Positions 1 to 64,000 of a DNA stretch of 64,000 nt are shown in pieces; the stretch's first letter is position 1, and every line of letters begins with the position of its first letter. Made by a program: the position numbers and the translations under genes. The DNA comes from Halodesulfurarchaeum formicicum (GTDB lineage: Archaea; Halobacteriota; Halobacteria; Halobacteriales; Halobacteriaceae). The stretch covers positions 558,001 through 622,000 of the forward strand of contig NZ_CP016804.1 in assembly GCF_001886955.1 (NCBI RefSeq), given 5' to 3'. The notes beneath the pieces were generated by a model. It did no database searches. It was not told where the DNA came from and saw nothing but the letters and a program-made list of their open reading frames with translations.

Positions 1-343
1 ACTCCGAGGCCATCGTGGCCGCGCCCTCCATCGGGTGGCGCAACACGATCCCATCGGCGTAGCCCTCCAGTACCCGAAGCGTATCCGCGAGGGTTTCACC
101 TTTGCTCACACTCGAGAACTCGACCGGCCCCATGTCGATCGTGTCCCCGCCCAGGCGCTTGATGGCCGTCTCGAAACTCATCTTCGTCCGGGTGCTGGGC
201 TCGAAGAAGGCGAGTGCGAGCAGGGCCCCCTCGTGTCCGCTTGCTGCCTGCGGGTCGGCGGCGAAGTCGGCGGCCCGGTCCAACACCGCCTCGATATCCG
301 CCCGCGAGAACTGTTTCGCGGAGATCACGTGCTCGTGACGCAT
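1..343 (-). CDS. pyrB: Aspartate carbamoyltransferase catalytic chain (N-terminal part, cut by window edge)
   Basis: Catalyses carbamoylation of aspartate in de novo pyrimidine synthesis, in the cytoplasm. The reverse strand begins with ATG at 343 and reads [20 protein letters not shown], then the carbamoyl-phosphate-binding motif [13 protein letters not shown] near residues 49-61, which is diagnostic of the ATCase/OTCase fold; the following GDTIDMG and [12 protein letters not shown] stretches are typical of PyrB rather than ArgF. Only about 114 residues lie in the window; the rest, and presumably pyrI, lies to the left. Divergent from the MinD-like gene, with a 94-bp spacer. Confidence 0.93.
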
Positions 344-400
344 TACTCTCACTCGCTCGTGGAACGGTCTTGAATCTCCCGTTTGGCGGGCACGGCCCGG

Positions 401-425
401 CCGGTCCTTTATCAGAGAGGACCGG
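401..425 (+). promoter_or_regulatory. Core promoter with 8-bp inverted repeat before the MinD-like gene
   Basis: CCGGTCCT (401-408) and AGGACCGG (418-425) form a perfect inverted repeat with a 9-nt loop. The TATA-like CTTTAT (407-412) lies in it, about 27 nt before the ATG at 438, as expected for a leaderless haloarchaeal transcript. The repeat could be an operator covering TATA and start site, or chance in GC-rich DNA. Confidence 0.45.
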
Positions 426-437
426 ACCAGAAGGCCC

Positions 438-1049
438 ATGCTCGCCGTGACTGGGGGGAAAGGTGGCACCGGCAAGACGACGACCGCGCTGGGACTGGCC
501 GTCACGCTCGCCGAGCGCCGTCGCGATCCGATCGTCATCGACGCGGACGTGGACATGCCGAACTTGCACATCCGGGCGGGCACTGACGATTCCGGGCTGG
601 CCGCCCTCGCTGCGGGCACGCCGATCGAGGCGGCGGCGACGCCCGCCGAACGCTATCCCGGCGTGTCGATCGTCGGGGCCACCCCCGGGACCGATCTGGA
701 ACGCGCGCTCCGACAGGTCCGGACCGAGCGTCCGGTGATCCTCGATGGGGCTGCCGGGGCCGACGAGCGCGCAGTGACGCCGCTGCGACACGCCGACGCT
801 GCGGTCGTCGTCGCGCGGCAGACTCCTGCGGCCGTCACGGATAGCGTGAAGTCGGTCCGGATGAGTCGGGCCGTCGATGCACCGCTCGCCGGGGTAATTC
901 TCAGCCGCGCCGCGGCCGTGCCGGCGTCGGTCGAAACCGCACTTGGCGTGGAGCCGCTGGTGCCCGTCCCGTCGGTTTCGGATCCGATCGCCCACGATCA
1001 GGCCCGCGTGGCGTACGACCGGATTCTCGACGAGTGGGCGAACGCTTAA
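438..1049 (+). CDS. MinD/ParA-family P-loop ATPase
   Basis: 203-aa member of the SIMIBI class MinD/ParA/Mrp ATPases. The deviant Walker A motif [10 protein letters not shown] is at residues 6-15 with the signature first lysine, followed by [11 protein letters not shown] (Walker A' type, about residues 33-43) and a [11 protein letters not shown] switch region near residue 95. It is shorter than bacterial MinD (about 270 aa) and no C-terminal amphipathic helix was recognised, so a septum-positioning role is not assumed. It overlaps the next gene by one base (TAATG), so the two are co-translated. Haloarchaea carry many MinD homologues, most of unknown role. Confidence 0.85.
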
Positions 1050-1702
1050 TGTCCCGGGAACCAACCGTTCAGGGGATGGCGGAGAAACTCTCCACCGGGG
1101 TCGAGGTACTCGACCGCGAACTCGCCGGCGGGCTTCCGGCCGGGAGCGTCGTCGCCTACCAGGCCCCCGCCGCGAGCCAGGGAGAGTTGCTCCTCTACGA
1201 GTTGACCCGGCCCCGGGAGACGCTGTATCTCACCACCATTCGGACCGAGGACGCTGTCGCGGACGCGATTGCGGCCGCCAAGGCACCGACGGGCGAGCCG
1301 AAGATCGAACTCGTGACCGGGGAGGATCCGATCGACTCGACCCGCCGGGCCGTTCGCAACGCTTTCGAGGGCATGACGGTGATCATCGATCCCATCGACC
1401 CCCTCGAACGGGCCGATCGGGCCCGCTACGAGCAACTGCTCAACGAGATTCGAAATCACATGATCAACACGGGCGGGATCGCCTTCCTGCACGCCCTGGA
1501 GGGGCCGAATCCGCCGGCTCACCGGGAGACTACCCAGCACATGGCGGACGTGGTGCTGGATCTCGATGTCGATCGAAAGGGGAGCGAGATAGACAGCCGG
1601 CTCACCGTGCAGAAGTATCGCGGCGGGAAGATTCCCAGCGAGTCGATCAAACTCGACCTCACCGAGCGCGTGCGGGTCGATACGAGCCGGGATATCGCCT
1701 GA
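1049..1702 (+). CDS. RecA/RadA-superfamily-like protein with degenerate Walker A
   Basis: 217-aa protein starting at the ATG that overlaps the upstream stop codon (a longer GTG start at 1034 is less likely). The opening STGVEVLDRELAGGLPAGS resembles KaiC/RadA-type ATPases ('G-DELLGGG-P-GS'), but the expected GxxGxGKT loop is replaced by APAASQGELLL, so ATP binding is doubtful. A Walker B-like stretch MTVIIDPIDPLE lies near residues 109-120. Similar haloarchaeal proteins are usually labelled RecA-like or HTR-like. It pairs with the MinD-like ATPase and may be its partner; that is inference. Confidence 0.6.
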   Translation: MSREPTVQGMAEKLSTGVEVLDRELAGGLPAGSVVAYQAPAASQGELLLYELTRPRETLYLTTIRTEDAVADAIAAAKAPTGEPKIELVTGEDPIDSTRRAVRNAFEGMTVIIDPIDPLERADRARYEQLLNEIRNHMINTGGIAFLHALEGPNPPAHRETTQHMADVVLDLDVDRKGSEIDSRLTVQKYRGGKIPSESIKLDLTERVRVDTSRDIA

Positions 1703-2623
1703 TTACTCCTCGAGTTCGTCCACGTCGAGTTCGTCCATGATCTCGTCGGCGTCGACGTCGGCGTCTTCGAGGGACGCCTCGATGTCGCCGAGTCCGCCGC
1801 CCATGCCACCCATGCCGGGCATCGCGGGCGCGCCGTCGATGATCTCCTGGACGATGACCCGATCGATGTCCAGCTTCTCGATGACGTCACCGAGGATCTG
1901 CTGTTTGGACATCATCCACTGCTGGTTGAACTGTAGTTGTGGGTTGCTCTCGATGTAGAGGGTCTCCTTCTCGACGGTCTGGACTTCCGTTTCGGTCTCG
2001 CCCTCCTCGTCTTCGACCTCCACTTCCTCCTCGAGTTCGTCGGTCGCGAGGTGCATGTCCAGTTCGACGTCGAAGAAGGTCTGGAGCAGGCCCGAGGCCT
2101 GTTCGACCGGATCCTCGACGGTGTCGAGGATTTCGTACTCGTACTCGACGTCCTGGCCGGCCAGCGGGTGGTTGAAGTCCACGCGGGCGCGGCCGCCGAT
2201 GATCGTCTCGACGTGCCCGTGCTGCCCGTCGATGTCCACGTGTGCACCGGGGTAGCGGTCGTCTTCCGGGATCTTCTCGGCGCTGACAGTACGGACTTCG
2301 TCCTCGTTGTACTCGCCGAAGGCTTCGGCGGCGGGCACGACCACGCTGCCGGAGTCACCGACCTCCCGACCAACGATGTCGGACTCGACGGCGGGGAAGA
2401 GGTGACCGTCACCCAGCACGATCGTCCGCGGGGCGAACTCCTGGTCCTCCGTGTCAACCCCTTCCGCTTCAGCGACCTCCTTGTCGGTCGTGTCCACGAG
2501 GTCGCCGCCCTCGACTGTTCGGGCGGTGTACGCCACTTTTACGAAGTCGCCGTTCTGGAGACCCGACTCCTCGGCGGTCTCCGCCGCATCATCGGCCGAT
2601 TCGGCCGTCTGTTCGTCACTCAT
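1703..2623 (-). CDS. FKBP-type peptidyl-prolyl cis-trans isomerase (SlyD-like, extended)
   Basis: 306-aa cytoplasmic prolyl isomerase/chaperone. The chosen ATG at 2623 begins MSDEQTAESADDA and has a TATA-like CTTAAG 25-30 nt upstream; the longer frame to 2815 runs into the neighbouring promoter. The FKBP core (residues about 28-175) shows GDFVKVAYTART, PRTIVLGDGHLFPAVE and the SlyD/IF-domain signature VDFNHPLAGQDVEYE. A C-terminal extension of about 120 residues, with a highly acidic stretch and a Gly/Met-rich PGMGGMGGGLGD segment, is typical of haloarchaeal long FKBPs. Divergent from the Nramp-like gene. Confidence 0.9.
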   Translation of the reverse strand: MSDEQTAESADDAAETAEESGLQNGDFVKVAYTARTVEGGDLVDTTDKEVAEAEGVDTEDQEFAPRTIVLGDGHLFPAVESDIVGREVGDSGSVVVPAAEAFGEYNEDEVRTVSAEKIPEDDRYPGAHVDIDGQHGHVETIIGGRARVDFNHPLAGQDVEYEYEILDTVEDPVEQASGLLQTFFDVELDMHLATDELEEEVEVEDEEGETETEVQTVEKETLYIESNPQLQFNQQWMMSKQQILGDVIEKLDIDRVIVQEIIDGAPAMPGMGGMGGGLGDIEASLEDADVDADEIMDELDVDELEE

Positions 2624-2692
2624 ACCCCAAGGGAGTTCCGTTCGACCCTTAAGAATCACGGTCCGATCACAGCCGCTCGCTCGCATCGCAAC

Positions 2693-2721
2693 GTTTAGAC
2701 CCCTGCCCGTGACAAGGTCAC
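2693..2721 (+). promoter_or_regulatory. Promoter and candidate operator of the Nramp-like gene
   Basis: A TATA-like GTTTAGA (2693-2699) is followed by GTGACAAGGTCAC (2709-2721), a 5-bp perfect inverted repeat with a 3-nt spacer placed where transcription would start, 9 nt before the ATG. The position suits a repressor site such as a metal-responsive regulator; no regulator gene is adjacent and the sequence matches no operator I recognise. Confidence 0.4.
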
Positions 2722-2729
2722 AGACACTC

Positions 2730-4091
2730 ATGTCATCAGCCGACGCGTCGGGCGAGTCCACAGCCGAGGACATGCCCGAGCTCACATATCCCGAGGAGGA
2801 CTGGCCCGGATTCATCCGCGAGCATCTGGGCCCGTCGCTTCTCTGGGCGTTGCTCGGTATCGGCGGCAGTCACATCGTCCTGGCGCCGACCCTCGGTGGC
2901 CTCTATGGGATGTTCGGGATCTGGGTCATCGCCATCATCTACCTGGCGAAATACGGGGGCTGGGAGCTGGGCATCCGGTACAACTACGGTATCGGACGCA
3001 ATCCAGTCGAGGGCTATGGGGACCTCCCCGGGCCGGACCACTGGGGACAGGTCTTCACGATGTTGGTCTACCTGGTGGGCTGGACGGTCATCCTCGCCTC
3101 GGTGGGCTTTAGCGCGGCGACCTTCCTCGCGGCGCTGGTGCCCTCACTTTCCGCCATTCAACTGTACCTCCTGTTGATCGGCTTCGCGGTGGCCCTGACC
3201 ATCGTCTCCCGCTATGCCTGGATCGAGAACCTGATGAAACTCTTCGTCATCGTGCTTGGGGGCCTCATCGTTCTGGGCGTGTTCGTCTCGCCGCCGTCGC
3301 CGTCGCTGGTCGCCGAGACGGCGTTCTCGGTGCCCGATCTGACCGCACCGGTCTTCCTGGGGATCTTCGCCGCCCTCGCGGGGTACGCCCCGACCGGCCT
3401 GAGCACCACCGTCACGATCGGGAGCTGGAGTCTCGCGAAAGAGCAGGGCGCACGGGCCCTGCGCCGCAAGGATTACGACCCGACCGACGAGCGCTTCCAG
3501 GAGTACATCGCGAGCTGGATGCGAACCGGGACCCGGGACTTCCGGGTCGCCTTCGGCTTTAGCTTCCTCCTCCTCGTGAGCATGATTCTCCTGGCAACCT
3601 CCGTCTTCTATCCCACGCCGCCACAGGATCAGAACCTCGCGATCGCGATCGGGAGCATCCTCCAGGAGGGCTTTGGCGACTGGACGTTCTACCTGGTGGT
3701 CGCCGGCGCGTTCGCGGCGCTTTACTCCACCGTCATCACGGTCATGGACGGCGCCGCGCGGGTCAACGCCGACACGCTCCCGCTCGTGCTGGAACGTGAG
3801 ATGGACACCGACCGCCTTCGTCGCGGGTTCATCCTGCTCATGGGGACGGCGAGTGTCATTCCGATTCTGGTCATCGGGCAGTTGCCGGTCACCCTGATGG
3901 TGTTCTCCGCCGCGCTGATGGCGATCCTCCAGGTCTTCTTCTACTTCGCGAACTACTACATCGTCCGGAAACACCTTCCCGAGGCCTTCCAGCCCGACCG
4001 GGCCCACACGATCTACTATGCCGTCACGATGTTGCTCGTGCTCGGATTCGGCATCATGGGCGGACTGAGTCGACTCGGCCTCGTCGGCTGA
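2730..4091 (+). CDS. Divergent Nramp-family membrane transporter
   Basis: 453-aa polytopic protein with about 11 hydrophobic segments and the general layout of Nramp proteins (acidic N-terminus, GPSLLWALLGIGGSH at TM1, GYAPTGLSTTVTIGSW at TM6). The ATG at 2730 is chosen because the upstream frame is antisense to the FKBP gene and this start follows a TATA box. Canonical Nramp metal ligands, the DPGN motif of TM1 and the MPH motif of TM6, are both absent, so manganese/iron transport should not be assumed. The substrate could be another cation or something else. Followed 42 bp later by the CYTH gene, which has its own promoter. Confidence 0.7.
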   Translation: MSSADASGESTAEDMPELTYPEEDWPGFIREHLGPSLLWALLGIGGSHIVLAPTLGGLYGMFGIWVIAIIYLAKYGGWELGIRYNYGIGRNPVEGYGDLPGPDHWGQVFTMLVYLVGWTVILASVGFSAATFLAALVPSLSAIQLYLLLIGFAVALTIVSRYAWIENLMKLFVIVLGGLIVLGVFVSPPSPSLVAETAFSVPDLTAPVFLGIFAALAGYAPTGLSTTVTIGSWSLAKEQGARALRRKDYDPTDERFQEYIASWMRTGTRDFRVAFGFSFLLLVSMILLATSVFYPTPPQDQNLAIAIGSILQEGFGDWTFYLVVAGAFAALYSTVITVMDGAARVNADTLPLVLEREMDTDRLRRGFILLMGTASVIPILVIGQLPVTLMVFSAALMAILQVFFYFANYYIVRKHLPEAFQPDRAHTIYYAVTMLLVLGFGIMGGLSRLGLVG

Positions 4092-4133
4092 TCGAAACCC
4101 GCACTTTTCTACCCCGGGCCCCTCCGGCCGGGC

Positions 4134-4670
4134 ATGTACGAAGTCGAGATGAAGGTCCAGGCGGCCCACGAGCCCGTTCGGGCGGCTCTGGAGCGGGAAG
4201 GCGCCCGCTCCCTGGGCCGTGTGGAGCAAGTAGATGTGTACTTCGACGCCCCGCACCGCGATTTTGCGGCCCGGGACGAAGCCCTCCGATTGCGCGAGGA
4301 GACCGACGCCGAAGGCACGACCACGGCGCTCACCTACAAGGGCCCGAAGGTCGATGACACGTCGAAAACCCGTCAGGAGTTCGAAACGACGGTCGGCTCC
4401 CGCGGGGAGATGCAGGCGGCCCTTTCGGCCCTGGGATTCGAACCGGCTGCGACCGTCGAGAAGACCCGCGAACGCTTCGAACTCGACGGGATCGTCGTCT
4501 CCCTCGATACGGTTTCGGGGCTGGGAGAGTTCGTCGAGGCCGAAGCCGAGGCCACGGAAGCCGACATCGAGGCGACCCGGGAGGCCGTCGCAGCGGTCCT
4601 CTCTCGCCTCGATCTCGACCCCGAGGCACAGATCCGCCGTTCGTACCTCGGATTGCTCCTGGACGACTGA
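4134..4670 (+). CDS. CYTH-domain protein (class IV adenylate cyclase / CyaB-like)
   Basis: 178-aa protein with the CYTH signature EVEMKV at residues 3-8 (ExExK), then basic and acidic beta-barrel strands such as EALRLREE, ALTYKGPK, RQEFETTV and FVEAEAEA. CYTH proteins bind triphosphates and divalent metals. Archaeal members include class IV cyclases and thiamine-triphosphatase or polyphosphatase-like enzymes, so the substrate is uncertain. The start has a TATA-like CTTTTCTA 23-30 nt upstream (4104-4111), consistent with a leaderless message. Confidence 0.8.
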   Translation: MYEVEMKVQAAHEPVRAALEREGARSLGRVEQVDVYFDAPHRDFAARDEALRLREETDAEGTTTALTYKGPKVDDTSKTRQEFETTVGSRGEMQAALSALGFEPAATVEKTRERFELDGIVVSLDTVSGLGEFVEAEAEATEADIEATREAVAAVLSRLDLDPEAQIRRSYLGLLLDD

Positions 4671-4710
4671 TGCACCAGAGACATGAGCGCCGACAAATAA
4701 GTTTTCGCAA

Positions 4711-4717
4711 GTTATAG
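4711..4717 (+). promoter_or_regulatory. TATA box of the methionine adenosyltransferase gene
   Basis: GTTATAG lies 26-32 nt before the ATG at 4743, preceded by a BRE-like purine/CG stretch (TTCGCAA). The spacing predicts a leaderless mat transcript. Confidence 0.5.
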
Positions 4718-4742
4718 GAGCGGCCATCGGATAGGTTCTCTA

Positions 4743-5948
4743 ATGACCGATCGGAACATCCGCATCCAGTCCCTCGACCGGGGCGCGGTCGAGGACCAGG
4801 AGATCGAGATCGTCGAACGAAAGGGGATCGGCCACCCCGACTCGATCTGTGACGGCATCGCCGAGGCCGTCTCTCGCGCGCTTGCGCAGGCCTATCTCGA
4901 TCGCGTCGGCAAAGTCCTTCATTATAACACCGACGAGACCCAGCTGGTCGCCGGTGACGCCGCTCCGGCCTTCGGCGGTGGCGAGGTCGTCGAGCCGATC
5001 TACATTCTCATCGTCGGCCGCGCCACCAAACGCTACGAGGGCCAGGAGATCCCCGTCGACTCGATCGCCCTGGAGGCGGCCCGGAACTACCTCCGGGAGA
5101 ACCTGCCCAACCTCGATCTCGAAACTGATGTCATCGTGGACGTCCGGCTCGGCGAGGGCTCGGGGGACCTTCAGGAGGTCTTCTCCGAGGACGGCGGCAC
5201 CGTCCCGATGGCCAACGACACGAGTTTCGGCGTCGGTCACGCCCCGCTCTCGGAAACCGAACAGATCGTGTACAACACCGAGCGACGGCTGATCGAGGAC
5301 TTCGGCGAGGACCACCCCGCGCTGGGCCAGGACATCAAGGTGATGGGCAAGCGCGAGGGCTCGACCATCGATCTCACCGTCGCCGCCGCGCTCGTGGATA
5401 CCTTCGTTCCGAACATGGAGGCCTACGAGGCCGAGATCGACGCGATCAGGGAGTATGTCACCGACCTTGCCTACGAGTACACGGACCGGGAAGTTCGAGT
5501 GCACGTCAACACCGCGGACGACACCGCCGCGGGTGCGATCTATCTCACGACGACCGGCACCAGTGCCGAACAGGGTGATGACGGGTCGGTCGGCCGGGGC
5601 AACCGGGCCAACGGGCTGATCACGCCGAACCGGTCGATGTCCATGGAGGCCACGAGCGGCAAGAACCCGGTCAATCACATCGGGAAGATCTACAACCTCC
5701 TCTCCACGAAGATCGCCATGGAAGTCGTCGAGGAGGTCGAGGGCATCCGTGATCTCCGGGTCCGGCTGCTCAGCCAGATCGGGAGCCCGATCGATCAGCC
5801 ACACGTCGCCGACCTCCACGTCGTCACGGAGTCGGGCTACGAACTGGGCGACGTGGACCCCGAGATTCGCCGGATCGTGGACGAGGGACTGGCCAGCGTG
5901 GAGGACGTGACCGCGGCGGTCATCCGCGGCGAGCTATCCACGTTCTGA
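4743..5948 (+). CDS. mat: Archaeal S-adenosylmethionine synthetase (methionine adenosyltransferase)
   Basis: Makes S-adenosylmethionine from methionine and ATP. The 401-aa length and sequence fit the archaeal MAT family (COG1812), which is very diverged from bacterial MetK. Visible motifs are [17 protein letters not shown] near residue 27, [13 protein letters not shown] near residue 61, the acidic [14 protein letters not shown] stretch and [20 protein letters not shown] near residue 285. It stands between the CYTH gene and thiI with its own TATA box, and its product feeds the many methyltransferases of the cell. Confidence 0.97.
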
Positions 5949-5989
5949 GCCTTCGAAGGGCGCTTTAACCGCGGGGTCTTTCTTGGGGT

Positions 5990-7186
5990 ATGCAGGTACC
6001 GGGAGCGGACGTGGTCATCGTCCGCCACGGGGACATCGGGGTCAAGTCCAGCCGGGTCCAGTCCTGGATGGAGGAGACCCTGGCAGCGAACCTCGAGGCG
6101 ACCCTCGACGCCTGGGACGTTCCCGGCCGCGTCGAGCAGCACTGGGGCCGGCTCTTCGTCCGGACTCGGGAGCCCGAGATGGCCGCCAGGGCGGCGGCGA
6201 CCGTTTTCGGGATCGTGTCGGCCAGCCCCGCACGCACCGTCGAGCCGACCCTCGACGCGATCAGCGAGGCCCTGGCCGAGACCGCGCGGGCGACCTACGA
6301 CGGGGGCTCGTTTGCCGTCGACGCGAGCCGGGCCGGCGACCACGACTTTACGAGCCAGGACGTCGGCCGGGTCGGGGGCGACGCGATCTGGACGGCCGTC
6401 GCGGACGAGTTCGAGCCCGAAGTCGACCTGGACGACCCCGACCACCGCTTCGAGGTCGAAGTGCGGGACGGCGAGGCCTACGTCTTCACCGAGCGGTTCG
6501 ACGGGCCGGGTGGCCTCCCCGTCGGCACCCAGGAACCGCTGGTCGCGCTGGTGAGCGGCGGGATCGACTCGCCAGTCGCGGCCTGGCTCGCGATGAAGCG
6601 TGGCGCACCCGTCATCCCCGTCTATCTCGATCTCGGGCCGTATGGTGGGGCCGACCATCGCGCCCGGGCCATCGAAACCGTCTCGCGGCTGGCCGCCCAC
6701 GCACCGGGACAGGATTGGTCGCTGCGGATCGCGCCGATCGGGGAGCCACTCGAAGCCCTCGATGACCGGGTTGGGGACACCCGGATGCTCTCGGTCCGGC
6801 GGCTCATGCTGATGGTCGCGGGGGAGATCGCCGCCGAGACCGGGGCCCGCGGAATCGTCACCGGGGAGTCGATCGGCCAGAAATCCAGCCAGACGGTGAC
6901 CAATCTCCAGGTCACCGACCGGGTGACTGACTGGCCAGTCCATCGCCCGCTGCTCGCCCTGGACAAACAGGAGATCATCGCGAAAGCCCGGAAAATCGGC
7001 ACCTACGAGACCGCAACCGTCGACGCGGGATGTAATCGGATTGCGCCCGACCAGCCCGAGACCCAGGCTCCCATCGAACGCGTCGAGGGGGCCGAACCTG
7101 ATGAACTGCCGGCCTGGGCGAGACAGGCCGCGGCGGCAGTAGACATACAGGCCATCGAGCCCTCGGTCGACCTGCACAAGCCATGA
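5990..7186 (+). CDS. thiI: tRNA 4-thiouridine synthase ThiI
   Basis: 398-aa tRNA sulfurtransferase that adenylates U8 of tRNA for thiolation. Order of domains: an N-terminal ferredoxin-like region with RHGDIGVKSSRV, a THUMP domain to about residue 165 (AVDASRAGDHDFTSQDVGR), then the PP-loop ATPase motif LVSGGIDSPVAAW at about residue 188 and GIVTGESIGQKSSQTV near residue 290. The C-terminal rhodanese domain of enterobacterial ThiI is absent, as usual in archaea. CTTTAACC (5963-5970) is about 25 nt before the ATG, so the message is probably leaderless. ATGA overlap with the next gene. Confidence 0.95.
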   Translation: MQVPGADVVIVRHGDIGVKSSRVQSWMEETLAANLEATLDAWDVPGRVEQHWGRLFVRTREPEMAARAAATVFGIVSASPARTVEPTLDAISEALAETARATYDGGSFAVDASRAGDHDFTSQDVGRVGGDAIWTAVADEFEPEVDLDDPDHRFEVEVRDGEAYVFTERFDGPGGLPVGTQEPLVALVSGGIDSPVAAWLAMKRGAPVIPVYLDLGPYGGADHRARAIETVSRLAAHAPGQDWSLRIAPIGEPLEALDDRVGDTRMLSVRRLMLMVAGEIAAETGARGIVTGESIGQKSSQTVTNLQVTDRVTDWPVHRPLLALDKQEIIAKARKIGTYETATVDAGCNRIAPDQPETQAPIERVEGAEPDELPAWARQAAAAVDIQAIEPSVDLHKP

Positions 7187-7638
7187 CCGAGGTCTGTCTC
7201 CGCGGCCAGCCCGAGACTGACATCCAGGAGGCGCTGTTGGCCTACGAGACCGCGCGCTCGGCGCTGGCTCCCTACCAGCACCACCACCCCTTCGAGAACA
7301 CCATCGCCGTCGAGACGGTGAGCCTGGGCGCGGCGATCTCGCTTTTGAACGACCTCGACTGGTATCTCGCCCGCACCACCCAGGGGACGCTGCTCCGGGA
7401 CCCCTCGGTCTCGACTTCGGAGTGGCTCTCGCGTGACCTTGCCGAACAGGTTCGAAACGGCGAGATCCCGCCGGATGCCACCGGCCAGTACCTCAAAGTC
7501 TACGGCCTCGCGGACCGGGAACTCATCGAGCCGATGTACGTGACCCGCCGCGAGGACTCGATCCCGGCCTATGACCTCGCCGACGTCGAGGCGACCGTCG
7601 TGGTCAGGGTCACAGAGCGGGAGTTCGAGCGTGGGTAG
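7183..7638 (+). CDS. Uncharacterised haloarchaeal protein co-transcribed with thiI
   Basis: 151-aa soluble protein whose ATG overlaps the thiI stop (ATGA), so expression is translationally coupled. A helical N-terminal half contains HHHPFENTIAVETVS and SLLNDLDWYLART; the C-terminal half has VYGLADRELIEPMYVTRRED followed by strands. No catalytic motif was recognised. The tight link with thiI suggests a role in tRNA modification or sulfur relay, but that rests on position only. Confidence 0.75.
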   Translation: MTEVCLRGQPETDIQEALLAYETARSALAPYQHHHPFENTIAVETVSLGAAISLLNDLDWYLARTTQGTLLRDPSVSTSEWLSRDLAEQVRNGEIPPDATGQYLKVYGLADRELIEPMYVTRREDSIPAYDLADVEATVVVRVTEREFERG

Positions 7639-7710
7639 GTGCGAGATCGTGGATATTTCGACCGGTGGAACAGGATAAAACTTACACGAGCGTGGGTCCA
7701 TTCCCTGCCC

Positions 7711-8997
7711 ATGGAAGAGCGAGTGCTTCTCGTCGGCGGTGGCGGCCGGGAACACGCGATCGCCCGCGCCCTCTCGACGGCCACGCTGTTTGCGTACAGT
7801 AGCAATCGGAACCCGGGTATCGCCGACCTCGCGAACGAGGTTCGAATCGGCTCGGAGACGGACACCGAGGCGATCGTCGACTTCGCGACCGAGATCGAAG
7901 CGACCCTGGCGATCATCGGGCCCGAGGCGGCGCTCGCTGCCGGCGTCGTGGACGCGCTGGATGAGGCCGGGATCTACGCGTTCGGCCCACGCGCTGACCA
8001 GGCCCGCCTGGAGACGGACAAGGCCTACCAGCGGGAGTTCATGGTCGAGCACGGGATCGACGCCCGGCCCGAATTCGAGACCTTCGAATCGGTCGAGGAG
8101 GCTGTCGCGTACGTCGAACGCGTCGATGGCGACGTGGCAGTCAAGCCCCGGGGGCTCACGGGCGGGAAGGGCGTTCGAGTGACCGGCGATCAGGTCTCGA
8201 ACGCCGAAGCGGTCGAGTACATGCGGGAGAGCGGGTACGACGAGTGGGTCATCGAGGAACGACTGCTGGGTGAGGAGTTCACCGTCCAGGCCTTCGTCGC
8301 CAACGGGACGCTCCGGCCGACACCGGCCGTCCAGGATCACAAACGCGCCTACGAGGGTGACGAGGGGCCCAACACGGGCGGCATGGGCTCGTACAGCGAT
8401 GCCCGCGCCATTCTGCCCTTCATGACGGCCGCGGACTACGAGGCCGCCGTCGAGGTCCTGCAGGAGACCGTGGACGCGATGGCTGACTATCGCGGGGTCC
8501 TCTACGGCCAGTTCATGCTCACTGCCGACGGGCCGAAAGTGATCGAGTACAACGTTCGGTTCGGTGACCCGGAGGCCATGAACACGCTCCCGGTACTCGA
8601 AACCGATTTCCTCGACGTTCTGACGGCGGCCCGGGAGGGAGACTCGCTGCCGCCGCTCTCCTTTCGGAACCAGGCGACGGTGTGCAAGTACGCCGTCCCC
8701 GAGGGCTACCCGACCGACCCTACCGCGGGGGCCAGGGTGACCGTCGACGTGGACGCAGTCGAGGACACTGATCTCTTCTATGCCTCCGTCGACGAGCGCG
8801 AGGACGGCCTCTACACGACGACCTCTCGTTCCTTTGCGGTGCTCGGGCGGGGCAAGACCATCGCGGCCGCCGAAAACCGGGCCGAGGCTGCACTCGCTGA
8901 CGTCGGTGAGGGTTTTCACGTTCGGCACGACATCGGCACCGAGGCCCTGATCCAGACCCGCATCGAGCATATGCGCTCGCTCCGCGGGGACAACTGA
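7711..8997 (+). CDS. purD: Phosphoribosylamine-glycine ligase
   Basis: 428-aa GAR synthetase, second step of purine synthesis, ATP-grasp fold. The ATG at 7711 begins MEERVLLVGGGGREHAIARA, the classic PurD N-terminus; the frame upstream is not conserved-looking. Further hallmarks are IGPEAALAAGVVDAL, KPRGLTGGKGVRVT (ATP-grasp loop), EEFTVQAFV, GPNTGGMGSY and EYNVRFGDPEAMN. GATAAAAC (7675-7682) about 30 nt upstream is a likely TATA box. The gene stands alone. Confidence 0.96.
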   Translation: MEERVLLVGGGGREHAIARALSTATLFAYSSNRNPGIADLANEVRIGSETDTEAIVDFATEIEATLAIIGPEAALAAGVVDALDEAGIYAFGPRADQARLETDKAYQREFMVEHGIDARPEFETFESVEEAVAYVERVDGDVAVKPRGLTGGKGVRVTGDQVSNAEAVEYMRESGYDEWVIEERLLGEEFTVQAFVANGTLRPTPAVQDHKRAYEGDEGPNTGGMGSYSDARAILPFMTAADYEAAVEVLQETVDAMADYRGVLYGQFMLTADGPKVIEYNVRFGDPEAMNTLPVLETDFLDVLTAAREGDSLPPLSFRNQATVCKYAVPEGYPTDPTAGARVTVDVDAVEDTDLFYASVDEREDGLYTTTSRSFAVLGRGKTIAAAENRAEAALADVGEGFHVRHDIGTEALIQTRIEHMRSLRGDN

Positions 8998-9035
8998 GCC
9001 GAACCGCTTTTTGGGAGTCATAGTCCAGGTGAGGT

Positions 9036-9233
9036 ATGAACGCCGCCGTTCCGCTCCTGGCATTACTCACGGGCTTGCTCACGGGTGTCGTCTTCGGACT
9101 GCTCAAGGCCCCGATCCCTGCCCCGCCGAGCATCTCCGGCGTGCTGGGCATTCTGGGGATCTATCTCGGCTACGTCGCCATCGAGGGGACCGAAATTGGC
9201 GTGGACCTGCTGGCGATCCTCGGCCTCCGCTGA
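9036..9233 (+). CDS. XapX-domain (DUF1427) small membrane protein
   Basis: 65-aa protein made of two hydrophobic segments joined by the characteristic LKAPIPAPPSISGVLGILGI motif of the XapX/DUF1427 family. The function is unknown; in bacteria XapX accompanies xanthosine transport genes, which are absent here. CTTTTTG (9007-9013) 23-29 nt upstream gives a leaderless promoter. It converges on sdhA with no spacer. Confidence 0.85.
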   Translation: MNAAVPLLALLTGLLTGVVFGLLKAPIPAPPSISGVLGILGIYLGYVAIEGTEIGVDLLAILGLR

Positions 9234-11060
9234 TCAGTAGGACCGTTCTTCCGGTTCGTAGGTGACCGACTCGCTTTCGAGGATCGCCGGCCGATAGAAG
9301 AGTTCCGGGTCACCGTCCCGCCAGTTCACGAGCGTGTGACGGAGCCACTCCTCGTCGCGTCGCGTTTGATGTTCGGCCCGCCAGTGAGCGCCCCGTGACT
9401 CGGGTCGGGCGAGTGCACCCATCGTGATGACCTCCGCGAGGTCGATGACGTTCCGGGTCTCGATCGTCTGCTGGAGGTCGGTATTGAAGGTTCGTGATGG
9501 GTCCGTGACCGTGACATCCTCGTATGCCTCACGCGCGTCGCTGATGTCCTCCAGTGCCGTCTCCAGGCCCTCGCCCTCCCGGAAGACGTTGACGTGGGCG
9601 GTCATTGTCTCCTGGACCTGTTCGCGGACCTCGACGTGGCCCCGATCGCCGTCGCCTGTTAGTAACTCCTCGACGCGTTCTCGCTCGGCAGCCACGGCTT
9701 CGCCGAGGAGTGCGCCGGGTTCGAGATCGCGACCGTCCGGGACGACGTCGGTTTCAGCACCCCCCGCTCCCAGCTCGGTCGGCCACTCGCGGTCCTCGCG
9801 TGCTACGTCCGGGTCGGGTCCGACCTCGATCGCTGGTGGGTCCAGATCCACGCCCGCGGCGTGTCGGCCGGCTTCGGCCCCGAAGACGAACAGTTCCGGG
9901 AGCGCGTTCCCGCCGAGGCGGTTCGCCCCGTGGAGGCTCACGCAGGCCGCCTCGCCGGCCGCATAGAGCCCCTCGATACAGGTCGACCCGTACTCGTCGG
10001 TCTCGATGCCGCCCATGGCGTAGTGCTGGCCCGGCTTCACCGGCATGGGTTCTTCGAGCGGATCGACGCCCTCGAAGTGTCGGGCCAGGCCGACGATGTT
10101 CTCCAGGCGGTCCATGATCCGCTCTTCGCCCAGGTGACGCATGTCGAGTTTGACGTGGCCATCGCCGAAGCCACGTCCTTCCTGGATCTCGGTCAGTTCC
10201 GCCCGGGAAACCACGTCACGGGAGGCGAGTTCGCCCTCGTCGGCGGCGTACCCGCGCTCGAACATGAACCGCTCGCCCTCGCTGTTGAAGAGGCGGCCCC
10301 CCTCGCCGCGGACGCCTTCCGTGATGAGCACGCCGGTCGAGGGCAGGGTCGTCGGGTGGAACTGGATCATCTCCATGTCCTCCAGGGGGACACCCACCCG
10401 GTAGGCCATCGCCATCCCGTCGCCGGTGTTCGCCACGGCGTTGGTCGTGTGGTCGTACACCTGGCCGAGGCCGCCCGTGGCAAGAATCACCCCGCCGGTG
10501 GCCCGGAACCCTTCCACGGCCCCAGTTTTGAGGTCCAATGCGGTGACCCCGTGACAGGTTCGGTCGTTCGGGTCGGGTTCGTCGGTCACCGCCAGGCGAG
10601 TGACGAAGTACTCCTCGTAGACGGTGATCCCGCGCTTGATGACCTGTTCGTAGAGGGTGTGCAGGAGGTGGTGGCCGGTTTCCGCGCCGGCGTAGGTCGT
10701 GCGAGGGAAGGAGAGCCCACCAAACGGGCGCTGTGAGACCGTCCCGTCCTCGTCCCTGGAGAAGGGCATCCCCCAGTGTTCGAGTTGCATCACTTCTTTG
10801 GGCGCTCGCCGGGCGAAGGTCTCGACCGCGGGGGCGTCAGCCAGATAGTCCGCGCCCTTCATCGTATCCTTCGCGTGGGCCTCCCAGGAGTCGCCGGACT
10901 GCAGCGCGGCGTTGATTCCGCCTTCAGCGGCCCCCGTGTGGCTCCGCACCGGGTGGAGTTTCGAGACGATAGCCACGTCAGCCCCGGCCTCCTGGGCCGC
11001 GATGGCTGCCCGCAGGCCGGCTCCGCCGCCGCCGATCACGAGGACGTCGTGTTCGTACAT
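9234..11060 (-). CDS. sdhA: Succinate dehydrogenase flavoprotein subunit
   Basis: 608-aa FAD subunit of respiratory complex II, oxidising succinate to fumarate on the cytoplasmic face of the membrane. The start at 11060 gives MYEHDVLVIGGGGAGLRAAI (dinucleotide-binding GxGxxG). Then come LHPVRSHTGAAEGGINAAL, with the histidine that carries covalent FAD in this family, and the active-site region MEMIQFHPTTLPSTGVLITE. Near the C-terminus are LGGNALPELFVFG and RPESRGAHWRAEH. Last gene of an sdhC-D-B-A operon; the gap to sdhB is 2 bp. Confidence 0.97.
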   Translation of the reverse strand: MYEHDVLVIGGGGAGLRAAIAAQEAGADVAIVSKLHPVRSHTGAAEGGINAALQSGDSWEAHAKDTMKGADYLADAPAVETFARRAPKEVMQLEHWGMPFSRDEDGTVSQRPFGGLSFPRTTYAGAETGHHLLHTLYEQVIKRGITVYEEYFVTRLAVTDEPDPNDRTCHGVTALDLKTGAVEGFRATGGVILATGGLGQVYDHTTNAVANTGDGMAMAYRVGVPLEDMEMIQFHPTTLPSTGVLITEGVRGEGGRLFNSEGERFMFERGYAADEGELASRDVVSRAELTEIQEGRGFGDGHVKLDMRHLGEERIMDRLENIVGLARHFEGVDPLEEPMPVKPGQHYAMGGIETDEYGSTCIEGLYAAGEAACVSLHGANRLGGNALPELFVFGAEAGRHAAGVDLDPPAIEVGPDPDVAREDREWPTELGAGGAETDVVPDGRDLEPGALLGEAVAAERERVEELLTGDGDRGHVEVREQVQETMTAHVNVFREGEGLETALEDISDAREAYEDVTVTDPSRTFNTDLQQTIETRNVIDLAEVITMGALARPESRGAHWRAEHQTRRDEEWLRHTLVNWRDGDPELFYRPAILESESVTYEPEERSY

Positions 11061-11062
11061 GG

Positions 11063-11857
11063 TTACCAGAATTTCAGGTCCGCCTTCGTCGCGTCGCGTT
11101 TGAGTTGCTGGATATGTTCGGTGAGCGGGATCTCCTGGGGACAGACCGTCGTGCAGGAGAACTGGGTCTGACACCGCCAGACGCCATCGGTTTCGGTCAA
11201 CAGCTCCAGTCGCTTTGCTTTGCGATCCTCGCCCTCCCGCTCGTCGGCGTAGAAGCGATACCCCTTGTTGATGGCCGCCGGTCCCAGATAGACGTCCTCG
11301 TCGGCGGCGATGGAACAGGAGGAGGTACAGGCCCCACACCAGATACACCGGGTGCTCAGCTTGATCGCTTCGCGGTTCTCCCGGCTCTGTTTGCGCTCTT
11401 CGAGTTCCCCGGGTGGTGGGTCGTCGGGGTCGAAGTACGGTTCGACCGCCCGCATCCGTTCGTAGAAGTCATCCATGTCCACGACGAGGTCCTTGACGAC
11501 CGGGTGATGGGGAAGCGGTTCGATCCGGATCGGCGTCGAGAGCTCGTCGATCTGGGTCTTGCACCCGAGGCGTTGCTTGCCGTTGATGAACAACGCGTCC
11601 GACCCGCAGACCCCCTGCCGACAGGAGTGTCTGAAGGTGAGCGATGGGTCCTGTTCGTCCCGGGCCTCGATCAGGGCGTCGAGGACTGTCATCCCCTCGT
11701 GGGGCTGGACATGGAAGTCCTCGAAGTGGGCCTCGGTCTTGGACTCGACCTCCGGATCGTAGCGGAATATCTGCAACTCGACTGTCTCGTCCTCAGCCTG
11801 GGGCTGTGTTTCCGATCCCTTGAGCCTGCTCGTGTCCGGGTCGACCGACTCTGCCAT
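11063..11857 (-). CDS. sdhB: Succinate dehydrogenase iron-sulfur subunit
   Basis: 264-aa electron-transfer subunit of complex II. Three cluster motifs are visible: CRQGVCGSD followed by GC for the 2Fe-2S cluster (about residues 79-99; Asp replaces the third Cys, as in many SdhB), CIWCGACTSSC for 4Fe-4S (about residue 172), and CQTQFSCTTVCPQEI near residue 230 for 3Fe-4S. The first 25 residues are an acidic Ser/Gln-rich extension. The ATG overlaps the sdhD stop codon. Confidence 0.97.
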   Translation of the reverse strand: MAESVDPDTSRLKGSETQPQAEDETVELQIFRYDPEVESKTEAHFEDFHVQPHEGMTVLDALIEARDEQDPSLTFRHSCRQGVCGSDALFINGKQRLGCKTQIDELSTPIRIEPLPHHPVVKDLVVDMDDFYERMRAVEPYFDPDDPPPGELEERKQSRENREAIKLSTRCIWCGACTSSCSIAADEDVYLGPAAINKGYRFYADEREGEDRKAKRLELLTETDGVWRCQTQFSCTTVCPQEIPLTEHIQQLKRDATKADLKFW

Positions 11858-12225
11858 CAGTTCACCACCCCCGCGAGGGCAACCGAAACCCGGAGTCCCT
11901 GGACGACCAGGATTGTCCCGGCGATGGCCAGCACCCAGGCGGTGACACGTCGTGCCCGCCCGGAGAGGCCCTCGTTGACCAGTGCGTTGTAGATCCCGTT
12001 GATCCCGTGAAAAGCCGCTGTCAGCAGGAAGACGACCATCAGCAGGAGGTAGGAGAGCCGATCCATGCGGAGCGCCGACCCCCAGAGCGTGACCTCGGCG
12101 GCGTGGTTCACGAAGTGTAGCCAGAGGAAGTGAAAGGCGAGCGTGAACAGGAGCACTACGGCGGTGACCCGCTGGAGGAACCAGGCGAGAGATCCGTGGC
12201 TGAACGTGGGTCGTGACCCCGTCAT
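11857..12225 (-). CDS. sdhD: Succinate dehydrogenase membrane anchor subunit
   Basis: 122-aa hydrophobic anchor with three predicted transmembrane helices (around residues 20-40, 55-80 and 95-118). Its ATG at 12225 overlaps the sdhC stop by one base, which excludes the much longer upstream frame. The sequence RVTAVVLLFTLAFHFLWLHF contains a candidate haem or quinone-site histidine. Identification rests on size, topology and operon position. Confidence 0.92.
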   Translation of the reverse strand: MTGSRPTFSHGSLAWFLQRVTAVVLLFTLAFHFLWLHFVNHAAEVTLWGSALRMDRLSYLLLMVVFLLTAAFHGINGIYNALVNEGLSGRARRVTAWVLAIAGTILVVQGLRVSVALAGVVN

Positions 12226-12656
12226 TACCAGGGAACGACCTCCGGCGGAAGGAAGACGGGGATACTCGCGAGCACGATCAGTGCCGTCACCACGAGTGAG
12301 GCGTAGAAGGTCTGGACCTGTCGTTCGAGGCCGATTCCCAGGTCCACCAGCAGGAGCCGAATCCCGTTTACCATGTGGAAGGCGGCCGCCGTGAGCAGGC
12401 CGACTTCCAGGACGCGTACCAGGAAAATCCCCTCCAGTCCCTGGAGCGTACGCGTGTAGAGATCTGCCTCGGCAGCGATGGCCTCCGGGTTCCCCGCCGC
12501 CGGAATCGCCGTGCTGAGGACCGCAATGTGGGCGAAGAGGTACCCGATGAGAACCCAGCCGGTGGCCTTGTGGAGGACCCAGGCCCACATTCCCGCCGAG
12601 AATCGCCGGAAGCGGCCGAAGTCCTCGATCCGGCCACGGTCGTAGGGCGCTGACAT
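12225..12656 (-). CDS. sdhC: Succinate dehydrogenase cytochrome b556 subunit
   Basis: 143-aa membrane subunit of complex II. The chosen ATG at 12656 gives [20 protein letters not shown]; the cytochrome-type motif [16 protein letters not shown] follows in the first helix, and [17 protein letters not shown] in the third contains the histidine expected to ligate haem b. First gene of the operon; AAGTTCTTTG (12681-12690 on the reverse strand) is a plausible TATA element about 30 nt upstream. Confidence 0.93.
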
Positions 12657-12702
12657 ACCTGCTACGGCGACGGCAGCGCACAAAGAACTTTCCTCCCGAG
12701 TG

Positions 12703-13725
12703 TTACTCCTCACCCGCGGTGTGGGTGTCGGCAACCTCCTGTTCGATTACTGCCTGGGTGGCTTCATCCACTTCGACCAGGTGACAGAGCGGATTTCCAG
12801 GGTAGACCACCGGATTCTCCAGCACGCCGACGAGCAGCCCGGTCCAGGGGGATTCGATCGTCGTTCGCTCCGTCTTGAACGGGTTCGTGATAGTGGCGAT
12901 CGTCTCACCCCCCTCCACCAGGTCGCCCCGTTCGGCGTGCATCTCGACGATGCCACCGCTCTCGGCCCTGAGCCAGGTTTTCTTCTCGGCGGTAATGATA
13001 GTGCGCCAGCCTGGCCAGTGAACTGGTTCGCCCGGCCACATCTCGAACTCGGCGAGCACGCTTGCCACGCCTTCGAGGGCCCGATCGATCAGTCCGCGCT
13101 GGAATCTGTGGGCCTCTCCCATCTCGACGGTGATCGTCGGGGCTCCGCTAGCAGTCGCTTCCCGGCGAAGCGTCCCCTCCGATCCTTCGGTGTCGATAAT
13201 CACGTGTGAGCCGAAGGCGTGTGCGAGCCGGAAGACGTCTTCGCGGGCCATGTCACCGCGGGCATGGAGCATGTTCGTCCGGCCGCGAGTCGACGTGTGG
13301 AAGTCGATCCCCAGGTCCGCGGGCTCGATGAAGTTCGTGAAGATGGTGTGGGCCATTCGTTTGGCACTCGTACTCCATTGATCCCCCGGGAACGATCGAT
13401 TGAGGTCCCGATCGTAGATGGGGAGGTAGCGCTGCTGTGCCAGGAAGGCCGGGACGTTGAGCACCGGGAGGAGGATCAGCGTTCCGTGGAGGTTCGAGTG
13501 ATCCCAGTCGAGGGCGACCTCGCGAACGACCTCGATCCCGTTGAGTTCGTCCCCGTGGGCGGCGGCGGTCATGAACAGGGTTGGGCCTGGCTTCTCCCCG
13601 TTGACGATGGAGACCGGGATTCGGACGGGATCCCCGAGATACGTCTCGCTGATCCGGTAGCGGATGGTACTCGACTCGCCCGGGTCGACCTTTCCGCCAC
13701 TGTAGGTGAACGCGCCCGCTGTCAT
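12703..13725 (-). CDS. Succinylglutamate desuccinylase/aspartoacylase-family zinc deacylase
   Basis: 340-aa M14-like zinc hydrolase of the AstE/AspA family, which removes acyl groups from amino acids or cleaves amide bonds. Zinc-site motif [13 protein letters not shown] (His/Glu, about residues 52-64), [12 protein letters not shown] with the third ligand, and [10 protein letters not shown] with the likely catalytic glutamate. The C-terminal part ([20 protein letters not shown]) resembles a lipoyl/barrel-sandwich fold, common in this family. The ATG at 13725 has GCTTAACC 23-30 nt upstream. Divergently transcribed from the ATP-grasp/retropepsin gene, which suggests opposing or sequential reactions on one substrate. 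Confidence 0.87.
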
Positions 13726-13747
13726 GCCGGCACTTCGACTGGCAATG

Positions 13748-13795
13748 GTTAAGCCGTTGTCCCCAATTTGGGGGCCGATGCCGGGTTGGTTTATG
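13748..13795. promoter_or_regulatory. Shared divergent promoter with a 13-bp palindrome
   Basis: The 94-bp spacer between the deacylase and the ATP-grasp gene contains a TATA element for each: GGTTAAG (13748-13754, read on the reverse strand) and GGTTTATG (13788-13795). Exactly between them is CCCCAATTTGGGG (13761-13773), a perfect 6-bp inverted repeat around one T. The layout suggests one dimeric regulator controlling both genes. Confidence 0.5.
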
Positions 13796-13819
13796 ACCCT
13801 TGGTGCCGTCTGTGGTGTT

Positions 13820-15172
13820 ATGACCGAACCCGTTTCAGTCGGCGTCGTGAGTCTCCACAACAGCAAGGAGACCAAATCCATCCTCAACACTGTCAACGCG
13901 CTGGGCCATGAGGGACACTGGCTCCGGCAGAACAACCTCGTCGTCGAGATCGAGGACGGGCAGGCGACACTCGAACCGGACGTGGACATCATCGTGAACC
14001 GCATGTTGCTCTCGAATACGGAACAGCCGGCCGAACTGCTGGGGCTGGCAAAGAGTCTGGGCCAACTCCGACCGATGCTCAATCGCCCGGAGAGTGTCCT
14101 CACGGCCTTTCACAAGTTCTCGACGGCGACGCTGTTGGCCGATTCTGCGGTCCAGATACCGGACGCGGCCCTGGCGCTGGACGCCGACCGGTTGAACGTG
14201 CTGCGCGAGAAGTTCGGCGACGAGGCGGTCTACAAGACGGCGATCGGGACCCATGGCGGTGGGACCTGGAAGATCGGCCGCGACGAGTCGGTCAACCCCC
14301 GGGTCGGGGATCGGTATGCGTTCCTCCAGGAACTCATCGAGCAGACCGACGAACAGCGACAGTCCGATCTCCGGGTGTACGTGGTCGACGGGGAGATCGA
14401 GGGCGCGATGCGCCGGTGGGCCCCGGATAACGACTGGCGGACGAACGTGGCGCTGGGTGGCGAAGTCGAAGCGGTGCCGGACCTTCCCGAACAGGCCGCG
14501 TCGATGGCCGTCGAGGCCGCCGACATGATTGGACTGGACTACGCAGGCGTCGATCTCGTCGAGGGCGTCGACGGCTGGCATCTCCTGGAGGTCAACCCCA
14601 CCGCCGGGTTCAGGGGGCTCTTCAAGGCGACCGGCCACAACCCCGCAGCCTCGATCGCGACGCTGGCCATCGAGACCGCAGGCGGATCGGTCGATCCGGA
14701 CCAGGTCGAGCAGTTGGCCGGCGTCCTCGATGATTCGATGCCCGAGACCGTCTCCCAGACCAAACCCAACACACGGGAGCCGACGGAAGTAATCGGGTAC
14801 ACTGAGGAGGTGCTTGTCAGCGGCACGTCCGGCACCGAGCGGGTCGTGGCGAAGTCCGACACCGGGGCCGCCCGCACCAGCATCGACACCCGGTTGGCGG
14901 CCGAGATCGGCGCGGGGCCGATCAAGAGCATGACCAAGGTTCGCTCGGGCAGCATGAAGACGGGGAAGTCACGGCCCATCGTGGATATCGTGGTCGGGAT
15001 CGGCGGCGATCGGCACACCGTGGCAGCCAGCCTGGAGGATCGGTCCCACATGGACTACTCGCTGTTGCTCGGCCGGGACATCTTGGAGCACTACCAGATC
15101 GACGTGAAGCGGACCATTGACAGCGGTAACGGGACGACAGAGGAGGAAGAGGAGGAGACTGGAGAGGAGTAA
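13820..15172 (+). CDS. RimK-like ATP-grasp ligase fused to a retropepsin-like (RimK-associated) domain
   Basis: 450-aa two-domain protein. Residues about 1-300 form a RimK-type ATP-grasp ligase: KFSTATLLADSAVQIPDA, KTAIGTHGGGTWKIG (nucleotide loop), DLVEGVDGWHLLEVNPTAGF (metal-binding Asp/Glu/Asn). Residues about 325-430 match the 'putative ATP-dependent zinc protease' domain (PF05618 type), with the aspartic-protease-like VAKSDTGAARTSID motif and SLLLGRDILEHY. The tail is a run of acidic residues. ATP-grasp plus retropepsin-like fusions are known from comparative genomics as peptide-tagging or amino-acid-ligation systems of unknown product. Leaderless promoter; divergent partner is the AstE-like deacylase. 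Confidence 0.85.
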   Translation: MTEPVSVGVVSLHNSKETKSILNTVNALGHEGHWLRQNNLVVEIEDGQATLEPDVDIIVNRMLLSNTEQPAELLGLAKSLGQLRPMLNRPESVLTAFHKFSTATLLADSAVQIPDAALALDADRLNVLREKFGDEAVYKTAIGTHGGGTWKIGRDESVNPRVGDRYAFLQELIEQTDEQRQSDLRVYVVDGEIEGAMRRWAPDNDWRTNVALGGEVEAVPDLPEQAASMAVEAADMIGLDYAGVDLVEGVDGWHLLEVNPTAGFRGLFKATGHNPAASIATLAIETAGGSVDPDQVEQLAGVLDDSMPETVSQTKPNTREPTEVIGYTEEVLVSGTSGTERVVAKSDTGAARTSIDTRLAAEIGAGPIKSMTKVRSGSMKTGKSRPIVDIVVGIGGDRHTVAASLEDRSHMDYSLLLGRDILEHYQIDVKRTIDSGNGTTEEEEEETGEE

Positions 15173-15201
15173 AGAACGGCGACGAGGATCCGATTCGACG
15201 G

Positions 15202-15208
15202 TTTTAAA
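15202..15208 (+). promoter_or_regulatory. TATA box of tRNA-Glu
   Basis: TTTTAAA lies about 27-33 nt before the mature 5' end of the tRNA, the normal distance for an archaeal tRNA promoter. Confidence 0.55.
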
Positions 15209-15234
15209 CCTAAACCCTGGATATGATCGGATGC

Positions 15235-15287
<53 letters not shown>

Positions 15288-15309
<22 letters not shown>

Positions 15310-15415
15310 CTTTTCGAACGTAGTGAGAAAATGCGACGGAAAGGGATTTGACACCCTACCAGACGCGCAGCGAAGTGAGCACGTCTGGTTCTGGTTCAAA
15401 TCCCTGACGGAGCAC
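15288..15415 (+). repeat. Duplicated tRNA-Glu 3' end (candidate attachment-site pair)
   Basis: The last 22 nt of the tRNA plus the next base (15288-15310, from GGTTCAAATCCC to GGAGCAC) recur exactly at 15393-15415. Between them, AGGGATTTGA (15342-15351) pairs with TCAAATCCCT (15396-15405), and inside this CCAGACG (15359-15365) pairs with CGTCTGG (15382-15388), giving a nested stem-loop. A third, degenerate T-arm-like copy (GGGTTCAAATTCC) begins near 15508. Tandem tRNA 3' ends are what repeated integration and excision of elements leaves behind; no integrase gene is in the window. Confidence 0.75.
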
Positions 15416-15812
15416 TGCAACGAGGGCCGGCCGTTTTGACCCGAGTGAAGCGCGCAGGGAAGAGATTTGAATCACGCAAATCCGACCGAAGGGAGGATTT
15501 GCCATCGGGTTCAAATTCCAAAGGGCATGCGAGACGCTCGCGGTTTGAGCGTCTCGGGAATAGCGAACGGGGAGAAACGACCCGTGAGCATGCGAGATGC
15601 TCGCGGTTTGAGCGTCTCGGGAATAGCGAACGGGGAACGGAGTGACCCCTGAGCAGCGAGACGCGAACGAAGTGAGAGCCTCGGTTTTGCGAGCGGTGGA
15701 ACCGCGAGCACTGCAGCGAACGAGGGACCTCCCGTATCATGTGGCGAGAACGGACCGTTGATTAGTAATAGCCGCCCGAAGGGTTTTGAATCTTGGTAAA
15801 GTAACGAACCAT
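15310..15812. other. Gene-free repeat-rich spacer after tRNA-Glu
   Basis: About 500 bp without a supportable gene. Open frames on both strands here are built from the repeats (Arg/Ser-rich translations). Besides the tRNA-end copies and tandem hairpin units listed separately, GCAAATCC (15476-15483) pairs with GGATTTGC (15495-15502), and many short GCGAACGAAGTGAG-type words recur. Confidence 0.6.
15525..15636. repeat. Two tandem 49-bp hairpin units
   Basis: Unit 1 (15525-15573) and unit 2 (15588-15636) are identical except for one base, with a 63-bp period. Unit 1 contains GAGACGCTC (15531-15539) and GAGCGTCTC (15547-15555), a perfect 9-bp stem with a 7-nt loop; in unit 2 one stem base is changed (GAGATGCTC). 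The DNA following each unit differs. Confidence 0.8.
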
Positions 15813-16088
15813 ATGGCTCGTGCCGATCCGGGACGGACGAACGGTCCTGACCGGGAAATTCGCCTGCTGAAGAATCCGGATGGGCAGTGGACGGCTCGCG
15901 ACCTCAGCGTGGAGGTGACCGCACAGGGAGAGAGTCGGGAGGAAGCACTCGACAACCTCGACGCCGTCGTTGCGGCCGTCGAAGGTGACGGTGGCCATTC
16001 CCCGACGGATGACGAGATTCGGGACTTGGATGTCGATCCTGAAGTCGCTCGAACGCAGGAGGACGACCTCCCCGACATCTTGCAGTAG
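15813..16088 (+). CDS. hicB: HicB-like antitoxin
   Basis: 91-aa protein with the partial RNase H-like HicB fold: strands REIRLLKNPDGQWTARDLSV and VTAQGESREEALDNLDAVVA around residues 15-55, then an acidic C-terminus. ATG at 15813 follows a poorly defined promoter; the frame also opens 27 bases earlier. Expected to neutralise the HicA toxin and repress the operon. Only 2 bp separate it from hicA. Confidence 0.82.
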   Translation: MARADPGRTNGPDREIRLLKNPDGQWTARDLSVEVTAQGESREEALDNLDAVVAAVEGDGGHSPTDDEIRDLDVDPEVARTQEDDLPDILQ

Positions 16089-16090
16089 GA

Positions 16091-16348
16091 ATGGTCACAA
16101 GGGATTTCTCCGGCGAAGACGTGTACAAAGTACTGGTCAACGTTGGCGGTTTTCGGCACGTCCGCACGACAGGTGATCATTTGATTTTGCAGTGGGATCC
16201 CCCGAAAAGCCACGAGAAAACTGACGCCCGCCGGGTGACCGTTCCAGCTCACGATTCGATCAGTATCGGAACACTCCACGACATCGCCGATGATGCTGGT
16301 GCGACAGATTTCGAAGCGTTCTGCGAATGGATCGACGAACACCGGTAA
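16091..16348 (+). CDS. hicA: HicA-like mRNA interferase toxin
   Basis: 85-aa double-stranded-RNA-binding-fold protein of the HicA/YcfA family. It keeps the typical layout FSGEDVYKVLVNVGGFRHVR, a catalytic-type histidine in TTGDHLILQW, and VTVPAHDSISIGTLHDIADDAG, where HicA proteins have the 'P.H...I..GTLR.ILK.AG' signature. Predicted to cleave mRNA when HicB is degraded. The order antitoxin then toxin is the one common in archaea. Confidence 0.86.
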   Translation: MVTRDFSGEDVYKVLVNVGGFRHVRTTGDHLILQWDPPKSHEKTDARRVTVPAHDSISIGTLHDIADDAGATDFEAFCEWIDEHR

Positions 16349-16453
16349 GCGACCTAACTTGGTCCGAATCTGGGAAGTGAATCGACTGCCTCGATTATGC
16401 GAGCGGTGTAACCGCGAGCACTGCAGCGACCGAGTTTTTCGAGGAAGCAAGAG

Positions 16454-16978
16454 TCAGATATCTTCGGCTGTCTCCTGAATCAGTGACTCGGCTTTCTCCC
16501 TGAGTTCACCAGTCATGTGTAGTCCCCGAGCATCTATCCGTTCTACAATATCGAGGCCATCGTCTTTCGAAATCCCCGCTTTGACTCCACGGACGACCAC
16601 ACCAATAGTCCCCGTCACTGTTGCACCGAACGCATCGGCGGTAGTTCTGACTCGCCGATCATCCGAAATGACGCCAATCTGCCTGTCTTCTGCTCGATAG
16701 GCGAGCACCGCGGCAATGACCTCGACATCGCCATTCCGATCTGATTCCTCGAGAACTGACAGTGCCCGAGGAACCTGGTGTTCGTACTCGAGATCTTTAT
16801 CCTTGATAGCATGTGTTTCGATGAAGGCCTGGAGGTTCGTTCGTGCTGGCTCCGTATCGACCTCAGATTCCACTGCCGGGAGAACAATCAGTTCACCGGA
16901 AAAGTTCGTGAGCAACTCCAACTCGCCGATCAAACCCAAGCTTATCAACGTGGTGGCATCGAGAAGAATTCCCGTCAT
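16454..16978 (-). CDS. PIN-domain protein (predicted toxin nuclease)
   Basis: 174-aa protein of the DUF3368-like PIN group. Acidic residues expected for metal binding are visible: D8 in MTGILLDATTLISLG, an Asp/Glu pair in RNGDVEVIAAVLAYRAED, and VISDDRRVRTTADAFG near residue 105. PIN toxins cleave RNA. Its ATG overlaps the stop of the UPF0175 gene (ATGA), the antitoxin-toxin arrangement. The C-terminus (LREKAESLIQ) is helical. Confidence 0.82.
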   Translation of the reverse strand: MTGILLDATTLISLGLIGELELLTNFSGELIVLPAVESEVDTEPARTNLQAFIETHAIKDKDLEYEHQVPRALSVLEESDRNGDVEVIAAVLAYRAEDRQIGVISDDRRVRTTADAFGATVTGTIGVVVRGVKAGISKDDGLDIVERIDARGLHMTGELREKAESLIQETAEDI

Positions 16979-17277
16979 AGCTTCCCGGCAGCATCAGCGT
17001 CAGATTCGAGGTCCTCGGGTTTGAGTTGCGTGGTGAGATTGTGTTCGCGGGCGATCTCGAACCATTCCGCGATGCTCACGCCTGCCAGTCGTGCCGCTTG
17101 ATTGACCGATATCTCTCCAGCCTGGTATCGCTGGATTGCGATACGTTCTCTGAGTGACCCAAGTCCTTCATTGAGGGCTTTCCGGATCACCGTACTCTTA
17201 TCTTCGCCAAGGATCTCGATGACCTCCGCGAGTTCACGTTCCTCGTCCTCTGGGATGCGAGCACTGATCGATGGCAC
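16975..17277 (-). CDS. UPF0175-family antitoxin
   Basis: 100-aa protein with a ribbon-helix-helix-like N-terminus (ISARIPEDEERELAEVIEIL), a linker with STVIRKALNEGL, and the UPF0175/COG2886 helix-turn-helix YQAGEISVNQAARLAGVSIA at about residues 51-70. Starts with GTG at 17277; no ATG is available upstream in frame. Partner and probable repressor of the PIN-domain gene with which it overlaps. Confidence 0.8.
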   Translation of the reverse strand: MPSISARIPEDEERELAEVIEILGEDKSTVIRKALNEGLGSLRERIAIQRYQAGEISVNQAARLAGVSIAEWFEIAREHNLTTQLKPEDLESDADAAGKL

Positions 17278-17528
17278 GTATACATCTTACTACATTGTGC
17301 TACAAATATGTTTACCCTGGTGTTGGGAGGGGACCATTGCGTTTGCCCATGAATTCTGTGCTCCATTCCCTGACGACGAATTTCCGCCTGTAGACCGTGC
17401 GGATGGCGAGTCGACAAATTGCAAACTAGCTGGCCAACCCAGGTTTTGTTTCCAAACCTCCGTCCACCTATCGTCCGATGGTTCGAAGGGGATATTCGCA
17501 TAAGGGAGCGAAGCGTACGCATTTGTCA

Positions 17529-17726
17529 ATGGCACTGACCATCACCGTCGAGGGAATGACCTGCGGGCATTGTGAAGCGACAGTCGAAGAGGCACTTCAG
17601 GCCGTGTCTGGCGTGACCGAGGCAACCGCCGATCGTGAGGCCGAAGAAGCGACAGTCACTGGGGACGCCGACGCCGCGTCCCTCGTGCAAGCCGTCGAAG
17701 ACGCTGGGTACACGGCACACGCCTGA
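17529..17726 (+). CDS. copZ: CopZ-type heavy-metal-associated chaperone
   Basis: 65-aa HMA-domain protein. The copper-binding motif GMTCGHC is at residues 8-14 in the beta1-alpha1 loop, followed by the ferredoxin-like VEEALQAVSGVTEAT and a Tyr near the C-terminus (DAGYTAHA) as in Cu(I) chaperones. The ATG at 17529 is chosen over an upstream GTG because it gives the exact HMA domain length. Encoded 109 bp before the CopB ATPase, to which it would deliver copper. Confidence 0.92.
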   Translation: MALTITVEGMTCGHCEATVEEALQAVSGVTEATADREAEEATVTGDADAASLVQAVEDAGYTAHA

Positions 17727-17835
17727 AACCCAGCGCCCCTGTAGCAGCGTCCCGCCACAACCTCGCAATCGCGTCCGCAATTCTCCGCACAAGTATCAAG
17801 CCCGGGGCCGTGTAACACGATAGACACTCTCTGGC

Positions 17836-19896
17836 ATGAGCCACGATCCTGACCACGAGGACCACACCGATCATTCGGGGCACGAACAGCTGTTCCGGCG
17901 GCGGTTCTGGGTATCGTTGGCTCTCTCGGTGCCGGTTATCATCTTCAGTGAATTCGTCCAGGACGTCATCGGCTACACGGCCCCCACGTTTTCCGGGAGC
18001 GGCTGGATCACGCCCGTTCTCTCGGTCGTGATTTTCGCGTACGGTGGGGTGCCGTTCCTTTCGATGGCTCGCGAAGAACTCGAGAATCGGGAGCCGGGGA
18101 TGATGATGCTGATCTCCCTGGCCATCACCGTCGCGTTTGGCTACTCGATAGCGAGCCGCTTCCTTCCGGGGACGACGCCGTTCTTCTGGGAACTCGTCAC
18201 GCTGATCGACATCATGCTGCTGGGCCACTGGATGGAAATGCGGTCGGTCCGGCAGGCGTCCGGCGCGCTCGATGAACTGGCCAAACTCATGCCAGACACC
18301 GCCGAGCGCGTGGCCGAGAGTGGCGAAACCGAGACCGTGCCCGTCTCCGAACTCGGTGTAGACGACGTAATTCTCGTCCGGCCGGGCGCATCGGTGCCGG
18401 CAGACGGCGAGGTCATGGAGGGCGAGTCAGCCGTCGACGAATCGATGATCACTGGCGAATCCAGGCCCGTGGGCAAAGCCCCCGGCGCAGACGTGGTCGC
18501 CGGCACGGTCAACCAGGACGGGAGCCTCCGGATTCGAGTCACGAAGACGGGCGAGGAGACGACGCTTGCGGGTATCATGCGCCTGGTGGAGGAAGCTCGC
18601 CAATCAAAATCCCGAACCCAGCTCCTTGCGGACCGCGCCGCCGGCTGGCTGTTCTACGTCGCGCTGGCTGTCGCGGGAATCACGGCCGTCGCGTGGGTCG
18701 CCGCAGTTGGGTTCGACGTCGGCGTTCTCGAACGGGTCGTGACGGTCCTCGTCATCGCCTGTCCACACGCCCTCGGTCTGGCCGTCCCGCTGGTGGTTGC
18801 GATCAACACCTCGACGGCTGCCCAGAACGGGATGCTCATCCGCGATCGGATCGCGATGGAGGAGGCCCGGAACCTCGACACGGTGATGTTTGACAAGACC
18901 GGGACGCTGACCCGGGGCGAACAGGGTGTCGTCGACGTGGAGACGGCGGGCGGCTGGGGCGAAAAGCGGGCGTTCGAGGTCGCAGCGGGTGTTGAAGGTG
19001 ATTCGGAGCATATGATAGCCCGTGCGATCAGAGAGGCTGCCGATGAACGGGGCATAAAGGGAGCACCTGTTTCGAACTTCGAGAACCTCCGGGGTCTCGG
19101 TGTCAGGGCCACTCTGGACGGCGAGGTGGCGACCACTTCGGACGGATCGGACGGGGAGCAACGCAACCTGCGAGAGGGTGAACGGGTGCATCTCGGCGGA
19201 CCGAACCTGATCGAGCGGCTCGGGATCGACCGTCCCGAGGAGATCGTCTCGTTCGCCGCGGAAGCCGGCATGAACGCCCAGACAGTTATCTATCTGATTC
19301 ACGCGGAGTCCGAAGTCGTCGCGGCGTTCGCCTTGGCTGATGTCATTCGACCCGAGAGCCGACAGGCCATCCAGGCGCTACACGGGATGGGCATCGAGGT
19401 CGCCATGTTGACCGGTGACTCCGAGGACGTCGCGAACGCCGTCGCGGCGGAACTCGGCATCGACCAGTACTTCGCGGAGGTACTCCCCGAGGAGAAGGAT
19501 ACGAAGGTCGAACAGCTCCAGTCCGCGGGGAAATTCGTCGCGATGGTCGGGGACGGTGTCAACGACGCACCGGCGCTCATGCGAGCGGACGTGGGCATTG
19601 CAATCGGCTCGGGCACTGATGTCGCCATCGAGTCGGGAGACATCATCCTCGTAGACAACAATCCCGTCGACGTCGTCCGCCTCATTCGGCTGTCACAGGC
19701 GAGTTACCGAAAGATGCAGGAGAACCTCCTGTGGGCGACCGGCTACAACGTCTTCGCGCTCCCGCTGGCGGCTGGAATACTCGCCCCGATCGGCGTCCTC
19801 CTGTCTCCGGCCATCGGTGCAGTGTTGATGTCGCTCTCGACGATCATCGTCGCGATTAACGCCCAGCGACTCTCGAACGTCGACCTCTCGGTTTGA
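17836..19896 (+). CDS. copB: Copper-translocating P-type ATPase, CopB-like (P1B-3)
   Basis: 686-aa P1B-type ATPase exporting copper or silver. Visible elements: a His/Asp-rich N-terminus ([13 protein letters not shown]) instead of a Cys-containing HMA domain; actuator motif [11 protein letters not shown]; the transmembrane metal-site CPH motif in [15 protein letters not shown]; phosphorylation motif [10 protein letters not shown] (Asp near residue 353); and the hinge [15 protein letters not shown] rather than CPC and the His-rich N-terminus point to the CopB subgroup. No regulator gene is adjacent. Confidence 0.93.
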
Positions 19897-19988
19897 CGTG
19901 GGTAATCCCTGGTGGCTGCTGGTTCGCGGTTGGACCGACACCAGAGAACCGTGAGCAAAATCCGAGTAGACGAGGCCGAGCGGGGTCT

Positions 19989-20261
19989 TCAACTGCTGTG
20001 GACGAATTTCCTTCCCAAATTGGGGCATTCGTCTTCACACATCGGCCGGACGTAAACGAAGCCCTCGGAGTGAACGAAAACGCGAAGCCCAGCATAGGAA
20101 AAGATGACTGCCACGTCGCTGGCGGTATGGCTCATGACTGCATCCAGGCCCTCAAGGTCGATGGACTCGGATAGCGGAGGGAGGTCCTCTATCGGCCGCT
20201 CCAACATGTCCGAGACCGCCTCTGTGATGAGTAACAGCACCCGGTCATAGTGTTCGGCCAT
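19989..20261 (-). CDS. HalOD1 output-domain protein (stand-alone)
   Basis: 90-aa protein whose central part (LLITEAVSDMLERPIEDLPPLSES..IDLEGLDAVM, then VIFSYAGLRVFVHSEGFVYV) matches the haloarchaeal HalOD1 output domain, normally found after response-regulator receivers. Here it is the whole protein, followed by a short Cys-containing tail (CEDECPN). Predicted role in signal output; no partner is encoded beside it. Converges on copB. Confidence 0.72.
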   Translation of the reverse strand: MAEHYDRVLLLITEAVSDMLERPIEDLPPLSESIDLEGLDAVMSHTASDVAVIFSYAGLRVFVHSEGFVYVRPMCEDECPNLGRKFVHSS

Positions 20262-20465
20262 GGTCGGTGAAACGGGGATATACCCCTTAGTTATTGACGG
20301 CGTGTCCGAGGATTTTTCGGAGCGTACCCGGTCTGGCGCTTCGTGAGGCTGTTCTTACTTCCCGTGGGTCTCTGTGTCAGGACTGTAAGCGACCAGTTCC
20401 TTACGAATAGGCGACGTATGAAACGGTAATCGCGGTCGGTCCGATGCCTGCTCGCCACCGCCCGA

Positions 20466-22277
20466 CTACTCGACAGTGACGCTCTTTGCGAGGTTCCGCG
20501 GCTTGTCGATGGACCGCTCCAGATGGGCAGCGGCGTGATACGCGACGAGTTGCAACTGCACGTTTGCCAGCACGGGCACGAGATCAGGATGCGTTCCGGG
20601 GACCGTTATCGTCTCGTCGGCCGTACTGACGATGTCGGTCATCGACCGCGGCGTGACCGCGACAACCGGGGCACCCCGGGTCTGAACCTCGCTGATGCTA
20701 CTCCGGAGCTTGTCGGCGTCCCGACCCGAGGAGATGGCGAACACGGGCGTCTCCGACGTCACGAGCGCGAGTGGCCCGTGCTTTAGTTCACCTGCCGCGA
20801 ACCCCTCGGCGTGCTTGTAGGTGATCTCCTTGAACTTCAGCGCTCCCTCCAGTGCGACCGGATACGCGTTCCCCCGGCCGATGAAGAAGCTTCCCCCATC
20901 GCCGAGATACTGCGTGCCAACGTGCTCGGCCCGTGACGTGTCGAGCACCGCCTGGACCTGCTGTGGGAGATCTGCAAGCGCATCGAGCAACTCGGACTGA
21001 CGCGATGGTTTCGAGCCGGTCACATCGTCAGCCAATCGAAGGCCCAGGAGCAGTAGCGCCACCACCTGTGAGGAGAACGTCTTGGTGGCCGCGACGCCGA
21101 TCTCGGGTCCGGCGCGGATGAAAAGCGCGTCGTCAGACTCGCGGGCGGCACTGGAACCGACGACGTTGGTCACTGTGAGCGTTCGGGCGCCGTTTCCCTG
21201 GGCGACCCGCATCGCTTCGAGCGTGTCGGCCGTCTCGCCGCTCTGTGTCACACTAATTACGAGCGTCCCATCGTCAACCGGCGGTGGGTAGACGGCGTAC
21301 TCGCTCGCCAGATACGACGTGGACGGGATGCCCCATTGGGACAGGAGCTGCTCGCCGTACATGGCTGCATGGTAGGAGGTGCCACACGCGACGAACTGCA
21401 CGTTCGTCACATCGGTGAACGTCCCCGGCGGGAAGTCCTTCAGCGCGACCTTGCCGTCCTTGATACGGCCTTCGAGGGTCTGCCGGAGCGCCATCGGTTG
21501 CTCCTGGATCTCCTTGAGCATGAAGTGGTCGTAGCCAGCCTTCTCGGCGGATTCGGCAGCCCAGTCGATGGTCTCGACCGGCCGGTCGATCTCTCGCCCC
21601 TCGCTGTCGGCGATGCGGTAGCCGTCCCGATCGACGACGACGATGTCCCCGTCCTCGAGGTAGACGACCTGATCGGTGAACTCGATGAACGCCGGGGCGT
21701 CACTCGCGAGATAGTTCTGCCCGTCGCCGACCCCCAGAACCAGCGGCGACCCGTCACGGGTGGCGTACACGTGTTTTTCCCCGTCGACGACCATCGCCAA
21801 CGCGTAACTACCGTCCAACCTGCCGACTGCGTGACGGAACGCCGCCTCGGGGCGTTCCCCGTCATCGAGTCGTTCCTCGATGAGATGCGGGACGACCTCG
21901 GTATCGGTGTCACTGGTAAACTCGTGGCCTCGCTCCGTTAGTTCGGCCCGGAGCTGGTCGTGGTTCTCGATGATGCCATTGTGGACCACCGCGACGGTCC
22001 CGGAACAGTCCGTGTGGGGATGGGCGTTATCGTCAGACGGCGGCCCGTGGGTGCTCCAGCGAGTGTGTCCGATGCCGACGTCTCCGCGCAGCCGATTCGT
22101 TCGAGCGCTCCCCTTCAGGGTAGCGACTTCGCCCTCGCTTTTCGACACCTCGATGCCGGACCCGTTTGCCAGCGCCAGCCCGGCCGAATCATATCCCCGG
22201 TACTCCAGGTTTTCCAGGCTTTGCAGCACTGTATCACTGACATCCTCACTCCCGACACACGCGGTGATGCCACACAT
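20466..22277 (-). CDS. glmS: Glutamine-fructose-6-phosphate aminotransferase (isomerising)
   Basis: 603-aa enzyme making glucosamine-6-phosphate, the entry to UDP-GlcNAc. The N-terminal nucleophile is Cys2 (MCGITACVG), with VGIGHTRWSTHGPPSDDNAH and NGIIENHDQLR of the glutamine amidotransferase domain. Two SIS domains follow (VACGTSYHAAMYGEQLL; FIGRGNAYPVALEGALKFKE), ending in NLAKSVTVE. Product feeds GlmM and the GlmU-like enzyme encoded at 28-30 kb. Monocistronic. Confidence 0.97.
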   Translation of the reverse strand: MCGITACVGSEDVSDTVLQSLENLEYRGYDSAGLALANGSGIEVSKSEGEVATLKGSARTNRLRGDVGIGHTRWSTHGPPSDDNAHPHTDCSGTVAVVHNGIIENHDQLRAELTERGHEFTSDTDTEVVPHLIEERLDDGERPEAAFRHAVGRLDGSYALAMVVDGEKHVYATRDGSPLVLGVGDGQNYLASDAPAFIEFTDQVVYLEDGDIVVVDRDGYRIADSEGREIDRPVETIDWAAESAEKAGYDHFMLKEIQEQPMALRQTLEGRIKDGKVALKDFPPGTFTDVTNVQFVACGTSYHAAMYGEQLLSQWGIPSTSYLASEYAVYPPPVDDGTLVISVTQSGETADTLEAMRVAQGNGARTLTVTNVVGSSAARESDDALFIRAGPEIGVAATKTFSSQVVALLLLGLRLADDVTGSKPSRQSELLDALADLPQQVQAVLDTSRAEHVGTQYLGDGGSFFIGRGNAYPVALEGALKFKEITYKHAEGFAAGELKHGPLALVTSETPVFAISSGRDADKLRSSISEVQTRGAPVVAVTPRSMTDIVSTADETITVPGTHPDLVPVLANVQLQLVAYHAAAHLERSIDKPRNLAKSVTVE

Positions 22278-22915
22278 CAGTCGATCACCCCCGCGACGCT
22301 GTCAGACAACCGAACCCGAATCGACGGGAGCGGTTCCCGGGTCGTCGGATTCGTGGTCGTGTGTCGTGCCGTGTCGGGAATTTCGAATGATAGCATCTGT
22401 CGTGACAACCTCGATAGTATCGAGAAGGCTCTCGCGTGGTATTGTTATGAACAGGAATTCGAGGCTAGCTTCGAGTAATCGGCCTATACGGCCACGGATC
22501 CGGGCGAAGGCGTTTCTGCCTGGTGTCGGGCCCATGGCTGATCGGGGAACTGTTTACTGAACTATCCTCACGGGGCTTCCGAAACGATCCGCAGATCGCC
22601 CTCAAACCGATTCTCACGGAATGGGACCGAGCGCTCTCGACGCCGGATTCGGGCGGTTCGTGTGAAACAACTGCATTACAATATGTGACTACGTTGAATT
22701 GAGATTCATGGACCGAAATCTCTCCCCAGAGGCAGAACTTACAGTTTCCGTTCCCACTTCCCGCTCCGATCCTATCCGGGTGTCCGAATTCGGCTGTGTC
22801 CAGGGTCCTTCAGTCCATTTCATGGAATTTGTACATCCATGATTGAACGCAGGCCGAGTGAATCTGCACACAAAGACCGCAGCACGAACGGGCGGCATAA
22901 CCCAGCGACAATCCA
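22278..22915. other. Long gene-free spacer
   Basis: About 640 bp between divergent glmS and the first DUF7344-like gene, with lower GC than its surroundings. Short frames on both strands lack haloarchaeal codon bias or recognisable sequence. It must hold the glmS and DUF7344 promoters; I could not assign a convincing TATA box or an RNA structure. Confidence 0.5.
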
Positions 22916-23596
22916 ATGAACGAAGCACCAGAAACGGTGTCCGAAGGGCGTATCGACCCGGATACCACGAACCCCGACACGACCTGTGCGAGCGGGGGTA
23001 TCGAATCAGATCACCAGCCGAAAGCAGAGACTACCGGCGATATGAACGTCGATTCGACCGACCCCGTGGCGCGAGGAGGGTTGCCGCTCGACGAAACGTT
23101 CGAACTACTGCGTAACCAGCGCCGCCGCTATGTGCTCCAGTATCTCGAATCACAGCCCGGCCAGGTATCGCTGAGCGAGCTGGCCGAGCAGATTGCGGCC
23201 TGGGAGAACGAAAAAGAAATCAGACAGATCACCTCCAGTGAGCGAAAGCGGGTGTACGTCGGACTCTACCAGTGTCACCTGCCGAAGATGGACGGCATGG
23301 ACGTCATTTCGTTCAACAAACCCCGGGGGTTGATCGAACTCGGAGCGAACGCCGACGCGGTCGAACCGTACCTGCAGCGCCCCGCAACTACAGACCGGCT
23401 GTCCGGGCTCCGCGTCGGTCTCCCGGTCATCGGCCTCTCCCTGGTGCCCATGGCGATACTACTGCAGTCTCAATCGATGCTCTCGCTACTCGCCGCGCTG
23501 GCTGTCATCGTGGTGGCCACCCTCGGTGGCGTTGGGATGCTTCTCCGATCGGGCGGCGATCCTGACGTGGCGACCGACACAACGGCGGTCACATGA
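22916..23596 (+). CDS. DUF7344-type winged-helix membrane protein, copy 1
   Basis: 226-aa protein. An acidic, probably disordered N-terminus (about 60 residues) precedes a winged-helix-like domain starting LDETFELLRNQRRRYVLQYL, with LAEQIAAWENEKEI and ERKRVYVGLYQCHLPKMD, which is the haloarchaeal DUF7344 signature. Two C-terminal hydrophobic helices (about residues 165-210) anchor it to the membrane. Such proteins are thought to be regulators, but no target is known. Tandem paralogue of the next gene. Confidence 0.8.
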   Translation: MNEAPETVSEGRIDPDTTNPDTTCASGGIESDHQPKAETTGDMNVDSTDPVARGGLPLDETFELLRNQRRRYVLQYLESQPGQVSLSELAEQIAAWENEKEIRQITSSERKRVYVGLYQCHLPKMDGMDVISFNKPRGLIELGANADAVEPYLQRPATTDRLSGLRVGLPVIGLSLVPMAILLQSQSMLSLLAALAVIVVATLGGVGMLLRSGGDPDVATDTTAVT

Positions 23597-23741
23597 ACGC
23601 CAATGAACACGCCTCTGGCCCGGTAATCCCTGCTTTATGTGGGCATTACTCGGGGAATCGAATACATAACAATGGGGTAAACTCGTCAACGAAATGTATG
23701 GACACATTCGGCCGAACCCTCACGCAAACTACTCAAGGACG

Positions 23742-24296
23742 ATGAGTTCCTCCGATTCGGCCGGGCTGAGCACGGACCAGATATTCGAGATACTCAGTAG
23801 TCAACGCCGGCGGATGGTTCTCTATTATCTCCGCCAGCATGGGGGGTCGGCGACGATGAGCGACCTCGCCGATCAGATCGCGGCCTGGGAGAACGAGACC
23901 GAGATCGACGAGTTGACGAGCCAGGAACGAAAGCGCGTGTACGTCTCACTGTACCAGACCCACCTCCCGAAACTCGCCTCCACCAACCTGATCGATTATG
24001 ACTCCGACGAGGGGGATGTCAGACTCACCGACCGGGCGACAGAGATGGACGCCTTTCTCAGCCCCAAGCAGCGCTCGGGGTACTCCTGGCGTCGACACTA
24101 CTTCGCACTCCTGCTTCTCGCTGGTGCCCTGATGGTGATCGGGGTGATCGTAACGCCACTTTTCGGACCAAACGTGTTGCCGCTTTTGGTTGGCGGCATC
24201 TTGATCGGCTATCTGGTGACAGTCGGGGTCGAGTACTGGTACCACCGGAAACAGCAGTCGACGGTACCGGTCGAGCTCGTCCCCGACGACCAGTGA
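23742..24296 (+). CDS. DUF7344-type winged-helix membrane protein, copy 2
   Basis: 184-aa paralogue of the preceding protein: LSTDQIFEILSSQRRRMVLY, LADQIAAWENETEIDEL and ERKRVYVSLYQTHLPKLA at residues about 10-85, then two transmembrane helices and a basic/His stretch (YWYHRKQQ). ATG at 23742 is preferred because the 16 residues before it are not conserved with copy 1. An A/T-rich stretch around 23650-23680 may contain its own promoter. Confidence 0.8.
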   Translation: MSSSDSAGLSTDQIFEILSSQRRRMVLYYLRQHGGSATMSDLADQIAAWENETEIDELTSQERKRVYVSLYQTHLPKLASTNLIDYDSDEGDVRLTDRATEMDAFLSPKQRSGYSWRRHYFALLLLAGALMVIGVIVTPLFGPNVLPLLVGGILIGYLVTVGVEYWYHRKQQSTVPVELVPDDQ

Positions 24297-24342
24297 GTCA
24301 GTTTTCAGATTGCTGTGACGGTGGTAGTCGCGGGGACTGAGC

Positions 24343-24558
24343 CTACCGCCAGTCCGAGAGTTGCCGAACTGACGAGGGAGATGCGATGATGAACTCGGCG
24401 TCCGTGAGGTGCTCGTCCTCACTGGGGAGAAAGATGAATTGTTCCCCGTCCTCTTCGACGTGGATGGCGGTCAACGGTTCGTGCTCGTAGCCCAGGTCCG
24501 TCGACGGGTCCGGGTTGACGTCGACGGTCTCCCACGCGCCTCTCTCGGGCTCACCCAT
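24343..24558 (-). CDS. Small acidic haloarchaeal protein of unknown function
   Basis: 71-aa soluble protein, convergent with the second DUF7344-like gene. It reads as one small domain: LTAIHVEEDGEQFIFLPSED, LTDAEFIIASPSS, VRQLSDWR. Codon use is typical for the genome and the frame is closed by clean stop codons. I do not recognise the family. The neighbouring regulators suggest a regulatory or accessory role, without proof. Confidence 0.62.
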   Translation of the reverse strand: MGEPERGAWETVDVNPDPSTDLGYEHEPLTAIHVEEDGEQFIFLPSEDEHLTDAEFIIASPSSVRQLSDWR

Positions 24559-25116
24559 CGAGACCCCTCCTGGTATTGAGCCCAGCAGTTGTCGTCTTAG
24601 ATTGCCGCACAGGTTCGTCCGTCCATCCGTCTCGAATCTGCATACTGGTAGGAATCGGTTTACGGGATTAACGGTTCTGGCCGGATACGTACGGCGTTGT
24701 TACGGGATAGTTGTGGAACCATTTCAGCGACTGGTAGGACTTCCCATAGCGGAGAAAGATCGTCTTACTCGACGAGAAAAATCGCCGGTACTGAAACACC
24801 GGGCGCGATCGACGAGCTGAATTCGGCTCGTTGGTGGGGCCTCGAACCTCGGCAGCGAATCCGACTACCCGGCTGTTTGTGTCCCAGTCTTTGGACTCGT
24901 TGAGACTGCCTACTGGGCCCCATGTCTGTTGGAGGTGGCTTGCGAGCCGGTAAGTGCCGTATACCTGAGTGGCCGGATCATGTATCCTACGTCGTGACGG
25001 AGAGTCCCGCCAGATCGGGTCGAACAATCGTGACTGTGTCGCTGGGAAAATACCTTCATGGACAACTATCAGATGAGCCACGATGACTGGCGGACGGAAA
25101 CGGTGAGAGGGGGCCA
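24559..25116. other. Gene-free spacer
   Basis: About 560 bp with nothing convincing on either strand; a 149-codon reverse frame (24668-25117) has atypical composition (many Arg, Ser, Phe, Trp). AAAATACCTT (about 25048-25057) could be a TATA element for the winged-helix gene that follows. Confidence 0.5.
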
Positions 25117-25392
25117 ATGAGTACAGACTGGGACGAGATCGGGTACGTAATCAGCTCGACCTACCGAATCAGGGTTCTCCAGCGGTTGGCCGACTCGGCA
25201 GCACCGACCTCGAAGATCGCCGAGGATATCGGCTGTGCCAACTCCCACGTTTCACGCGCGTTGAACGACCTCCGTGAGCGTGGGCTCGTCGATCTCCTCG
25301 TGCCGGAGTCTCGGAAGAAAGGCCGTATCTACGGTATCACCGACCGTGGCCGCGAGATCTGGGAGACCATCGAGGCACAGAACCTGGTCTAA
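25117..25392 (+). CDS. Winged-helix transcriptional regulator
   Basis: 91-aa MarR/ArsR-like DNA-binding protein made of a single wHTH: YVISSTYRIRVLQRLADS, TSKIAEDIGCANSHVSRALN (recognition helix about residues 34-50) and the wing ESRKKGRIYGITDRGREIW. No sensor or membrane part. Precedes, on the opposite strand, a 36-aa micro-ORF. Targets unknown. Confidence 0.85.
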   Translation: MSTDWDEIGYVISSTYRIRVLQRLADSAAPTSKIAEDIGCANSHVSRALNDLRERGLVDLLVPESRKKGRIYGITDRGREIWETIEAQNLV

Positions 25393-25405
25393 GAAACGGT
25401 GGTTT

Positions 25406-25516
25406 TCACTTCTCGTCGTCGTCCGGAATGAGCATTTCTGGGGTCCGCTCGTACTTCGAGGCCGAGAGGAACTCGGAGATTCGCCGTCGGTCCTTCTCGG
25501 TGAGCCCGTTCTGCAT
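25406..25516 (-). CDS. 36-aa microprotein
   Basis: A short reverse-strand frame starting with ATG at 25516 and ending with TGA at 25406. The product begins MQNGLTEKDRRRISEFLSAS and continues KYERTPEMLIPDDDEK. It has haloarchaeal codon use (GAG, GAC, CTC, CGG), a charged amphipathic first half and an acidic tail, unlike the random translations in the surrounding spacer. Family not recognised. It converges on the winged-helix gene, 13 bp apart. Confidence 0.55.
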   Translation of the reverse strand: MQNGLTEKDRRRISEFLSASKYERTPEMLIPDDDEK

Positions 25517-26059
25517 ACTTCCGTGTACGGAACTCAGCCACCTAAGTAGACACAACTTACTGTCGCCAATTCGAGGCAACTGGGTACTATCTCGTCATAA
25601 TTATCGATCTCGACGCCGTCTCGGGTTCTCGTGGACGGCCCAGGGAGAAATCGAGTCACTGATTGCCACGAGCTCGATCGTCGATCCTCGGCAAACTTCA
25701 CCTTTCCAAGTCCCAATTTTGATCCCGACGACAATTTGACCTTCAAACTGTCCGGCGGCAATTGATGGGTCGCAACGCCACCCTGGGACGCCGTGTTCCC
25801 GCCGAGCGATTCGCCGGGATATCACCTGCTCCGGGTTGGAAGAACTCGGATGATAATCACGGGCATCTTGGTGCTCCCTCGTGGATCTCCTGGCTTACTG
25901 GTTCGAGGTCGATCCGGCGCTCTTTTCCCGTTAAGCACTTCGCTGAGGCCACGAGCGGTAATCTCGTCTGAACGCCGCATAGCACCTTTATTACAATGCA
26001 CCTGACCCGTGTAGAATCGACTCGGATGTGCCAGTGCACGGTTGCATCCATGACTAACT
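25517..26059. other. Gene-free spacer, possible decayed DNA
   Basis: About 540 bp of lower GC. Reverse-strand frames at 25601-25825 and 25534-25761 give mixed peptides (one has FEGQIVVGIKIGTWKGEV) that could be relics, but there is no continuous gene. CACCTTTATTACAATG (about 25983-25998) is AT-rich and may serve the next gene. Confidence 0.45.
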
Positions 26060-26296
26060 ATGGTCCGAAAATTCCGACGAAGTGACGAAGGGATGAAGGT
26101 ACGAACAAACGACGGCGACTACGTCGGCACCATCGAAACGGTTCAGAGCGGTACGGCCCACGTGAAACCGGAGACAGGAATTTCAGACAGCATCCGCCAG
26201 CGTCTCGGCTGGGAGACGGAAGGGCAAGAGATGTTCGAACTGGACTCTTCGAGAGTGGCGTCGTTCGGAGACGATGCGGTTCACCTGAAGGACTGA
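26060..26296 (+). CDS. Small beta-rich (PRC-barrel/DUF2171-like) protein
   Basis: 78-aa protein; MKVRTNDGDYVGTIETVQSG followed by AHVKP and DSSRVASFGDDAVHLKD has the layout of a PRC-barrel-type fold ('G..V...DG..VG.V..V'). Start at 26060 (MVRKFRRSDEG) or 26093 (MKVRTND); the first is used because of its position after an AT-rich stretch. Function unknown. Confidence 0.62.
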   Translation: MVRKFRRSDEGMKVRTNDGDYVGTIETVQSGTAHVKPETGISDSIRQRLGWETEGQEMFELDSSRVASFGDDAVHLKD

Positions 26297-26322
26297 CGAC
26301 ACTGCCGGGGATAACTCCCGGT

Positions 26323-27078
26323 TCACCCCGCCTTCTGTAGCATCGCCTCAATATCGTCGAGGTGGCCATGTCCGACGACGGCGACTACCGACCCGTCCTG
26401 CCGGAGGGACTGGAGCCGCCTGACCATGTACCGCTCCCGCACCGCGTCCAGAAATGCTGTGGCCGCCGGCGGATCGAAACTCCGCAGAAGCGTCGTGCTC
26501 CGCCGCACGTGGGCCTGTTCGTGTTCGGCCTGGGTCCTTGGGGTGACGTCAGCCGGGAGGTCATACTCGTGGCGCTGTTCGAGATCCTCGACAGCGGGCG
26601 TGCCGGGGACGCCCAGTCCTGCCAGCCGCCCGACCAGGGCGTGTGCAGTTATTCGGCTAACGTCACCGACTGCCCGTAGCACGGTCGTCACTGACGGGCG
26701 CTCATTGCGGAGTTCGGCGAACAGTGACCGCCCAGTGCCACGGCCTGGCACGTCGATTCCGGTGAGCGAGCCATCTGTGGCGGCTATCGCGGCCGCCATC
26801 TCACCGCCGAGGCCCTCCTCAGCGCCGGTCGAGTCCTCGGCGGTCGCATCTTCGATGACCGGCAATAACAGGTCCGGGAGCTCGACGGCGACGGTCTCGG
26901 GCGCGACCGCATCGACGACCGCAACAGCGCGGTGGACACTTGCTGGGTGGTCGTGGACGACCCCGACCAACACTACCGGAGACGATCCCCCGTCGATGTG
27001 ACGAACGTTCGACTCACTCACCCGCGGGTCCTTCTCCATGACAGTGCTGAGTTGGTCGGCGACCTGTTGGCTTCCCAT
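26323..27078 (-). CDS. TraB/PrgY-family protein
   Basis: 251-aa protein of the TraB (TIKI-like) family. Conserved motifs are VVLVGVVHDHPASVHRA with the HxxH-type core (residues about 36-52), PETVAVELPDLLLP, and the C-terminal VVAVVGHGHLDDIEAML with the second GHxH element. Family members are membrane-associated metalloprotease-like or regulatory proteins. The hydrophobic C-terminal helices of longer archaeal TraB proteins are missing, so this is a short, soluble version. Confidence 0.8.
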   Translation of the reverse strand: MGSQQVADQLSTVMEKDPRVSESNVRHIDGGSSPVVLVGVVHDHPASVHRAVAVVDAVAPETVAVELPDLLLPVIEDATAEDSTGAEEGLGGEMAAAIAATDGSLTGIDVPGRGTGRSLFAELRNERPSVTTVLRAVGDVSRITAHALVGRLAGLGVPGTPAVEDLEQRHEYDLPADVTPRTQAEHEQAHVRRSTTLLRSFDPPAATAFLDAVRERYMVRRLQSLRQDGSVVAVVGHGHLDDIEAMLQKAG

Positions 27079-27128
27079 AATCTACTGGACGGACGTAATG
27101 ACCGTCTTACCAGGGTATAATCCTCTGG

Positions 27129-27257
27129 CTACTTAGGTAGCGCGCCCACCAAGGGCCCGCCCCACTCGTCGAATTGGCCGGCGAAAATGGCCACCGTTTC
27201 CTCGTCTGGATCGATAGTCCGCTGGGGGTTACATCGAATTGCCATCCAAGAATACAC
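27129..27257 (-). pseudogene. Possible short gene or gene remnant
   Basis: A reverse-strand frame open from 27347 to the TAG at 27129 gives a protein-like, acidic peptide without a good start: GTG at 27257 or ATG at 27245 would give 42 or 38 aa, ending QRTIDPDEETVAIFAGQFDE and WGGPLVGALPK. Upstream of these starts the frame still reads sensibly (RDSERDLATLAERLEP) and overlaps the end of the HalOD1 gene in another frame, so it may be the tail of a decayed gene. Confidence 0.3.
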
Positions 27258-27313
27258 CGGTTCCAAACGCTCAGCGAGGGTGGCGAGATCTCGTTCGCTG
27301 TCGCGATGGGCAG

Positions 27314-27565
27314 CTAGTCGAGGGGGTTCAGGGTCAGGCGCTTCCCGTTATCGATACTGACCCGGAAGTTCGCGAAGTCAAACGAGATTTGGTCCGCTCC
27401 CTGGGGAGTCCCGCCCGCCCCCGTTTCGAAGAGGGCATCGAGTGCGTCCGGATCGAGCGCTTCGGCCAGCGGCGGGATCGACCAGGGTTTGGCGCCCTTG
27501 ACCGTACTGACCGCCTGGACCACCGCCATACTTACCGGCTTGTTTTCCTCGATCTCGAATTCCAT
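27314..27565 (-). CDS. HalOD1 output-domain protein (stand-alone)
   Basis: 83-aa single-domain protein: MAVVQAVSTVKGAKPWSIPP LAEALDPDALDALFE and ISFDFANFRVSIDNGKRLTL reproduce the HalOD1 pattern (helix, 'PPL...DPDAL..LF', beta strands, 'V.ID.G..L.L'). Second such gene in the window. Predicted signal-output module; partner unknown. A TATTTAAG element (27625-27632) is upstream at a distance suggesting a leader of about 35 nt. Confidence 0.75.
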   Translation of the reverse strand: MEFEIEENKPVSMAVVQAVSTVKGAKPWSIPPLAEALDPDALDALFETGAGGTPQGADQISFDFANFRVSIDNGKRLTLNPLD

Positions 27566-27715
27566 ATCGGGGGCTTGTTCTCTGGCGGGAAAAGTGTCGC
27601 GAGTTCAATCCGAACGGCCGAAACATATTTAAGCCGGCGTGGGAATCGCCCGATGCGACGATGTCCGTGAGTGGGATACTCTCACGAGTGTCCCTATTTA
27701 CCACCCGGGAACCGC

Positions 27716-28891
27716 TCACCGGTCGGCGTCGACGACTTCGCCAGGCTTCGTCCAGGTGTCGGTCGAGAGCATCACGCCGGGTTGCAGGCTCGTATTGATG
27801 CCGGTTTTGACACCGGGCCCGATGACGGCACCGAACTTTCGGCGGTTGGTCGGGCGGTCGTCGTCGCCTGCGTGCACGGGTTCGTCGTCGTGTCTGAGAT
27901 TCGCCGTCACGGTGCCGGCCCCGAGATTTGCCCCGGGTCCGAGAATGCTGTCGCCGACGTAAGAGAGGTGGTTCGCGCTGGCACCCGAAAGCAGGAGACT
28001 ATTTTTTACCTCGACAGCGTGACCGACGGCGGCGTCCGGGCCGACGACGGTCGGCCCGCGAATGTACGCGTTGGGGCCGATCGTCGCACCGTCTCGGATG
28101 AGGACGGGTCCGTCCACGACCACGCCGGCGTCGATTGTCGCGCCCGCCTCGACGGTGACCCGCCCGCGGAGTGACGCGTCCGCATGAACAGCGCCATTGA
28201 CCGCCCGTTCGAGCGATTCCAGGGCCTGCTCGTTGGCCGAAAGCAGATCCCATGGGTACGCGACGTCCGCCCAGCTGTCAAACTCGACGGCGGTCACCGT
28301 CTCCCGGTCGACAAGCCGCCCGAGCACGTCGGTGAGTTCGCGTTCACCGCGTTCGCTCTCTTGGACGTCCAGCAGTTTCCGGGCCCCATCGGGGAACGCG
28401 TAGGCACCCGTGTTGGCGAGATTCGAGGGTGGGTTCGCTGGCTTCTCGACGATACCGGTGACGGTCCCGCCGTCCGTGGAGACCACACCGTAGGCCGAGG
28501 GATCGCTGACCCTGGTGTATCCGACCGCTGGAACGTGTTCAAATAGTCTCGCCAGATTCGCCGCGTCGTAGACGTTGTCACCGTTGAGGACGGCGAACGC
28601 GCCGTCCACGTGTGTCACCGCCATGGCGACGGCGTCGGCCGTCCCGGAGCGGGTTGGCTGGTGTGCATACTCGACTGGAACGCCACCGTACTCGGTTCCG
28701 AAAAACGACTCGACGTCGGTCGAGCGATAGCCGACTGTGAACACCAGTTTCTCGGCGCCGGCCGAGACAGCGGCGTCGGCAACGTGGGCAGCGAGCGGTC
28801 TGTCGGCCACTGGCAACATCGGTTTCGGTGCCCCATCCGTGAGGGGGCACATCCGGGTGCCCCGTCCGGCGGCGAGTATGATTACGTCCAC
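27716..28891 (-). CDS. glmU: GlmU-like sugar nucleotidyltransferase/acetyltransferase
   Basis: 391-aa bifunctional-type enzyme expected to make UDP-GlcNAc from glucosamine-1-phosphate. The N-terminal nucleotidyltransferase shows ILAAGRGTRMCPLTDGAPKP (residues 5-24), then LNGDNVYD. From about residue 245 a left-handed beta-helix of hexapeptide repeats follows (ATIDAGVVVDGPVLIRDGAT; YVGDSILGPGANLGAGTVT), the acetyltransferase part. Archaeal homologues can act on several sugars. Starts with GTG at 28891; the GlmM-like gene lies upstream on the same strand, 83 bp away. Confidence 0.88.
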   Translation of the reverse strand: MDVIILAAGRGTRMCPLTDGAPKPMLPVADRPLAAHVADAAVSAGAEKLVFTVGYRSTDVESFFGTEYGGVPVEYAHQPTRSGTADAVAMAVTHVDGAFAVLNGDNVYDAANLARLFEHVPAVGYTRVSDPSAYGVVSTDGGTVTGIVEKPANPPSNLANTGAYAFPDGARKLLDVQESERGERELTDVLGRLVDRETVTAVEFDSWADVAYPWDLLSANEQALESLERAVNGAVHADASLRGRVTVEAGATIDAGVVVDGPVLIRDGATIGPNAYIRGPTVVGPDAAVGHAVEVKNSLLLSGASANHLSYVGDSILGPGANLGAGTVTANLRHDDEPVHAGDDDRPTNRRKFGAVIGPGVKTGINTSLQPGVMLSTDTWTKPGEVVDADR

Positions 28892-28974
28892 GGACGAATT
28901 ACCCGGCGGATCTGTTTTAGTATGGACAGGTTACGACGATTCCGAGCCGTAACACGCGGCGCTGCGGGCGGGTC

Positions 28975-30315
28975 TCACGTGGAGAACGACTCGTTCGACT
29001 TGGGTTGCGTCGAGCGGACTCCGTCGAGGAGGCCCCTCGACTCCTCGAGCAGTTCCGTCGCCCGCCGTTCGGTACGGGCTTCTGCCGTCAGCCGCACCAG
29101 CGGTTCGGTGCCGCTGGCCCGCACCAGAAACCAGCCATCGGCCGTGTCGACGCGGACCCCGTCGAGTTCCGTCACGTCGTCGTACCGTTCACGGACGCGA
29201 TCCGTGATCGCTGCGACGATTGCGGAGCCGTCCGCTGACCGAACCGACTCCCGTTTCGTCACGAACCGGGGAAAGGAATCGGTTCGGTCGGAGAGCGTGC
29301 CCCCTCTCCCGAGGATATCGACGAGCCGGCACGCGGCGTAGTGGGCGTCGGGGGCCAGCGTCTCCGTAGGCCAGATCCAGGCCCCACTCGGTTCCCCACC
29401 GAAGACGACGCCGGGTTCGGCACACGCGGCCGCGACGTTTCCATCCCCGACTGCGGTCCGAACGACCGAGCCGCCCAGTTCGCCGACGACTGTATCGAGG
29501 AGCGCGCTCGCGTTGACGGGAGCGGCAACTACGCCATCGGTGGACAGCGCGTCAATCGCGAATAGCGTGAGCAGTTCGTCGCCCGAGACGAACCGTCCGG
29601 TCTCGTCGACGGCCATCAATCGATCGGCGTCACCGTCGTGGGCAATTCCGAGGTCGGCGTCACCATCACGGACGATCGTCGAAAGCTCAGTACAGTTGGC
29701 CGCGGTGGGCTCGCTCGGTCGTCCGGGGAACGACCCGTCTCGCTGGGCGTTGATCGCCGTCACGTCACATCCCCGCGCGAGCAGCGCTTCGACGGTCAGC
29801 TGGCCCGTTCCGTTGCCCAGATCGACGACGACCGAGAGCGACCCGCAGTCGCCTTTCGGGAGTGCTTCGAGGTGGCGTCGGCTTGCGTCCCGAACACGAC
29901 GCACCGATCCCATCTGGGCCGGTGGCACGGTCAGCGCCGCCGTATCCTCGATTCGCCGGGACAGGGTCGCAGTCAGGTCAGGCCCGAACGCCTGGCCTGA
30001 CCGCGTCCAGAACTTGAATCCGTTGTCTTCCGGCGGGTTGTGGGATGCCGTGACGACCAGCCCGGCCGAGGAGTCATACCAGTCGACGGCCCGTGCGACT
30101 GTGGGTGTGGACTCGATCCCGAGGGACACTACCTCGCTCCCTGCCTCCTGAGCGCCGGCGATCGCGGCCCACTCGAGTGCCGACCCGCTCGTTCTCGCGT
30201 CGCGGCCGACCACGATCCGGTCGGCCATCGAGCCGAGCGCCCGACCGAGGTCGAGGGCTAGCTGTCCCGTCACCGTCTCGCCGACTGGGCCCCGGATGCC
30301 ACTCGTCCCGAACAT
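28975..30315 (-). CDS. glmM: Phosphoglucosamine mutase
   Basis: 446-aa alpha-D-phosphohexomutase converting glucosamine-6-phosphate to glucosamine-1-phosphate. Motifs in order: FGTSGIRGPVGE (residues 2-13), catalytic phosphoserine loop VVTASHNPPEDNGFK near residue 88, metal site AHDGDADRLM near residue 226, sugar loop FGGEPSGAW near residue 310, and the phosphate-binding RASGTEPLVR near residue 402. Lies upstream of the GlmU-like gene in the same direction, which supports the GlcN assignment over plain phosphoglucomutase. Confidence 0.92.
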   Translation of the reverse strand: MFGTSGIRGPVGETVTGQLALDLGRALGSMADRIVVGRDARTSGSALEWAAIAGAQEAGSEVVSLGIESTPTVARAVDWYDSSAGLVVTASHNPPEDNGFKFWTRSGQAFGPDLTATLSRRIEDTAALTVPPAQMGSVRRVRDASRRHLEALPKGDCGSLSVVVDLGNGTGQLTVEALLARGCDVTAINAQRDGSFPGRPSEPTAANCTELSTIVRDGDADLGIAHDGDADRLMAVDETGRFVSGDELLTLFAIDALSTDGVVAAPVNASALLDTVVGELGGSVVRTAVGDGNVAAACAEPGVVFGGEPSGAWIWPTETLAPDAHYAACRLVDILGRGGTLSDRTDSFPRFVTKRESVRSADGSAIVAAITDRVRERYDDVTELDGVRVDTADGWFLVRASGTEPLVRLTAEARTERRATELLEESRGLLDGVRSTQPKSNESFST

Positions 30316-30422
30316 AGCCGGTTGACGCCCGCGAGTTGTATCAGTATCAATTACCTACTGACTTTCTGGCAGGGTTTTGGTGAGTTCTTCTCGGTTTACC
30401 GCTTGGTAACTTGTCTGTACTA

Positions 30423-30899
30423 ATGGCGCTCGCCGGACTGCTCGATACTATGTCGAACTCCCTCCCCGCAGCCGCAGGGCTCGGTTCCGCGGCTGCACGG
30501 CCGGGGCCGTCAGTCAGGCGCGGAGCGAAAGCGTTCATCACCTCGGGGTCGCGGGTGCTCCTCGTACGGGAACGCCATGCCGACGGCCGGGGATTCTGGA
30601 CGTTCCCCGGAGGCGGGGCCCGGCCTCGGGAACCGCTGACCGACGCCGTCCGGCGCGAACTCGACGAAGAACTCGACTGTGTCGCCGTCGTTGGCAGTCC
30701 AGTCTCGCGGTTCTGGTACGCACACGTGAGTCGCCCGTCGACCGTGTCAGTTTACACCGTGTTTGACTGTGCAGTCGCCTCGGAGGTACACCCGGTCCGG
30801 GGTGAGGGAGTCCTCGAATCCCGGTGGGTCGATCCCGACCAACCGCCTGCGAGAACCCTCCCACAAGTTCGACACGTCCTTCGCGATCACGGGCCCTGA
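30423..30899 (+). CDS. NUDIX hydrolase
   Basis: 158-aa protein with a complete Nudix box, GGGARPREPLTDAV..RRELDEELD (residues about 61-83), in a fold beginning AKAFITSGSRVLLVRERH. Hydrolyses nucleoside-diphosphate-linked substrates; a nucleotide-sugar or housecleaning role would fit the cluster. ATG at 30423 used; a TTG 12 bp upstream and an ATG at 30450 are alternatives. The promoter region holds TTTACCGCTTGGTAAC (30396-30411), with inverted TTACC/GGTAA. Confidence 0.87.
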   Translation: MALAGLLDTMSNSLPAAAGLGSAAARPGPSVRRGAKAFITSGSRVLLVRERHADGRGFWTFPGGGARPREPLTDAVRRELDEELDCVAVVGSPVSRFWYAHVSRPSTVSVYTVFDCAVASEVHPVRGEGVLESRWVDPDQPPARTLPQVRHVLRDHGP

Positions 30900-30955
30900 C
30901 CGCTAGGCCCCTGCGTTGTGGGATCGTCTCCGAAGTCGTTCGCCGTGGGAGGATG

Positions 30956-31219
30956 TCAGAGATAGCCGAGTGATTCGAGCCGGTCCGCAACCGCTTCGTC
31001 GGTGTGTCGGCTGTCGACGTCGGCGGTTTCGCCGTCCGAACCGGTATGCGCAGACGGGTCGTCGTGTCGGTCGATTTCCCGTAGCAACTGGCCGAGCGCG
31101 AACGTGACGTATTCGTCGACGGTTTCAAAGTCAGTCCACGAGAGCCGGTCTGCGATGATCTGTGCGGTCCGTTCCGGTATCTCGACGGTTCGAGTCTCGT
31201 CTTCAGTGTCGTCGATCAT
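30956..31219 (-). CDS. Small RHH-like protein with a sulfatase-type LGYL tail
   Basis: 87-aa acidic protein. The first half (TRTVEIPERTAQIIADRLSW, VDEYVTFALGQLLREI) looks like a ribbon-helix-helix or small helical domain; the end VADRLESLGYL resembles the terminal RLxxLGY motif of haloarchaeal sulfatases (compare VADHLRDLGYR at the end of the protein at 41406-42386). ATGA overlap with the DUF354 gene before it. Function unknown, possibly a regulator or partner of glycan enzymes. Confidence 0.7.
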   Translation of the reverse strand: MIDDTEDETRTVEIPERTAQIIADRLSWTDFETVDEYVTFALGQLLREIDRHDDPSAHTGSDGETADVDSRHTDEAVADRLESLGYL

Positions 31220-32349
31220 GCGTGTGCCTCCGTTTCGAGAATCGTCTCGATCAACTGTGCGGTCACGTCGGGCTGGTCGGCGACCAGTCGGTCGCGGCGC
31301 TCACGGTAGTCGACCCGGTCGATACCTACCGCGAGCAGGTCCTCGACGGCACGAATCGCCTCGGTTTCGTCGGCGAACGACCGCAGGAGCCCGTACTGCT
31401 GTTCGAGCGCCTGGAACACGGGTTCGTCGTCCTCCCCAACCATCGTGTTCGTCCGAATGGCCGGGGTCCCGAGTATCGCAGCCTCGGTCGACATCGTCCC
31501 TGAGTCCCCCACGTAGAGGTCGGCGTAGTAGAGGACGTGGTGGATGTCGGACGGGTCGGTCGGCAACCGGTACTGCTGCAGGTCCTCCGGGAGGGTCGCT
31601 TCCGCGGAGATGAACACCCGACCCGCCTCCGAGAGCCGGTCGATTAGCGTTCGCAGGGCTTCGGGGGACAGACCCGCGTACCCGACGTCGTGGTAGGCGT
31701 CCCAGCCAGCGATCCGGACGACGAAGAACCGCTCTTCGGGGTCGATGCCGTGGGCTTCGAGGACGGCCGGATCCGGGTCGAAGTAGTTCGGATGCAGGTA
31801 TGCCAACTCCTGGAAGTCAAGCGGGCGGCGCTTCCGGGCGTCGACGGACAGCTCGAAACTCTCGGGGGCACAGAGGGTGTCGACGAACGGGAGTGTGACA
31901 CCGTGGTACACCAGCCGCAGCCACCGATTGTCGATGTGAGTGTCGCTGACGGCGACGTGTCGACAGCCGACGAGCGTCGCCACGTGAGCGGGAACGGGTC
32001 CGAGACGGCTCACGATGACGTCAGGCCTGAATCGTCGCGCGACCCCGAGCAGTCGGACCTCGCGAGCCAGCAACTCGATTGCCAGCGACGGCAGCGAATC
32101 CCCACGGGTCGAAAGCGGCCGATGGGCGATGCCGTAGGCATCCAGCAGGTCGACGGTGACCTCCTTCTCGCGGGACGTGACGAACGTCTCGTGGCCCCGT
32201 TCCCCGAGTTCGGCGATGGCGTTGCGGAACAGGTGGACCTGTGCGGGGTGGCCCACGTCGAACAGCACTCGGAGGCCCGTGTCCGTGTCGGTGGGCGTGG
32301 GCACGTCACTGTTTCCCGCTCGCTCGACACGCTGTTGTGTCACGGCCAC
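31216..32349 (-). CDS. DUF354 family protein (GT-B fold, UDP-GlcNAc epimerase/glycosyltransferase-like)
   Basis: 377-aa protein beginning its conserved part at residue 26: LRVLFDVGHPAQVHLFRNAI, the DUF354 signature, with DVIVSRLGPVPAHVATL and the C-terminal YYADLYVGDSGTMSTEAAIL typical of nucleotide-sugar-binding GT-B proteins. It probably acts on a UDP-amino sugar. GTG start at 32349 overlaps the end of the dehydrogenase gene, so the first 25 residues may not all be translated. Part of the 31-35 kb reverse-strand operon. Confidence 0.82.
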   Translation of the reverse strand: MAVTQQRVERAGNSDVPTPTDTDTGLRVLFDVGHPAQVHLFRNAIAELGERGHETFVTSREKEVTVDLLDAYGIAHRPLSTRGDSLPSLAIELLAREVRLLGVARRFRPDVIVSRLGPVPAHVATLVGCRHVAVSDTHIDNRWLRLVYHGVTLPFVDTLCAPESFELSVDARKRRPLDFQELAYLHPNYFDPDPAVLEAHGIDPEERFFVVRIAGWDAYHDVGYAGLSPEALRTLIDRLSEAGRVFISAEATLPEDLQQYRLPTDPSDIHHVLYYADLYVGDSGTMSTEAAILGTPAIRTNTMVGEDDEPVFQALEQQYGLLRSFADETEAIRAVEDLLAVGIDRVDYRERRDRLVADQPDVTAQLIETILETEAHA

Positions 32350-33707
32350 TGGCCCCCGATGGTGTACACCGGCTGTTCGACCTCACTCGCGTTGACGGCG
32401 TCCCGACCGTCTAGGATGGGCGCGTCGAAGCGGTCCCAGTCCAGGTCGGCGAACTCGTCGTGTGGGGTCACGAGGACGACCGCGTCGACTGCTCGATCGG
32501 TGCTTTCCTCGAGTGTGAGCGGCTCGATGTCCCCGACGACGCTCCAATCGTCCAGCAGGGGGTCGACCGCGTACACCGTCGCCCCGCGCTCCCGGAGGTT
32601 CCGGACCAGAGGGATCGAGGGCGCGTTGCGGAGTTCGTTGATGTTGGCCTTGTAGGTCACTCCCAGCAGGAGCACTGACGCCGATTCGAGGGCGACGCCG
32701 TGAGCGTCCAGTATCGCTTCGAGGTTCGAGACGGTGTACTCGGGCATCGCGTCGTTGGTATCACGGGCCGCGGTCAGGAGCGACGAGTCGGTGTTGTACT
32801 GGTCGGTGAGGAAGTACGGGTAGACCGGGATGCAGTGACCGCCGACGCCGGGGCCCGGGTCGTGGATATCGCAGAACGGCTGGGTGTTGGCGACGTCGAT
32901 GGCCTCGGTGACGTCGATGTCCATCGCGGGGTTATAGCGGGCGAGCTGGTTGGCCAGCGCGATGTTGACGTCCCGGTAGACCCCCTCGAACACCTTGACC
33001 GCCTCGGCGGTCGCCGCGTCGCTGGTCGGGACGACCTCGTTGTCGGATATCTCGCCGTAGACGAGTTCGGCCGCGCGGGTACTCTCCTCGTCGACACCGC
33101 CTACGACCTTGGGATGTGTGCCTCGCACGTCCTGCAGCGCCTGCCCGCTGACGGTTCGTTCGGGACAGGCCGCCGCGCCGAAGGCTGCGGGGTCCAGGCC
33201 GCTCGCGGCACTGAGATTCGGGACAACCCGGTCAGCCGTCGTGCGCGGGGGGACTGTCGATTCGACGAACACGACGTCTCCCGGTGACAGTCCCGCACCG
33301 ACGGTTTCGACTACCTCGTCGAGGAGCGAGAGGTCCGGTTGTCGATCGTCGGTCAAAAGCGTCGGAACCATCAGCACGTGGACAGCAGCCTCCTCGGCGG
33401 CTGCTTCCCCGTCGGTCGTCGCCCGGAGGTCGTCGTTGTCGACGACCGCTGTGACGAGTTCGGCCAGTCCCGGCTCCCGCTTGACGTGCGTGTTTCCGGC
33501 GTTGATCGACTCGACGACTTCCGGATCGATATCGACGCCGATCGTGTTGCCGGTCACCTCCGCGTAGACCGCCGCCAGGGGCAGTCCCATCTTCCCGAGG
33601 CCGTAGACGGCTACAGGTACCTCGCCACTGGTGAACGCCGCGCGCTGGTCGGCCTCGGTTGCGGTGGTGTCGTACAGCCCGGAGTGGGCTCCGAGTGCGG
33701 GACTCAT
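32340..33707 (-). CDS. wecC: Nucleotide-sugar dehydrogenase (WecC-like)
   Basis: 455-aa enzyme of the UDP-glucose/UDP-ManNAc dehydrogenase family; four-electron oxidation of a UDP-sugar to a uronic acid. Rossmann motif VAVYGLGKMGLPLAAVYAEV (residues 32-51), VFVESTVPPRTTADRV, the catalytic cysteine in GVGGHCIPVYPYFL near residue 279, and LLLGVTYKANINELRNAP. Closest in pattern to UDP-N-acetylmannosaminuronate dehydrogenases. ATG overlaps the end of the broken oxidoreductase gene. Confidence 0.88.
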   Translation of the reverse strand: MSPALGAHSGLYDTTATEADQRAAFTSGEVPVAVYGLGKMGLPLAAVYAEVTGNTIGVDIDPEVVESINAGNTHVKREPGLAELVTAVVDNDDLRATTDGEAAAEEAAVHVLMVPTLLTDDRQPDLSLLDEVVETVGAGLSPGDVVFVESTVPPRTTADRVVPNLSAASGLDPAAFGAAACPERTVSGQALQDVRGTHPKVVGGVDEESTRAAELVYGEISDNEVVPTSDAATAEAVKVFEGVYRDVNIALANQLARYNPAMDIDVTEAIDVANTQPFCDIHDPGPGVGGHCIPVYPYFLTDQYNTDSSLLTAARDTNDAMPEYTVSNLEAILDAHGVALESASVLLLGVTYKANINELRNAPSIPLVRNLRERGATVYAVDPLLDDWSVVGDIEPLTLEESTDRAVDAVVLVTPHDEFADLDWDRFDAPILDGRDAVNASEVEQPVYTIGGQWP

Positions 33708-35022
33708 GGCGCCACCGTCTGGGGTTCCTCCAGTGCGTCCGCCTCGATCTCCTGGAGCAGCGCCAGCACCTCCAGGGCCGCTTCGGGCGTGACGACCGGC
33801 TCGGTGCCGGTTTCGGCTGCCTCGACGAACGACGCCAGTTCGGCCTTTAGCGGCTCGCCGGTCTCGACGATGGGTCGCTCGACGACGCTCTCGTGACGGT
33901 GTCGGATGTCGCCGTCGGCCTCGACGTATTCGGGGAAGGACCGCCGGTGAATTTCGACCGACTGGCTGATGAAGTCGACGTTCACCCGACAGGAGAGTGC
34001 CGTCAGCGAGAGCTGACGGATCTTCTGCTGGGTCACCCGGCTCGCCGTCAGGGTCGCCACGCTGTCGTTCTCGAACTTGAACTGGGCGGTTGCGTGGCGG
34101 TCGTCGTGGGCCACCGCCGAGAGGGACGTGACATCGTCATCGATCAGCGATAACAGGATGTCGAGGTCGTGGATCATGAGGTCCATCACGACGTTGTCCT
34201 CGTTGTCTCGGTCCAGCGGTGGGCCGAGACGGTCGATTTCGATGGCCACGACGTCAAGATCGGGTACCATCTCGACCAGCACCTGGGTCGCGGGATTGAA
34301 CCGCTCGATGTGGCCGACCTGGAGTGTGACCCCCGCCTCGCGGGCCCGGGCAGCGAGTTCCCGCCCGCGCTCCAGGTCATCGACGAACGGTTTCTCGACG
34401 AGGACATCGACGCCGTGGTCGATACAGGCCGCGACCGCCTCGTAGTGGTGGGGGGTTGGGACCGCGACGGAGGCGACGTCGACTGCCTCCAGTAACTCGT
34501 CTCTGTCCATCGCGATGGCCCGGTAGTCCTCGGCCGTCCGCTTCGCCCGATCGGCGTCGACAGACGGTCGATTTCGATGGCCACGACGTCAAGATCGGGT
34601 ACCATCTCGACCAGCACCTGGGTCGCGGGATTGAACCGCTCGATGTGGCCGACCTGAAGTGTGACCCCTGCCTCGCGGGCCCGCTCGGCGAGTTCGCGCC
34701 CACGGTTCAGGTCGTCGACGAACGGTTTTTCGACGAGAACATCGACGTCGCGGTCGATACAGGCCGCGACCGCGTCGTAATGGTGTGGCGTCGGGACCGC
34801 GACGGAAACAACATCGACTGCTTCCAGTAACTCGTCTCTGTCCATCGCGATGGCCCGGTAGTCTTCGGCCGTCCGCTTCGCCCGATCGGCGTCGACGTCG
34901 TGGACGCCCACCAGTGTCGTGTCCTGGAGTTCGCTGTACACCCGTGCGTGGTTCTGTCCCATGCTTCCGACCCCGATGACGCCGGCTGCGAGCCGCCCAT
35001 CGAACGGTGGTCGGTCGCTCAT
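33704..35022 (-). pseudogene. Gfo/Idh/MocA-family oxidoreductase, disrupted by an internal duplication
   Basis: NAD-dependent sugar oxidoreductase (likely acting on a UDP-amino-uronic sugar). The N-terminal frame starts with ATG at 35022 (AAGVIGVGSMGQNHARVYSE, residues 11-30; PTPHHYDAV; EKPFVDD; HIERFNPA) and leaves frame after DVVAIEIDRL near 34563. A second frame, from within the repeated part (MDRDELLEAVDVASVAV at 34510), carries the remaining C-terminal domain to the TGA at 33704. The 335-bp duplication is not a multiple of three; without it the gene would be 984 bp (327 aa). Stop overlaps the wecC-like start, showing the former operon order. Confidence 0.85.
34227..34896. repeat. Diverged 335-bp tandem duplication inside the oxidoreductase gene
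   Basis: Copy A starts at 34228 and copy B at 34563 (offset 335). The first 94 bases are identical, then about 25 mismatches are scattered over the next 220, and the last 40 bases are nearly identical. Many mismatches are synonymous in the respective reading frames (for example AVDVAS/AVDVVS, HHYEAV/HHYDAV), so each copy looks like a selected allele and not like a fresh copy error. Confidence 0.9.
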
Positions 35023-35350
35023 CTGTCCCGTCCCCGGACGGTTTGCTGATCGTGTGGTCCTTGCATCTCTATCACGGGTGGGAATCAGCCGTCGAACCGG
35101 ATTGTTATTCCCCGCTTGCGACTGGTAGGATGGGTCTGGTGTCCCACCGCCGCAGGGCTTTCTGACCGCCGCTCGCCACACGATATCGCGGGCAGTCACC
35201 CGTTTCTGCAGGGATTCGAACGTGACACGGGCAGTAATGCCCACCATTCTCGATCACTTCCCGCGAAGATGTCGCCACTGGTGTTGAACGCCTGTAAGCT
35301 GAGCATAACTAATCGGAACCCGTCGAAGGATCAGCCAACGTGAGACACGA
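35023..35350. promoter_or_regulatory. Divergent promoter region with two copies of the GTAAGC-TATA element
   Basis: The 328-bp spacer between the broken oxidoreductase and the deacetylase has no gene. Reading towards the deacetylase, GTAAGCTG (35294-35301) is followed at once by AGCATAACTAATC, a TATA-like stretch about 40-50 nt before the ATG. Reading towards the oxidoreductase, GCAAGCGGGGAATAACAAT (35119 to 35101) has the same layout. Both resemble elements at 38.9, 48.0 and 59.4 kb. Confidence 0.5.
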
Positions 35351-36319
35351 ATGGGATCGCTGGTAATCTCGGTGGATGCCGAACTGGGATGGGGGTTTTG
35401 CGACTACGAGGAGCCCCCAGTGTCGCGAGTGGACGCCGCCCGGACCGGCTGGCGGGTACTGCTTGACATCCTCGAGACACACGAGGTGCCGGCGACATGG
35501 GCCATCGTTGGACACCTCTTCCTGAACGAATGTGACGGCTTGCACGCCGAGCACCCGTCCGTCGAGGGCTGGTTCGAACGCGAACGGGGTCCCTGGAGTG
35601 GCCGGCCGGACCTTCGGTTCGGGACCGACCTCATCGGGGAGGTGGCCGACGGGAACGCTGCGCACGAACTTGCGTGTCACTCCTTTTCACACGTGCTGTT
35701 CGGCGCGCCCGAGACGACCCGTGAAATCGCGCGGGCGGAACTCGCGGCCGCAGTCGACGCCGGTCGCTCGATCGGCGTGGAGTTCGAGTCCTTCGTATTT
35801 CCTCGCAACTCGGTCGGCCACCGGGACCTCCTGGCGGCGTTCGGCTTCCGCAGTTATCGAGGGGCCGGAACCCAGTCGGAAGGACGCTTCCGGCGAATTG
35901 TCGGGAAACTGTTGACGATGAGTGGCCACAGCCAACTCCCGCTGGTGACCCCAACTGTCGACGAGTACGGCCTGGTGGACATCCCGCCCTCGATGTACCT
36001 CTTCGGGTTCGAGGATTGGCCGCGGCGTGTCACGACGGCACTGTGGGACGACCCGATCGTCCGGATGGCAAAACGGGGGATCGACCGCGCGTCCCGCGAG
36101 GAGGGGCTCTTTCACCTGTGGCTGCACCCGAACAACCTGCAGACGGATCGCGACCGCAGGCGCATTCATCGGATCGTCGCCTACGCGGCCGCCCAGCGTG
36201 ATCGGTCCGACCTGCGGATCGAGACGATGGCCGACGTGGCCGCCCGCGTCGACAACCGGGACCGACCTGGTGGCGATAGCGAACGCGTTCGGCCACGCAA
36301 CGTCACCTTCGGCCGATGA
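35351..36319 (+). CDS. Polysaccharide deacetylase-family protein
   Basis: 322-aa NodB/CE4-like protein. Metal-binding motifs: LVISVDAELGWGF (Asp, residues 4-16), ATWAIVGHLF, and ELACHSFSHVLFG with the HxxxH pair near residues 112-117. It also carries FVFPRNSVGHRDLLAAFGF, typical of this family, and FHLWLHPNNL near residue 260. Expected to deacetylate GlcNAc-like residues of a surface glycan; no signal peptide, so it may act on lipid-linked precursors inside the cell. Promoter has the GTAAGCTG element. Confidence 0.85.
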   Translation: MGSLVISVDAELGWGFCDYEEPPVSRVDAARTGWRVLLDILETHEVPATWAIVGHLFLNECDGLHAEHPSVEGWFERERGPWSGRPDLRFGTDLIGEVADGNAAHELACHSFSHVLFGAPETTREIARAELAAAVDAGRSIGVEFESFVFPRNSVGHRDLLAAFGFRSYRGAGTQSEGRFRRIVGKLLTMSGHSQLPLVTPTVDEYGLVDIPPSMYLFGFEDWPRRVTTALWDDPIVRMAKRGIDRASREEGLFHLWLHPNNLQTDRDRRRIHRIVAYAAAQRDRSDLRIETMADVAARVDNRDRPGGDSERVRPRNVTFGR

Positions 36320-36323
36320 AGGC

Positions 36324-37523
36324 TCAGTTCCGCCCCACGACGCCCTGTACCGCGTTCAAGGTATCGCGGACGAACGGCCCGGGATCGTCCAGGCTGAGCA
36401 GGTCGAACCGGGGCTCTGAGATGAGCGAGGATGCGACGTTCCACACCTCGCCCGGAAGTGAGGGGCGCTCAGCGAGCGGGTAATCCTCCCGGATGATGCT
36501 GTGTAAGTAGACCAGTTCCCCGCGGAGCAGGTGACTCGTTGTTCCCGGTCGGTAGTCCGTGGGTCGGTTCACGGTGGGGTCCCGGGCGAGTTCCCAGTAG
36601 CGGACGGGGTAGTCGACTCCCGCGTGGACATCGACTGGGACGCTCGCCGGAATTCGGGGGTTAATCTCCAGGAGCTCGAATTCGCCGTCGTCGTTCTGGA
36701 TGAACCCGGCGGAAGCAAGCCCCTCCCAGTCGAGTTCCGCGAGCAGCGCCCGCCCCGTCGCCGCTAATTTCGGGTTGTCGACTGCCTCGTGGTAGATGCT
36801 CGGCCCGCGGGCGTACTTGTACCCCCGGTGGAGTCGCTTCTGGGACGTGACCACCGGTTCGCCGTCTCGGTAGAGGCCGCGGAAGCAGTACTCGGGCCCG
36901 TCGACGTAGGCCTGTGCGATCGGCACGTGCCCCATCGACTCGATCAGGCCCTCGATGTCAGGTTCGACCCCCGGCTCCAGGAAGACCGTTTTCGGCGGTG
37001 CCACGGACTGGCCCGGGGGGACCCCGTCGACGGTGTCGGCCGTGAGGAAGGCGTACCGTCCCTTGACGATGCGGTTGCGGTCCCAGTTTTCGACCTCGTC
37101 GAGCGGTTTGGTGTCGGGGGCCGGGACGCCGGCCCGCTCGGCGGCGGCGAACAGTCGGTGGCGGTCGTGAACGTCCTGTAATTTGTCGAAGGAGGGCCAG
37201 GGCGTCCCGATGTGTTCGGCGAAGGCCTCGCGATGCTTTGCGAGGACGTAGATGTCTTCTTCCCGAACCGGGATGACCGCTTCGACGGCATCGTGGGCTG
37301 CAAGCTCGAGCAGCGCGTCCGCATAGCCATCGAGGTCCTCGGTCGGAGAGGGCACTACTGCCGTTTCATCGCAGTACCGCGAACTGAACGACGGGGGTGA
37401 TTGCTTCTCGGAGACGGCAACGGTGTGGACACCGTGACGGCCCAAAGAGCGGATGGCGGTGACGGAGCCGGGTGTCCCAACTGCCGGGACGACAGCTGCT
37501 CCTTTGGATTCGTGTCCGGTCAT
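36324..37523 (-). CDS. ATP-grasp ligase (carboxylate-amine ligase type)
   Basis: 399-aa ATP-grasp protein of the carbamoyl-phosphate-synthase-large-chain-like group. N-terminal Rossmann-like part GAAVVPAVGTPGSVTAIRSL, then ATP-grasp core with SFDKLQDVHDRHRLFAAAER, IAQAYVDGPEYCFRGLY and the metal-site GFIQNDDGEFELLEINPRIP near residue 290. Likely joins an amino acid or small acid to an amino sugar. Convergent with the deacetylase gene, 4 bp apart. Confidence 0.82.
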   Translation of the reverse strand: MTGHESKGAAVVPAVGTPGSVTAIRSLGRHGVHTVAVSEKQSPPSFSSRYCDETAVVPSPTEDLDGYADALLELAAHDAVEAVIPVREEDIYVLAKHREAFAEHIGTPWPSFDKLQDVHDRHRLFAAAERAGVPAPDTKPLDEVENWDRNRIVKGRYAFLTADTVDGVPPGQSVAPPKTVFLEPGVEPDIEGLIESMGHVPIAQAYVDGPEYCFRGLYRDGEPVVTSQKRLHRGYKYARGPSIYHEAVDNPKLAATGRALLAELDWEGLASAGFIQNDDGEFELLEINPRIPASVPVDVHAGVDYPVRYWELARDPTVNRPTDYRPGTTSHLLRGELVYLHSIIREDYPLAERPSLPGEVWNVASSLISEPRFDLLSLDDPGPFVRDTLNAVQGVVGRN

Positions 37524-37586
37524 ACGTGTAATCGCGACCGCAACGGGGTAAGTAATGCAGCGACTAAGGCATGCAAGGGAGCGGCT

Positions 37587-38834
37587 TCAGGACGATTTCT
37601 GATGGGCGGCCACTTCCGCTCGAATGATGGCGACGATCTGCTGGCGGTCCTGTTCGTCGACATAGGGGTGGGTCGGAAGCGTGAGGATAGCACGCTGGAG
37701 CGCCGCGGCGCCGGGAAACGCCTCTGGGTCGAGGATCGGCCAGTCATACAGCGTTGTCGCCTGGATGCCGGCGTCGACGAGCGACGCCTTGATGCGGTCC
37801 CGCAGTGACTCTGACTCGAGCCGGATCGGATACCGGACGTACTGGAGCAATGTGAGCCCCTCAACGGGAGTTAGGTGCCTGATACCGCCAACGTCCGATA
37901 GCTCGGTGGCGTAGAACCGCGCCGTTCGCTCCCGTTGAGTCCGGTGGTTATCAAGGCGTTCGAACACCCGGTGGCCGACGGTTCCCTGGAAGTTCGACAG
38001 CGTCGCGAACTGGTCGCCGTACGCCACGTCGAACTTCTGCTCCGGGTGGGTTGTGGCTGGGGCTGACAGCCCGGCCGCATCCAGCAGGGTCCGGAGTCGT
38101 GAATAGACGTAGTAGGCCCGCGGCCGCGAGAACACCGTGTAACCGGCGAGTGCCCCGACGTTCACGTCGACCGCGGGGCGGTCGGCGTCGCTAAAGGAAA
38201 GTGCGGGGTTCTGGTTGACGACCATTCCGCCGCCCACCGGGATCGGTTTCCCCTGCTGGAAGTTCAGCACCGCACAATCGCCGAACGTGCCGAGGCGCTC
38301 CTGGTCGTACTCCGTCCCCAGCGCGTAGCCGAGCGCCTCGACGAGAAACGTGTTGTGGGTCCCACACTGCTCGGCAAGTTCGGCTATCGGTGACCCATAG
38401 CCCAGGACGTTGACGGCGACGAGGGCCAGCGGGTCCGATCGGAGTTCGGCCGCGACCGAGTCCTCGTCGGCGGCCAGCGTCTCCGGGTCGATGTCGTACC
38501 GGACCGCCTCCAGCCCGACTCCCTCGATGGCGTCGACGAAGTCGGAGCTGCAAAAGGCCGGCACCAGCACCGTTTCCCGGTCGTCTTCCTGCCGGGCCAA
38601 CTCCTGGAGGCAGGCAGCAAGTGCGCGTCGGAACGAGGTGTAGGTCCCGCTGCCCTCGGCGTCGAGGGACGTTTCGATCGTCCGACGGAACTGGCCGCGT
38701 CCCTCGTTCCGGAACTGTCCGAGGAGTCCGGCACCGATGTCCGAGGCTCGCAGCGGCGTGACTGCAGGAGGGACCAGTCGCATCCGCCGTGACCGGCGCC
38801 GTCGGTCGGCCGGCCCGGTGGACTCACGTTGCAT
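37587..38834 (-). CDS. DegT/DnrJ/EryC1-type PLP-dependent aminotransferase-like protein
   Basis: 415-aa protein. The ATG at 38834 (MQRESTGPADRRR) is chosen because it follows a promoter element. Sugar-aminotransferase features: TSFRRALAACLQELARQ, VLVPAFCSSDFVDAIEGVGL, VEALGYALG and the PLP-lysine region VLNFQQGKPIPVGGGMVV (Lys near residue 195). The family transfers an amino group to a keto-sugar; this member is diverged. Reverse orientation to 39232. Confidence 0.82.
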   Translation of the reverse strand: MQRESTGPADRRRRSRRMRLVPPAVTPLRASDIGAGLLGQFRNEGRGQFRRTIETSLDAEGSGTYTSFRRALAACLQELARQEDDRETVLVPAFCSSDFVDAIEGVGLEAVRYDIDPETLAADEDSVAAELRSDPLALVAVNVLGYGSPIAELAEQCGTHNTFLVEALGYALGTEYDQERLGTFGDCAVLNFQQGKPIPVGGGMVVNQNPALSFSDADRPAVDVNVGALAGYTVFSRPRAYYVYSRLRTLLDAAGLSAPATTHPEQKFDVAYGDQFATLSNFQGTVGHRVFERLDNHRTQRERTARFYATELSDVGGIRHLTPVEGLTLLQYVRYPIRLESESLRDRIKASLVDAGIQATTLYDWPILDPEAFPGAAALQRAILTLPTHPYVDEQDRQQIVAIIRAEVAAHQKSS

Positions 38835-39231
38835 TACCCGTCCCGAGTGTGACCGGCAACTAAGGTACCGACAGCTTACCGCTGTCGCCCCCTGATGGCT
38901 CCTCGACTGGGCGAGGGACACCAGGTTTTCGCGTCCGCGAACCGTCGCTGACCGACCCGGTCGTGGCGAAATCGGATAACACCACCAGACAGATTTCGGC
39001 CCGTACAGGTCCGTTAAGGTGGGATTAACCCAGATATTGTCGATCCTACCACTGCCATGGTTGGTATTGTGTGGGTGTGATTGTGGGTGGAACGGGCCGC
39101 GATCTGTGCAGTCAACTCGTAACTACCTGGACTCCAAAATCAGGTAACTAGTCGTCAATCGGCAGGAATAACCGGTTTATCGTCCCAATCCTGCAGAAAG
39201 GGTCTTTGTAGTAAGTCCATCATTCCGGGCC
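38835..39231. promoter_or_regulatory. Divergent promoter region
   Basis: About 400 bp without a gene. Reading towards the aminotransferase, GTAAGCTG (38879-38872) followed by TCGGTACCTTAGTT forms the motif-plus-TATA arrangement about 38-45 nt before its ATG. Towards the beta-helix gene, TACCTG (39125-39130) and CAGGTA (39142-39147) form an inverted repeat with an 11-nt spacer, and GGTTTATC (39174-39181) is a possible TATA box. Confidence 0.45.
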
Positions 39232-41397
39232 ATGGGAAATCGTAATGGTCCCGCTACCGAGGAGGAGTCGACTGGCGATGACGAGAAAGCCATTCCTATC
39301 ACTCGCCGCCGGCTCGTTCAGCTCGCCGGGCTCGGGGTTACTGGAGCCACAGCGGCCGCGATGTCACAAGGTGCGAGCGCGGGGTCGTCCCCTGACAGGC
39401 TCGAAATCATCTCGTCTGGGAGCGAACGGATCGATTACTCGTTCACGACCACGGACAGCATCACGCCGATCGAGAACAACAGTTTCGTGTCGGCGGAGGC
39501 GGCCGAGGAGTCGGTGGTCGAGAACGATGACGGAACCGTAACCGTGACCGGTCGGATGGACCCGGGGTACGGCGACACATTCGAGATTAGCGGCGACGTC
39601 GTCGCGTTCCGGCCACAGACGGGCAGTTATCGGCTCTATTTGAACGGGGAGCGCATCTCGCGGTCGGATCTGGTGACCGACCGGACCCGTCGTCTGGAGA
39701 TCACGACCCCCGATGACGGCTCCGTCGAGTACGCGATGACCACGTCGGGCGAGATCACGAAAGTGTTCGACAACGGGCCCCTCTCCGCCGAGGAGAGTAA
39801 CGACACCATTACGGAGAACGACGACGGCACCTGGACGGTGACCGGACTGACGGGCAACGGCTACGGCGACACGTTCGAGTTTGCGGGCGAGGTGCTTGAT
39901 TTCTCGCCGCTCACCGGCGAGTTCGCCCTCAAAGTCGATGGCGAGTCGGTCACGCCCCACGAGCTACTGGGCGAAAAGCGTGTTTACGACCGCGAGCACA
40001 GCTATTCCTTCGAGGGCGTCGGCGACGATTGGGCTGACGTCTACCTCGAAGTCGAGGAGAACGGGAAGCTGGTTGCCTCGACGTTGGACGGGGCGACGAT
40101 CGATTCCGATTACTACTGGATCAGTGACGACGGCACGAAGGCCGCGGCACGTGTCTTCCCCGATGATCGGGACGCATTCCAGTTCGACAACCTGGTACTC
40201 GACGTGACCATCGACGGGACGGCCGATGCGTACGTCGACGGCAGGCAGTCGAAAGTCTCCCGGTACCCCCAGCCGGGGGCGAGCGGTGACGACTGGAAAG
40301 GCGGTTTCTTCTGGCAGGACGAAGAGACGACGACTGATACGACGACTGATTCGACAACCGACACGACAACCGATACGACGACTGATTCGACAACCGATAC
40401 GACGACTGATACGACGACTGATACGACAACCGAAACGGGCACGGACGGCATCGGGATTGGCGGTGGGTCCGGATACGAGAACATCGTGACCCGCGAGGAC
40501 GCCGACTACGTGGTTCAGAGCGCAAACGGCATTCAGGACGCCCTCGCCTCCGCGTCGTCTGGCGATATCGTCTTCGTTTCCGGGGACGCCGTCATCGACA
40601 CCGGTGGGCGGTCCATGGACGTGCCCAGCGGCGTCACGCTGGCGTCGAACCGCGGCCTCGATGGCGCTCCCGGGGCACTGCTGCGCACCGACGAGACGCC
40701 CCAGATCATGCTGCGCCCGCAGGCCAACTCACGCGTAACTGGGCTGCGGCTCCGCGGACACTCTCCCGACAGAACCGTGACCCACCGGGACGGGATCTCC
40801 TTCGATACGCCCACGTACGCGATGCGTCTGGAGGGCGGCGACGTCGAAGTCGACAACTGCAAGGTGTGGGGATGGCCGGACCGTGCCATCTCCGTGCAGG
40901 AGGCCGGCTCACACGTCCACCACAACTACATCTTCGACAACAACGGCCAGGGCCTCGGCTACGGTGTGGCCGCGAACGACGAGTGTCTCATCGAGTACAA
41001 CTACTTCCACAACAACCGCCACTCGGTGACCTGTGCCTACAACGCACCGGGGTACACCGCCCGGTACAACCACTTCTCGCCGGTCTCGGTGATGCACATC
41101 TGTGACGTTCACGATCCCTTCCAGGGCGACACGACCATCGAGTCGAACGTCATCGAGAACGGCGAGTCCCGGACGTGGGACAACCCCGCAGCAGAGGGTG
41201 TGGCAGGCTACTCCGGCGGCTTCGACGGCGGGTCGCTGACAGTGATGGACAACTGGTTCTTCGATCAGTCCACCGCCTACTTCGAGGACTTCGGGGCCGT
41301 CAGCGACAGCGGGAACGTCTACGGCGACGAGGGTGCTCACGACCCCGCCGATGTCATCCCGAACCACCCCGGTCTGGGCGACCGGCCGTGGCTCTGA
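39232..41397 (+). CDS. Tat-exported right-handed beta-helix protein with duplicated N-terminal module
   Basis: 721 aa. Twin-arginine signal ITRRRLVQLAGLGVTGATAA (residues 23-42). Residues about 56-245 hold two tandem copies of one module: GYGDTFEISGDVVAFRPQTG in copy 1 and GYGDTFEFAGEVLDFSPLTG in copy 2, each introduced by DDGT.TVTG. A related third unit ends DVTIDGTADAYVDGRQ. A Thr/Asp linker (residues 366-401) leads to a pectate-lyase-like beta-helix (HHNYIFDNNGQG, IEYNYFHNNRHS). Probably a secreted polysaccharide-binding or -modifying protein; no catalytic residues assigned. Confidence 0.85.
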   Translation: MGNRNGPATEEESTGDDEKAIPITRRRLVQLAGLGVTGATAAAMSQGASAGSSPDRLEIISSGSERIDYSFTTTDSITPIENNSFVSAEAAEESVVENDDGTVTVTGRMDPGYGDTFEISGDVVAFRPQTGSYRLYLNGERISRSDLVTDRTRRLEITTPDDGSVEYAMTTSGEITKVFDNGPLSAEESNDTITENDDGTWTVTGLTGNGYGDTFEFAGEVLDFSPLTGEFALKVDGESVTPHELLGEKRVYDREHSYSFEGVGDDWADVYLEVEENGKLVASTLDGATIDSDYYWISDDGTKAAARVFPDDRDAFQFDNLVLDVTIDGTADAYVDGRQSKVSRYPQPGASGDDWKGGFFWQDEETTTDTTTDSTTDTTTDTTTDSTTDTTTDTTTDTTTETGTDGIGIGGGSGYENIVTREDADYVVQSANGIQDALASASSGDIVFVSGDAVIDTGGRSMDVPSGVTLASNRGLDGAPGALLRTDETPQIMLRPQANSRVTGLRLRGHSPDRTVTHRDGISFDTPTYAMRLEGGDVEVDNCKVWGWPDRAISVQEAGSHVHHNYIFDNNGQGLGYGVAANDECLIEYNYFHNNRHSVTCAYNAPGYTARYNHFSPVSVMHICDVHDPFQGDTTIESNVIENGESRTWDNPAAEGVAGYSGGFDGGSLTVMDNWFFDQSTAYFEDFGAVSDSGNVYGDEGAHDPADVIPNHPGLGDRPWL
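40327..40434 (+). repeat. Nine 12-bp repeats encoding a (T/S)TTD linker
   Basis: Nine tandem 12-nt units (ACGACGACTGAT and variants with TCGACAACCGAC) encode [T/S]TTD nine times, the last ending in Glu. The unit length keeps the frame for any copy-number change, so the linker can vary in length between strains. A Thr-rich, acidic linker is a typical O-glycosylation target in haloarchaeal surface proteins. Confidence 0.9.
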
Positions 41398-41405
41398 GAT
41401 CGGTC

Positions 41406-42386
41406 TCAGCGATACCCCAGGTCGCGTAAGTGGTCGGCGACGTCGTGCTCGGCGGGCCCGGTAGTGACTGGGGGCGGGTCTCGTGTGCCCTGATCCGTCG
41501 CGGTCGTTTCGACCCAGGGGACCCGCTTGACGGCGGGTAGCGGGCAGCCGACAGGGTGCTCGTAGAACCCCCACTCGCCGAAGGCCTCGCCGTGATCGGC
41601 GGTGATGGCGACCCGGTCGGCGTCGACGTTCTCGAGGAGAACCGTGACTTCGTCGAGCACCAGTCTGAGATTATCGAGGTAGTGATCCCAGACCGTCGCC
41701 TGGTCGATCTCCCCTCGACGTAGTGGCTCGAATGGTTCGGCACACGTCTCGGAGACTGGGTCTTCACTCTCGATAGCGTCGGCGATGTACGGCGCGTGTG
41801 GTTGCATGTAGTGGACGACGATTCGATCGACATCGGCCTCCCGCCCCACCGATATTGCCCGATCGGTGACGGCCTCTGGTGGGGTTATTCCGAGCCGCTC
41901 GCTTCGACTGTCTGCCCACACTTCATCGAGCAACCCGAACACTTCGGGTTCGACCGGGTTCCAGTCCGGCCAGGTAACTGGGGTCGCGACGTACTGCGGC
42001 GGCAACAACCGATTCCGGAGGACCTCTTCGGAGTGGGGGTTTGCGGTCACATACGCGGTTCGGGAGATGGAACTGGCGTATTTTCGGTCGAACGTGTGGG
42101 ACACCCACTCGCTGGAGGTGCTGCCAGGTGACCAAATCGCCTCGCGCTCGTCGAGGAAGTCATACTCGTCAGCTACGGCCGCCAGCGCGTCGGTCCGGCA
42201 GGTGTCCAGTATGACCAGCAGGTCCCACTCTCGCTCGTAAGCCGGCGTCCCAAACCGCAGGCGAGTGCTGAGGGTCAACCAGAGCCCGACATAGAGATAG
42301 TAGGCCCCGAGCTGCAGGCCGCCGAGGATGTCCTCGTCCATTCGCTCACGAGTATCGGCGACCCAGGCCCGGACGTTCGTGGCCAT
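41406..42386 (-). CDS. Alkaline-phosphatase/sulfatase-fold protein
   Basis: 326-aa protein. Metal-binding motif LLVILDTCRTDALAAVADE near residue 54, VHYMQPHAPYIAD and ITADHGEAFGEWG near residue 255 mark the superfamily. The sulfatase formylglycine box (CxPxR) is absent, so it could be a phospho- or sulfo-transferase, or a hydrolase with another nucleophile. A hydrophobic stretch LGAYYLYVGLWLTL near residue 25 may touch the membrane. Ends with the LRDLGYR tail. Convergent with the beta-helix gene. Confidence 0.8.
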   Translation of the reverse strand: MATNVRAWVADTRERMDEDILGGLQLGAYYLYVGLWLTLSTRLRFGTPAYEREWDLLVILDTCRTDALAAVADEYDFLDEREAIWSPGSTSSEWVSHTFDRKYASSISRTAYVTANPHSEEVLRNRLLPPQYVATPVTWPDWNPVEPEVFGLLDEVWADSRSERLGITPPEAVTDRAISVGREADVDRIVVHYMQPHAPYIADAIESEDPVSETCAEPFEPLRRGEIDQATVWDHYLDNLRLVLDEVTVLLENVDADRVAITADHGEAFGEWGFYEHPVGCPLPAVKRVPWVETTATDQGTRDPPPVTTGPAEHDVADHLRDLGYR

Positions 42387-42575
42387 GTGGGGTCGTGCTC
42401 GGCAGTGGGGAAAAGTAAATACGGGCTACCGACCCGGGGTCTGTCTGTGGCACAGCCGTGTCATCCGCCTCTCAGGCTGACGTCTCCCTCGGATGCGCTC
42501 AGATGGCGGTGGGCCGAACCTACTGCGCCGTACGACACTCATAACAAATGCGCTTCGCTGGATTGAACCCAACAG

Positions 42576-44042
42576 ATGAACCGACGCCAACTCCTGCGAC
42601 AGAGTGCAGTAACCGGAATTGTGGGGGTCACCGGCGTCGCCGTGTATCGCCAGGTCGTCGACCGCTTTTCGAACGAACCACCCCCGAATAGAGATACTGA
42701 CACGGACCCGAACGGGGACGACCAGATCGAAACCCCAGCAGACCTGAGCCCGCCAGCCGAGGAGGAGCCGGTCCGTCACGGCGACGAATTCGGCACCGTC
42801 GTGGACGCCGTGAAGGCTGGTGCGGATCCCGAGGGAAACGAACCCATCGACGACTTCCTGAACGAGTATGCAGACGATGACACGCTCCTCTCGTTCCCGG
42901 CCGGAACCTACCTGCTCCCGCAGATCAGGCTCACCGAGTACGATCACCTCGGCGTTGTCGCGGCCCACGAGGAACACCCGACGTTCGTCGCGCCGGCGAA
43001 CAGCTGTATCGATACCGACCCACACATCCAGTTCGACCAGATCACGAACTTCCTGCTGGAAGGGATCGACTTCGATTTCAGCCGGGATGGGGCCGGTGGC
43101 GCGGTCAACGTCATCGCGTCGGGTGACGCGACAGTCCGCGATGTCACCGCACAGGGCAGTTGTCGCCAACAGATCGCCATGTTTCGGATCGATATCCGTG
43201 ACCCCGAGGGGACCGGCCTCGTCGAGCGGCTCCGGATGCAAAACGCCGAGAACAGCGGCTGGATGACCGGGGCCTACGTCGGGCAACGCCACTCCGGCGA
43301 GGTGACCTTCCGGGACTGCGAACTCAGTGAATTCACCGACAACGGGCTCTACGGCTCGGCACCCGGCGTTTCAGACGGTGGGGGCGGGACGGTCCACACG
43401 GAGGGCGGGCACTTCGAGAACAACAACGTCTCGAATATCCGCCTTGGGACGGATGGGTCGACGGCTCGCGACGACACCATCGTCGTCGAATCCGCGCCCA
43501 AAATCGATTCGATAAACCTCCGGGGCATCCGTTTCCGGCGGGGGAGCGGCCAACTGGTCGAGGACTGTGACATCCGGTTCGGGCCCGAGGTTACGAACAG
43601 TTTCGGTGCCATCGTCTTCCATGCCGACAACGGCGGCGCTCGGGTCGCCAACACACAGGTTACGATGGACAGCGATGACATCCCTGCCATCAAGGGGTTC
43701 TACCACTCCGGAGGCGGCGAGGGCGGGCCGACGTTCGAAAACCTGACCGTCGACGGCGAAGCGAAACGGGGGTACACCGTCCAACTGAACGGTCGGGACG
43801 GGACCGTCTTCAGGAACTGCACCATCGAACAACGGGGCGACCATCGTGACGGTATCCGTGTCGCCTACTCCGAGGGCTGTGAACTCGTCGATTCCCGCAT
43901 CGACGTCTCCGGCTATCCGCTCATTCTCCGTGACTCGACGATGACCATCCGCAACACAACCTTCGTCACCCCCGACGGCGAGCGCCACGTCGACCATATG
44001 GAGGCCGGTCCGGGTGACTTCCGGCCGGGGACGTGGACATGA
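42576..44042 (+). CDS. Tat-exported right-handed beta-helix protein
   Basis: 488 aa. Signal MNRRQLLRQSAVTGIVGVTG has the twin arginine at residues 3-4. After an acidic linker, residues about 65-470 are parallel beta-helix repeats (LEGIDFDFSRDGAGGAVNVI, DCELSEFTDNGLYG, FRNCTIEQRGDHRDGIRVAY), like pectate lyase/Pel-type folds. Likely binds or processes the cluster's polysaccharide outside the cell. CATAACAAATG (42540-42550) is a possible TATA element. The next gene follows 14 bp later. Confidence 0.82.
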   Translation: MNRRQLLRQSAVTGIVGVTGVAVYRQVVDRFSNEPPPNRDTDTDPNGDDQIETPADLSPPAEEEPVRHGDEFGTVVDAVKAGADPEGNEPIDDFLNEYADDDTLLSFPAGTYLLPQIRLTEYDHLGVVAAHEEHPTFVAPANSCIDTDPHIQFDQITNFLLEGIDFDFSRDGAGGAVNVIASGDATVRDVTAQGSCRQQIAMFRIDIRDPEGTGLVERLRMQNAENSGWMTGAYVGQRHSGEVTFRDCELSEFTDNGLYGSAPGVSDGGGGTVHTEGGHFENNNVSNIRLGTDGSTARDDTIVVESAPKIDSINLRGIRFRRGSGQLVEDCDIRFGPEVTNSFGAIVFHADNGGARVANTQVTMDSDDIPAIKGFYHSGGGEGGPTFENLTVDGEAKRGYTVQLNGRDGTVFRNCTIEQRGDHRDGIRVAYSEGCELVDSRIDVSGYPLILRDSTMTIRNTTFVTPDGERHVDHMEAGPGDFRPGTWT

Positions 44043-44056
44043 GGGAAGCCTGACCG

Positions 44057-44890
44057 ATGCGCGAACGCCGTGATTCGCTGCCGGCGACTGTCGTCGCGAA
44101 AGTCCATCGGGAGGGACCGCTGTCGCTGCTTCGAGAAGGACCGGGATGGGTCGTTGGACACCTGCTCACGGCGGTCCAGCTCGCGTCGATACGACGGCTA
44201 CGGCGGTTCCGATACCGCCGCGCTGGCCTGGTCGCCATTCCGGACCCAACGGCGACCATCGAGATCGACCCACAGGCAGTCACGCACATCGTCCCCCTCT
44301 CGCGATTCGAAACGTCGTTTCCCCGGCGGCTGCTGGGCACGGTCCGCGGTGGTGACTGGGACCGCAACCTCCCTCGCATCGAGAACCAACCGAAGTACCA
44401 GGCCTGTCAGGCCCGTGTGGCGGGCACTCCCTGGACGGACACCGGTATTGTCGATCACCTCGCGGCGGAACTTGAACGGGTTGACGCCGACACCATCGAG
44501 CACGGCTGTGACTCACGAGCAGCCCTGCGCCAGCGGTACGAGGGCGAGCGGGAGACGCTGTACCGGAGCCTCCGGGACGAGGGCTACGACCGGGCAGTGT
44601 CACCGGTCTGCTGTCGGGTTCACATCGGCCGCGACGGACGCCTGCTCTTCGGGAGCGGCGGCCGTCACCGGTTCTACCTCAGCCGGCTGCTCGGGATCGA
44701 GTCGGTGCCGGCCCAGGTGCTCTGTCGCCACCACGAGTGGCAAACTGTCCGGGATTCTGTCGCGACGGCCGACTCGCTGGCCGACCTGCCGCCCGAGGTC
44801 CGAACGCACCTCGATCACCCGGATCTGCGTGAGTTCCCGCTCGCTCGTGAAGCGCCTTCGGACGCTCGGCAAGCGGGACTCGTGGGATGA
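44057..44890 (+). CDS. ParB-like nuclease-fold protein of glycan clusters
   Basis: 277-aa basic protein. An N-terminal basic/hydrophobic part (LASIRRLRRFRYRRAGLVAI) is followed by a domain ending VHIGRDGRLLFGSGGRHRFY and LSRLLGIESVPAQVLCRH, the pattern of ParB/sulfiredoxin-fold proteins ('I..DG..L.DG.HR...A..LG...VPV.V'). No HTH, so not a chromosome-segregation ParB. Its place in the beta-helix operon suggests a glycan-related role; some ParB-fold proteins are kinases or nucleotide hydrolases. Confidence 0.65.
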   Translation: MRERRDSLPATVVAKVHREGPLSLLREGPGWVVGHLLTAVQLASIRRLRRFRYRRAGLVAIPDPTATIEIDPQAVTHIVPLSRFETSFPRRLLGTVRGGDWDRNLPRIENQPKYQACQARVAGTPWTDTGIVDHLAAELERVDADTIEHGCDSRAALRQRYEGERETLYRSLRDEGYDRAVSPVCCRVHIGRDGRLLFGSGGRHRFYLSRLLGIESVPAQVLCRHHEWQTVRDSVATADSLADLPPEVRTHLDHPDLREFPLAREAPSDARQAGLVG

Positions 44891-46408
44891 TCACGACCGC
44901 GCTACGTACTCCAGTCCACGGGTCAGCAGGTCGTCGATCGGATCGGGAAGTCGATCGAGAACGGGGCGTATTTCGGCTGGGTCCAGCGCACCGGTAGCGA
45001 CGGCGGTGACGGTGTAGACGAGCGCCCCCACCGGCGGCACGACGGTCAGCGCGAGCAGGTTCGACTCGATCACGTAGTCGAGTGAGAGGACCGGAACGGC
45101 CGTGACCGCCGCAGTGAGGATGATACGTCCTGGTCGGAAATCGGCGAGTGGGTTGAACCCGATCCGGTGGGCCGCCAGCAGCGTGAACGCCAGCATCGAA
45201 GAATACCCGACGCTGGTGGCGACAGCCGCACCGACCATTCCGTACCGTGGAATGAGTATGGCGTTCATCACGATGTTGACCGTCGCGGCGGCACCGATGG
45301 CCGCCAGGAGGATCAGCACCTGGCCGGAGCCCTGGGCGATGGCCTTCAGTGGGCGTGCGGCGGCGAAGGCGATTGTTCCCGGCAACAATATCAAAAGTGG
45401 TTGTGTCGCGACGACGAACGGGGCACCGTAGTACAGCCGCATAACGCGGGGGGCAAGCGTGGCCAGCCCGACGGCCAGCAACACGACCAGCAGGAGTATC
45501 TGGCGGGTCACGCGGCTCGAGAGTTCGGAAATCGCGTCCACCTCGTCGTCCGCCCAGAGGGCCGATGTCGAGTGCAACAACAACTGCTGGACGACGATTG
45601 GGACGAACCAGAGGTACTCCGCCATCGCCAGTGCCGCCTTGTAGAATCCCGTGGTCTGGCTGTCGGTCAGTGCCCGCAGCATCACCAGGTCGACGTGGTA
45701 CAGTGACATCCCGAGCAGGACCAGCCCTACGTTGACCACGTTGAACGACATGAGTTTTCGGTAGGGCAGTGCGGGCGGGGACAGGAGGGTTCGCAGCGAG
45801 AGCTGGCGCAGGACGATGGTCACCGCCAGGACTGCGACAAGGAGGTTTGCGACCACGTGGCCCACCAGCATCCCTGCCACGCCGTGCCCGGCCAGTACGA
45901 GCGCGATGCCCACGGCGACGGTGCCGAACTTCTTGAGCACGGACAGCGGGCCCGAGAGGTGCTCGAACCCGAACCCGAGCACCGTGTGGGTACCGAATGC
46001 ACGGATCTGGGAGACGATGACGAAGGGAACGAGCAGCAGGACATACCGGTCGAAGGCCGGGGCGAACAACCGCCCGGGCAACCCTGCCAGGGTCACGACC
46101 AGCAGGATTAGTGCCCCAACGAGAACGACACCCACGCCGATAAGGAAGTAGAACCGGACGACGGCCTCGGTCCAGCCGTCCCGGTTTCGACCCTCTCCCA
46201 CGAACTTCTGGACCCCCTCCGTAATCGTCCCGCTGATGGGGATCATATAGAGGGAGAAGATGGACAACAGCACGGCGTAATCGCCGTAGCCACTCGGTCC
46301 GAGCAGCCGAACGATGACCGGGGTCGAGAGAACAGCGATGCCTGTCGCGATCACCTTGGCGCTGACAAGCGACAGAAATCGACGGAACAGGTTCTCAGTC
46401 CCCTTCAT
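44891..46408 (-). CDS. Oligosaccharide flippase (Wzx/MOP family)
   Basis: 505-aa polytopic protein with about 14 hydrophobic segments, beginning ENLFRRFLSLVSAKVIATGI and containing LLGPSGYGDYAVLLSIFSLY, typical of RfbX/Wzx-type polysaccharide exporters and archaeal AglR-like proteins. Would flip lipid-linked glycans across the membrane. Stop meets that of the ParB-like gene. GCAAGCTTCCATTTAGACAG (46533 to 46514) upstream is a weak match to the GTAAGCTG-TATA arrangement. Confidence 0.9.
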   Translation of the reverse strand: MKGTENLFRRFLSLVSAKVIATGIAVLSTPVIVRLLGPSGYGDYAVLLSIFSLYMIPISGTITEGVQKFVGEGRNRDGWTEAVVRFYFLIGVGVVLVGALILLVVTLAGLPGRLFAPAFDRYVLLLVPFVIVSQIRAFGTHTVLGFGFEHLSGPLSVLKKFGTVAVGIALVLAGHGVAGMLVGHVVANLLVAVLAVTIVLRQLSLRTLLSPPALPYRKLMSFNVVNVGLVLLGMSLYHVDLVMLRALTDSQTTGFYKAALAMAEYLWFVPIVVQQLLLHSTSALWADDEVDAISELSSRVTRQILLLVVLLAVGLATLAPRVMRLYYGAPFVVATQPLLILLPGTIAFAAARPLKAIAQGSGQVLILLAAIGAAATVNIVMNAILIPRYGMVGAAVATSVGYSSMLAFTLLAAHRIGFNPLADFRPGRIILTAAVTAVPVLSLDYVIESNLLALTVVPPVGALVYTVTAVATGALDPAEIRPVLDRLPDPIDDLLTRGLEYVARS

Positions 46409-46949
46409 GGCGGGGTCGTTTTCATGGCGTCGTGGTGCCAGTCACCGACCCCACGCGACGGTCGGCTGGCATCGCGGAGCCGTCGGTGGGTCCGTGTCCG
46501 GCCTCGCTGGTCGCTGTCTAAATGGAAGCTTGCCATTCTCGTTTCCATATCGGGGAGGTACTTCTCTAAATGAACCCGGAAAGCACGGAAAGTTATGCTG
46601 CGGCTATCGACCACAGAGCCAATTTCGAGGCTGCAATCCAGAAACCAGAGTTGCGTTGCACGCACGAGGGACCTTCCGAAGCAGCTGGGATCGGTTCCGG
46701 CTGTCTGAAGCCCAGATGCGAGCCCAGCCAGGACGTCGCTGAACCGCTGACCAGCGGTAGTCATTTCATAACAAAACGTCCCCACGACGTTCCTTCCGAG
46801 TGAACTATCCATATGGATCGTCGCCAGCCCCTGCCTCTCACCGGACTCGATGACTCACAGGTTCCGAGCAGCCGCGACGGTCCCACTTGGAACCCTCACA
46901 CCTGTTCTGGCCTGACAAACGTCGGTTCCCTCACAACCCGGGGTCCAAT
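46409..46949. other. Gene-free divergent spacer
   Basis: About 540 bp between the flippase and a glycosyltransferase. A forward frame at 46570-46803 (77 codons) has lower GC and no recognisable content. The region should carry two promoters; only the flippase one has a recognisable element. Confidence 0.5.
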
Positions 46950-47951
46950 ATGACGGTCGACCCGACGACCCCGCCGGAGCGCGGGGCAGTGGGGCTGTCG
47001 GTCGTCATCATCACCGAGAACGAGGAGGATCGCGTGCGGGAGTGTATCGAATCGGTGTTCGAGGCGTGTCGGGCCGTCCCGTCGTTCGAGGTCATCCTGG
47101 TCGACTCGGCCTCGACCGACCGGACCGTCGAGTACGCCGCCGAGTACCCGATCACGGTGCTTCGCATTCCCGAGGAGCATACCGTCTCCTGTGGGGCCGG
47201 TCGCTACGTCGGCGACCGCGTCGCGCGCGGCGAACTGGTGTTGCACGTCGACGGTGATATGACGCTGACCAAGAGTTGGCTCCCGCGTGCCATCGAACAG
47301 CTCGGCGACCCCCAGGTGGTCGCCGTCGAGGGGAACCTCGACACGTCCACCCAGACGGGCGTCAAAGACGTCGACAAGGTCGGCGGCGTCATGCTGTACG
47401 ACGCGACCGCGCTCGCCGCGGTGGGCGGCTTCGATCCGTATCTGCTCGGCTACGAGGACGTCGACGTCGGCTTCCGGTTGAAGGAGGCGGGTTATCGCCT
47501 GGTCCGGCTCCCGGAGGTGTCTGCGGTCCACAACGCCGGGGAGGGGTTCTCCGAACCGGTCCAGCGCTGGCGACAGGGATATCTCATCGCACCCGGCCAG
47601 ACGGTCCGAAAGTGGGCCCATTCCCCGTCGATGCTGTGGCGACTCATTCGCAGACAGCGGTACAAGGTGGCTCTCGGCATCTGGCTCGGTGTCGGCGTCC
47701 TGTCCCTTCTCTCCGGAACGATGCTTCTGGGGTGGCTGCTCCTGTCGCTGGTCGGGTTCGGCGTGGTGGCATCGAAGCTGGGAATTGTGGGTGCCGCCCG
47801 CATTTTCCTGGCAAAAGGGATGGGTGTCGTTGGACTCATCGAGGGACTGCGAACGCCGACGCCGCCCGCCGAGGAGTATCCACTCGACGCCGTCGAGGTC
47901 CTCAGGGAGGGCCAGGTGCACGAGGGGGCGATTGCGACTGACGACCGCTAG
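46950..47951 (+). CDS. Family 2 glycosyltransferase with C-terminal membrane segment
   Basis: 333-aa GT2 enzyme. GT-A motifs: LSVVIITENEEDRVRECIES (residues 15-34), VILVDSASTDRT, the DxD-like LHVDGDMTLTKSW and GYEDVDVGFRLKEAGYRL near residue 170. Residues about 240-300 contain two hydrophobic helices. ATG at 46950 preferred to the 63-bp longer frame. Transfers sugar to a lipid-linked or nascent glycan at the cytoplasmic face. Confidence 0.9.
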   Translation: MTVDPTTPPERGAVGLSVVIITENEEDRVRECIESVFEACRAVPSFEVILVDSASTDRTVEYAAEYPITVLRIPEEHTVSCGAGRYVGDRVARGELVLHVDGDMTLTKSWLPRAIEQLGDPQVVAVEGNLDTSTQTGVKDVDKVGGVMLYDATALAAVGGFDPYLLGYEDVDVGFRLKEAGYRLVRLPEVSAVHNAGEGFSEPVQRWRQGYLIAPGQTVRKWAHSPSMLWRLIRRQRYKVALGIWLGVGVLSLLSGTMLLGWLLLSLVGFGVVASKLGIVGAARIFLAKGMGVVGLIEGLRTPTPPAEEYPLDAVEVLREGQVHEGAIATDDR

Positions 47952-48002
47952 TATTCCGGCGGCCGTGCCCTGAAATTTCAACGCTCCGGTGGCCGGAAAG
48001 AA

Positions 48003-48064
48003 CAGCTTACTCCTCGCTGTAGGGCTGCAACGACGGCTACCTGTCCGTAAGCTGTCGTTTACTA
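48003..48064 (+). promoter_or_regulatory. Promoter of the VWA gene with inverted GTAAGCTG copies
   Basis: CAGCTTAC (48003-48010) and GTAAGCTG (48047-48054) are exact inverted 8-mers 36 nt apart. The second is followed 2 nt later by GTTTACTA (48057-48064), a TATA-like sequence about 27-34 nt before the ATG at 48091. Confidence 0.5.
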
Positions 48065-48090
48065 CGGCTACCGATTTCCTTGTCCCCAGT

Positions 48091-50052
48091 ATGGTACAGC
48101 AGAACAAACGAAAGCAGGAATTATCCCGGTTCGTTCCATCGGGGGCAAGCGCAGCGATACGCGTGTTGGGTGTCGTCTTGATCCTCCTCATTGGGATGTC
48201 GGTTGCCGGCATGGGTGGGGTGACTGCAGCCAACGGAGACAGCACCGTCGAAACAACCGAAAGCGCAGAATCGGCCGTCGACATCGTGATCGTTTTCGAT
48301 CGTTCGGAGAGCACGAACGAGGATCGATACCACATGGCACAGGAGGTCGACCGGCTGGCCAGTCGGTTCGACGATGCAGGTATCGACGCTCGCTACGGCC
48401 TGGTCACCTACAACGAGGAAAACCGGATCGAACAGCCGCTGACCGGGGACTTCGCCAGCTTCGAGAAGGCCATGCACTTCCCCGAGTCGGGCCACGTGGA
48501 GAGAGCGTCCGACGCCATTCTGACGGCCACGAACATGGACTTTCGTGACGACGCCGAGCGGGTAATCGTGGTCGTGACCGACGAGGACGACGATAGCTCG
48601 AATGCGACCCGGTCCACGGCACTGTCGTCGCTGTCCGGGGTCGACTTCATCGCTGTCTCACCCGGAACGGCAGTGGAGAGTTCGAGTTTGTATCACTCGC
48701 CGCCGAGTGACAACCGCTCGGACAACGAACTCCGAACGATGGCGACCCAGGTCGATGGCGACTGGATCGACGAGGGCCAGTCCGCCGGTGTCATCGTTTC
48801 GGAAATCGCGACCATCGCCGAATCTACTGTCGACACCGAGGAGGACTCGTCACGTTACACTCCCCGTGAGTCCTCAAGTCACAGCCCCGCATACAGTACG
48901 GTCAACCACTCGGCCAACCGCACGACCGCCGAGGTCGGCGATCTGATTCGGTTCAACAAGACCATCGAGAACGTCGGGTCCGCCGATGGCAGCTACGACG
49001 CGTACCTCTCCCACGATGGGACCATTCTCGCCGAGCAGACGGTGTCGGTTCCCGAAGACGAGTCCCGGACCATCTCCTTCGTCCACCAGTTCGAGGAGGC
49101 CGGTGAATACGAGGTCCTCATCAGCCACGAACCGATCGCAACCGTCACCGTGACCGAACCGAACAACGTTACCGTCGACGTGCGGGCCGCGGCGAACGAG
49201 TCACGGGTGAACGGGACGATCACCGACGCCTGGACGAACGACACCGTCTCGATCCCGATGAACGACTCCGGGCTCGTTCCATCGGAGGTCGCGGTGATCG
49301 AGAACGTGACCGTCGCGGTCGGTGACGTGAACGTCACGCCCGCCCACGACGTCGCCTTTGACTTCGAGGTGCTCGCGAACGAGACGCCGCCGAACGGGAC
49401 CGAGCCAGTGTCCGAGCACGTCGCCCAGGTCAGGTACCTGACCGTCAATAGCACGCTCGGGGCCGGCCTCGATGGCGTGGAATTCGAGTACGTGGCCTCG
49501 GCAAACGAAACGACGCTGTACGGCTACGATGCTGCAAACGCGACGTGGACGCCGCTGAATCAGACCGCCGTGAATGAAACGGAATCGATGTGGCACACCA
49601 ACCGGAGTAACGCCTCGGTGTACGCTGTCGGGGTCCGTCAACCGTCGATATCGGTCACCGACGCGACGCTTGAAGCCACCGACATCGAAACTGGGGAGTC
49701 GACCACTGCGCTGGTGACGCTGTCGAACGAGGGTGTCGCAGCCGGAACCTTCAACGCCACCCTTCGAGTGAACGACCGCGCCCTCAGCGTCGAGCGGACC
49801 ACCGTCCCCGCGGGGGAGAACCGGACCGTTACGTTCGCGGTCGCGCCCGAACAGCCCGGCGAGTACGCAGTCGAGGTGGTGGACGGGCCGTCGATGACCC
49901 TCCAGGTCGACGCGCCCCAGACGGAGACGCCGACCGCGACGAAAACGACGACCGTTCCTGACGCGAGTTTGACGTCGGTCCCAGGGTTCGGCGTCGGGGT
50001 CGCGCTAGTCGCGTTCATCGGTGCAGCGCTCCTCGCAGGCCGCCGCCGCTAA
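48091..50052 (+). CDS. Secreted VWA-domain surface protein with PGF-CTERM anchor
   Basis: 653 aa. A hydrophobic signal segment (IRVLGVVLILLIGMSVAGMG) precedes a von Willebrand factor A domain with the MIDAS motif DRSEST near residue 68 (VDIVIVFDRSEST). Asn-Xaa-Ser/Thr sequons are many (N-glycosylation sites), then CARDB-like beta domains, a Thr-rich stretch and the C-terminal VPGFGVGVALVAFIGAALLA with RRR: a PGF-CTERM signal processed by archaeosortase A. ATG at 48091 fits the TATA spacing. Likely a glycosylated adhesion or S-layer-associated protein. Confidence 0.88.
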   Translation: MVQQNKRKQELSRFVPSGASAAIRVLGVVLILLIGMSVAGMGGVTAANGDSTVETTESAESAVDIVIVFDRSESTNEDRYHMAQEVDRLASRFDDAGIDARYGLVTYNEENRIEQPLTGDFASFEKAMHFPESGHVERASDAILTATNMDFRDDAERVIVVVTDEDDDSSNATRSTALSSLSGVDFIAVSPGTAVESSSLYHSPPSDNRSDNELRTMATQVDGDWIDEGQSAGVIVSEIATIAESTVDTEEDSSRYTPRESSSHSPAYSTVNHSANRTTAEVGDLIRFNKTIENVGSADGSYDAYLSHDGTILAEQTVSVPEDESRTISFVHQFEEAGEYEVLISHEPIATVTVTEPNNVTVDVRAAANESRVNGTITDAWTNDTVSIPMNDSGLVPSEVAVIENVTVAVGDVNVTPAHDVAFDFEVLANETPPNGTEPVSEHVAQVRYLTVNSTLGAGLDGVEFEYVASANETTLYGYDAANATWTPLNQTAVNETESMWHTNRSNASVYAVGVRQPSISVTDATLEATDIETGESTTALVTLSNEGVAAGTFNATLRVNDRALSVERTTVPAGENRTVTFAVAPEQPGEYAVEVVDGPSMTLQVDAPQTETPTATKTTTVPDASLTSVPGFGVGVALVAFIGAALLAGRRR

Positions 50053-50211
50053 CTCGCGAGGGAACTCCTGCGGGTCGAATTTTTCTTCGAGCTCTCTTTG
50101 GTCGCCGTCCGTTCCTGTTGCTAACCTGAATTTCCTCGGAACGGGCTCCGGCCAAGATTTCGGACCAAGCCCTCGCCAGCTATCTTTTTTCGATGTCACT
50201 ATGCGGCGAGG

Positions 50212-50421
50212 TCAGAAGGGCAGGGTCGGGACGAGGGTGGCCATGAACGCCACATCAAGCAGTGCGAGGATAATCACGATCACCGCCCCGGGAACGCCCA
50301 AGACGGCACAGATGAGCAGCGTGAGGATCGATATCTCGACGCCCAGGCCGATCACGTTCGCCAGGATCAGGATGACGAGGCCCACGAGCGCGTTGTACAA
50401 CAGCAGTTGCAGTGATTTCAT
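50212..50421 (-). CDS. BofA-family small membrane protein
   Basis: 69-aa protein, nearly all hydrophobic: NALVGLVILILANVIGLGVE, ISILTLLICAVLGVPGAVIV. This is the pattern of the pro-sigma-K-processing-inhibitor (BofA) family, which in haloarchaea has no sporulation role and is uncharacterised. The start is the ATG at 50421 (MKSLQLLLYN); the longer frame to 50472 is less likely. A T-rich run (50180-50186) lies beyond the stop. Confidence 0.78.
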   Translation of the reverse strand: MKSLQLLLYNALVGLVILILANVIGLGVEISILTLLICAVLGVPGAVIVIILALLDVAFMATLVPTLPF

Positions 50422-50536
50422 ACGTTCTCCTTCTCGGAGTGTGTAGTTTGTTATGTAGCTCTTAGTTGACACCTGGCTCCGGTAGGGCTGGCTAGTCGGT
50501 ATCTATCTCGGGGCCAGGGCTCGCTCGACTACTCCG

Positions 50537-51187
50537 TCAAAAATAACAGAGGAGGCTGGCGAGTTCGTCGACCTCCCGGTCCGGGGCTGCCGCTGCCTCG
50601 GCCGGCTCGAGGTCGGCGTACCGGCCACGTCGCAGCCGTACCGTCTGCATGCCGAGGTCGTTCGGGACGCGAAAGTCCACTCGTGGGTCGTCGCCGATGT
50701 ACGCGGTGTCCCACGGGGGGACCGACAGTTCGGATAGCATTCGTTCGAACACCGTGAGTTCGTGTTTCGACCGCCCGATCGTCGAGGTCACGAGTACCGC
50801 ATCGAAGTACTCACGAATGCCTAACCGGCGGAGTTTCGCGTGGCCGCCACGACCGTCTGTAAGCAACCCTAGCTGGTGATTTGAGCCTAGCACCGAGAGG
50901 ACATCCTCCGTGTCGTCGTACGGGGTGAGTGGCTCCGTTGCCGAGTGATAGGCCGTTACGAGATCATCGAGGAGGTCTGCGGGCAGGTCGTGTCGATCGA
51001 GCAGCCGGTCGAAGGTCCCGTCGGTGATCCCCGCCTCGAAGTAGAGTTCGTGGAGCTCATCGTGAAACGAGTCGCCGGTGCGGGCTTCGAGCAGGTCGGC
51101 GGCCGAGCGAAGCCCCGCCTCGGCGTACTCGTGATAATCATAGAGCGTGTCGTCCAGGTCGAAACAGACGGCTGTCACCGTCCTCAT
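50537..51187 (-). CDS. HAD-superfamily hydrolase
   Basis: 216-aa phosphatase-like protein. HAD motif I CFDLDDTLYDYHEYAEAGL (Asp residues 10 and 12), motif II-like LGLLTDGRGGHAKLRRLGI, the motif III lysine in GRSKHELTVFERML, and motif IV YIGDDPRVDFRV. Its ATG overlaps the end of the ATP-grasp gene by 4 bp, so the two act in one operon. Likely removes a phosphate from a sugar intermediate. Confidence 0.88.
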   Translation of the reverse strand: MRTVTAVCFDLDDTLYDYHEYAEAGLRSAADLLEARTGDSFHDELHELYFEAGITDGTFDRLLDRHDLPADLLDDLVTAYHSATEPLTPYDDTEDVLSVLGSNHQLGLLTDGRGGHAKLRRLGIREYFDAVLVTSTIGRSKHELTVFERMLSELSVPPWDTAYIGDDPRVDFRVPNDLGMQTVRLRRGRYADLEPAEAAAAPDREVDELASLLCYF

Positions 51188-52302
51188 AACCCTGTCTTGG
51201 GCCCGGTGGTCTCCTCGGTGACGTGGAACGTCCGCCCGTCCGGTGATCGAAAGAGTTCGTTCCAGTAGCGGGTCATCTGCGTGCCCCACCGGACATCCAC
51301 CGGCGGGATGGACTCGTCGAGGGCGTATTTTACACCGAGATACGGGAGGTTCGCCCCCGCGCCGACACACATGATGATCGTGCCGGAAACCCGCGGGTTG
51401 ATCTCGATGATCTTCGGGGTCCCGTCCGCGTCGTACTTGAACTGGAGGTTGATGTTGTACTCCAGGCCCAGTTGCTTGGAGATCGCTGTCGCTTCCTCGA
51501 TGAGTGGCTCGTTGTCCTCGACTATGCCCTGGAACGTGATGCCGGCCCGGGTTCGGGATCGGGTCCGTGGCACGACGGGACCGACTTCGTCGTCCATCGC
51601 GAGGAGGTCGACGCTGTACTCCTCGCCGGGGAGGTATTCCATGACCACCAGGTCGGGGAACGGGTCGGCCTCGGAGAGGACTGGCCGCACCTCCTCGAGG
51701 GTCGTCACCGCCTCGCCGGGTTTCTCGTCGAGCAACCTGGTTACCCGGTCGGTTCCCTCATCGAGGACGCGGAACCCCCGCATCCCGCTGGCGACCGTGG
51801 GCTTGAAACAGACCGGTCGGTCGGGATAGCCCAGCGCTTCCACGGCCTCGACGAACGACGCCTCGTCGGCCACTCGTCTGAAGTCGGGCGCGGCGTCAAA
51901 GCCGTTGGTAGCGAGAAAGTCATAGAGCGCGGCCTTGTCGTTGGCGGCCCGGAGCCCCTCGGGATCGGAGACCATCACGGTCGCCGGGACGGCATCGCGG
52001 TCGGCTGCGAGCGGTTGCAGTTCGTCGGTCGTCAGCGGGAGCACGACGTCGACGTCCTCGACTGTGGCGATGTCGGCGATCCGGCGGACGTACTCCTCGT
52101 CACTGCCCGCCGGGACCGTGTAGTGCTCGTCGACGAGGCCAAAGCCATACGCATCCGGATCCATGTCGACGCCGACGATGCGAATCGCCCGTTCGTCGAC
52201 GCTGCGGAGGCTCCTGATGATGCCGGACGCACCTGGTGCGCCGGCGCCCGTCATGAGGATGGTCACATCTTCGTAGTCGCCTGTTTGTGTCGGGGTTGTC
52301 AT
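51184..52302 (-). CDS. ATP-grasp ligase (CarB-like)
   Basis: 372-aa protein: N-terminal ILMTGAGAPGASGIIRSLRS (pre-ATP-grasp fold), LRAANDKAALYDFLATNGFD, VCFKPTVASGMRGFRVL, DLVVMEYLPGEEYSVDLLAM, and the metal-site TPKIIEINPRVSGTIIM near residue 312. Resembles PylC/CarB-like ligases that join amino groups to carboxylates, often in sugar or cofactor clusters. Lies in a four-gene operon with a deacetylase-like protein, a GT2 and a HAD hydrolase. Confidence 0.83.
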   Translation of the reverse strand: MTTPTQTGDYEDVTILMTGAGAPGASGIIRSLRSVDERAIRIVGVDMDPDAYGFGLVDEHYTVPAGSDEEYVRRIADIATVEDVDVVLPLTTDELQPLAADRDAVPATVMVSDPEGLRAANDKAALYDFLATNGFDAAPDFRRVADEASFVEAVEALGYPDRPVCFKPTVASGMRGFRVLDEGTDRVTRLLDEKPGEAVTTLEEVRPVLSEADPFPDLVVMEYLPGEEYSVDLLAMDDEVGPVVPRTRSRTRAGITFQGIVEDNEPLIEEATAISKQLGLEYNINLQFKYDADGTPKIIEINPRVSGTIIMCVGAGANLPYLGVKYALDESIPPVDVRWGTQMTRYWNELFRSPDGRTFHVTEETTGPKTGL

Positions 52303-53462
52303 CTTCTATCGCCCTCGGTGTCCGATTCCGTGTCGGGTGTCCGTTCGTCATCGGTGCCGCCATCGGCCTGGGCCGGGGACCGTGGGGCCCGCTCCTCGCT
52401 GCCCTCGTCCGGTTCGACTGCCTCCGTGTCGGCGTCACGCTCGCTTCCCGATTCGACCGCTTGGTCGGCTTCCTCGGGGGCCTGCTCGTCGGGCTCGATC
52501 TGTACTTCGAGGTGCTCGTTGTCCCGGCGATCGAGCATCGCGGCATAGAGGAACATCAGTGCCCCACCGACTGTCGCGAGGAACCACGAGCCGCCGTCAC
52601 CGTCGCGACGAGTCAGGGCCGAGACGAGGCCAGCGATCCCGGCGCCGACGGTGCCGATTCCGAGTAGGTACAACGGGACGAGTGGCTCGAACCGCTGGAG
52701 CAGGTACTTCCGGCGGAGCCGCCAGAAAAACCCGCGGGCCAACATTGCCGAGACGCGTGGGATGTACTCTCTGTAATTGATGTGACTCTTCCAGCCCTCG
52801 CTGTAGGCGTAGTCCGAGGAGCGAGGCACGTCTCCGACACGGATGTCGGCGGCGTTCAGACGCACGAGCAGGTCGTTGCAGTAGCCGTAGTACTCGTACA
52901 TTCCCTCGATGTCCGTCTCTTCGAGTGCGGAAAGCGAGATGGCGGTATATCCGTTCTGGGAGTCCATCGTCGCCCAGTAACCGCTGGCGACCTTCGTGAG
53001 ATACGAGAGCACGACGTTGCCGAGCAGCCGAAACCGCGGCATTTCGGCGTAGTCCTCGGGACGCGAGAACCGATTGCCCTTCGTGTAGTCGGCGACCCCG
53101 TCCACGATCGGGTCGAGATACCTGGTGAGTTCGCTCGGGTCCATCTGGCCGTCGCCACCGAGGACGACTGTAAGATCCAGTTCCGCTTCGCGGGCCCGGA
53201 GATAGCCCGTCTTGATGGCCCCACCGACGCCCCGGTTTTGCTCGTGGCGGATGGGGACGACGAGGTCGTCGAATCGACCGTCGTGGGCCGCGTTGCGCTC
53301 GGTGGCGTGGCGACGGATCTCTGCCCAGGTGTCGTCGGTCGAACCGTCGTCGACGACGTACGCCTGGTCCAGGAACCCGGGCAGATCGTCGATTACCTCG
53401 CCGACGAACCCCTCCTCGTTGTAGGCCGGCACGACCGCGGCGACGGTGTGGTCTCTATACAC
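52299..53462 (-). CDS. Family 2 glycosyltransferase (DPM1/GtrB-like) with membrane tail
   Basis: 387 aa from the GTG at 53462, which overlaps the upstream stop (GTGTATAG). GT-A motifs: VAAVVPAYNEEGFVGEVIDD, YVVDDGSTDDTW, VVLGGDGQMDPSEL. These resemble dolichyl-phosphate sugar transferases. Two C-terminal hydrophobic helices (around residues 275-320), then about 60 acidic, disordered residues (EERAPRSPAQADGGTDDERT). Probably charges a dolichol carrier. Confidence 0.88.
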   Translation of the reverse strand: MYRDHTVAAVVPAYNEEGFVGEVIDDLPGFLDQAYVVDDGSTDDTWAEIRRHATERNAAHDGRFDDLVVPIRHEQNRGVGGAIKTGYLRAREAELDLTVVLGGDGQMDPSELTRYLDPIVDGVADYTKGNRFSRPEDYAEMPRFRLLGNVVLSYLTKVASGYWATMDSQNGYTAISLSALEETDIEGMYEYYGYCNDLLVRLNAADIRVGDVPRSSDYAYSEGWKSHINYREYIPRVSAMLARGFFWRLRRKYLLQRFEPLVPLYLLGIGTVGAGIAGLVSALTRRDGDGGSWFLATVGGALMFLYAAMLDRRDNEHLEVQIEPDEQAPEEADQAVESGSERDADTEAVEPDEGSEERAPRSPAQADGGTDDERTPDTESDTEGDRR

Positions 53463-54225
53463 TGGTCTGCCCTCCCGTCGACTCCGTTCCCACTTCCCCG
53501 TCCGGGATGAACTCCCGCTGGGCCTTGGCATTGGCGTGCCGACAGCTCCTGGTGACCGCTTGCTCGACCCGTTGGGTGAAGCTGCCATCGCTCTCACTCC
53601 ACAGCCCTGGATGGGTCAGTATCTGTGCCGATTCTCCGAAGTCTCCGACGACCGGCGGGGCCGTTCGCCACCGCTGGCCGGAGTCTGCGACGTAGCTCAT
53701 CTCCTCGAAGTACGCTGGACTGTACGCGTTCCGGATGTCCGCCAGGTCCCGGCTCAGCACCCACTCCGGCGGGGAGTGAAAGGAGACGGTCTCAACCGGG
53801 TCCGAAACGAGCGTTTCGAGGACCGCTCGCTCCTCGTCGACCCGCCGGTTGATCTCGGAATCCGCAGGTTCGTGGTCAGCTTCCCAGTACTCGTGGGTGC
53901 TGAAGTGGAGTGCGATCTCGTGGCCGAGAGATTCGATCTCGCGGATCTGCTCGCGCTGCTCCCGATCGAGCGGGTTGTAAAGCGCGGACGAGAGCAGGAA
54001 ACAGTACGTCGTCGCGATCCCTCGATCGGCCTCCAGCAGGGCCATCCGCAGGGCGTCTCTGATCGAGAGGTCGACATCGTGTCGGATGACCACGGTTCCC
54101 GGGTCAACGCCGTCCGCGAACCGCCGAATCTCGTAGCCGGCCGCCTGAATCCGGTCCAGGAAGTCCTCGTACCAGCTGTAGGTGAACTCGACGGTTTCGG
54201 ACGACTGGGTCCTCTGACTCGCCAT
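53455..54225 (-). CDS. Polysaccharide-deacetylase-like protein
   Basis: 256-aa protein. GTVVIRHDVDLSIRDALRMA (Asp/His metal motif, residues 43-62), EIALHFSTHEYWEAD (metal His near residue 107), SFHSPPEWVLSRDL near residue 147. These match the archaeal 'RHDVDxS' deacetylase-like group found beside ATP-grasp ligases in glycan clusters. First gene of the operon; no signal peptide. Confidence 0.8.
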   Translation of the reverse strand: MASQRTQSSETVEFTYSWYEDFLDRIQAAGYEIRRFADGVDPGTVVIRHDVDLSIRDALRMALLEADRGIATTYCFLLSSALYNPLDREQREQIREIESLGHEIALHFSTHEYWEADHEPADSEINRRVDEERAVLETLVSDPVETVSFHSPPEWVLSRDLADIRNAYSPAYFEEMSYVADSGQRWRTAPPVVGDFGESAQILTHPGLWSESDGSFTQRVEQAVTRSCRHANAKAQREFIPDGEVGTESTGGQTSV

Positions 54226-54351
54226 TCTATCTGGAACCCAGGCCGATGAACGGGTTAGTAATCAGTCGCCTACCGAAAAAGTGGCGGGAGTAGGAGTATT
54301 CTACCCGGTCACCTCGCCGCTGGGTCGGGAAACAACCGTCGGCCAGCCCAC

Positions 54352-54936
54352 TCAGCGCAGTCGGGACCGGACCGTGCCGACTGCTCGGGACAGGAGTGTC
54401 ACTCCTGGTGCTCCATCGAATATCCAGAGTGCGATCGTCGCTGCCGGCAACAGCAGGTACAGGAGGACGACGTCCGTGATCGGCATCGTCACCAGTTCGG
54501 CAACGAAGTCCTCGAGGTAGGCCAGCCCGCGGCCGAGCCCACGGTCGATCTCGTAGGGTTCGGCCGCGGAGACGGGCCACAGCACCCGCCCCACCAGGAT
54601 CGAATTGCCGTAACGGATCGGGTTCAGCACGTCGCCAAGCAGGTGTGTCCAGTAGCCGACGACGAACGCGACGGACACCCACAGGCGGTCGAGCCGGGAT
54701 CCAAACAGGAGAACGCCCAGTCCGACAGGTATCGCCACGAACGCGGAATGGCCGATGGCGTACCCGCTCGGGAACCAGCCCAGCCCCCACGAGAGCGGCT
54801 TGTCGACGAGGTCTGGCACGAGGCTCGCGACCGCGAGGGCCACGACAGCGCCGTCCGACGGTGGGGGTCGACCCAACGCGCGGAGTCCAAGCGAGTACAG
54901 CAAGTAGCCGGCTGCGATGTGCTCCCACGGCCACAT
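54352..54936 (-). CDS. YdjM/DUF457-type membrane-bound metal-dependent hydrolase
   Basis: 194-aa protein with four to five hydrophobic helices and the His/Asp motifs of the LexA-regulated YdjM family: HIAAGYLLYSLGLRALG, SLVPDLVDKPLSWGLG, GHSAFVAIPV and GYWTHLLGDVLNP. Predicted membrane-embedded hydrolase; the substrate is unknown but a lipid or lipid-linked glycan would fit the neighbourhood. Stop codon 126 bp from the deacetylase-like gene. Confidence 0.82.
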   Translation of the reverse strand: MWPWEHIAAGYLLYSLGLRALGRPPPSDGAVVALAVASLVPDLVDKPLSWGLGWFPSGYAIGHSAFVAIPVGLGVLLFGSRLDRLWVSVAFVVGYWTHLLGDVLNPIRYGNSILVGRVLWPVSAAEPYEIDRGLGRGLAYLEDFVAELVTMPITDVVLLYLLLPAATIALWIFDGAPGVTLLSRAVGTVRSRLR

Positions 54937-54941
54937 TCAGG

Positions 54942-56042
54942 TTAGCTCACCCGGCTGGCGGGCCCGACAGCCTCCCGGACCGCGGTGGCGACGTGGTCGA
55001 CCTCGGCCGCCGAGAGCCCGGGATGGACCGGCAGCGACAGGACGGTGTCGGCCGCCCGGCTCGCAACCGGTGTGTCCGCCTCGTAGCCATCGTAGGCTTC
55101 GAGGTGCGGGATGAGTGTCGGGTAGTAGACCCCCGTGCCGACGCCGACCTCGTCCAGTCGCTCCCGGAGCTGATCGCGATTCTCGGTGCGGACAGTGTAC
55201 TGGTGGTAACTGTGTCGGGCCCCCGCCGGTTCGGACGGAACGGTCAGTCCGGGAACGTCCTCGAGTCGGTCCGTGAGCCGACGGGCGTGCCGTCGGCGGG
55301 CCCGGACCCACTGTTCTAACTGCTCCAGCTGGACGGTCCCGATAGCGGCGGCGATGCTGGTCATCCGGAGGTTGTGACCAACGCGCTTGTGGGCGTAGAC
55401 ATCGTCCCCGGTGCGACCGTGGTTGGCGAAGCTTGCCCCCCGGTCGGCGACCGCCGGGTCGTCAGTGAGGACCATCCCACCTTCCCCGGTCGTCATGTTC
55501 TTGGTCGGATAGAAGGAAAAGGCCGCGGCGTCGCCGAACGTGCCGATGGACTGCCCACCGTAGCTGGCGCCGTGCGCCTGGGCCGCGTCCTCGATGAGGT
55601 GAACGTCCGCTTCGTTCGCGATGGCCCGGAAGGCGTCCATGTCGGCTGGGAGCCCGTAGAGGTGAACCACCAGAATCGCGTCGGCGTCGGTCGCTCTGAC
55701 CGCCTCGCGGGCGCTCTCGGGGTCGAGGTTGTAGGTCGCCGGGTCGATGTCTGCAAAGACGGGTTCTGCCCCCACGAGCCGGATGGCGTTCGCGCTGGCA
55801 ACGAACGAGAACGGGGTGGTGACGACGGTGTCACCGTCGCCGATCCCCAGACCCTCCAGTGCGACCTGGAGGGCGGCCGTTCCGTTGGCTGTCGCCACCG
55901 CGTGGTCGCTGCCGCAGTAGGTTGCAAACGCCGACTCGAACTCCCGGACCTTCGGGCCGTCGGCGACCATGCCGCCCTCGAGGACCTCCTGTACCGCCTC
56001 CTGTTCAGCGACGTCGAACGTCGGGTTGGCGATGTTAATCAT
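54942..56042 (-). CDS. DegT/DnrJ/EryC1/StrS sugar aminotransferase
   Basis: 366-aa PLP enzyme. DHAVATANGTAALQVALEGL, VVTTPFSFVASANAIRLVGA, VHLYGLPADM, HLIEDAAQAHGA and the PLP-lysine motif FSFYPTKNMTTGEGGMVLT near residue 185 (Lys) match WbpE/PglE-like aminotransferases that make UDP-amino sugars. Start overlaps the stop of the acetyltransferase gene (ATGA), and the two probably act in succession. Confidence 0.92.
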   Translation of the reverse strand: MINIANPTFDVAEQEAVQEVLEGGMVADGPKVREFESAFATYCGSDHAVATANGTAALQVALEGLGIGDGDTVVTTPFSFVASANAIRLVGAEPVFADIDPATYNLDPESAREAVRATDADAILVVHLYGLPADMDAFRAIANEADVHLIEDAAQAHGASYGGQSIGTFGDAAAFSFYPTKNMTTGEGGMVLTDDPAVADRGASFANHGRTGDDVYAHKRVGHNLRMTSIAAAIGTVQLEQLEQWVRARRRHARRLTDRLEDVPGLTVPSEPAGARHSYHQYTVRTENRDQLRERLDEVGVGTGVYYPTLIPHLEAYDGYEADTPVASRAADTVLSLPVHPGLSAAEVDHVATAVREAVGPASRVS

Positions 56043-56656
56043 GTTCGGTTCCCTCCCCGTAGCTCCTCGGGCAGCGGTCGATGCTCGGCCGGCACCCCGA
56101 GAGCGAGCCGACCCGGCGGGACGTCCTGTGTGACGACCGCACCGGCGGCGACGAACGCTCCCTCGCCGATGGTTACGTCCGGCAGCACAGTCGCGTTCGC
56201 CCCGACGGAGACGTTGTCCTCGAGGGTCGGTCCCGTCAGGTCGACGTCCTGCCGGAGCGGGTAGGGATCGTTCGTGAGGACCGCATTCGGGCCGAGGAAC
56301 ACCCGGTCACCGATCTCGCTCTCCGCCGGGACGTACACGCCGGTCTGAATGCTTACCTCGGAGCCGACCTGGATCCGGCTGTCCAGCACCGACTTCGTCC
56401 CGAGGACGACGTCGTCACCGACGGTCGTGTGTTCACGTACCATCGCGTCGTGGCCCGTCGTGAACCCGGACCCGATATCGACGTCACAGTAGATGGTCGT
56501 CCCGGACCTGATGGTCGATTCCGCACCGACGACAGCGGGCTCGGCGGTGTCATCGTACACGTAGCCGACGGTCGCACCGGGGTCGACGACGACGTTCTCG
56601 CCGAGTGCTGCTCGGGGCTCCTCGTTTTTCTCCTTGCGTGAATCTCTGCGGGTCAT
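56039..56656 (-). CDS. Hexapeptide-repeat N-acyltransferase (WbpD/PglD-like)
   Basis: 205-aa left-handed beta-helix protein. Repeats of the form [LIV]GxxxxI (VVGAESTIRSGTTIYCDVDI; VLGTKSVLDSRIQVGSEVSI; VFLGPNAVLTNDPYPLR) and the terminal GVPAEHRPLPEEL are characteristic of acetyltransferases acting on UDP-3-amino-sugars. Translationally coupled to the aminotransferase, consistent with amination followed by N-acetylation. Confidence 0.88.
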   Translation of the reverse strand: MTRRDSRKEKNEEPRAALGENVVVDPGATVGYVYDDTAEPAVVGAESTIRSGTTIYCDVDIGSGFTTGHDAMVREHTTVGDDVVLGTKSVLDSRIQVGSEVSIQTGVYVPAESEIGDRVFLGPNAVLTNDPYPLRQDVDLTGPTLEDNVSVGANATVLPDVTIGEGAFVAAGAVVTQDVPPGRLALGVPAEHRPLPEELRGGNRT

Positions 56657-56840
56657 CCCATCACCCGGCTGTCAGTACTCCGTCGGTCGTCGACCGCATG
56701 CTGTCGTGTCATTGGTGGACCTCGTGATGCCGGCTGTCCGGTGGTCGAGGCGGTCCCCGACCGCTTGTGGGACCGTTCGGTTCCTCCGGCGTGATGAATC
56801 GAAAGCGGGTTCGGCGGTTTGTTATGCAGCGCCTACGGGC

Positions 56841-58142
56841 TCAGAGGCCGCCGCTGGTGGCGATGGCCCTGGCGGCTCGGGAGATGGCGGTCGTCTCCTC
56901 TCTTTGGCACTGGAATCGTGCCAGCCGTGCCCGGCCGTGTAGACACCGGTCGCGGTGGGTGTCGGCGACGTCGGTCGACTCACTGGGGTCTGCCTGTAGG
57001 TCGAACAGCGTCTCCCCGTCCTCGGTTTCGAGGTATTTGAACCGCCGGTCGCGCACGGCACGTTTGCTGCCGCCCTCGCTGGTGGCGACTGCGTTCGGTG
57101 TCGTGATGGCTTCGGGGTCGACGGTACCATCACGAGCGATCGACAGCGCCACGTCCGGGATCGTTGCCAGCGAGGCCGGATCGGCCACCGTGGCGTCGCT
57201 GCCCGCGTTGTGGACGAGATACGGGACGTGAACGTTCTCCTCGTAGAGCTGACGGTGATGGTGGCCGTAGTTGCCGTGTTCGCCGAACGACTCGCCGTGG
57301 TCGGCGTGGACGATCAGCGCCGAATCGTCCCCGGCGGCGTCGGTGTGGAGTCGGTCGAGGAAGGCATCGACCGAGCGGACCGTGTCCCGGTAGCTCGCCC
57401 GCACCGACTCGGCCGCGCCAGCCCCCATCGTGTCGCCGTTTCCACGCATCGCCGTCTCCGACTTGAGGGCGCTCGTGTAGGTCCCCAGCAGGGATTGCTC
57501 GGTGCGGTGGGCCCGGCCAGGGAGGAACGGGTAGTGCGTGTCCATCAGGAACACCCACAGGAAGTACGGCTCCGAGAGGTCCTGGCGGACCGCGTCCAGG
57601 TCGTCGTAGAACGATTCCCAGCGCGCGAAAAAGGAACTCCCAGTGAGCAAGTCAAGTGCGAGCTCCACCGGCTTGCTGTCCGTGTCGATCCCCGGAAGCC
57701 GGTCGGCGACGGCGCGCAGCCAGCCGCCGTTTACCCCGGAGAAATCCTCGAACACGTCGAACCCGCGGTCGAACCCCGACGCCGTGGACGCCCAGGGGTT
57801 CGGGCTGAAGCCTGCGGTCTCGTAACCGCGCTCGCGGAGCCGTTCCGGGAGCGAGGCGTACCGCCCCATGTGCTCGTCGAGGGCAGCGAGTCGGCGCTCC
57901 CAGTGGGTCGCCCCTGGATAGCGGTCGAGCGGCTCCGCCGGCCGTGGGTACCCGGTGAAGGCGACCGGCATCGAGGAGAACGTCTGGGGACCGGGCGCGA
58001 CGGCCGTTTCGAAAGCGAGGCCCTCGTCGGCGAGCGCGTCCATCGTCGGCGTGAGGCCACGCTCGTCGCCGAGAAACCCACAGTGGTCTGCGCGCAGGCT
58101 GTCGATTGACACGAGGATGATGTTCTTCCGGTCGGCGGTCAT
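56841..58142 (-). CDS. Sulfatase-family protein
   Basis: 433 aa. NIILVSIDSLRADHCGFLGD (metal-binding Asp, residues 7-26), PQTFSSMPVAFTGYPRP near residue 52 where sulfatases have the CxPxR nucleophile box (here Ser, so not a classical formylglycine enzyme), LMDTHYPFLPG and IVHADHGESFGEHGNYGHH near residue 280, and FKYLETEDGETLFDLQADPS. Predicted to add or remove sulfate or phosphate groups on a glycan. The 184-bp gap beyond 56656 contains no clear gene. Confidence 0.85.
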   Translation of the reverse strand: MTADRKNIILVSIDSLRADHCGFLGDERGLTPTMDALADEGLAFETAVAPGPQTFSSMPVAFTGYPRPAEPLDRYPGATHWERRLAALDEHMGRYASLPERLRERGYETAGFSPNPWASTASGFDRGFDVFEDFSGVNGGWLRAVADRLPGIDTDSKPVELALDLLTGSSFFARWESFYDDLDAVRQDLSEPYFLWVFLMDTHYPFLPGRAHRTEQSLLGTYTSALKSETAMRGNGDTMGAGAAESVRASYRDTVRSVDAFLDRLHTDAAGDDSALIVHADHGESFGEHGNYGHHHRQLYEENVHVPYLVHNAGSDATVADPASLATIPDVALSIARDGTVDPEAITTPNAVATSEGGSKRAVRDRRFKYLETEDGETLFDLQADPSESTDVADTHRDRCLHGRARLARFQCQREETTAISRAARAIATSGGL

Positions 58143-58294
58143 GGGTGGTGTCCGGCGTCCGGTACCGAAGTGGTGGATCGCGTGCAGTGCATTCCCCTAG
58201 AGTCGGTCACTCGGAGGGCTTTGTTAGGAACCACCAACCCCGAGGGCTCGGGACGCGAGTCCGCCCGGAGACCGCGACCCCGCCACGTGACCCC

Positions 58295-58316
58295 GGTAAT
58301 GTCAGCATAACTTTCC
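58295..58316 (+). promoter_or_regulatory. Promoter element of the GT4 gene
   Basis: GGTAATGTCAGCATAACTTT matches the deacetylase promoter (GTAAGCTGAGCATAACTA) in the AGCATAACT part, but only GTAA of the GTAAGCTG core. It lies about 95-115 nt before the ATG at 58409. Confidence 0.35.
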
Positions 58317-58408
58317 TCGTCGTTCCCGTCGGTCAGCCCACGAATCCGGCCCGTAGCCGAGGCACAGCCCCGGGTCGGCCGCCTTCCGGAACCGTGCCCG
58401 CACTCCCG

Positions 58409-59341
58409 ATGAACGTGCTCAACCTCGTGACGAACCCGGACGCCCAGTTCTTCGAGCAGCAGGTCGAGACCCTCGCTGGTTTGGGAGTCAGTTCGGACGT
58501 CGTCGCGGTCCCGGGCGACCGGCGGACGACCGACGACACCGCCGAGCCGCGGTCGGTGCTGGACTGGTTGCAGTTCTACCCGCAGGTGCTCCGGGCCTCG
58601 CGTGGTGACTACGATGTCGTGCATGCCAACTACGGGCTGACCGCGCCAGCCGCGCTCGCCCAGCCGAGGCGGCCAGTCGTTCTCTCCCTCTGGGGGTCGG
58701 ACCTGCTCGGCAGCGTCGGGTGGGTGAGTCGTCTGTGCGCGCGGGCGGCTGATGCTGTCATCGTGATGTCCGAGGAGATGGCGGCGGCACTCGATCCCAT
58801 CGACAGCCACGTCATCCCTCACGGGGTCGACATGGAGCGGTTCCAGCCGCTCTCTCGGCGGGTCGCCCGCGACCGGGTCGGCTGGGACGGCGACGCCGCC
58901 CAGGTGCTTTTTCCCTACGCCGAGCGACGGGCGGTGAAGGACTACCCGCGAGCCGAGGCCGTCGTCGCCGCGGCTCGCGAGCAGTTCGACGGGGACATCG
59001 AACTCCGGACGCTGCACGGCGTGGCCCACGACCGAATGCCGCTCTACATGAACGCTGCCGACGCGCTGTTGCTCACGTCGAAAAGTGAGGGCTCGCCCAA
59101 CTCCGTCAAGGAAGCGATGGCGTGTAACTGTCCTGTCGTGGCGACGGCTGTCGGTGACGTCCCCGCCTTACTCTCGGATGTCACGGCTTCACACGTCTGT
59201 CGGACCGACGAGGAACTCGTCGCCGGACTCATCGATGTCCTCGAACGCGGTGAGCGCTCCGATGGTCGGGCCCACGTCGAACCATACGGGCTCGACCGGA
59301 TGGGCAAGCGCATCCTCGACGTGTACGAGTCGGTGCAGTAA
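58409..59341 (+). CDS. Family 4-like glycosyltransferase
   Basis: 310-aa GT-B enzyme. ATG at 58409 (MNVLNLVTNPDAQFFEQQVE) is used; the frame to 58145 is antisense to no gene but has no conserved content. Features: VVHANYGLTAPAAL, IVMSEEMAA, VIPHGVDMERFQPLSRR, and the donor-site region LTSKSEGSPNSVKEAMACNC (E-x7-E) near residue 245. Adds a sugar during glycan assembly. Divergent from the sulfatase gene. Confidence 0.88.
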   Translation: MNVLNLVTNPDAQFFEQQVETLAGLGVSSDVVAVPGDRRTTDDTAEPRSVLDWLQFYPQVLRASRGDYDVVHANYGLTAPAALAQPRRPVVLSLWGSDLLGSVGWVSRLCARAADAVIVMSEEMAAALDPIDSHVIPHGVDMERFQPLSRRVARDRVGWDGDAAQVLFPYAERRAVKDYPRAEAVVAAAREQFDGDIELRTLHGVAHDRMPLYMNAADALLLTSKSEGSPNSVKEAMACNCPVVATAVGDVPALLSDVTASHVCRTDEELVAGLIDVLERGERSDGRAHVEPYGLDRMGKRILDVYESVQ

Positions 59342-59390
59342 TCGACGGAAGGGCAGCGGACGGTAACTGCTCTGTTACCCGGACTAACGA

Positions 59391-59430
59391 AAGCTTACCG
59401 AGCGAGTTGACGGGTAAGCTGGGGATTACA
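59391..59430 (+). promoter_or_regulatory. Promoter with inverted AGCTTACC/GGTAAGCT and GTAAGCTG-TATA element
   Basis: AGCTTACC (59392-59399) pairs perfectly with GGTAAGCT (59413-59420). The core GTAAGCTG (59414-59421) runs into GGGATTACAATC, a TATA-like sequence, like the oxidoreductase promoter. GGTAAC and GTTACC (around 59362 and 59374) form another inverted pair just upstream. Predicted start of transcription is near 59455. Confidence 0.5.
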
Positions 59431-59466
59431 ATCTTCCGATTGGTCCTATCCCGGGTTAGAAGACAG

Positions 59467-59574
59467 ATGATTGGTACACCAACGGCCATCGACAGCCGGG
59501 AACCGGCCACCGAGGAGTGTCGGCTACCAGGGGCCCGCTCGGAACGGAGACTCGGGCCTGCGGATCGGCCATGA
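59467..59574 (+). CDS. 35-codon leader ORF coupled to the membrane protein
   Basis: Downstream of the TATA-like sequence, ATG at 59467 opens a short frame (MIGTPTAIDSREPATEECRL and so on, 35 aa) whose stop TGA overlaps the ATG at 59571 (ATGA). This would allow termination-reinitiation. It may be a regulatory upstream ORF or an accidental frame; the overlap supports 59571 as the start of the next gene. Confidence 0.35.
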   Translation: MIGTPTAIDSREPATEECRLPGARSERRLGPADRP

Positions 59575-61511
59575 CGTCCCGCAATATGCATTCCAGACGA
59601 TCGTTAACGAACGATCTGGACGTTTTACTGGCGAAATTAGGTGTTCTTGCAGCAGTACTGCTGCTCGGCCTCCGGCTGTTCGCGTCCCAGCCATTCCTCC
59701 TCGTGATTCCGCTTTCGATCGGGATGGGGAGCGGCCTCTACCTCCTGGCGGGCCACGAACGGGCTGCCGAGATGTCTTGGCTGGCACTGCCCCGGTTCGT
59801 GGCTGGCTACCTTCCATCGGTCGTCATGCTCGGGTTGGTGGCCCTCGTGGTCGCGACCCGGCTGGTTGGTACCCGGACGGTTCCCATCTACCTGCTGATC
59901 GCCGGCATTGGCACCCTCATCTTCGGGCAGATTTTGTTCCTCGATGAAGGTGGGGTTGCCCCGGGAGTGATCCTCTTCGAAATCCTCGCCGCGGCCGTCG
60001 TGATCCGGCTGTCGGCGCTGTTCGTGACTCCGGGATACGTCGGGGTCGACATCTGGACCCACGCGCTGGTGTTCGTCGACGGCATCGTGGCCCAGGGCTC
60101 GTTGGCTTCGATAGCCGAGACGAAATACCTCATGGCGCCGATCTACCACGCCATCGGGGCCATCGGAACCCTCGTGTTCGGCGGTGTTCGGGAGGGGATC
60201 TATCTGACGCTGGGGCTTTTGGTCCCGTTGTCGGCGGTGTTCGTCTACTCGACGGGGAAACTCCTGGTCCCGGCCAGGTGGGCGCTGCTGGCGACGGCAC
60301 TGTACGCCTTTGCCGACCAGTTCATTCGCTGGGGAATCCACATCATTCCGACGAGTCTCGGGTTGGTGTTCTTCCTCGCGGTCGTGTACCTGGTGGCGCG
60401 GATGTTCTACGCCGACGCCGAACCGTGGGCGGTCGTGCTCGCGCTCGGGGCCAGCCTGGCGGTGGTGTTCACCCACCAGGTCGCGACTGCCATTACCCTG
60501 GTGTTCCTCGCCGTCGCGGCGTTTGCCGCTGTCGTGCTGGGGCTGTTCGCACGGGACGGCCAGGTCACCCATCGCACGCGCAAGGCAGTCGCACTCGTCG
60601 GCATTTTTGTCGTGACGACGACGGCCACACTCGTCTCGTGGGCGAACACACCGTTCGCCGGCGGCCAATCCTTCCTCGGGCGGGAGCTGGTCGTCATCAC
60701 GTCGGCACTTACCGAGGACGCGGCTCTCCTGAATCTCGCGAGCGGCGGTGACGCGGGGGCCGGCGGGGCTGCTGGCGCATCGGCCTACGCCTGGTTGATC
60801 CCGTACGTTGAACTGTTCGGGTTCGGGCTGTTGCTCGCGGCTGCCGTGCTCGGCGGGCTGTGGTTGCTCCGCCGGAACCCCAATCCGGACCTGTCGCTCA
60901 CCTTCGTGCTCGCCGCGGCCACCCTGTTCGTGCTCGTGTACGGGCTCTCCCTGTTCGGCATCCGTGCGCTGTTACCCGGCCGGTGGATCGCCTTTCTGTT
61001 CGCTCCGATGGCGCTTTTGGCTGCCGCCGGGTTCCTGGGACTCTCCCGAAGCAACGCCCGGACACTGGTCGTCATCGCATTCGTCGTGCTGGCGGTGGGC
61101 TACCCCGCGTCCATGGTCGTCGCCGAGAAGGCGACGCTTGACAGTCCAGCGTTCAGCGATCAACACGCCCGCTTTGCCTACACCGCACCGGAGATAAGTG
61201 CGGCCCAGACGGGCGTCGAGATCCGGCCGCCTGCCGAACACGGCGTCATTCGTACCGACCACCCCTACGACAAGGTCTTTCGGGTTATCGGGGGCTACGA
61301 GGATGGCAGCCTCATCCTCGGTCCAGACGGTCCTGTCGGAGCCGACACCACTGCCGCTCGTGACTACCAGTTACAGGGCCCGGTTAGCTTCGAATCACCC
61401 GAGGAAGGGACTATAGGTGACCCCGCCACCGTGTGCCCGGACGGGTGGAACAGGGTGTACACGAACGATCAGGTGTGTCTTTGCACCGACTCCACGGGGG
61501 GTGCGGAATGA
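59571..61511 (+). CDS. Polytopic membrane protein, probable lipid-glycan glycosyltransferase-like
   Basis: 646-aa protein with about 12-14 hydrophobic segments from residue 25 to about 540, then a soluble C-terminal part (about residues 540-646) ending CLCTDSTGGAE. Segments such as GYVGVDIWTHALVFVDGIVA and WALLATALYAFADQFIRWGI resemble GT-C type enzymes or archaeal DUF-class membrane glycosyltransferases, which use lipid-phosphate sugars. The exact family is not recognised. ATGA overlap with the DUF1616 gene. Confidence 0.7.
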   Translation: MTSRNMHSRRSLTNDLDVLLAKLGVLAAVLLLGLRLFASQPFLLVIPLSIGMGSGLYLLAGHERAAEMSWLALPRFVAGYLPSVVMLGLVALVVATRLVGTRTVPIYLLIAGIGTLIFGQILFLDEGGVAPGVILFEILAAAVVIRLSALFVTPGYVGVDIWTHALVFVDGIVAQGSLASIAETKYLMAPIYHAIGAIGTLVFGGVREGIYLTLGLLVPLSAVFVYSTGKLLVPARWALLATALYAFADQFIRWGIHIIPTSLGLVFFLAVVYLVARMFYADAEPWAVVLALGASLAVVFTHQVATAITLVFLAVAAFAAVVLGLFARDGQVTHRTRKAVALVGIFVVTTTATLVSWANTPFAGGQSFLGRELVVITSALTEDAALLNLASGGDAGAGGAAGASAYAWLIPYVELFGFGLLLAAAVLGGLWLLRRNPNPDLSLTFVLAAATLFVLVYGLSLFGIRALLPGRWIAFLFAPMALLAAAGFLGLSRSNARTLVVIAFVVLAVGYPASMVVAEKATLDSPAFSDQHARFAYTAPEISAAQTGVEIRPPAEHGVIRTDHPYDKVFRVIGGYEDGSLILGPDGPVGADTTAARDYQLQGPVSFESPEEGTIGDPATVCPDGWNRVYTNDQVCLCTDSTGGAE

Positions 61512-62434
61512 GCTCCCAAGTGACCGATCTGCGGCTCGTGTTCAGCCTGACCGTCGCCGCGATGCTCGTGCTGCTGGTTCCGGGTGTTCCCTGGCAGATC
61601 GAGTGGGTGTTCGGTCTTCCGCTGCTGGTGTTGTTGCCGGGGTATGCCGTGGTTGCGGCGCTCTTTCCCCGGCGACCTGAGGCGTCGCCGGCCGGTGGCA
61701 ACTCACTCGACTGGCCCGCCAGGTTCGGTCTCTCGCTGATCGGGAGCGCGATCGTCGTCGCCGCGGTCGGCGTCCTGTTCGCGAGTGAAGCGCTGGTTCG
61801 GCTCACTCTGGCACCGGCCGTGCTGTCGATCGGCGCGGTCACGTTACTCGCTGTCGTCCTCGCTGGGGTTCGACGGCGACCACTTGAGCGGGATCACCGT
61901 GCGGACCCGGTCGCTGGCGTCTCGCTGGGGTCGATGCCTGGCGCGTTCGGCATTTCGGGTGTCCAGTCGCTCGTGCTGGTGGTGTCGGTGCTGCTATTGG
62001 TCAGCACGCTCGCGTTCGCCGGCACGAGTCCGGCCGAGGACCCCTACACCGAGGTCTATCTGACCGACGGTGAGGACCTCGACCTTGGACCAGCAGAGGG
62101 AACCCAGACGATGGCCACCGGCGCTGATAGCACGGTCTCACTTACCATCGAGAACCACGAGGGCGACCCGACTGACTACCGGACCGTGGTCCGCCTGCAA
62201 CGGGTTGAGAACGGGACGGTCCTGGGGAGCGAACGCCTTGATAACTTCAGCGTCAGCCTGGCATCCGAAGAGATCGGCGTCTACGAACGCTCGCTCAACC
62301 CGACGATGACGGGCGAGCGACTCCGCCTCCAGGTGCTTGTCTACAAGGGCGGCACGGAGGGAGAGATCGACGCCGATTCGGCTGACCTGGGGTTGCGCCT
62401 CTGGGTGGACACCACCGCGGAGGGCTCCACGTGA
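61508..62434 (+). CDS. DUF1616-family membrane protein
   Basis: 308 aa. Four hydrophobic helices in the first half (VPWQIEWVFGLPLLVLLPGY, FGLSLIGSAIVVAAVGVLFA, APAVLSIGAVTLLAVVLAGV, QSLVLVVSVLLLVSTLAFAG), then an extracellular beta domain with YTEVYLTDGEDLDLG and VVRLQRVENGTVLGSE. DUF1616 proteins are common in archaeal glycan clusters; function unknown. Coupled to genes on both sides (ATGA and GTGA overlaps). Confidence 0.82.
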   Translation: MSSQVTDLRLVFSLTVAAMLVLLVPGVPWQIEWVFGLPLLVLLPGYAVVAALFPRRPEASPAGGNSLDWPARFGLSLIGSAIVVAAVGVLFASEALVRLTLAPAVLSIGAVTLLAVVLAGVRRRPLERDHRADPVAGVSLGSMPGAFGISGVQSLVLVVSVLLLVSTLAFAGTSPAEDPYTEVYLTDGEDLDLGPAEGTQTMATGADSTVSLTIENHEGDPTDYRTVVRLQRVENGTVLGSERLDNFSVSLASEEIGVYERSLNPTMTGERLRLQVLVYKGGTEGEIDADSADLGLRLWVDTTAEGST

Positions 62435-63375
62435 CCCCCCGACCGTTCGAGCACGACATCGCCGGCCAGCAGGTGCTCGTGACTGGCGGTGCGGGGTTCA
62501 TCGGGAGCAACATCGCCGCGGCGCTTCTGGACGGGAACGACGTCCGGGTACTTGACGACCTTTCGAGTGGTCGGCGGGAGAACGTTCCCGACGGCGCGGA
62601 ACTGCTCGTCGGTGACGTTCGCGACGAGGACGCTCTCGACGCCGCGATGGCGGGCGTCGACCTCGTGTTTCATGAGGCCGCGGTCGTCAGCGTCGCGCGC
62701 TCGACCGAGGCGCCCCTCGAAACCACCCGAACCAACGTGGACGCGACTGTCCGAGTTCTCGAACAGGCACGGACGGAAGACGCCCGGGTCGTCTTCGCCT
62801 CGAGTGCCGCGGTGTATGGCCCGCCGGCGTACGTTCCGGTCGACGAGTCCCATCCCAAGGAGCCGACCTCGCCCTATGGGGTCAGCAAACTCGCCGCCGA
62901 CCAGTACGTTCGGCTGTACGCCTCGCTGTACGACGTCCCGACCGTCGCGCTGCGATACTTCAATGCGTACGGCCCCGGTCAGCCGGATGGCGACTACAGC
63001 GGTGTCATTCGAACGTTCGTCGACCAGGCGACGGCGGGCGAGCCCATCACCGTCCACGGGGACGGCCAGCAAACCCGCGATTTCGTCCACATCGACGACA
63101 TCGTCCGCGCGAACCTCCGCGCGGCGACCACACCCCACGTCGGTGAAGCGTTCAACGTCGGCACCGGGGACTCGGTCACGGTCTCGAAGCTGGCAGCACA
63201 CATCCAGGAGCTAGCGGGCTCGGACTCACCGATTCGGACCTCCGATCCCCGTCCCGGCGACATCCGTCACAGTTGTGCCGAGACGACCGACGCACGGACG
63301 AAACTGGGGTTCGAGGCGACCGTCTCGCTTGCCGATGGGCTGGAGACCGTAGCGGGACTCGGGCCGGCTGAGTGA
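62431..63375 (+). CDS. NAD-dependent sugar epimerase/dehydratase (GalE-like)
   Basis: 314-aa short-chain (SDR) enzyme. GTG start overlaps the DUF1616 stop. Rossmann motif VLVTGGAGFIGSNIAAALL near residue 16, ASSAAVYGPPAYVP, the catalytic pair in PYGVSKLAADQYVR (YxxxK), RYFNAYGPGQPDGDYSGVIR and HGDGQQTRDFVHIDDIV. Most like UDP-glucose/UDP-GlcNAc 4-epimerases. Confidence 0.92.
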   Translation: MTPRPFEHDIAGQQVLVTGGAGFIGSNIAAALLDGNDVRVLDDLSSGRRENVPDGAELLVGDVRDEDALDAAMAGVDLVFHEAAVVSVARSTEAPLETTRTNVDATVRVLEQARTEDARVVFASSAAVYGPPAYVPVDESHPKEPTSPYGVSKLAADQYVRLYASLYDVPTVALRYFNAYGPGQPDGDYSGVIRTFVDQATAGEPITVHGDGQQTRDFVHIDDIVRANLRAATTPHVGEAFNVGTGDSVTVSKLAAHIQELAGSDSPIRTSDPRPGDIRHSCAETTDARTKLGFEATVSLADGLETVAGLGPAE

Positions 63376-63466
63376 TCGTCCCCGGTTCATGCCTGACGGG
63401 ATTCCCGGGCACTAACTGAGCAACGGTACCACGAAGCACTTACTGGGGGGCCGTGTTGACTTCTCC

Positions 63467-64000
63467 ATGGATCGCCGACAGTTCCTCTCCCTGTGTGGAC
63501 TCGGCATGACTGGTGTCGCGGGGTGTATCGGCATGGGCGGTGACCGACAGCCGACGACTGAAGGTGACACCACGTCGCCGGAACCCGAACTGCGTATCGA
63601 GTTCAGTGGCCTCCAGGCCGGTGTCGTGGGACTGGTCGAAGACGCCTACGAGATCGCGTCCAAGCCCGACTCCCAGTACCTCTTTTTGGACGTGCACGTC
63701 GACTCCGGAACGATCCCATCGATCACGGACTTCCAGTTTCACTTCGCTGGCGACATGTATTCCCCGAAAACGGAGTGGAACCACCCACCGCTTCACCGTG
63801 GTGAGGGGTCGGGGAGGGGTTACCCGGACACCACTGGAAAAGAGCGCTACTGGGACGACGGAAGCACCGATGGGTGGATCGCGTTTCAGGTGCCAGAGAC
63901 GGGGGACGCAAGTGGGGCAGTACTCTCCTGGCCGAGTGGGGAGTGGAGTCCGGCCGAAACGATTCGGTCACGACTTGCCAACCCGATTCCGGAGTTCACG
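63467..64000 (+). CDS. Tat-exported lipoprotein of unknown function (cut by window edge)
   Basis: First 178 codons only, no stop before the edge. MDRRQFLSLCGLGMTGVAGC combines a twin-arginine signal with a lipobox (GVAGC, Cys20). The mature part begins with an acidic linker and then beta-rich sequence (LRIEFSGLQAGVVGLVEDAY, YLFLDVHVDSGTIPSITDFQ). Family not recognised. CACTTACTGG (63437-63446) about 25 nt upstream may be the TATA element. Confidence 0.8.
   Translation, partial: MDRRQFLSLCGLGMTGVAGCIGMGGDRQPTTEGDTTSPEPELRIEFSGLQAGVVGLVEDAYEIASKPDSQYLFLDVHVDSGTIPSITDFQFHFAGDMYSPKTEWNHPPLHRGEGSGRGYPDTTGKERYWDDGSTDGWIAFQVPETGDASGAVLSWPSGEWSPAETIRSRLANPIPEFT

Follow-up and report, generated by a model that had tools for sequence, protein, structure and literature searches.

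The chromosome of Halodesulfurarchaeum formicicum HSR6, which was taken as the source strain, comprises 2,085,946 bp (PMC5437934). Within the window (i.e., the whole stretch of 64,000 nucleotides that was analyzed), a gene encoding a Gfo/Idh/MocA oxidoreductase that resembles UDP-sugar 3-dehydrogenases contains two directly abutting copies (A and B) of a segment of 335 bp each, and the gene as deposited is frame-shifted at the junction between them (Table 1). Frame analysis revealed that removal of either copy yields an open frame of 327 amino acids (aa), as the initial annotation of this DNA had claimed. In the deposited sequence, the NAD-binding domain and the C-terminal domain are split over two open reading frames (ORFs), and the in-frame portion of the reading that starts at the ATG of the gene (~153 aa) comprises the whole NAD-binding domain. 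The one-copy frame matched PF01408 with 88.4 bits against a gathering cut-off of 24 (E 7e-25), a cut-off that was also passed by the N-terminal reading alone, and it matched PF22725 as well. A C-terminal alpha/beta domain occurs in the same polypeptide only when one copy is absent, and not in the gene as deposited.

The intact neighboring genes suggest a modified UDP-amino-sugar pathway. They include a nucleotide-sugar dehydrogenase (TIGR03026) and a DegT-type aminotransferase, together with a product that had no NCBIfam match and that is likely a DUF354-type glycan enzyme. Both the fold family of the oxidoreductase and its neighborhood (nucleotide-sugar dehydrogenase, DegT aminotransferase) are shared with the WbpB-type and archaeal UDP-GlcNAc 3-dehydrogenases of amino-uronic sugar pathways. 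The archaeal UDP-GlcNAc 3-dehydrogenase model (NF040723) was also the top NCBIfam match; however, the score of 203.9 bits is far under the curated equivalog cut-off of 450. The Pfam and NCBIfam matches bear out the earlier assignment to the Gfo/Idh/MocA family, here beside a UDP-sugar dehydrogenase, but do not show the exact reaction.

Table 1. Features of the oxidoreductase locus (positions are those of the window).
Feature	Position	Strand	Remark
Gene of unnamed product	31216..32349	-	Intact; conserved next to the oxidoreductase gene in relatives
Nucleotide-sugar dehydrogenase (TIGR03026)	32340..33707	-	Intact; conserved neighbor
Gfo/Idh/MocA oxidoreductase gene (UDP-sugar 3-dehydrogenase-like)	33704..35022	-	Frame-shifted as deposited; frame analysis and Pfam
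268-aa ORF	33704..34510	-	Copy A from an internal ATG, and C-terminal domain
278-aa reading from the ATG of the gene	34186..35022	-	In frame over the N-terminal part and copy B, out of frame thereafter
Copy A	34227..34561	-	Adjoins the C-terminal part of the oxidoreductase gene
Copy B	34562..34896	-	Adjoins the N-terminal part of the oxidoreductase gene
95-bp identical tract	34227..34321		Identical to 34562-34656; equals K-1 for K=96 unipaths
Diverged block	34322..34487		Counterpart 34657-34822; 24 of the 25 A/B differences
32-bp identical tract	34530..34561		Identical to 34865-34896; opposite end of the copies
A/B junction	34561..34562		No microhomology
DegT-type aminotransferase	37587..38921	-	Intact; member of the conserved cluster

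Structure and divergence of the tandem copies

Self-BLASTN of the window aligned the copies over 335 of 335 positions with 0 gaps (92.5% identity, E ~1e-135), and TRF reported a period of 335 with 2.0 copies and a score of 1165. These results confirm that the duplication is present in the deposited sequence, far above chance. The copies are identical at 310 of their 335 bp and differ by 25 mismatches. The A/B junction shows no microhomology: just before the repeat, the left flank has G and the junction C, and just after the repeat, the right flank has G and the junction A. The initial annotation had described tandem, frame-disrupting copies with ~92% identity, which these data corroborate. Its repeat length of 335 bp was also correct, although the true positions of both copies lie 1 base to the left of those that it gave. 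An identical end exists as it had stated, with a length of 95 bp rather than 94 bp.

The A/B differences are concentrated at third codon positions (20 of 25; P = 2e-6 when compared to random), amino acid replacements result from only 6 of the 22 codons that differ, and dN/dS is ~0.13, in line with the earlier description of the differences as mostly synonymous. This divergence is typical of working alleles rather than of a dead duplicate and indicates that the copies diverged in genes under selection, before they lay side by side. The differences are also unevenly spread. The 166-bp diverged block has a divergence of 14.5% (dS 0.52, dN 0.06), whereas a single difference was found in the 169 bp outside of it. 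If differences were evenly spread, the chance of a 95-bp difference-free run would be ~2e-4 to 6e-4. Special constraint was rejected as the cause of this identity, since in relatives the third positions of the 95-bp tract (0.52 identity) have diverged about as much as those elsewhere in the gene, the patch excepted (0.50-0.54). The clustering of differences in a block with near-identical ends suggests that the alleles differ by a patch, as after short homologous recombination.

Third-position G+C in the diverged block is 0.84 for copy A and 0.70 for copy B, when compared to 0.81-0.87 in the rest of the gene, suggesting that copy B may carry an imported patch. Based on 16 against 4 changes, this difference weakly points to copy A as the native version and to copy B as the putative recipient.

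Distribution of the oxidoreductase gene among relatives

Homologs were sought in genomes of the family and of two further families, as well as in an evenly drawn sample of the class. In each of the ten relatives whose cluster was read, the gene is single-copy, intact, and adjoins a nucleotide-sugar dehydrogenase, and in most of them matches to the unnamed product and to the DegT aminotransferase are also nearby. Two complete tandem paralogs, the arrangement that the initial annotation had named as contrary to its interpretation, were absent from these ten relatives. No second homolog of the oxidoreductase was detected in its own genome at E <= 1e-3. Collectively, these observations argue against tandem paralogs, which had been offered as one source of the diverged copies, and against a donor elsewhere in the genome, a candidate that was rejected accordingly.

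The gene is absent from the two other genomes of the genus, and the best homologs in the other genomes searched (69-73% protein identity) are from other families of the same order. With 73% protein identity at best, these searches yielded no donor or closer relative, and the native copy was therefore not assignable from relatives. A search of further genome contigs returned distant bacterial matches only, and a search of viral contigs returned no match. In several relatives (G019, G012, G014, and G011 among others), the homolog lies inside an open frame of ~700-770 codons, which may represent a fusion or merely an open flank.

Origin of the tandem copies

The published methods for the HSR6 assembly describe Illumina paired-end and mate-pair data only, assembled with ALLPATHS-LG and SPAdes 3.7.0 and refined in Geneious, and mention no long reads. 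The default unipaths of ALLPATHS-LG are built with K=96 (PMC5905499). Divergent haplotypes are known to produce ‘duplicated overlapping contigs’, a described type of assembly error (Kelley and Salzberg, 2010; PMC2864568). In the haloarchaea, which are polyploid, two alleles persist over many generations in at least one species (PMC10085750).

The tandem arrangement was probably created during assembly, when two alleles of a single region were joined. The sequence pattern is observed directly, as is the signature of selection in how the copies diverged, whereas the mixture of alleles and the join itself are inferred. The DNA sequenced from HSR6 would have been a mixture of two gene forms that carried the A block and the B block, respectively, and were identical outside a patch of ~170-210 bp. 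One form may have acquired the patch from a related strain by ordinary homologous recombination or, alternatively, the patch may have existed as a mixed state within a polyploid cell. The short-read assembly would then have branched at the patch, with the first contig ending just beyond it (34561) and the next starting with the K-1 shared bases that precede it (34562), and the two contigs would have been placed end to end rather than merged over their overlap. Both real alleles would then encode an intact 327-aa enzyme. We also considered that the join may have arisen from punctuation dropped from an assembly file that lists alternatives.

Several features argue for an allelic join. The repeat encloses the patch with identical margins of 95 and 32 bp, which is automatic for an allelic branch and would be unexplained by independent events. 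A contig that opens with a branch arm starts K-1 bases earlier, and thus the 95-bp tract at the start of copy B, which is the longest exact match between the copies, fits K=96. The junction without microhomology counts for an assembler over a cell, and the single copy in ten relatives also counts for this interpretation. The layout is that of a false duplication of the haplotype type, with end-to-end adjacent copies, slight divergence, and unique flanks, as in the ‘duplicated overlapping contigs’ of PMC2864568, which likewise reflect an unjoined contig overlap; however, those were described in diploid vertebrates, whereas this case involves a finished archaeal chromosome, a length of 335 bp, and a higher divergence (7.5%). 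Among the options that the initial annotation had raised, the Illumina-only assembly, the bracketed patch, and the K-1 end favor a merging of two strain haplotypes during assembly.

Other features count against an allelic join. No other adjacent diverged duplication of a comparable kind was found in the window and 40 further stretches of the same chromosome (862 kb, 41% of its length), which makes a general two-strain mixture unlikely, so that the allelic difference must be local. The 32-bp end is left unexplained by K=96, and a true 335-bp duplication could, in principle, have been resolved by mate pairs and by reads of the length given for HTSR1 (up to 250 bp). Moreover, the match of 95 bp to K-1 is a single number for which several values of K would have been suggestive, and it is perhaps worth a factor of ten. 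If the duplication is an artefact, the type strain has a step of its surface-sugar pathway scored as broken in error, and the deposited chromosome contains a mistake that can be corrected. An artefact would also indicate that the culture harbors genuine allelic variation at a surface-sugar gene.

A real tandem duplication shares its first step (two alleles that differ by a patch) with an assembly join, and the two differ in whether the assembler or the cell performed the second. Unequal exchange between a native and a recombinant allele in one cell lineage would have joined B to A and broken the gene, a course of events that we consider possible though doubtful. It takes the sequence as deposited, has both copies evolve under selection, and is compatible with the capacity of polyploid haloarchaea to hold two alleles for a time (PMC10085750). 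In addition, k-mers of K=96 can just resolve an exact repeat of 95 bp, so that a true duplication would have assembled. Against this, a real duplication requires both a patch-bearing allele and an illegitimate join with zero microhomology that happens to enclose the patch, and no close relative shows one. Out-of-frame duplicates are also normally lost quickly through recombination. A true duplication would be an uncommon trace of alleles having undergone unequal exchange in a polyploid archaeon, and if the gene is truly broken, no homolog in the genome would replace it.

If the duplication is real, it is conceivable, with the same reservation, that the cell is polyploid with both alleles and that homologous deletion between the copies could restore the gene and make the duplication a revertible switch. 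In bacteria, internal tandem duplications reversibly inactivate surface-glycan genes. The locus resembles these in having a frame-breaking repeat in a gene of a surface-sugar cluster that deletion between the copies would restore; however, the bacterial repeats are identical or nearly so, whereas the central divergence here is 14.5% and there is no evidence of switching. The earlier suggestion of a pathway step that is lost or phase-variable received no positive support. The full scenario, in which unequal allele exchange in a polyploid cell created a real, reversible off-switch of a surface-sugar gene whose reversion yields mosaic alleles of the NAD-binding domain, appears improbable.

Slightly less probable still is a remnant of two complete tandem paralogs, one truncated at its 3' end and the other at its 5' end, with the identical ends produced by gene conversion between them. 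Paralogs with conversion could account for the divergence at third positions under selection and for the mosaic identity, but in all ten relatives a single copy separates the dehydrogenase from the aminotransferase side, and no second homolog was detected in the genome at E <= 1e-3. Slippage duplication with subsequent decay of the inactivated gene would yield a tandem layout and a frame-shifted gene but almost certainly did not occur, since decay would spread differences evenly over codon positions rather than place 20 of 25 at third positions and would not leave a clustered patch with identical ends; this codon-position test agrees with the initial annotation that simple slippage cannot explain diverged copies.

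Other repeats in the window and chromosome

The other close repeats in the 862 kb comprised short-period arrays, tRNA-adjacent repeats, and two repeat-rich stretches. In the window, the region downstream of tRNA-Glu contains repeats of sequence that matches the 3' ends of tRNAs (15235-15420), and elsewhere on the chromosome duplicated stretches adjoin tRNA-Gly (L063, 1403-1743) and tRNA-Leu (L096, 7417-8013). These tRNA-adjacent repeats are possibly scars of integration at tRNA genes. Also downstream of tRNA-Glu, two diverged tandem copies of a ~63-bp non-coding unit were identified (15525-15661). Neighboring genes at 22916-23596 and 23694-24296 share a similar segment (78% over 120 bp) and are apparently tandem DNA-binding-like paralogs. 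A repeat of 12/36 bp at 40327-40437 encodes a Thr/Asp/Ser-rich stretch in a 721-aa, probably secreted protein (39232-41397). Finally, one further stretch (L098, G000:C1:852001-872000) is rich in long near-identical repeats; a 33-bp tandem array is among them, as are several dispersed copies spaced 1.5-2 kb apart.
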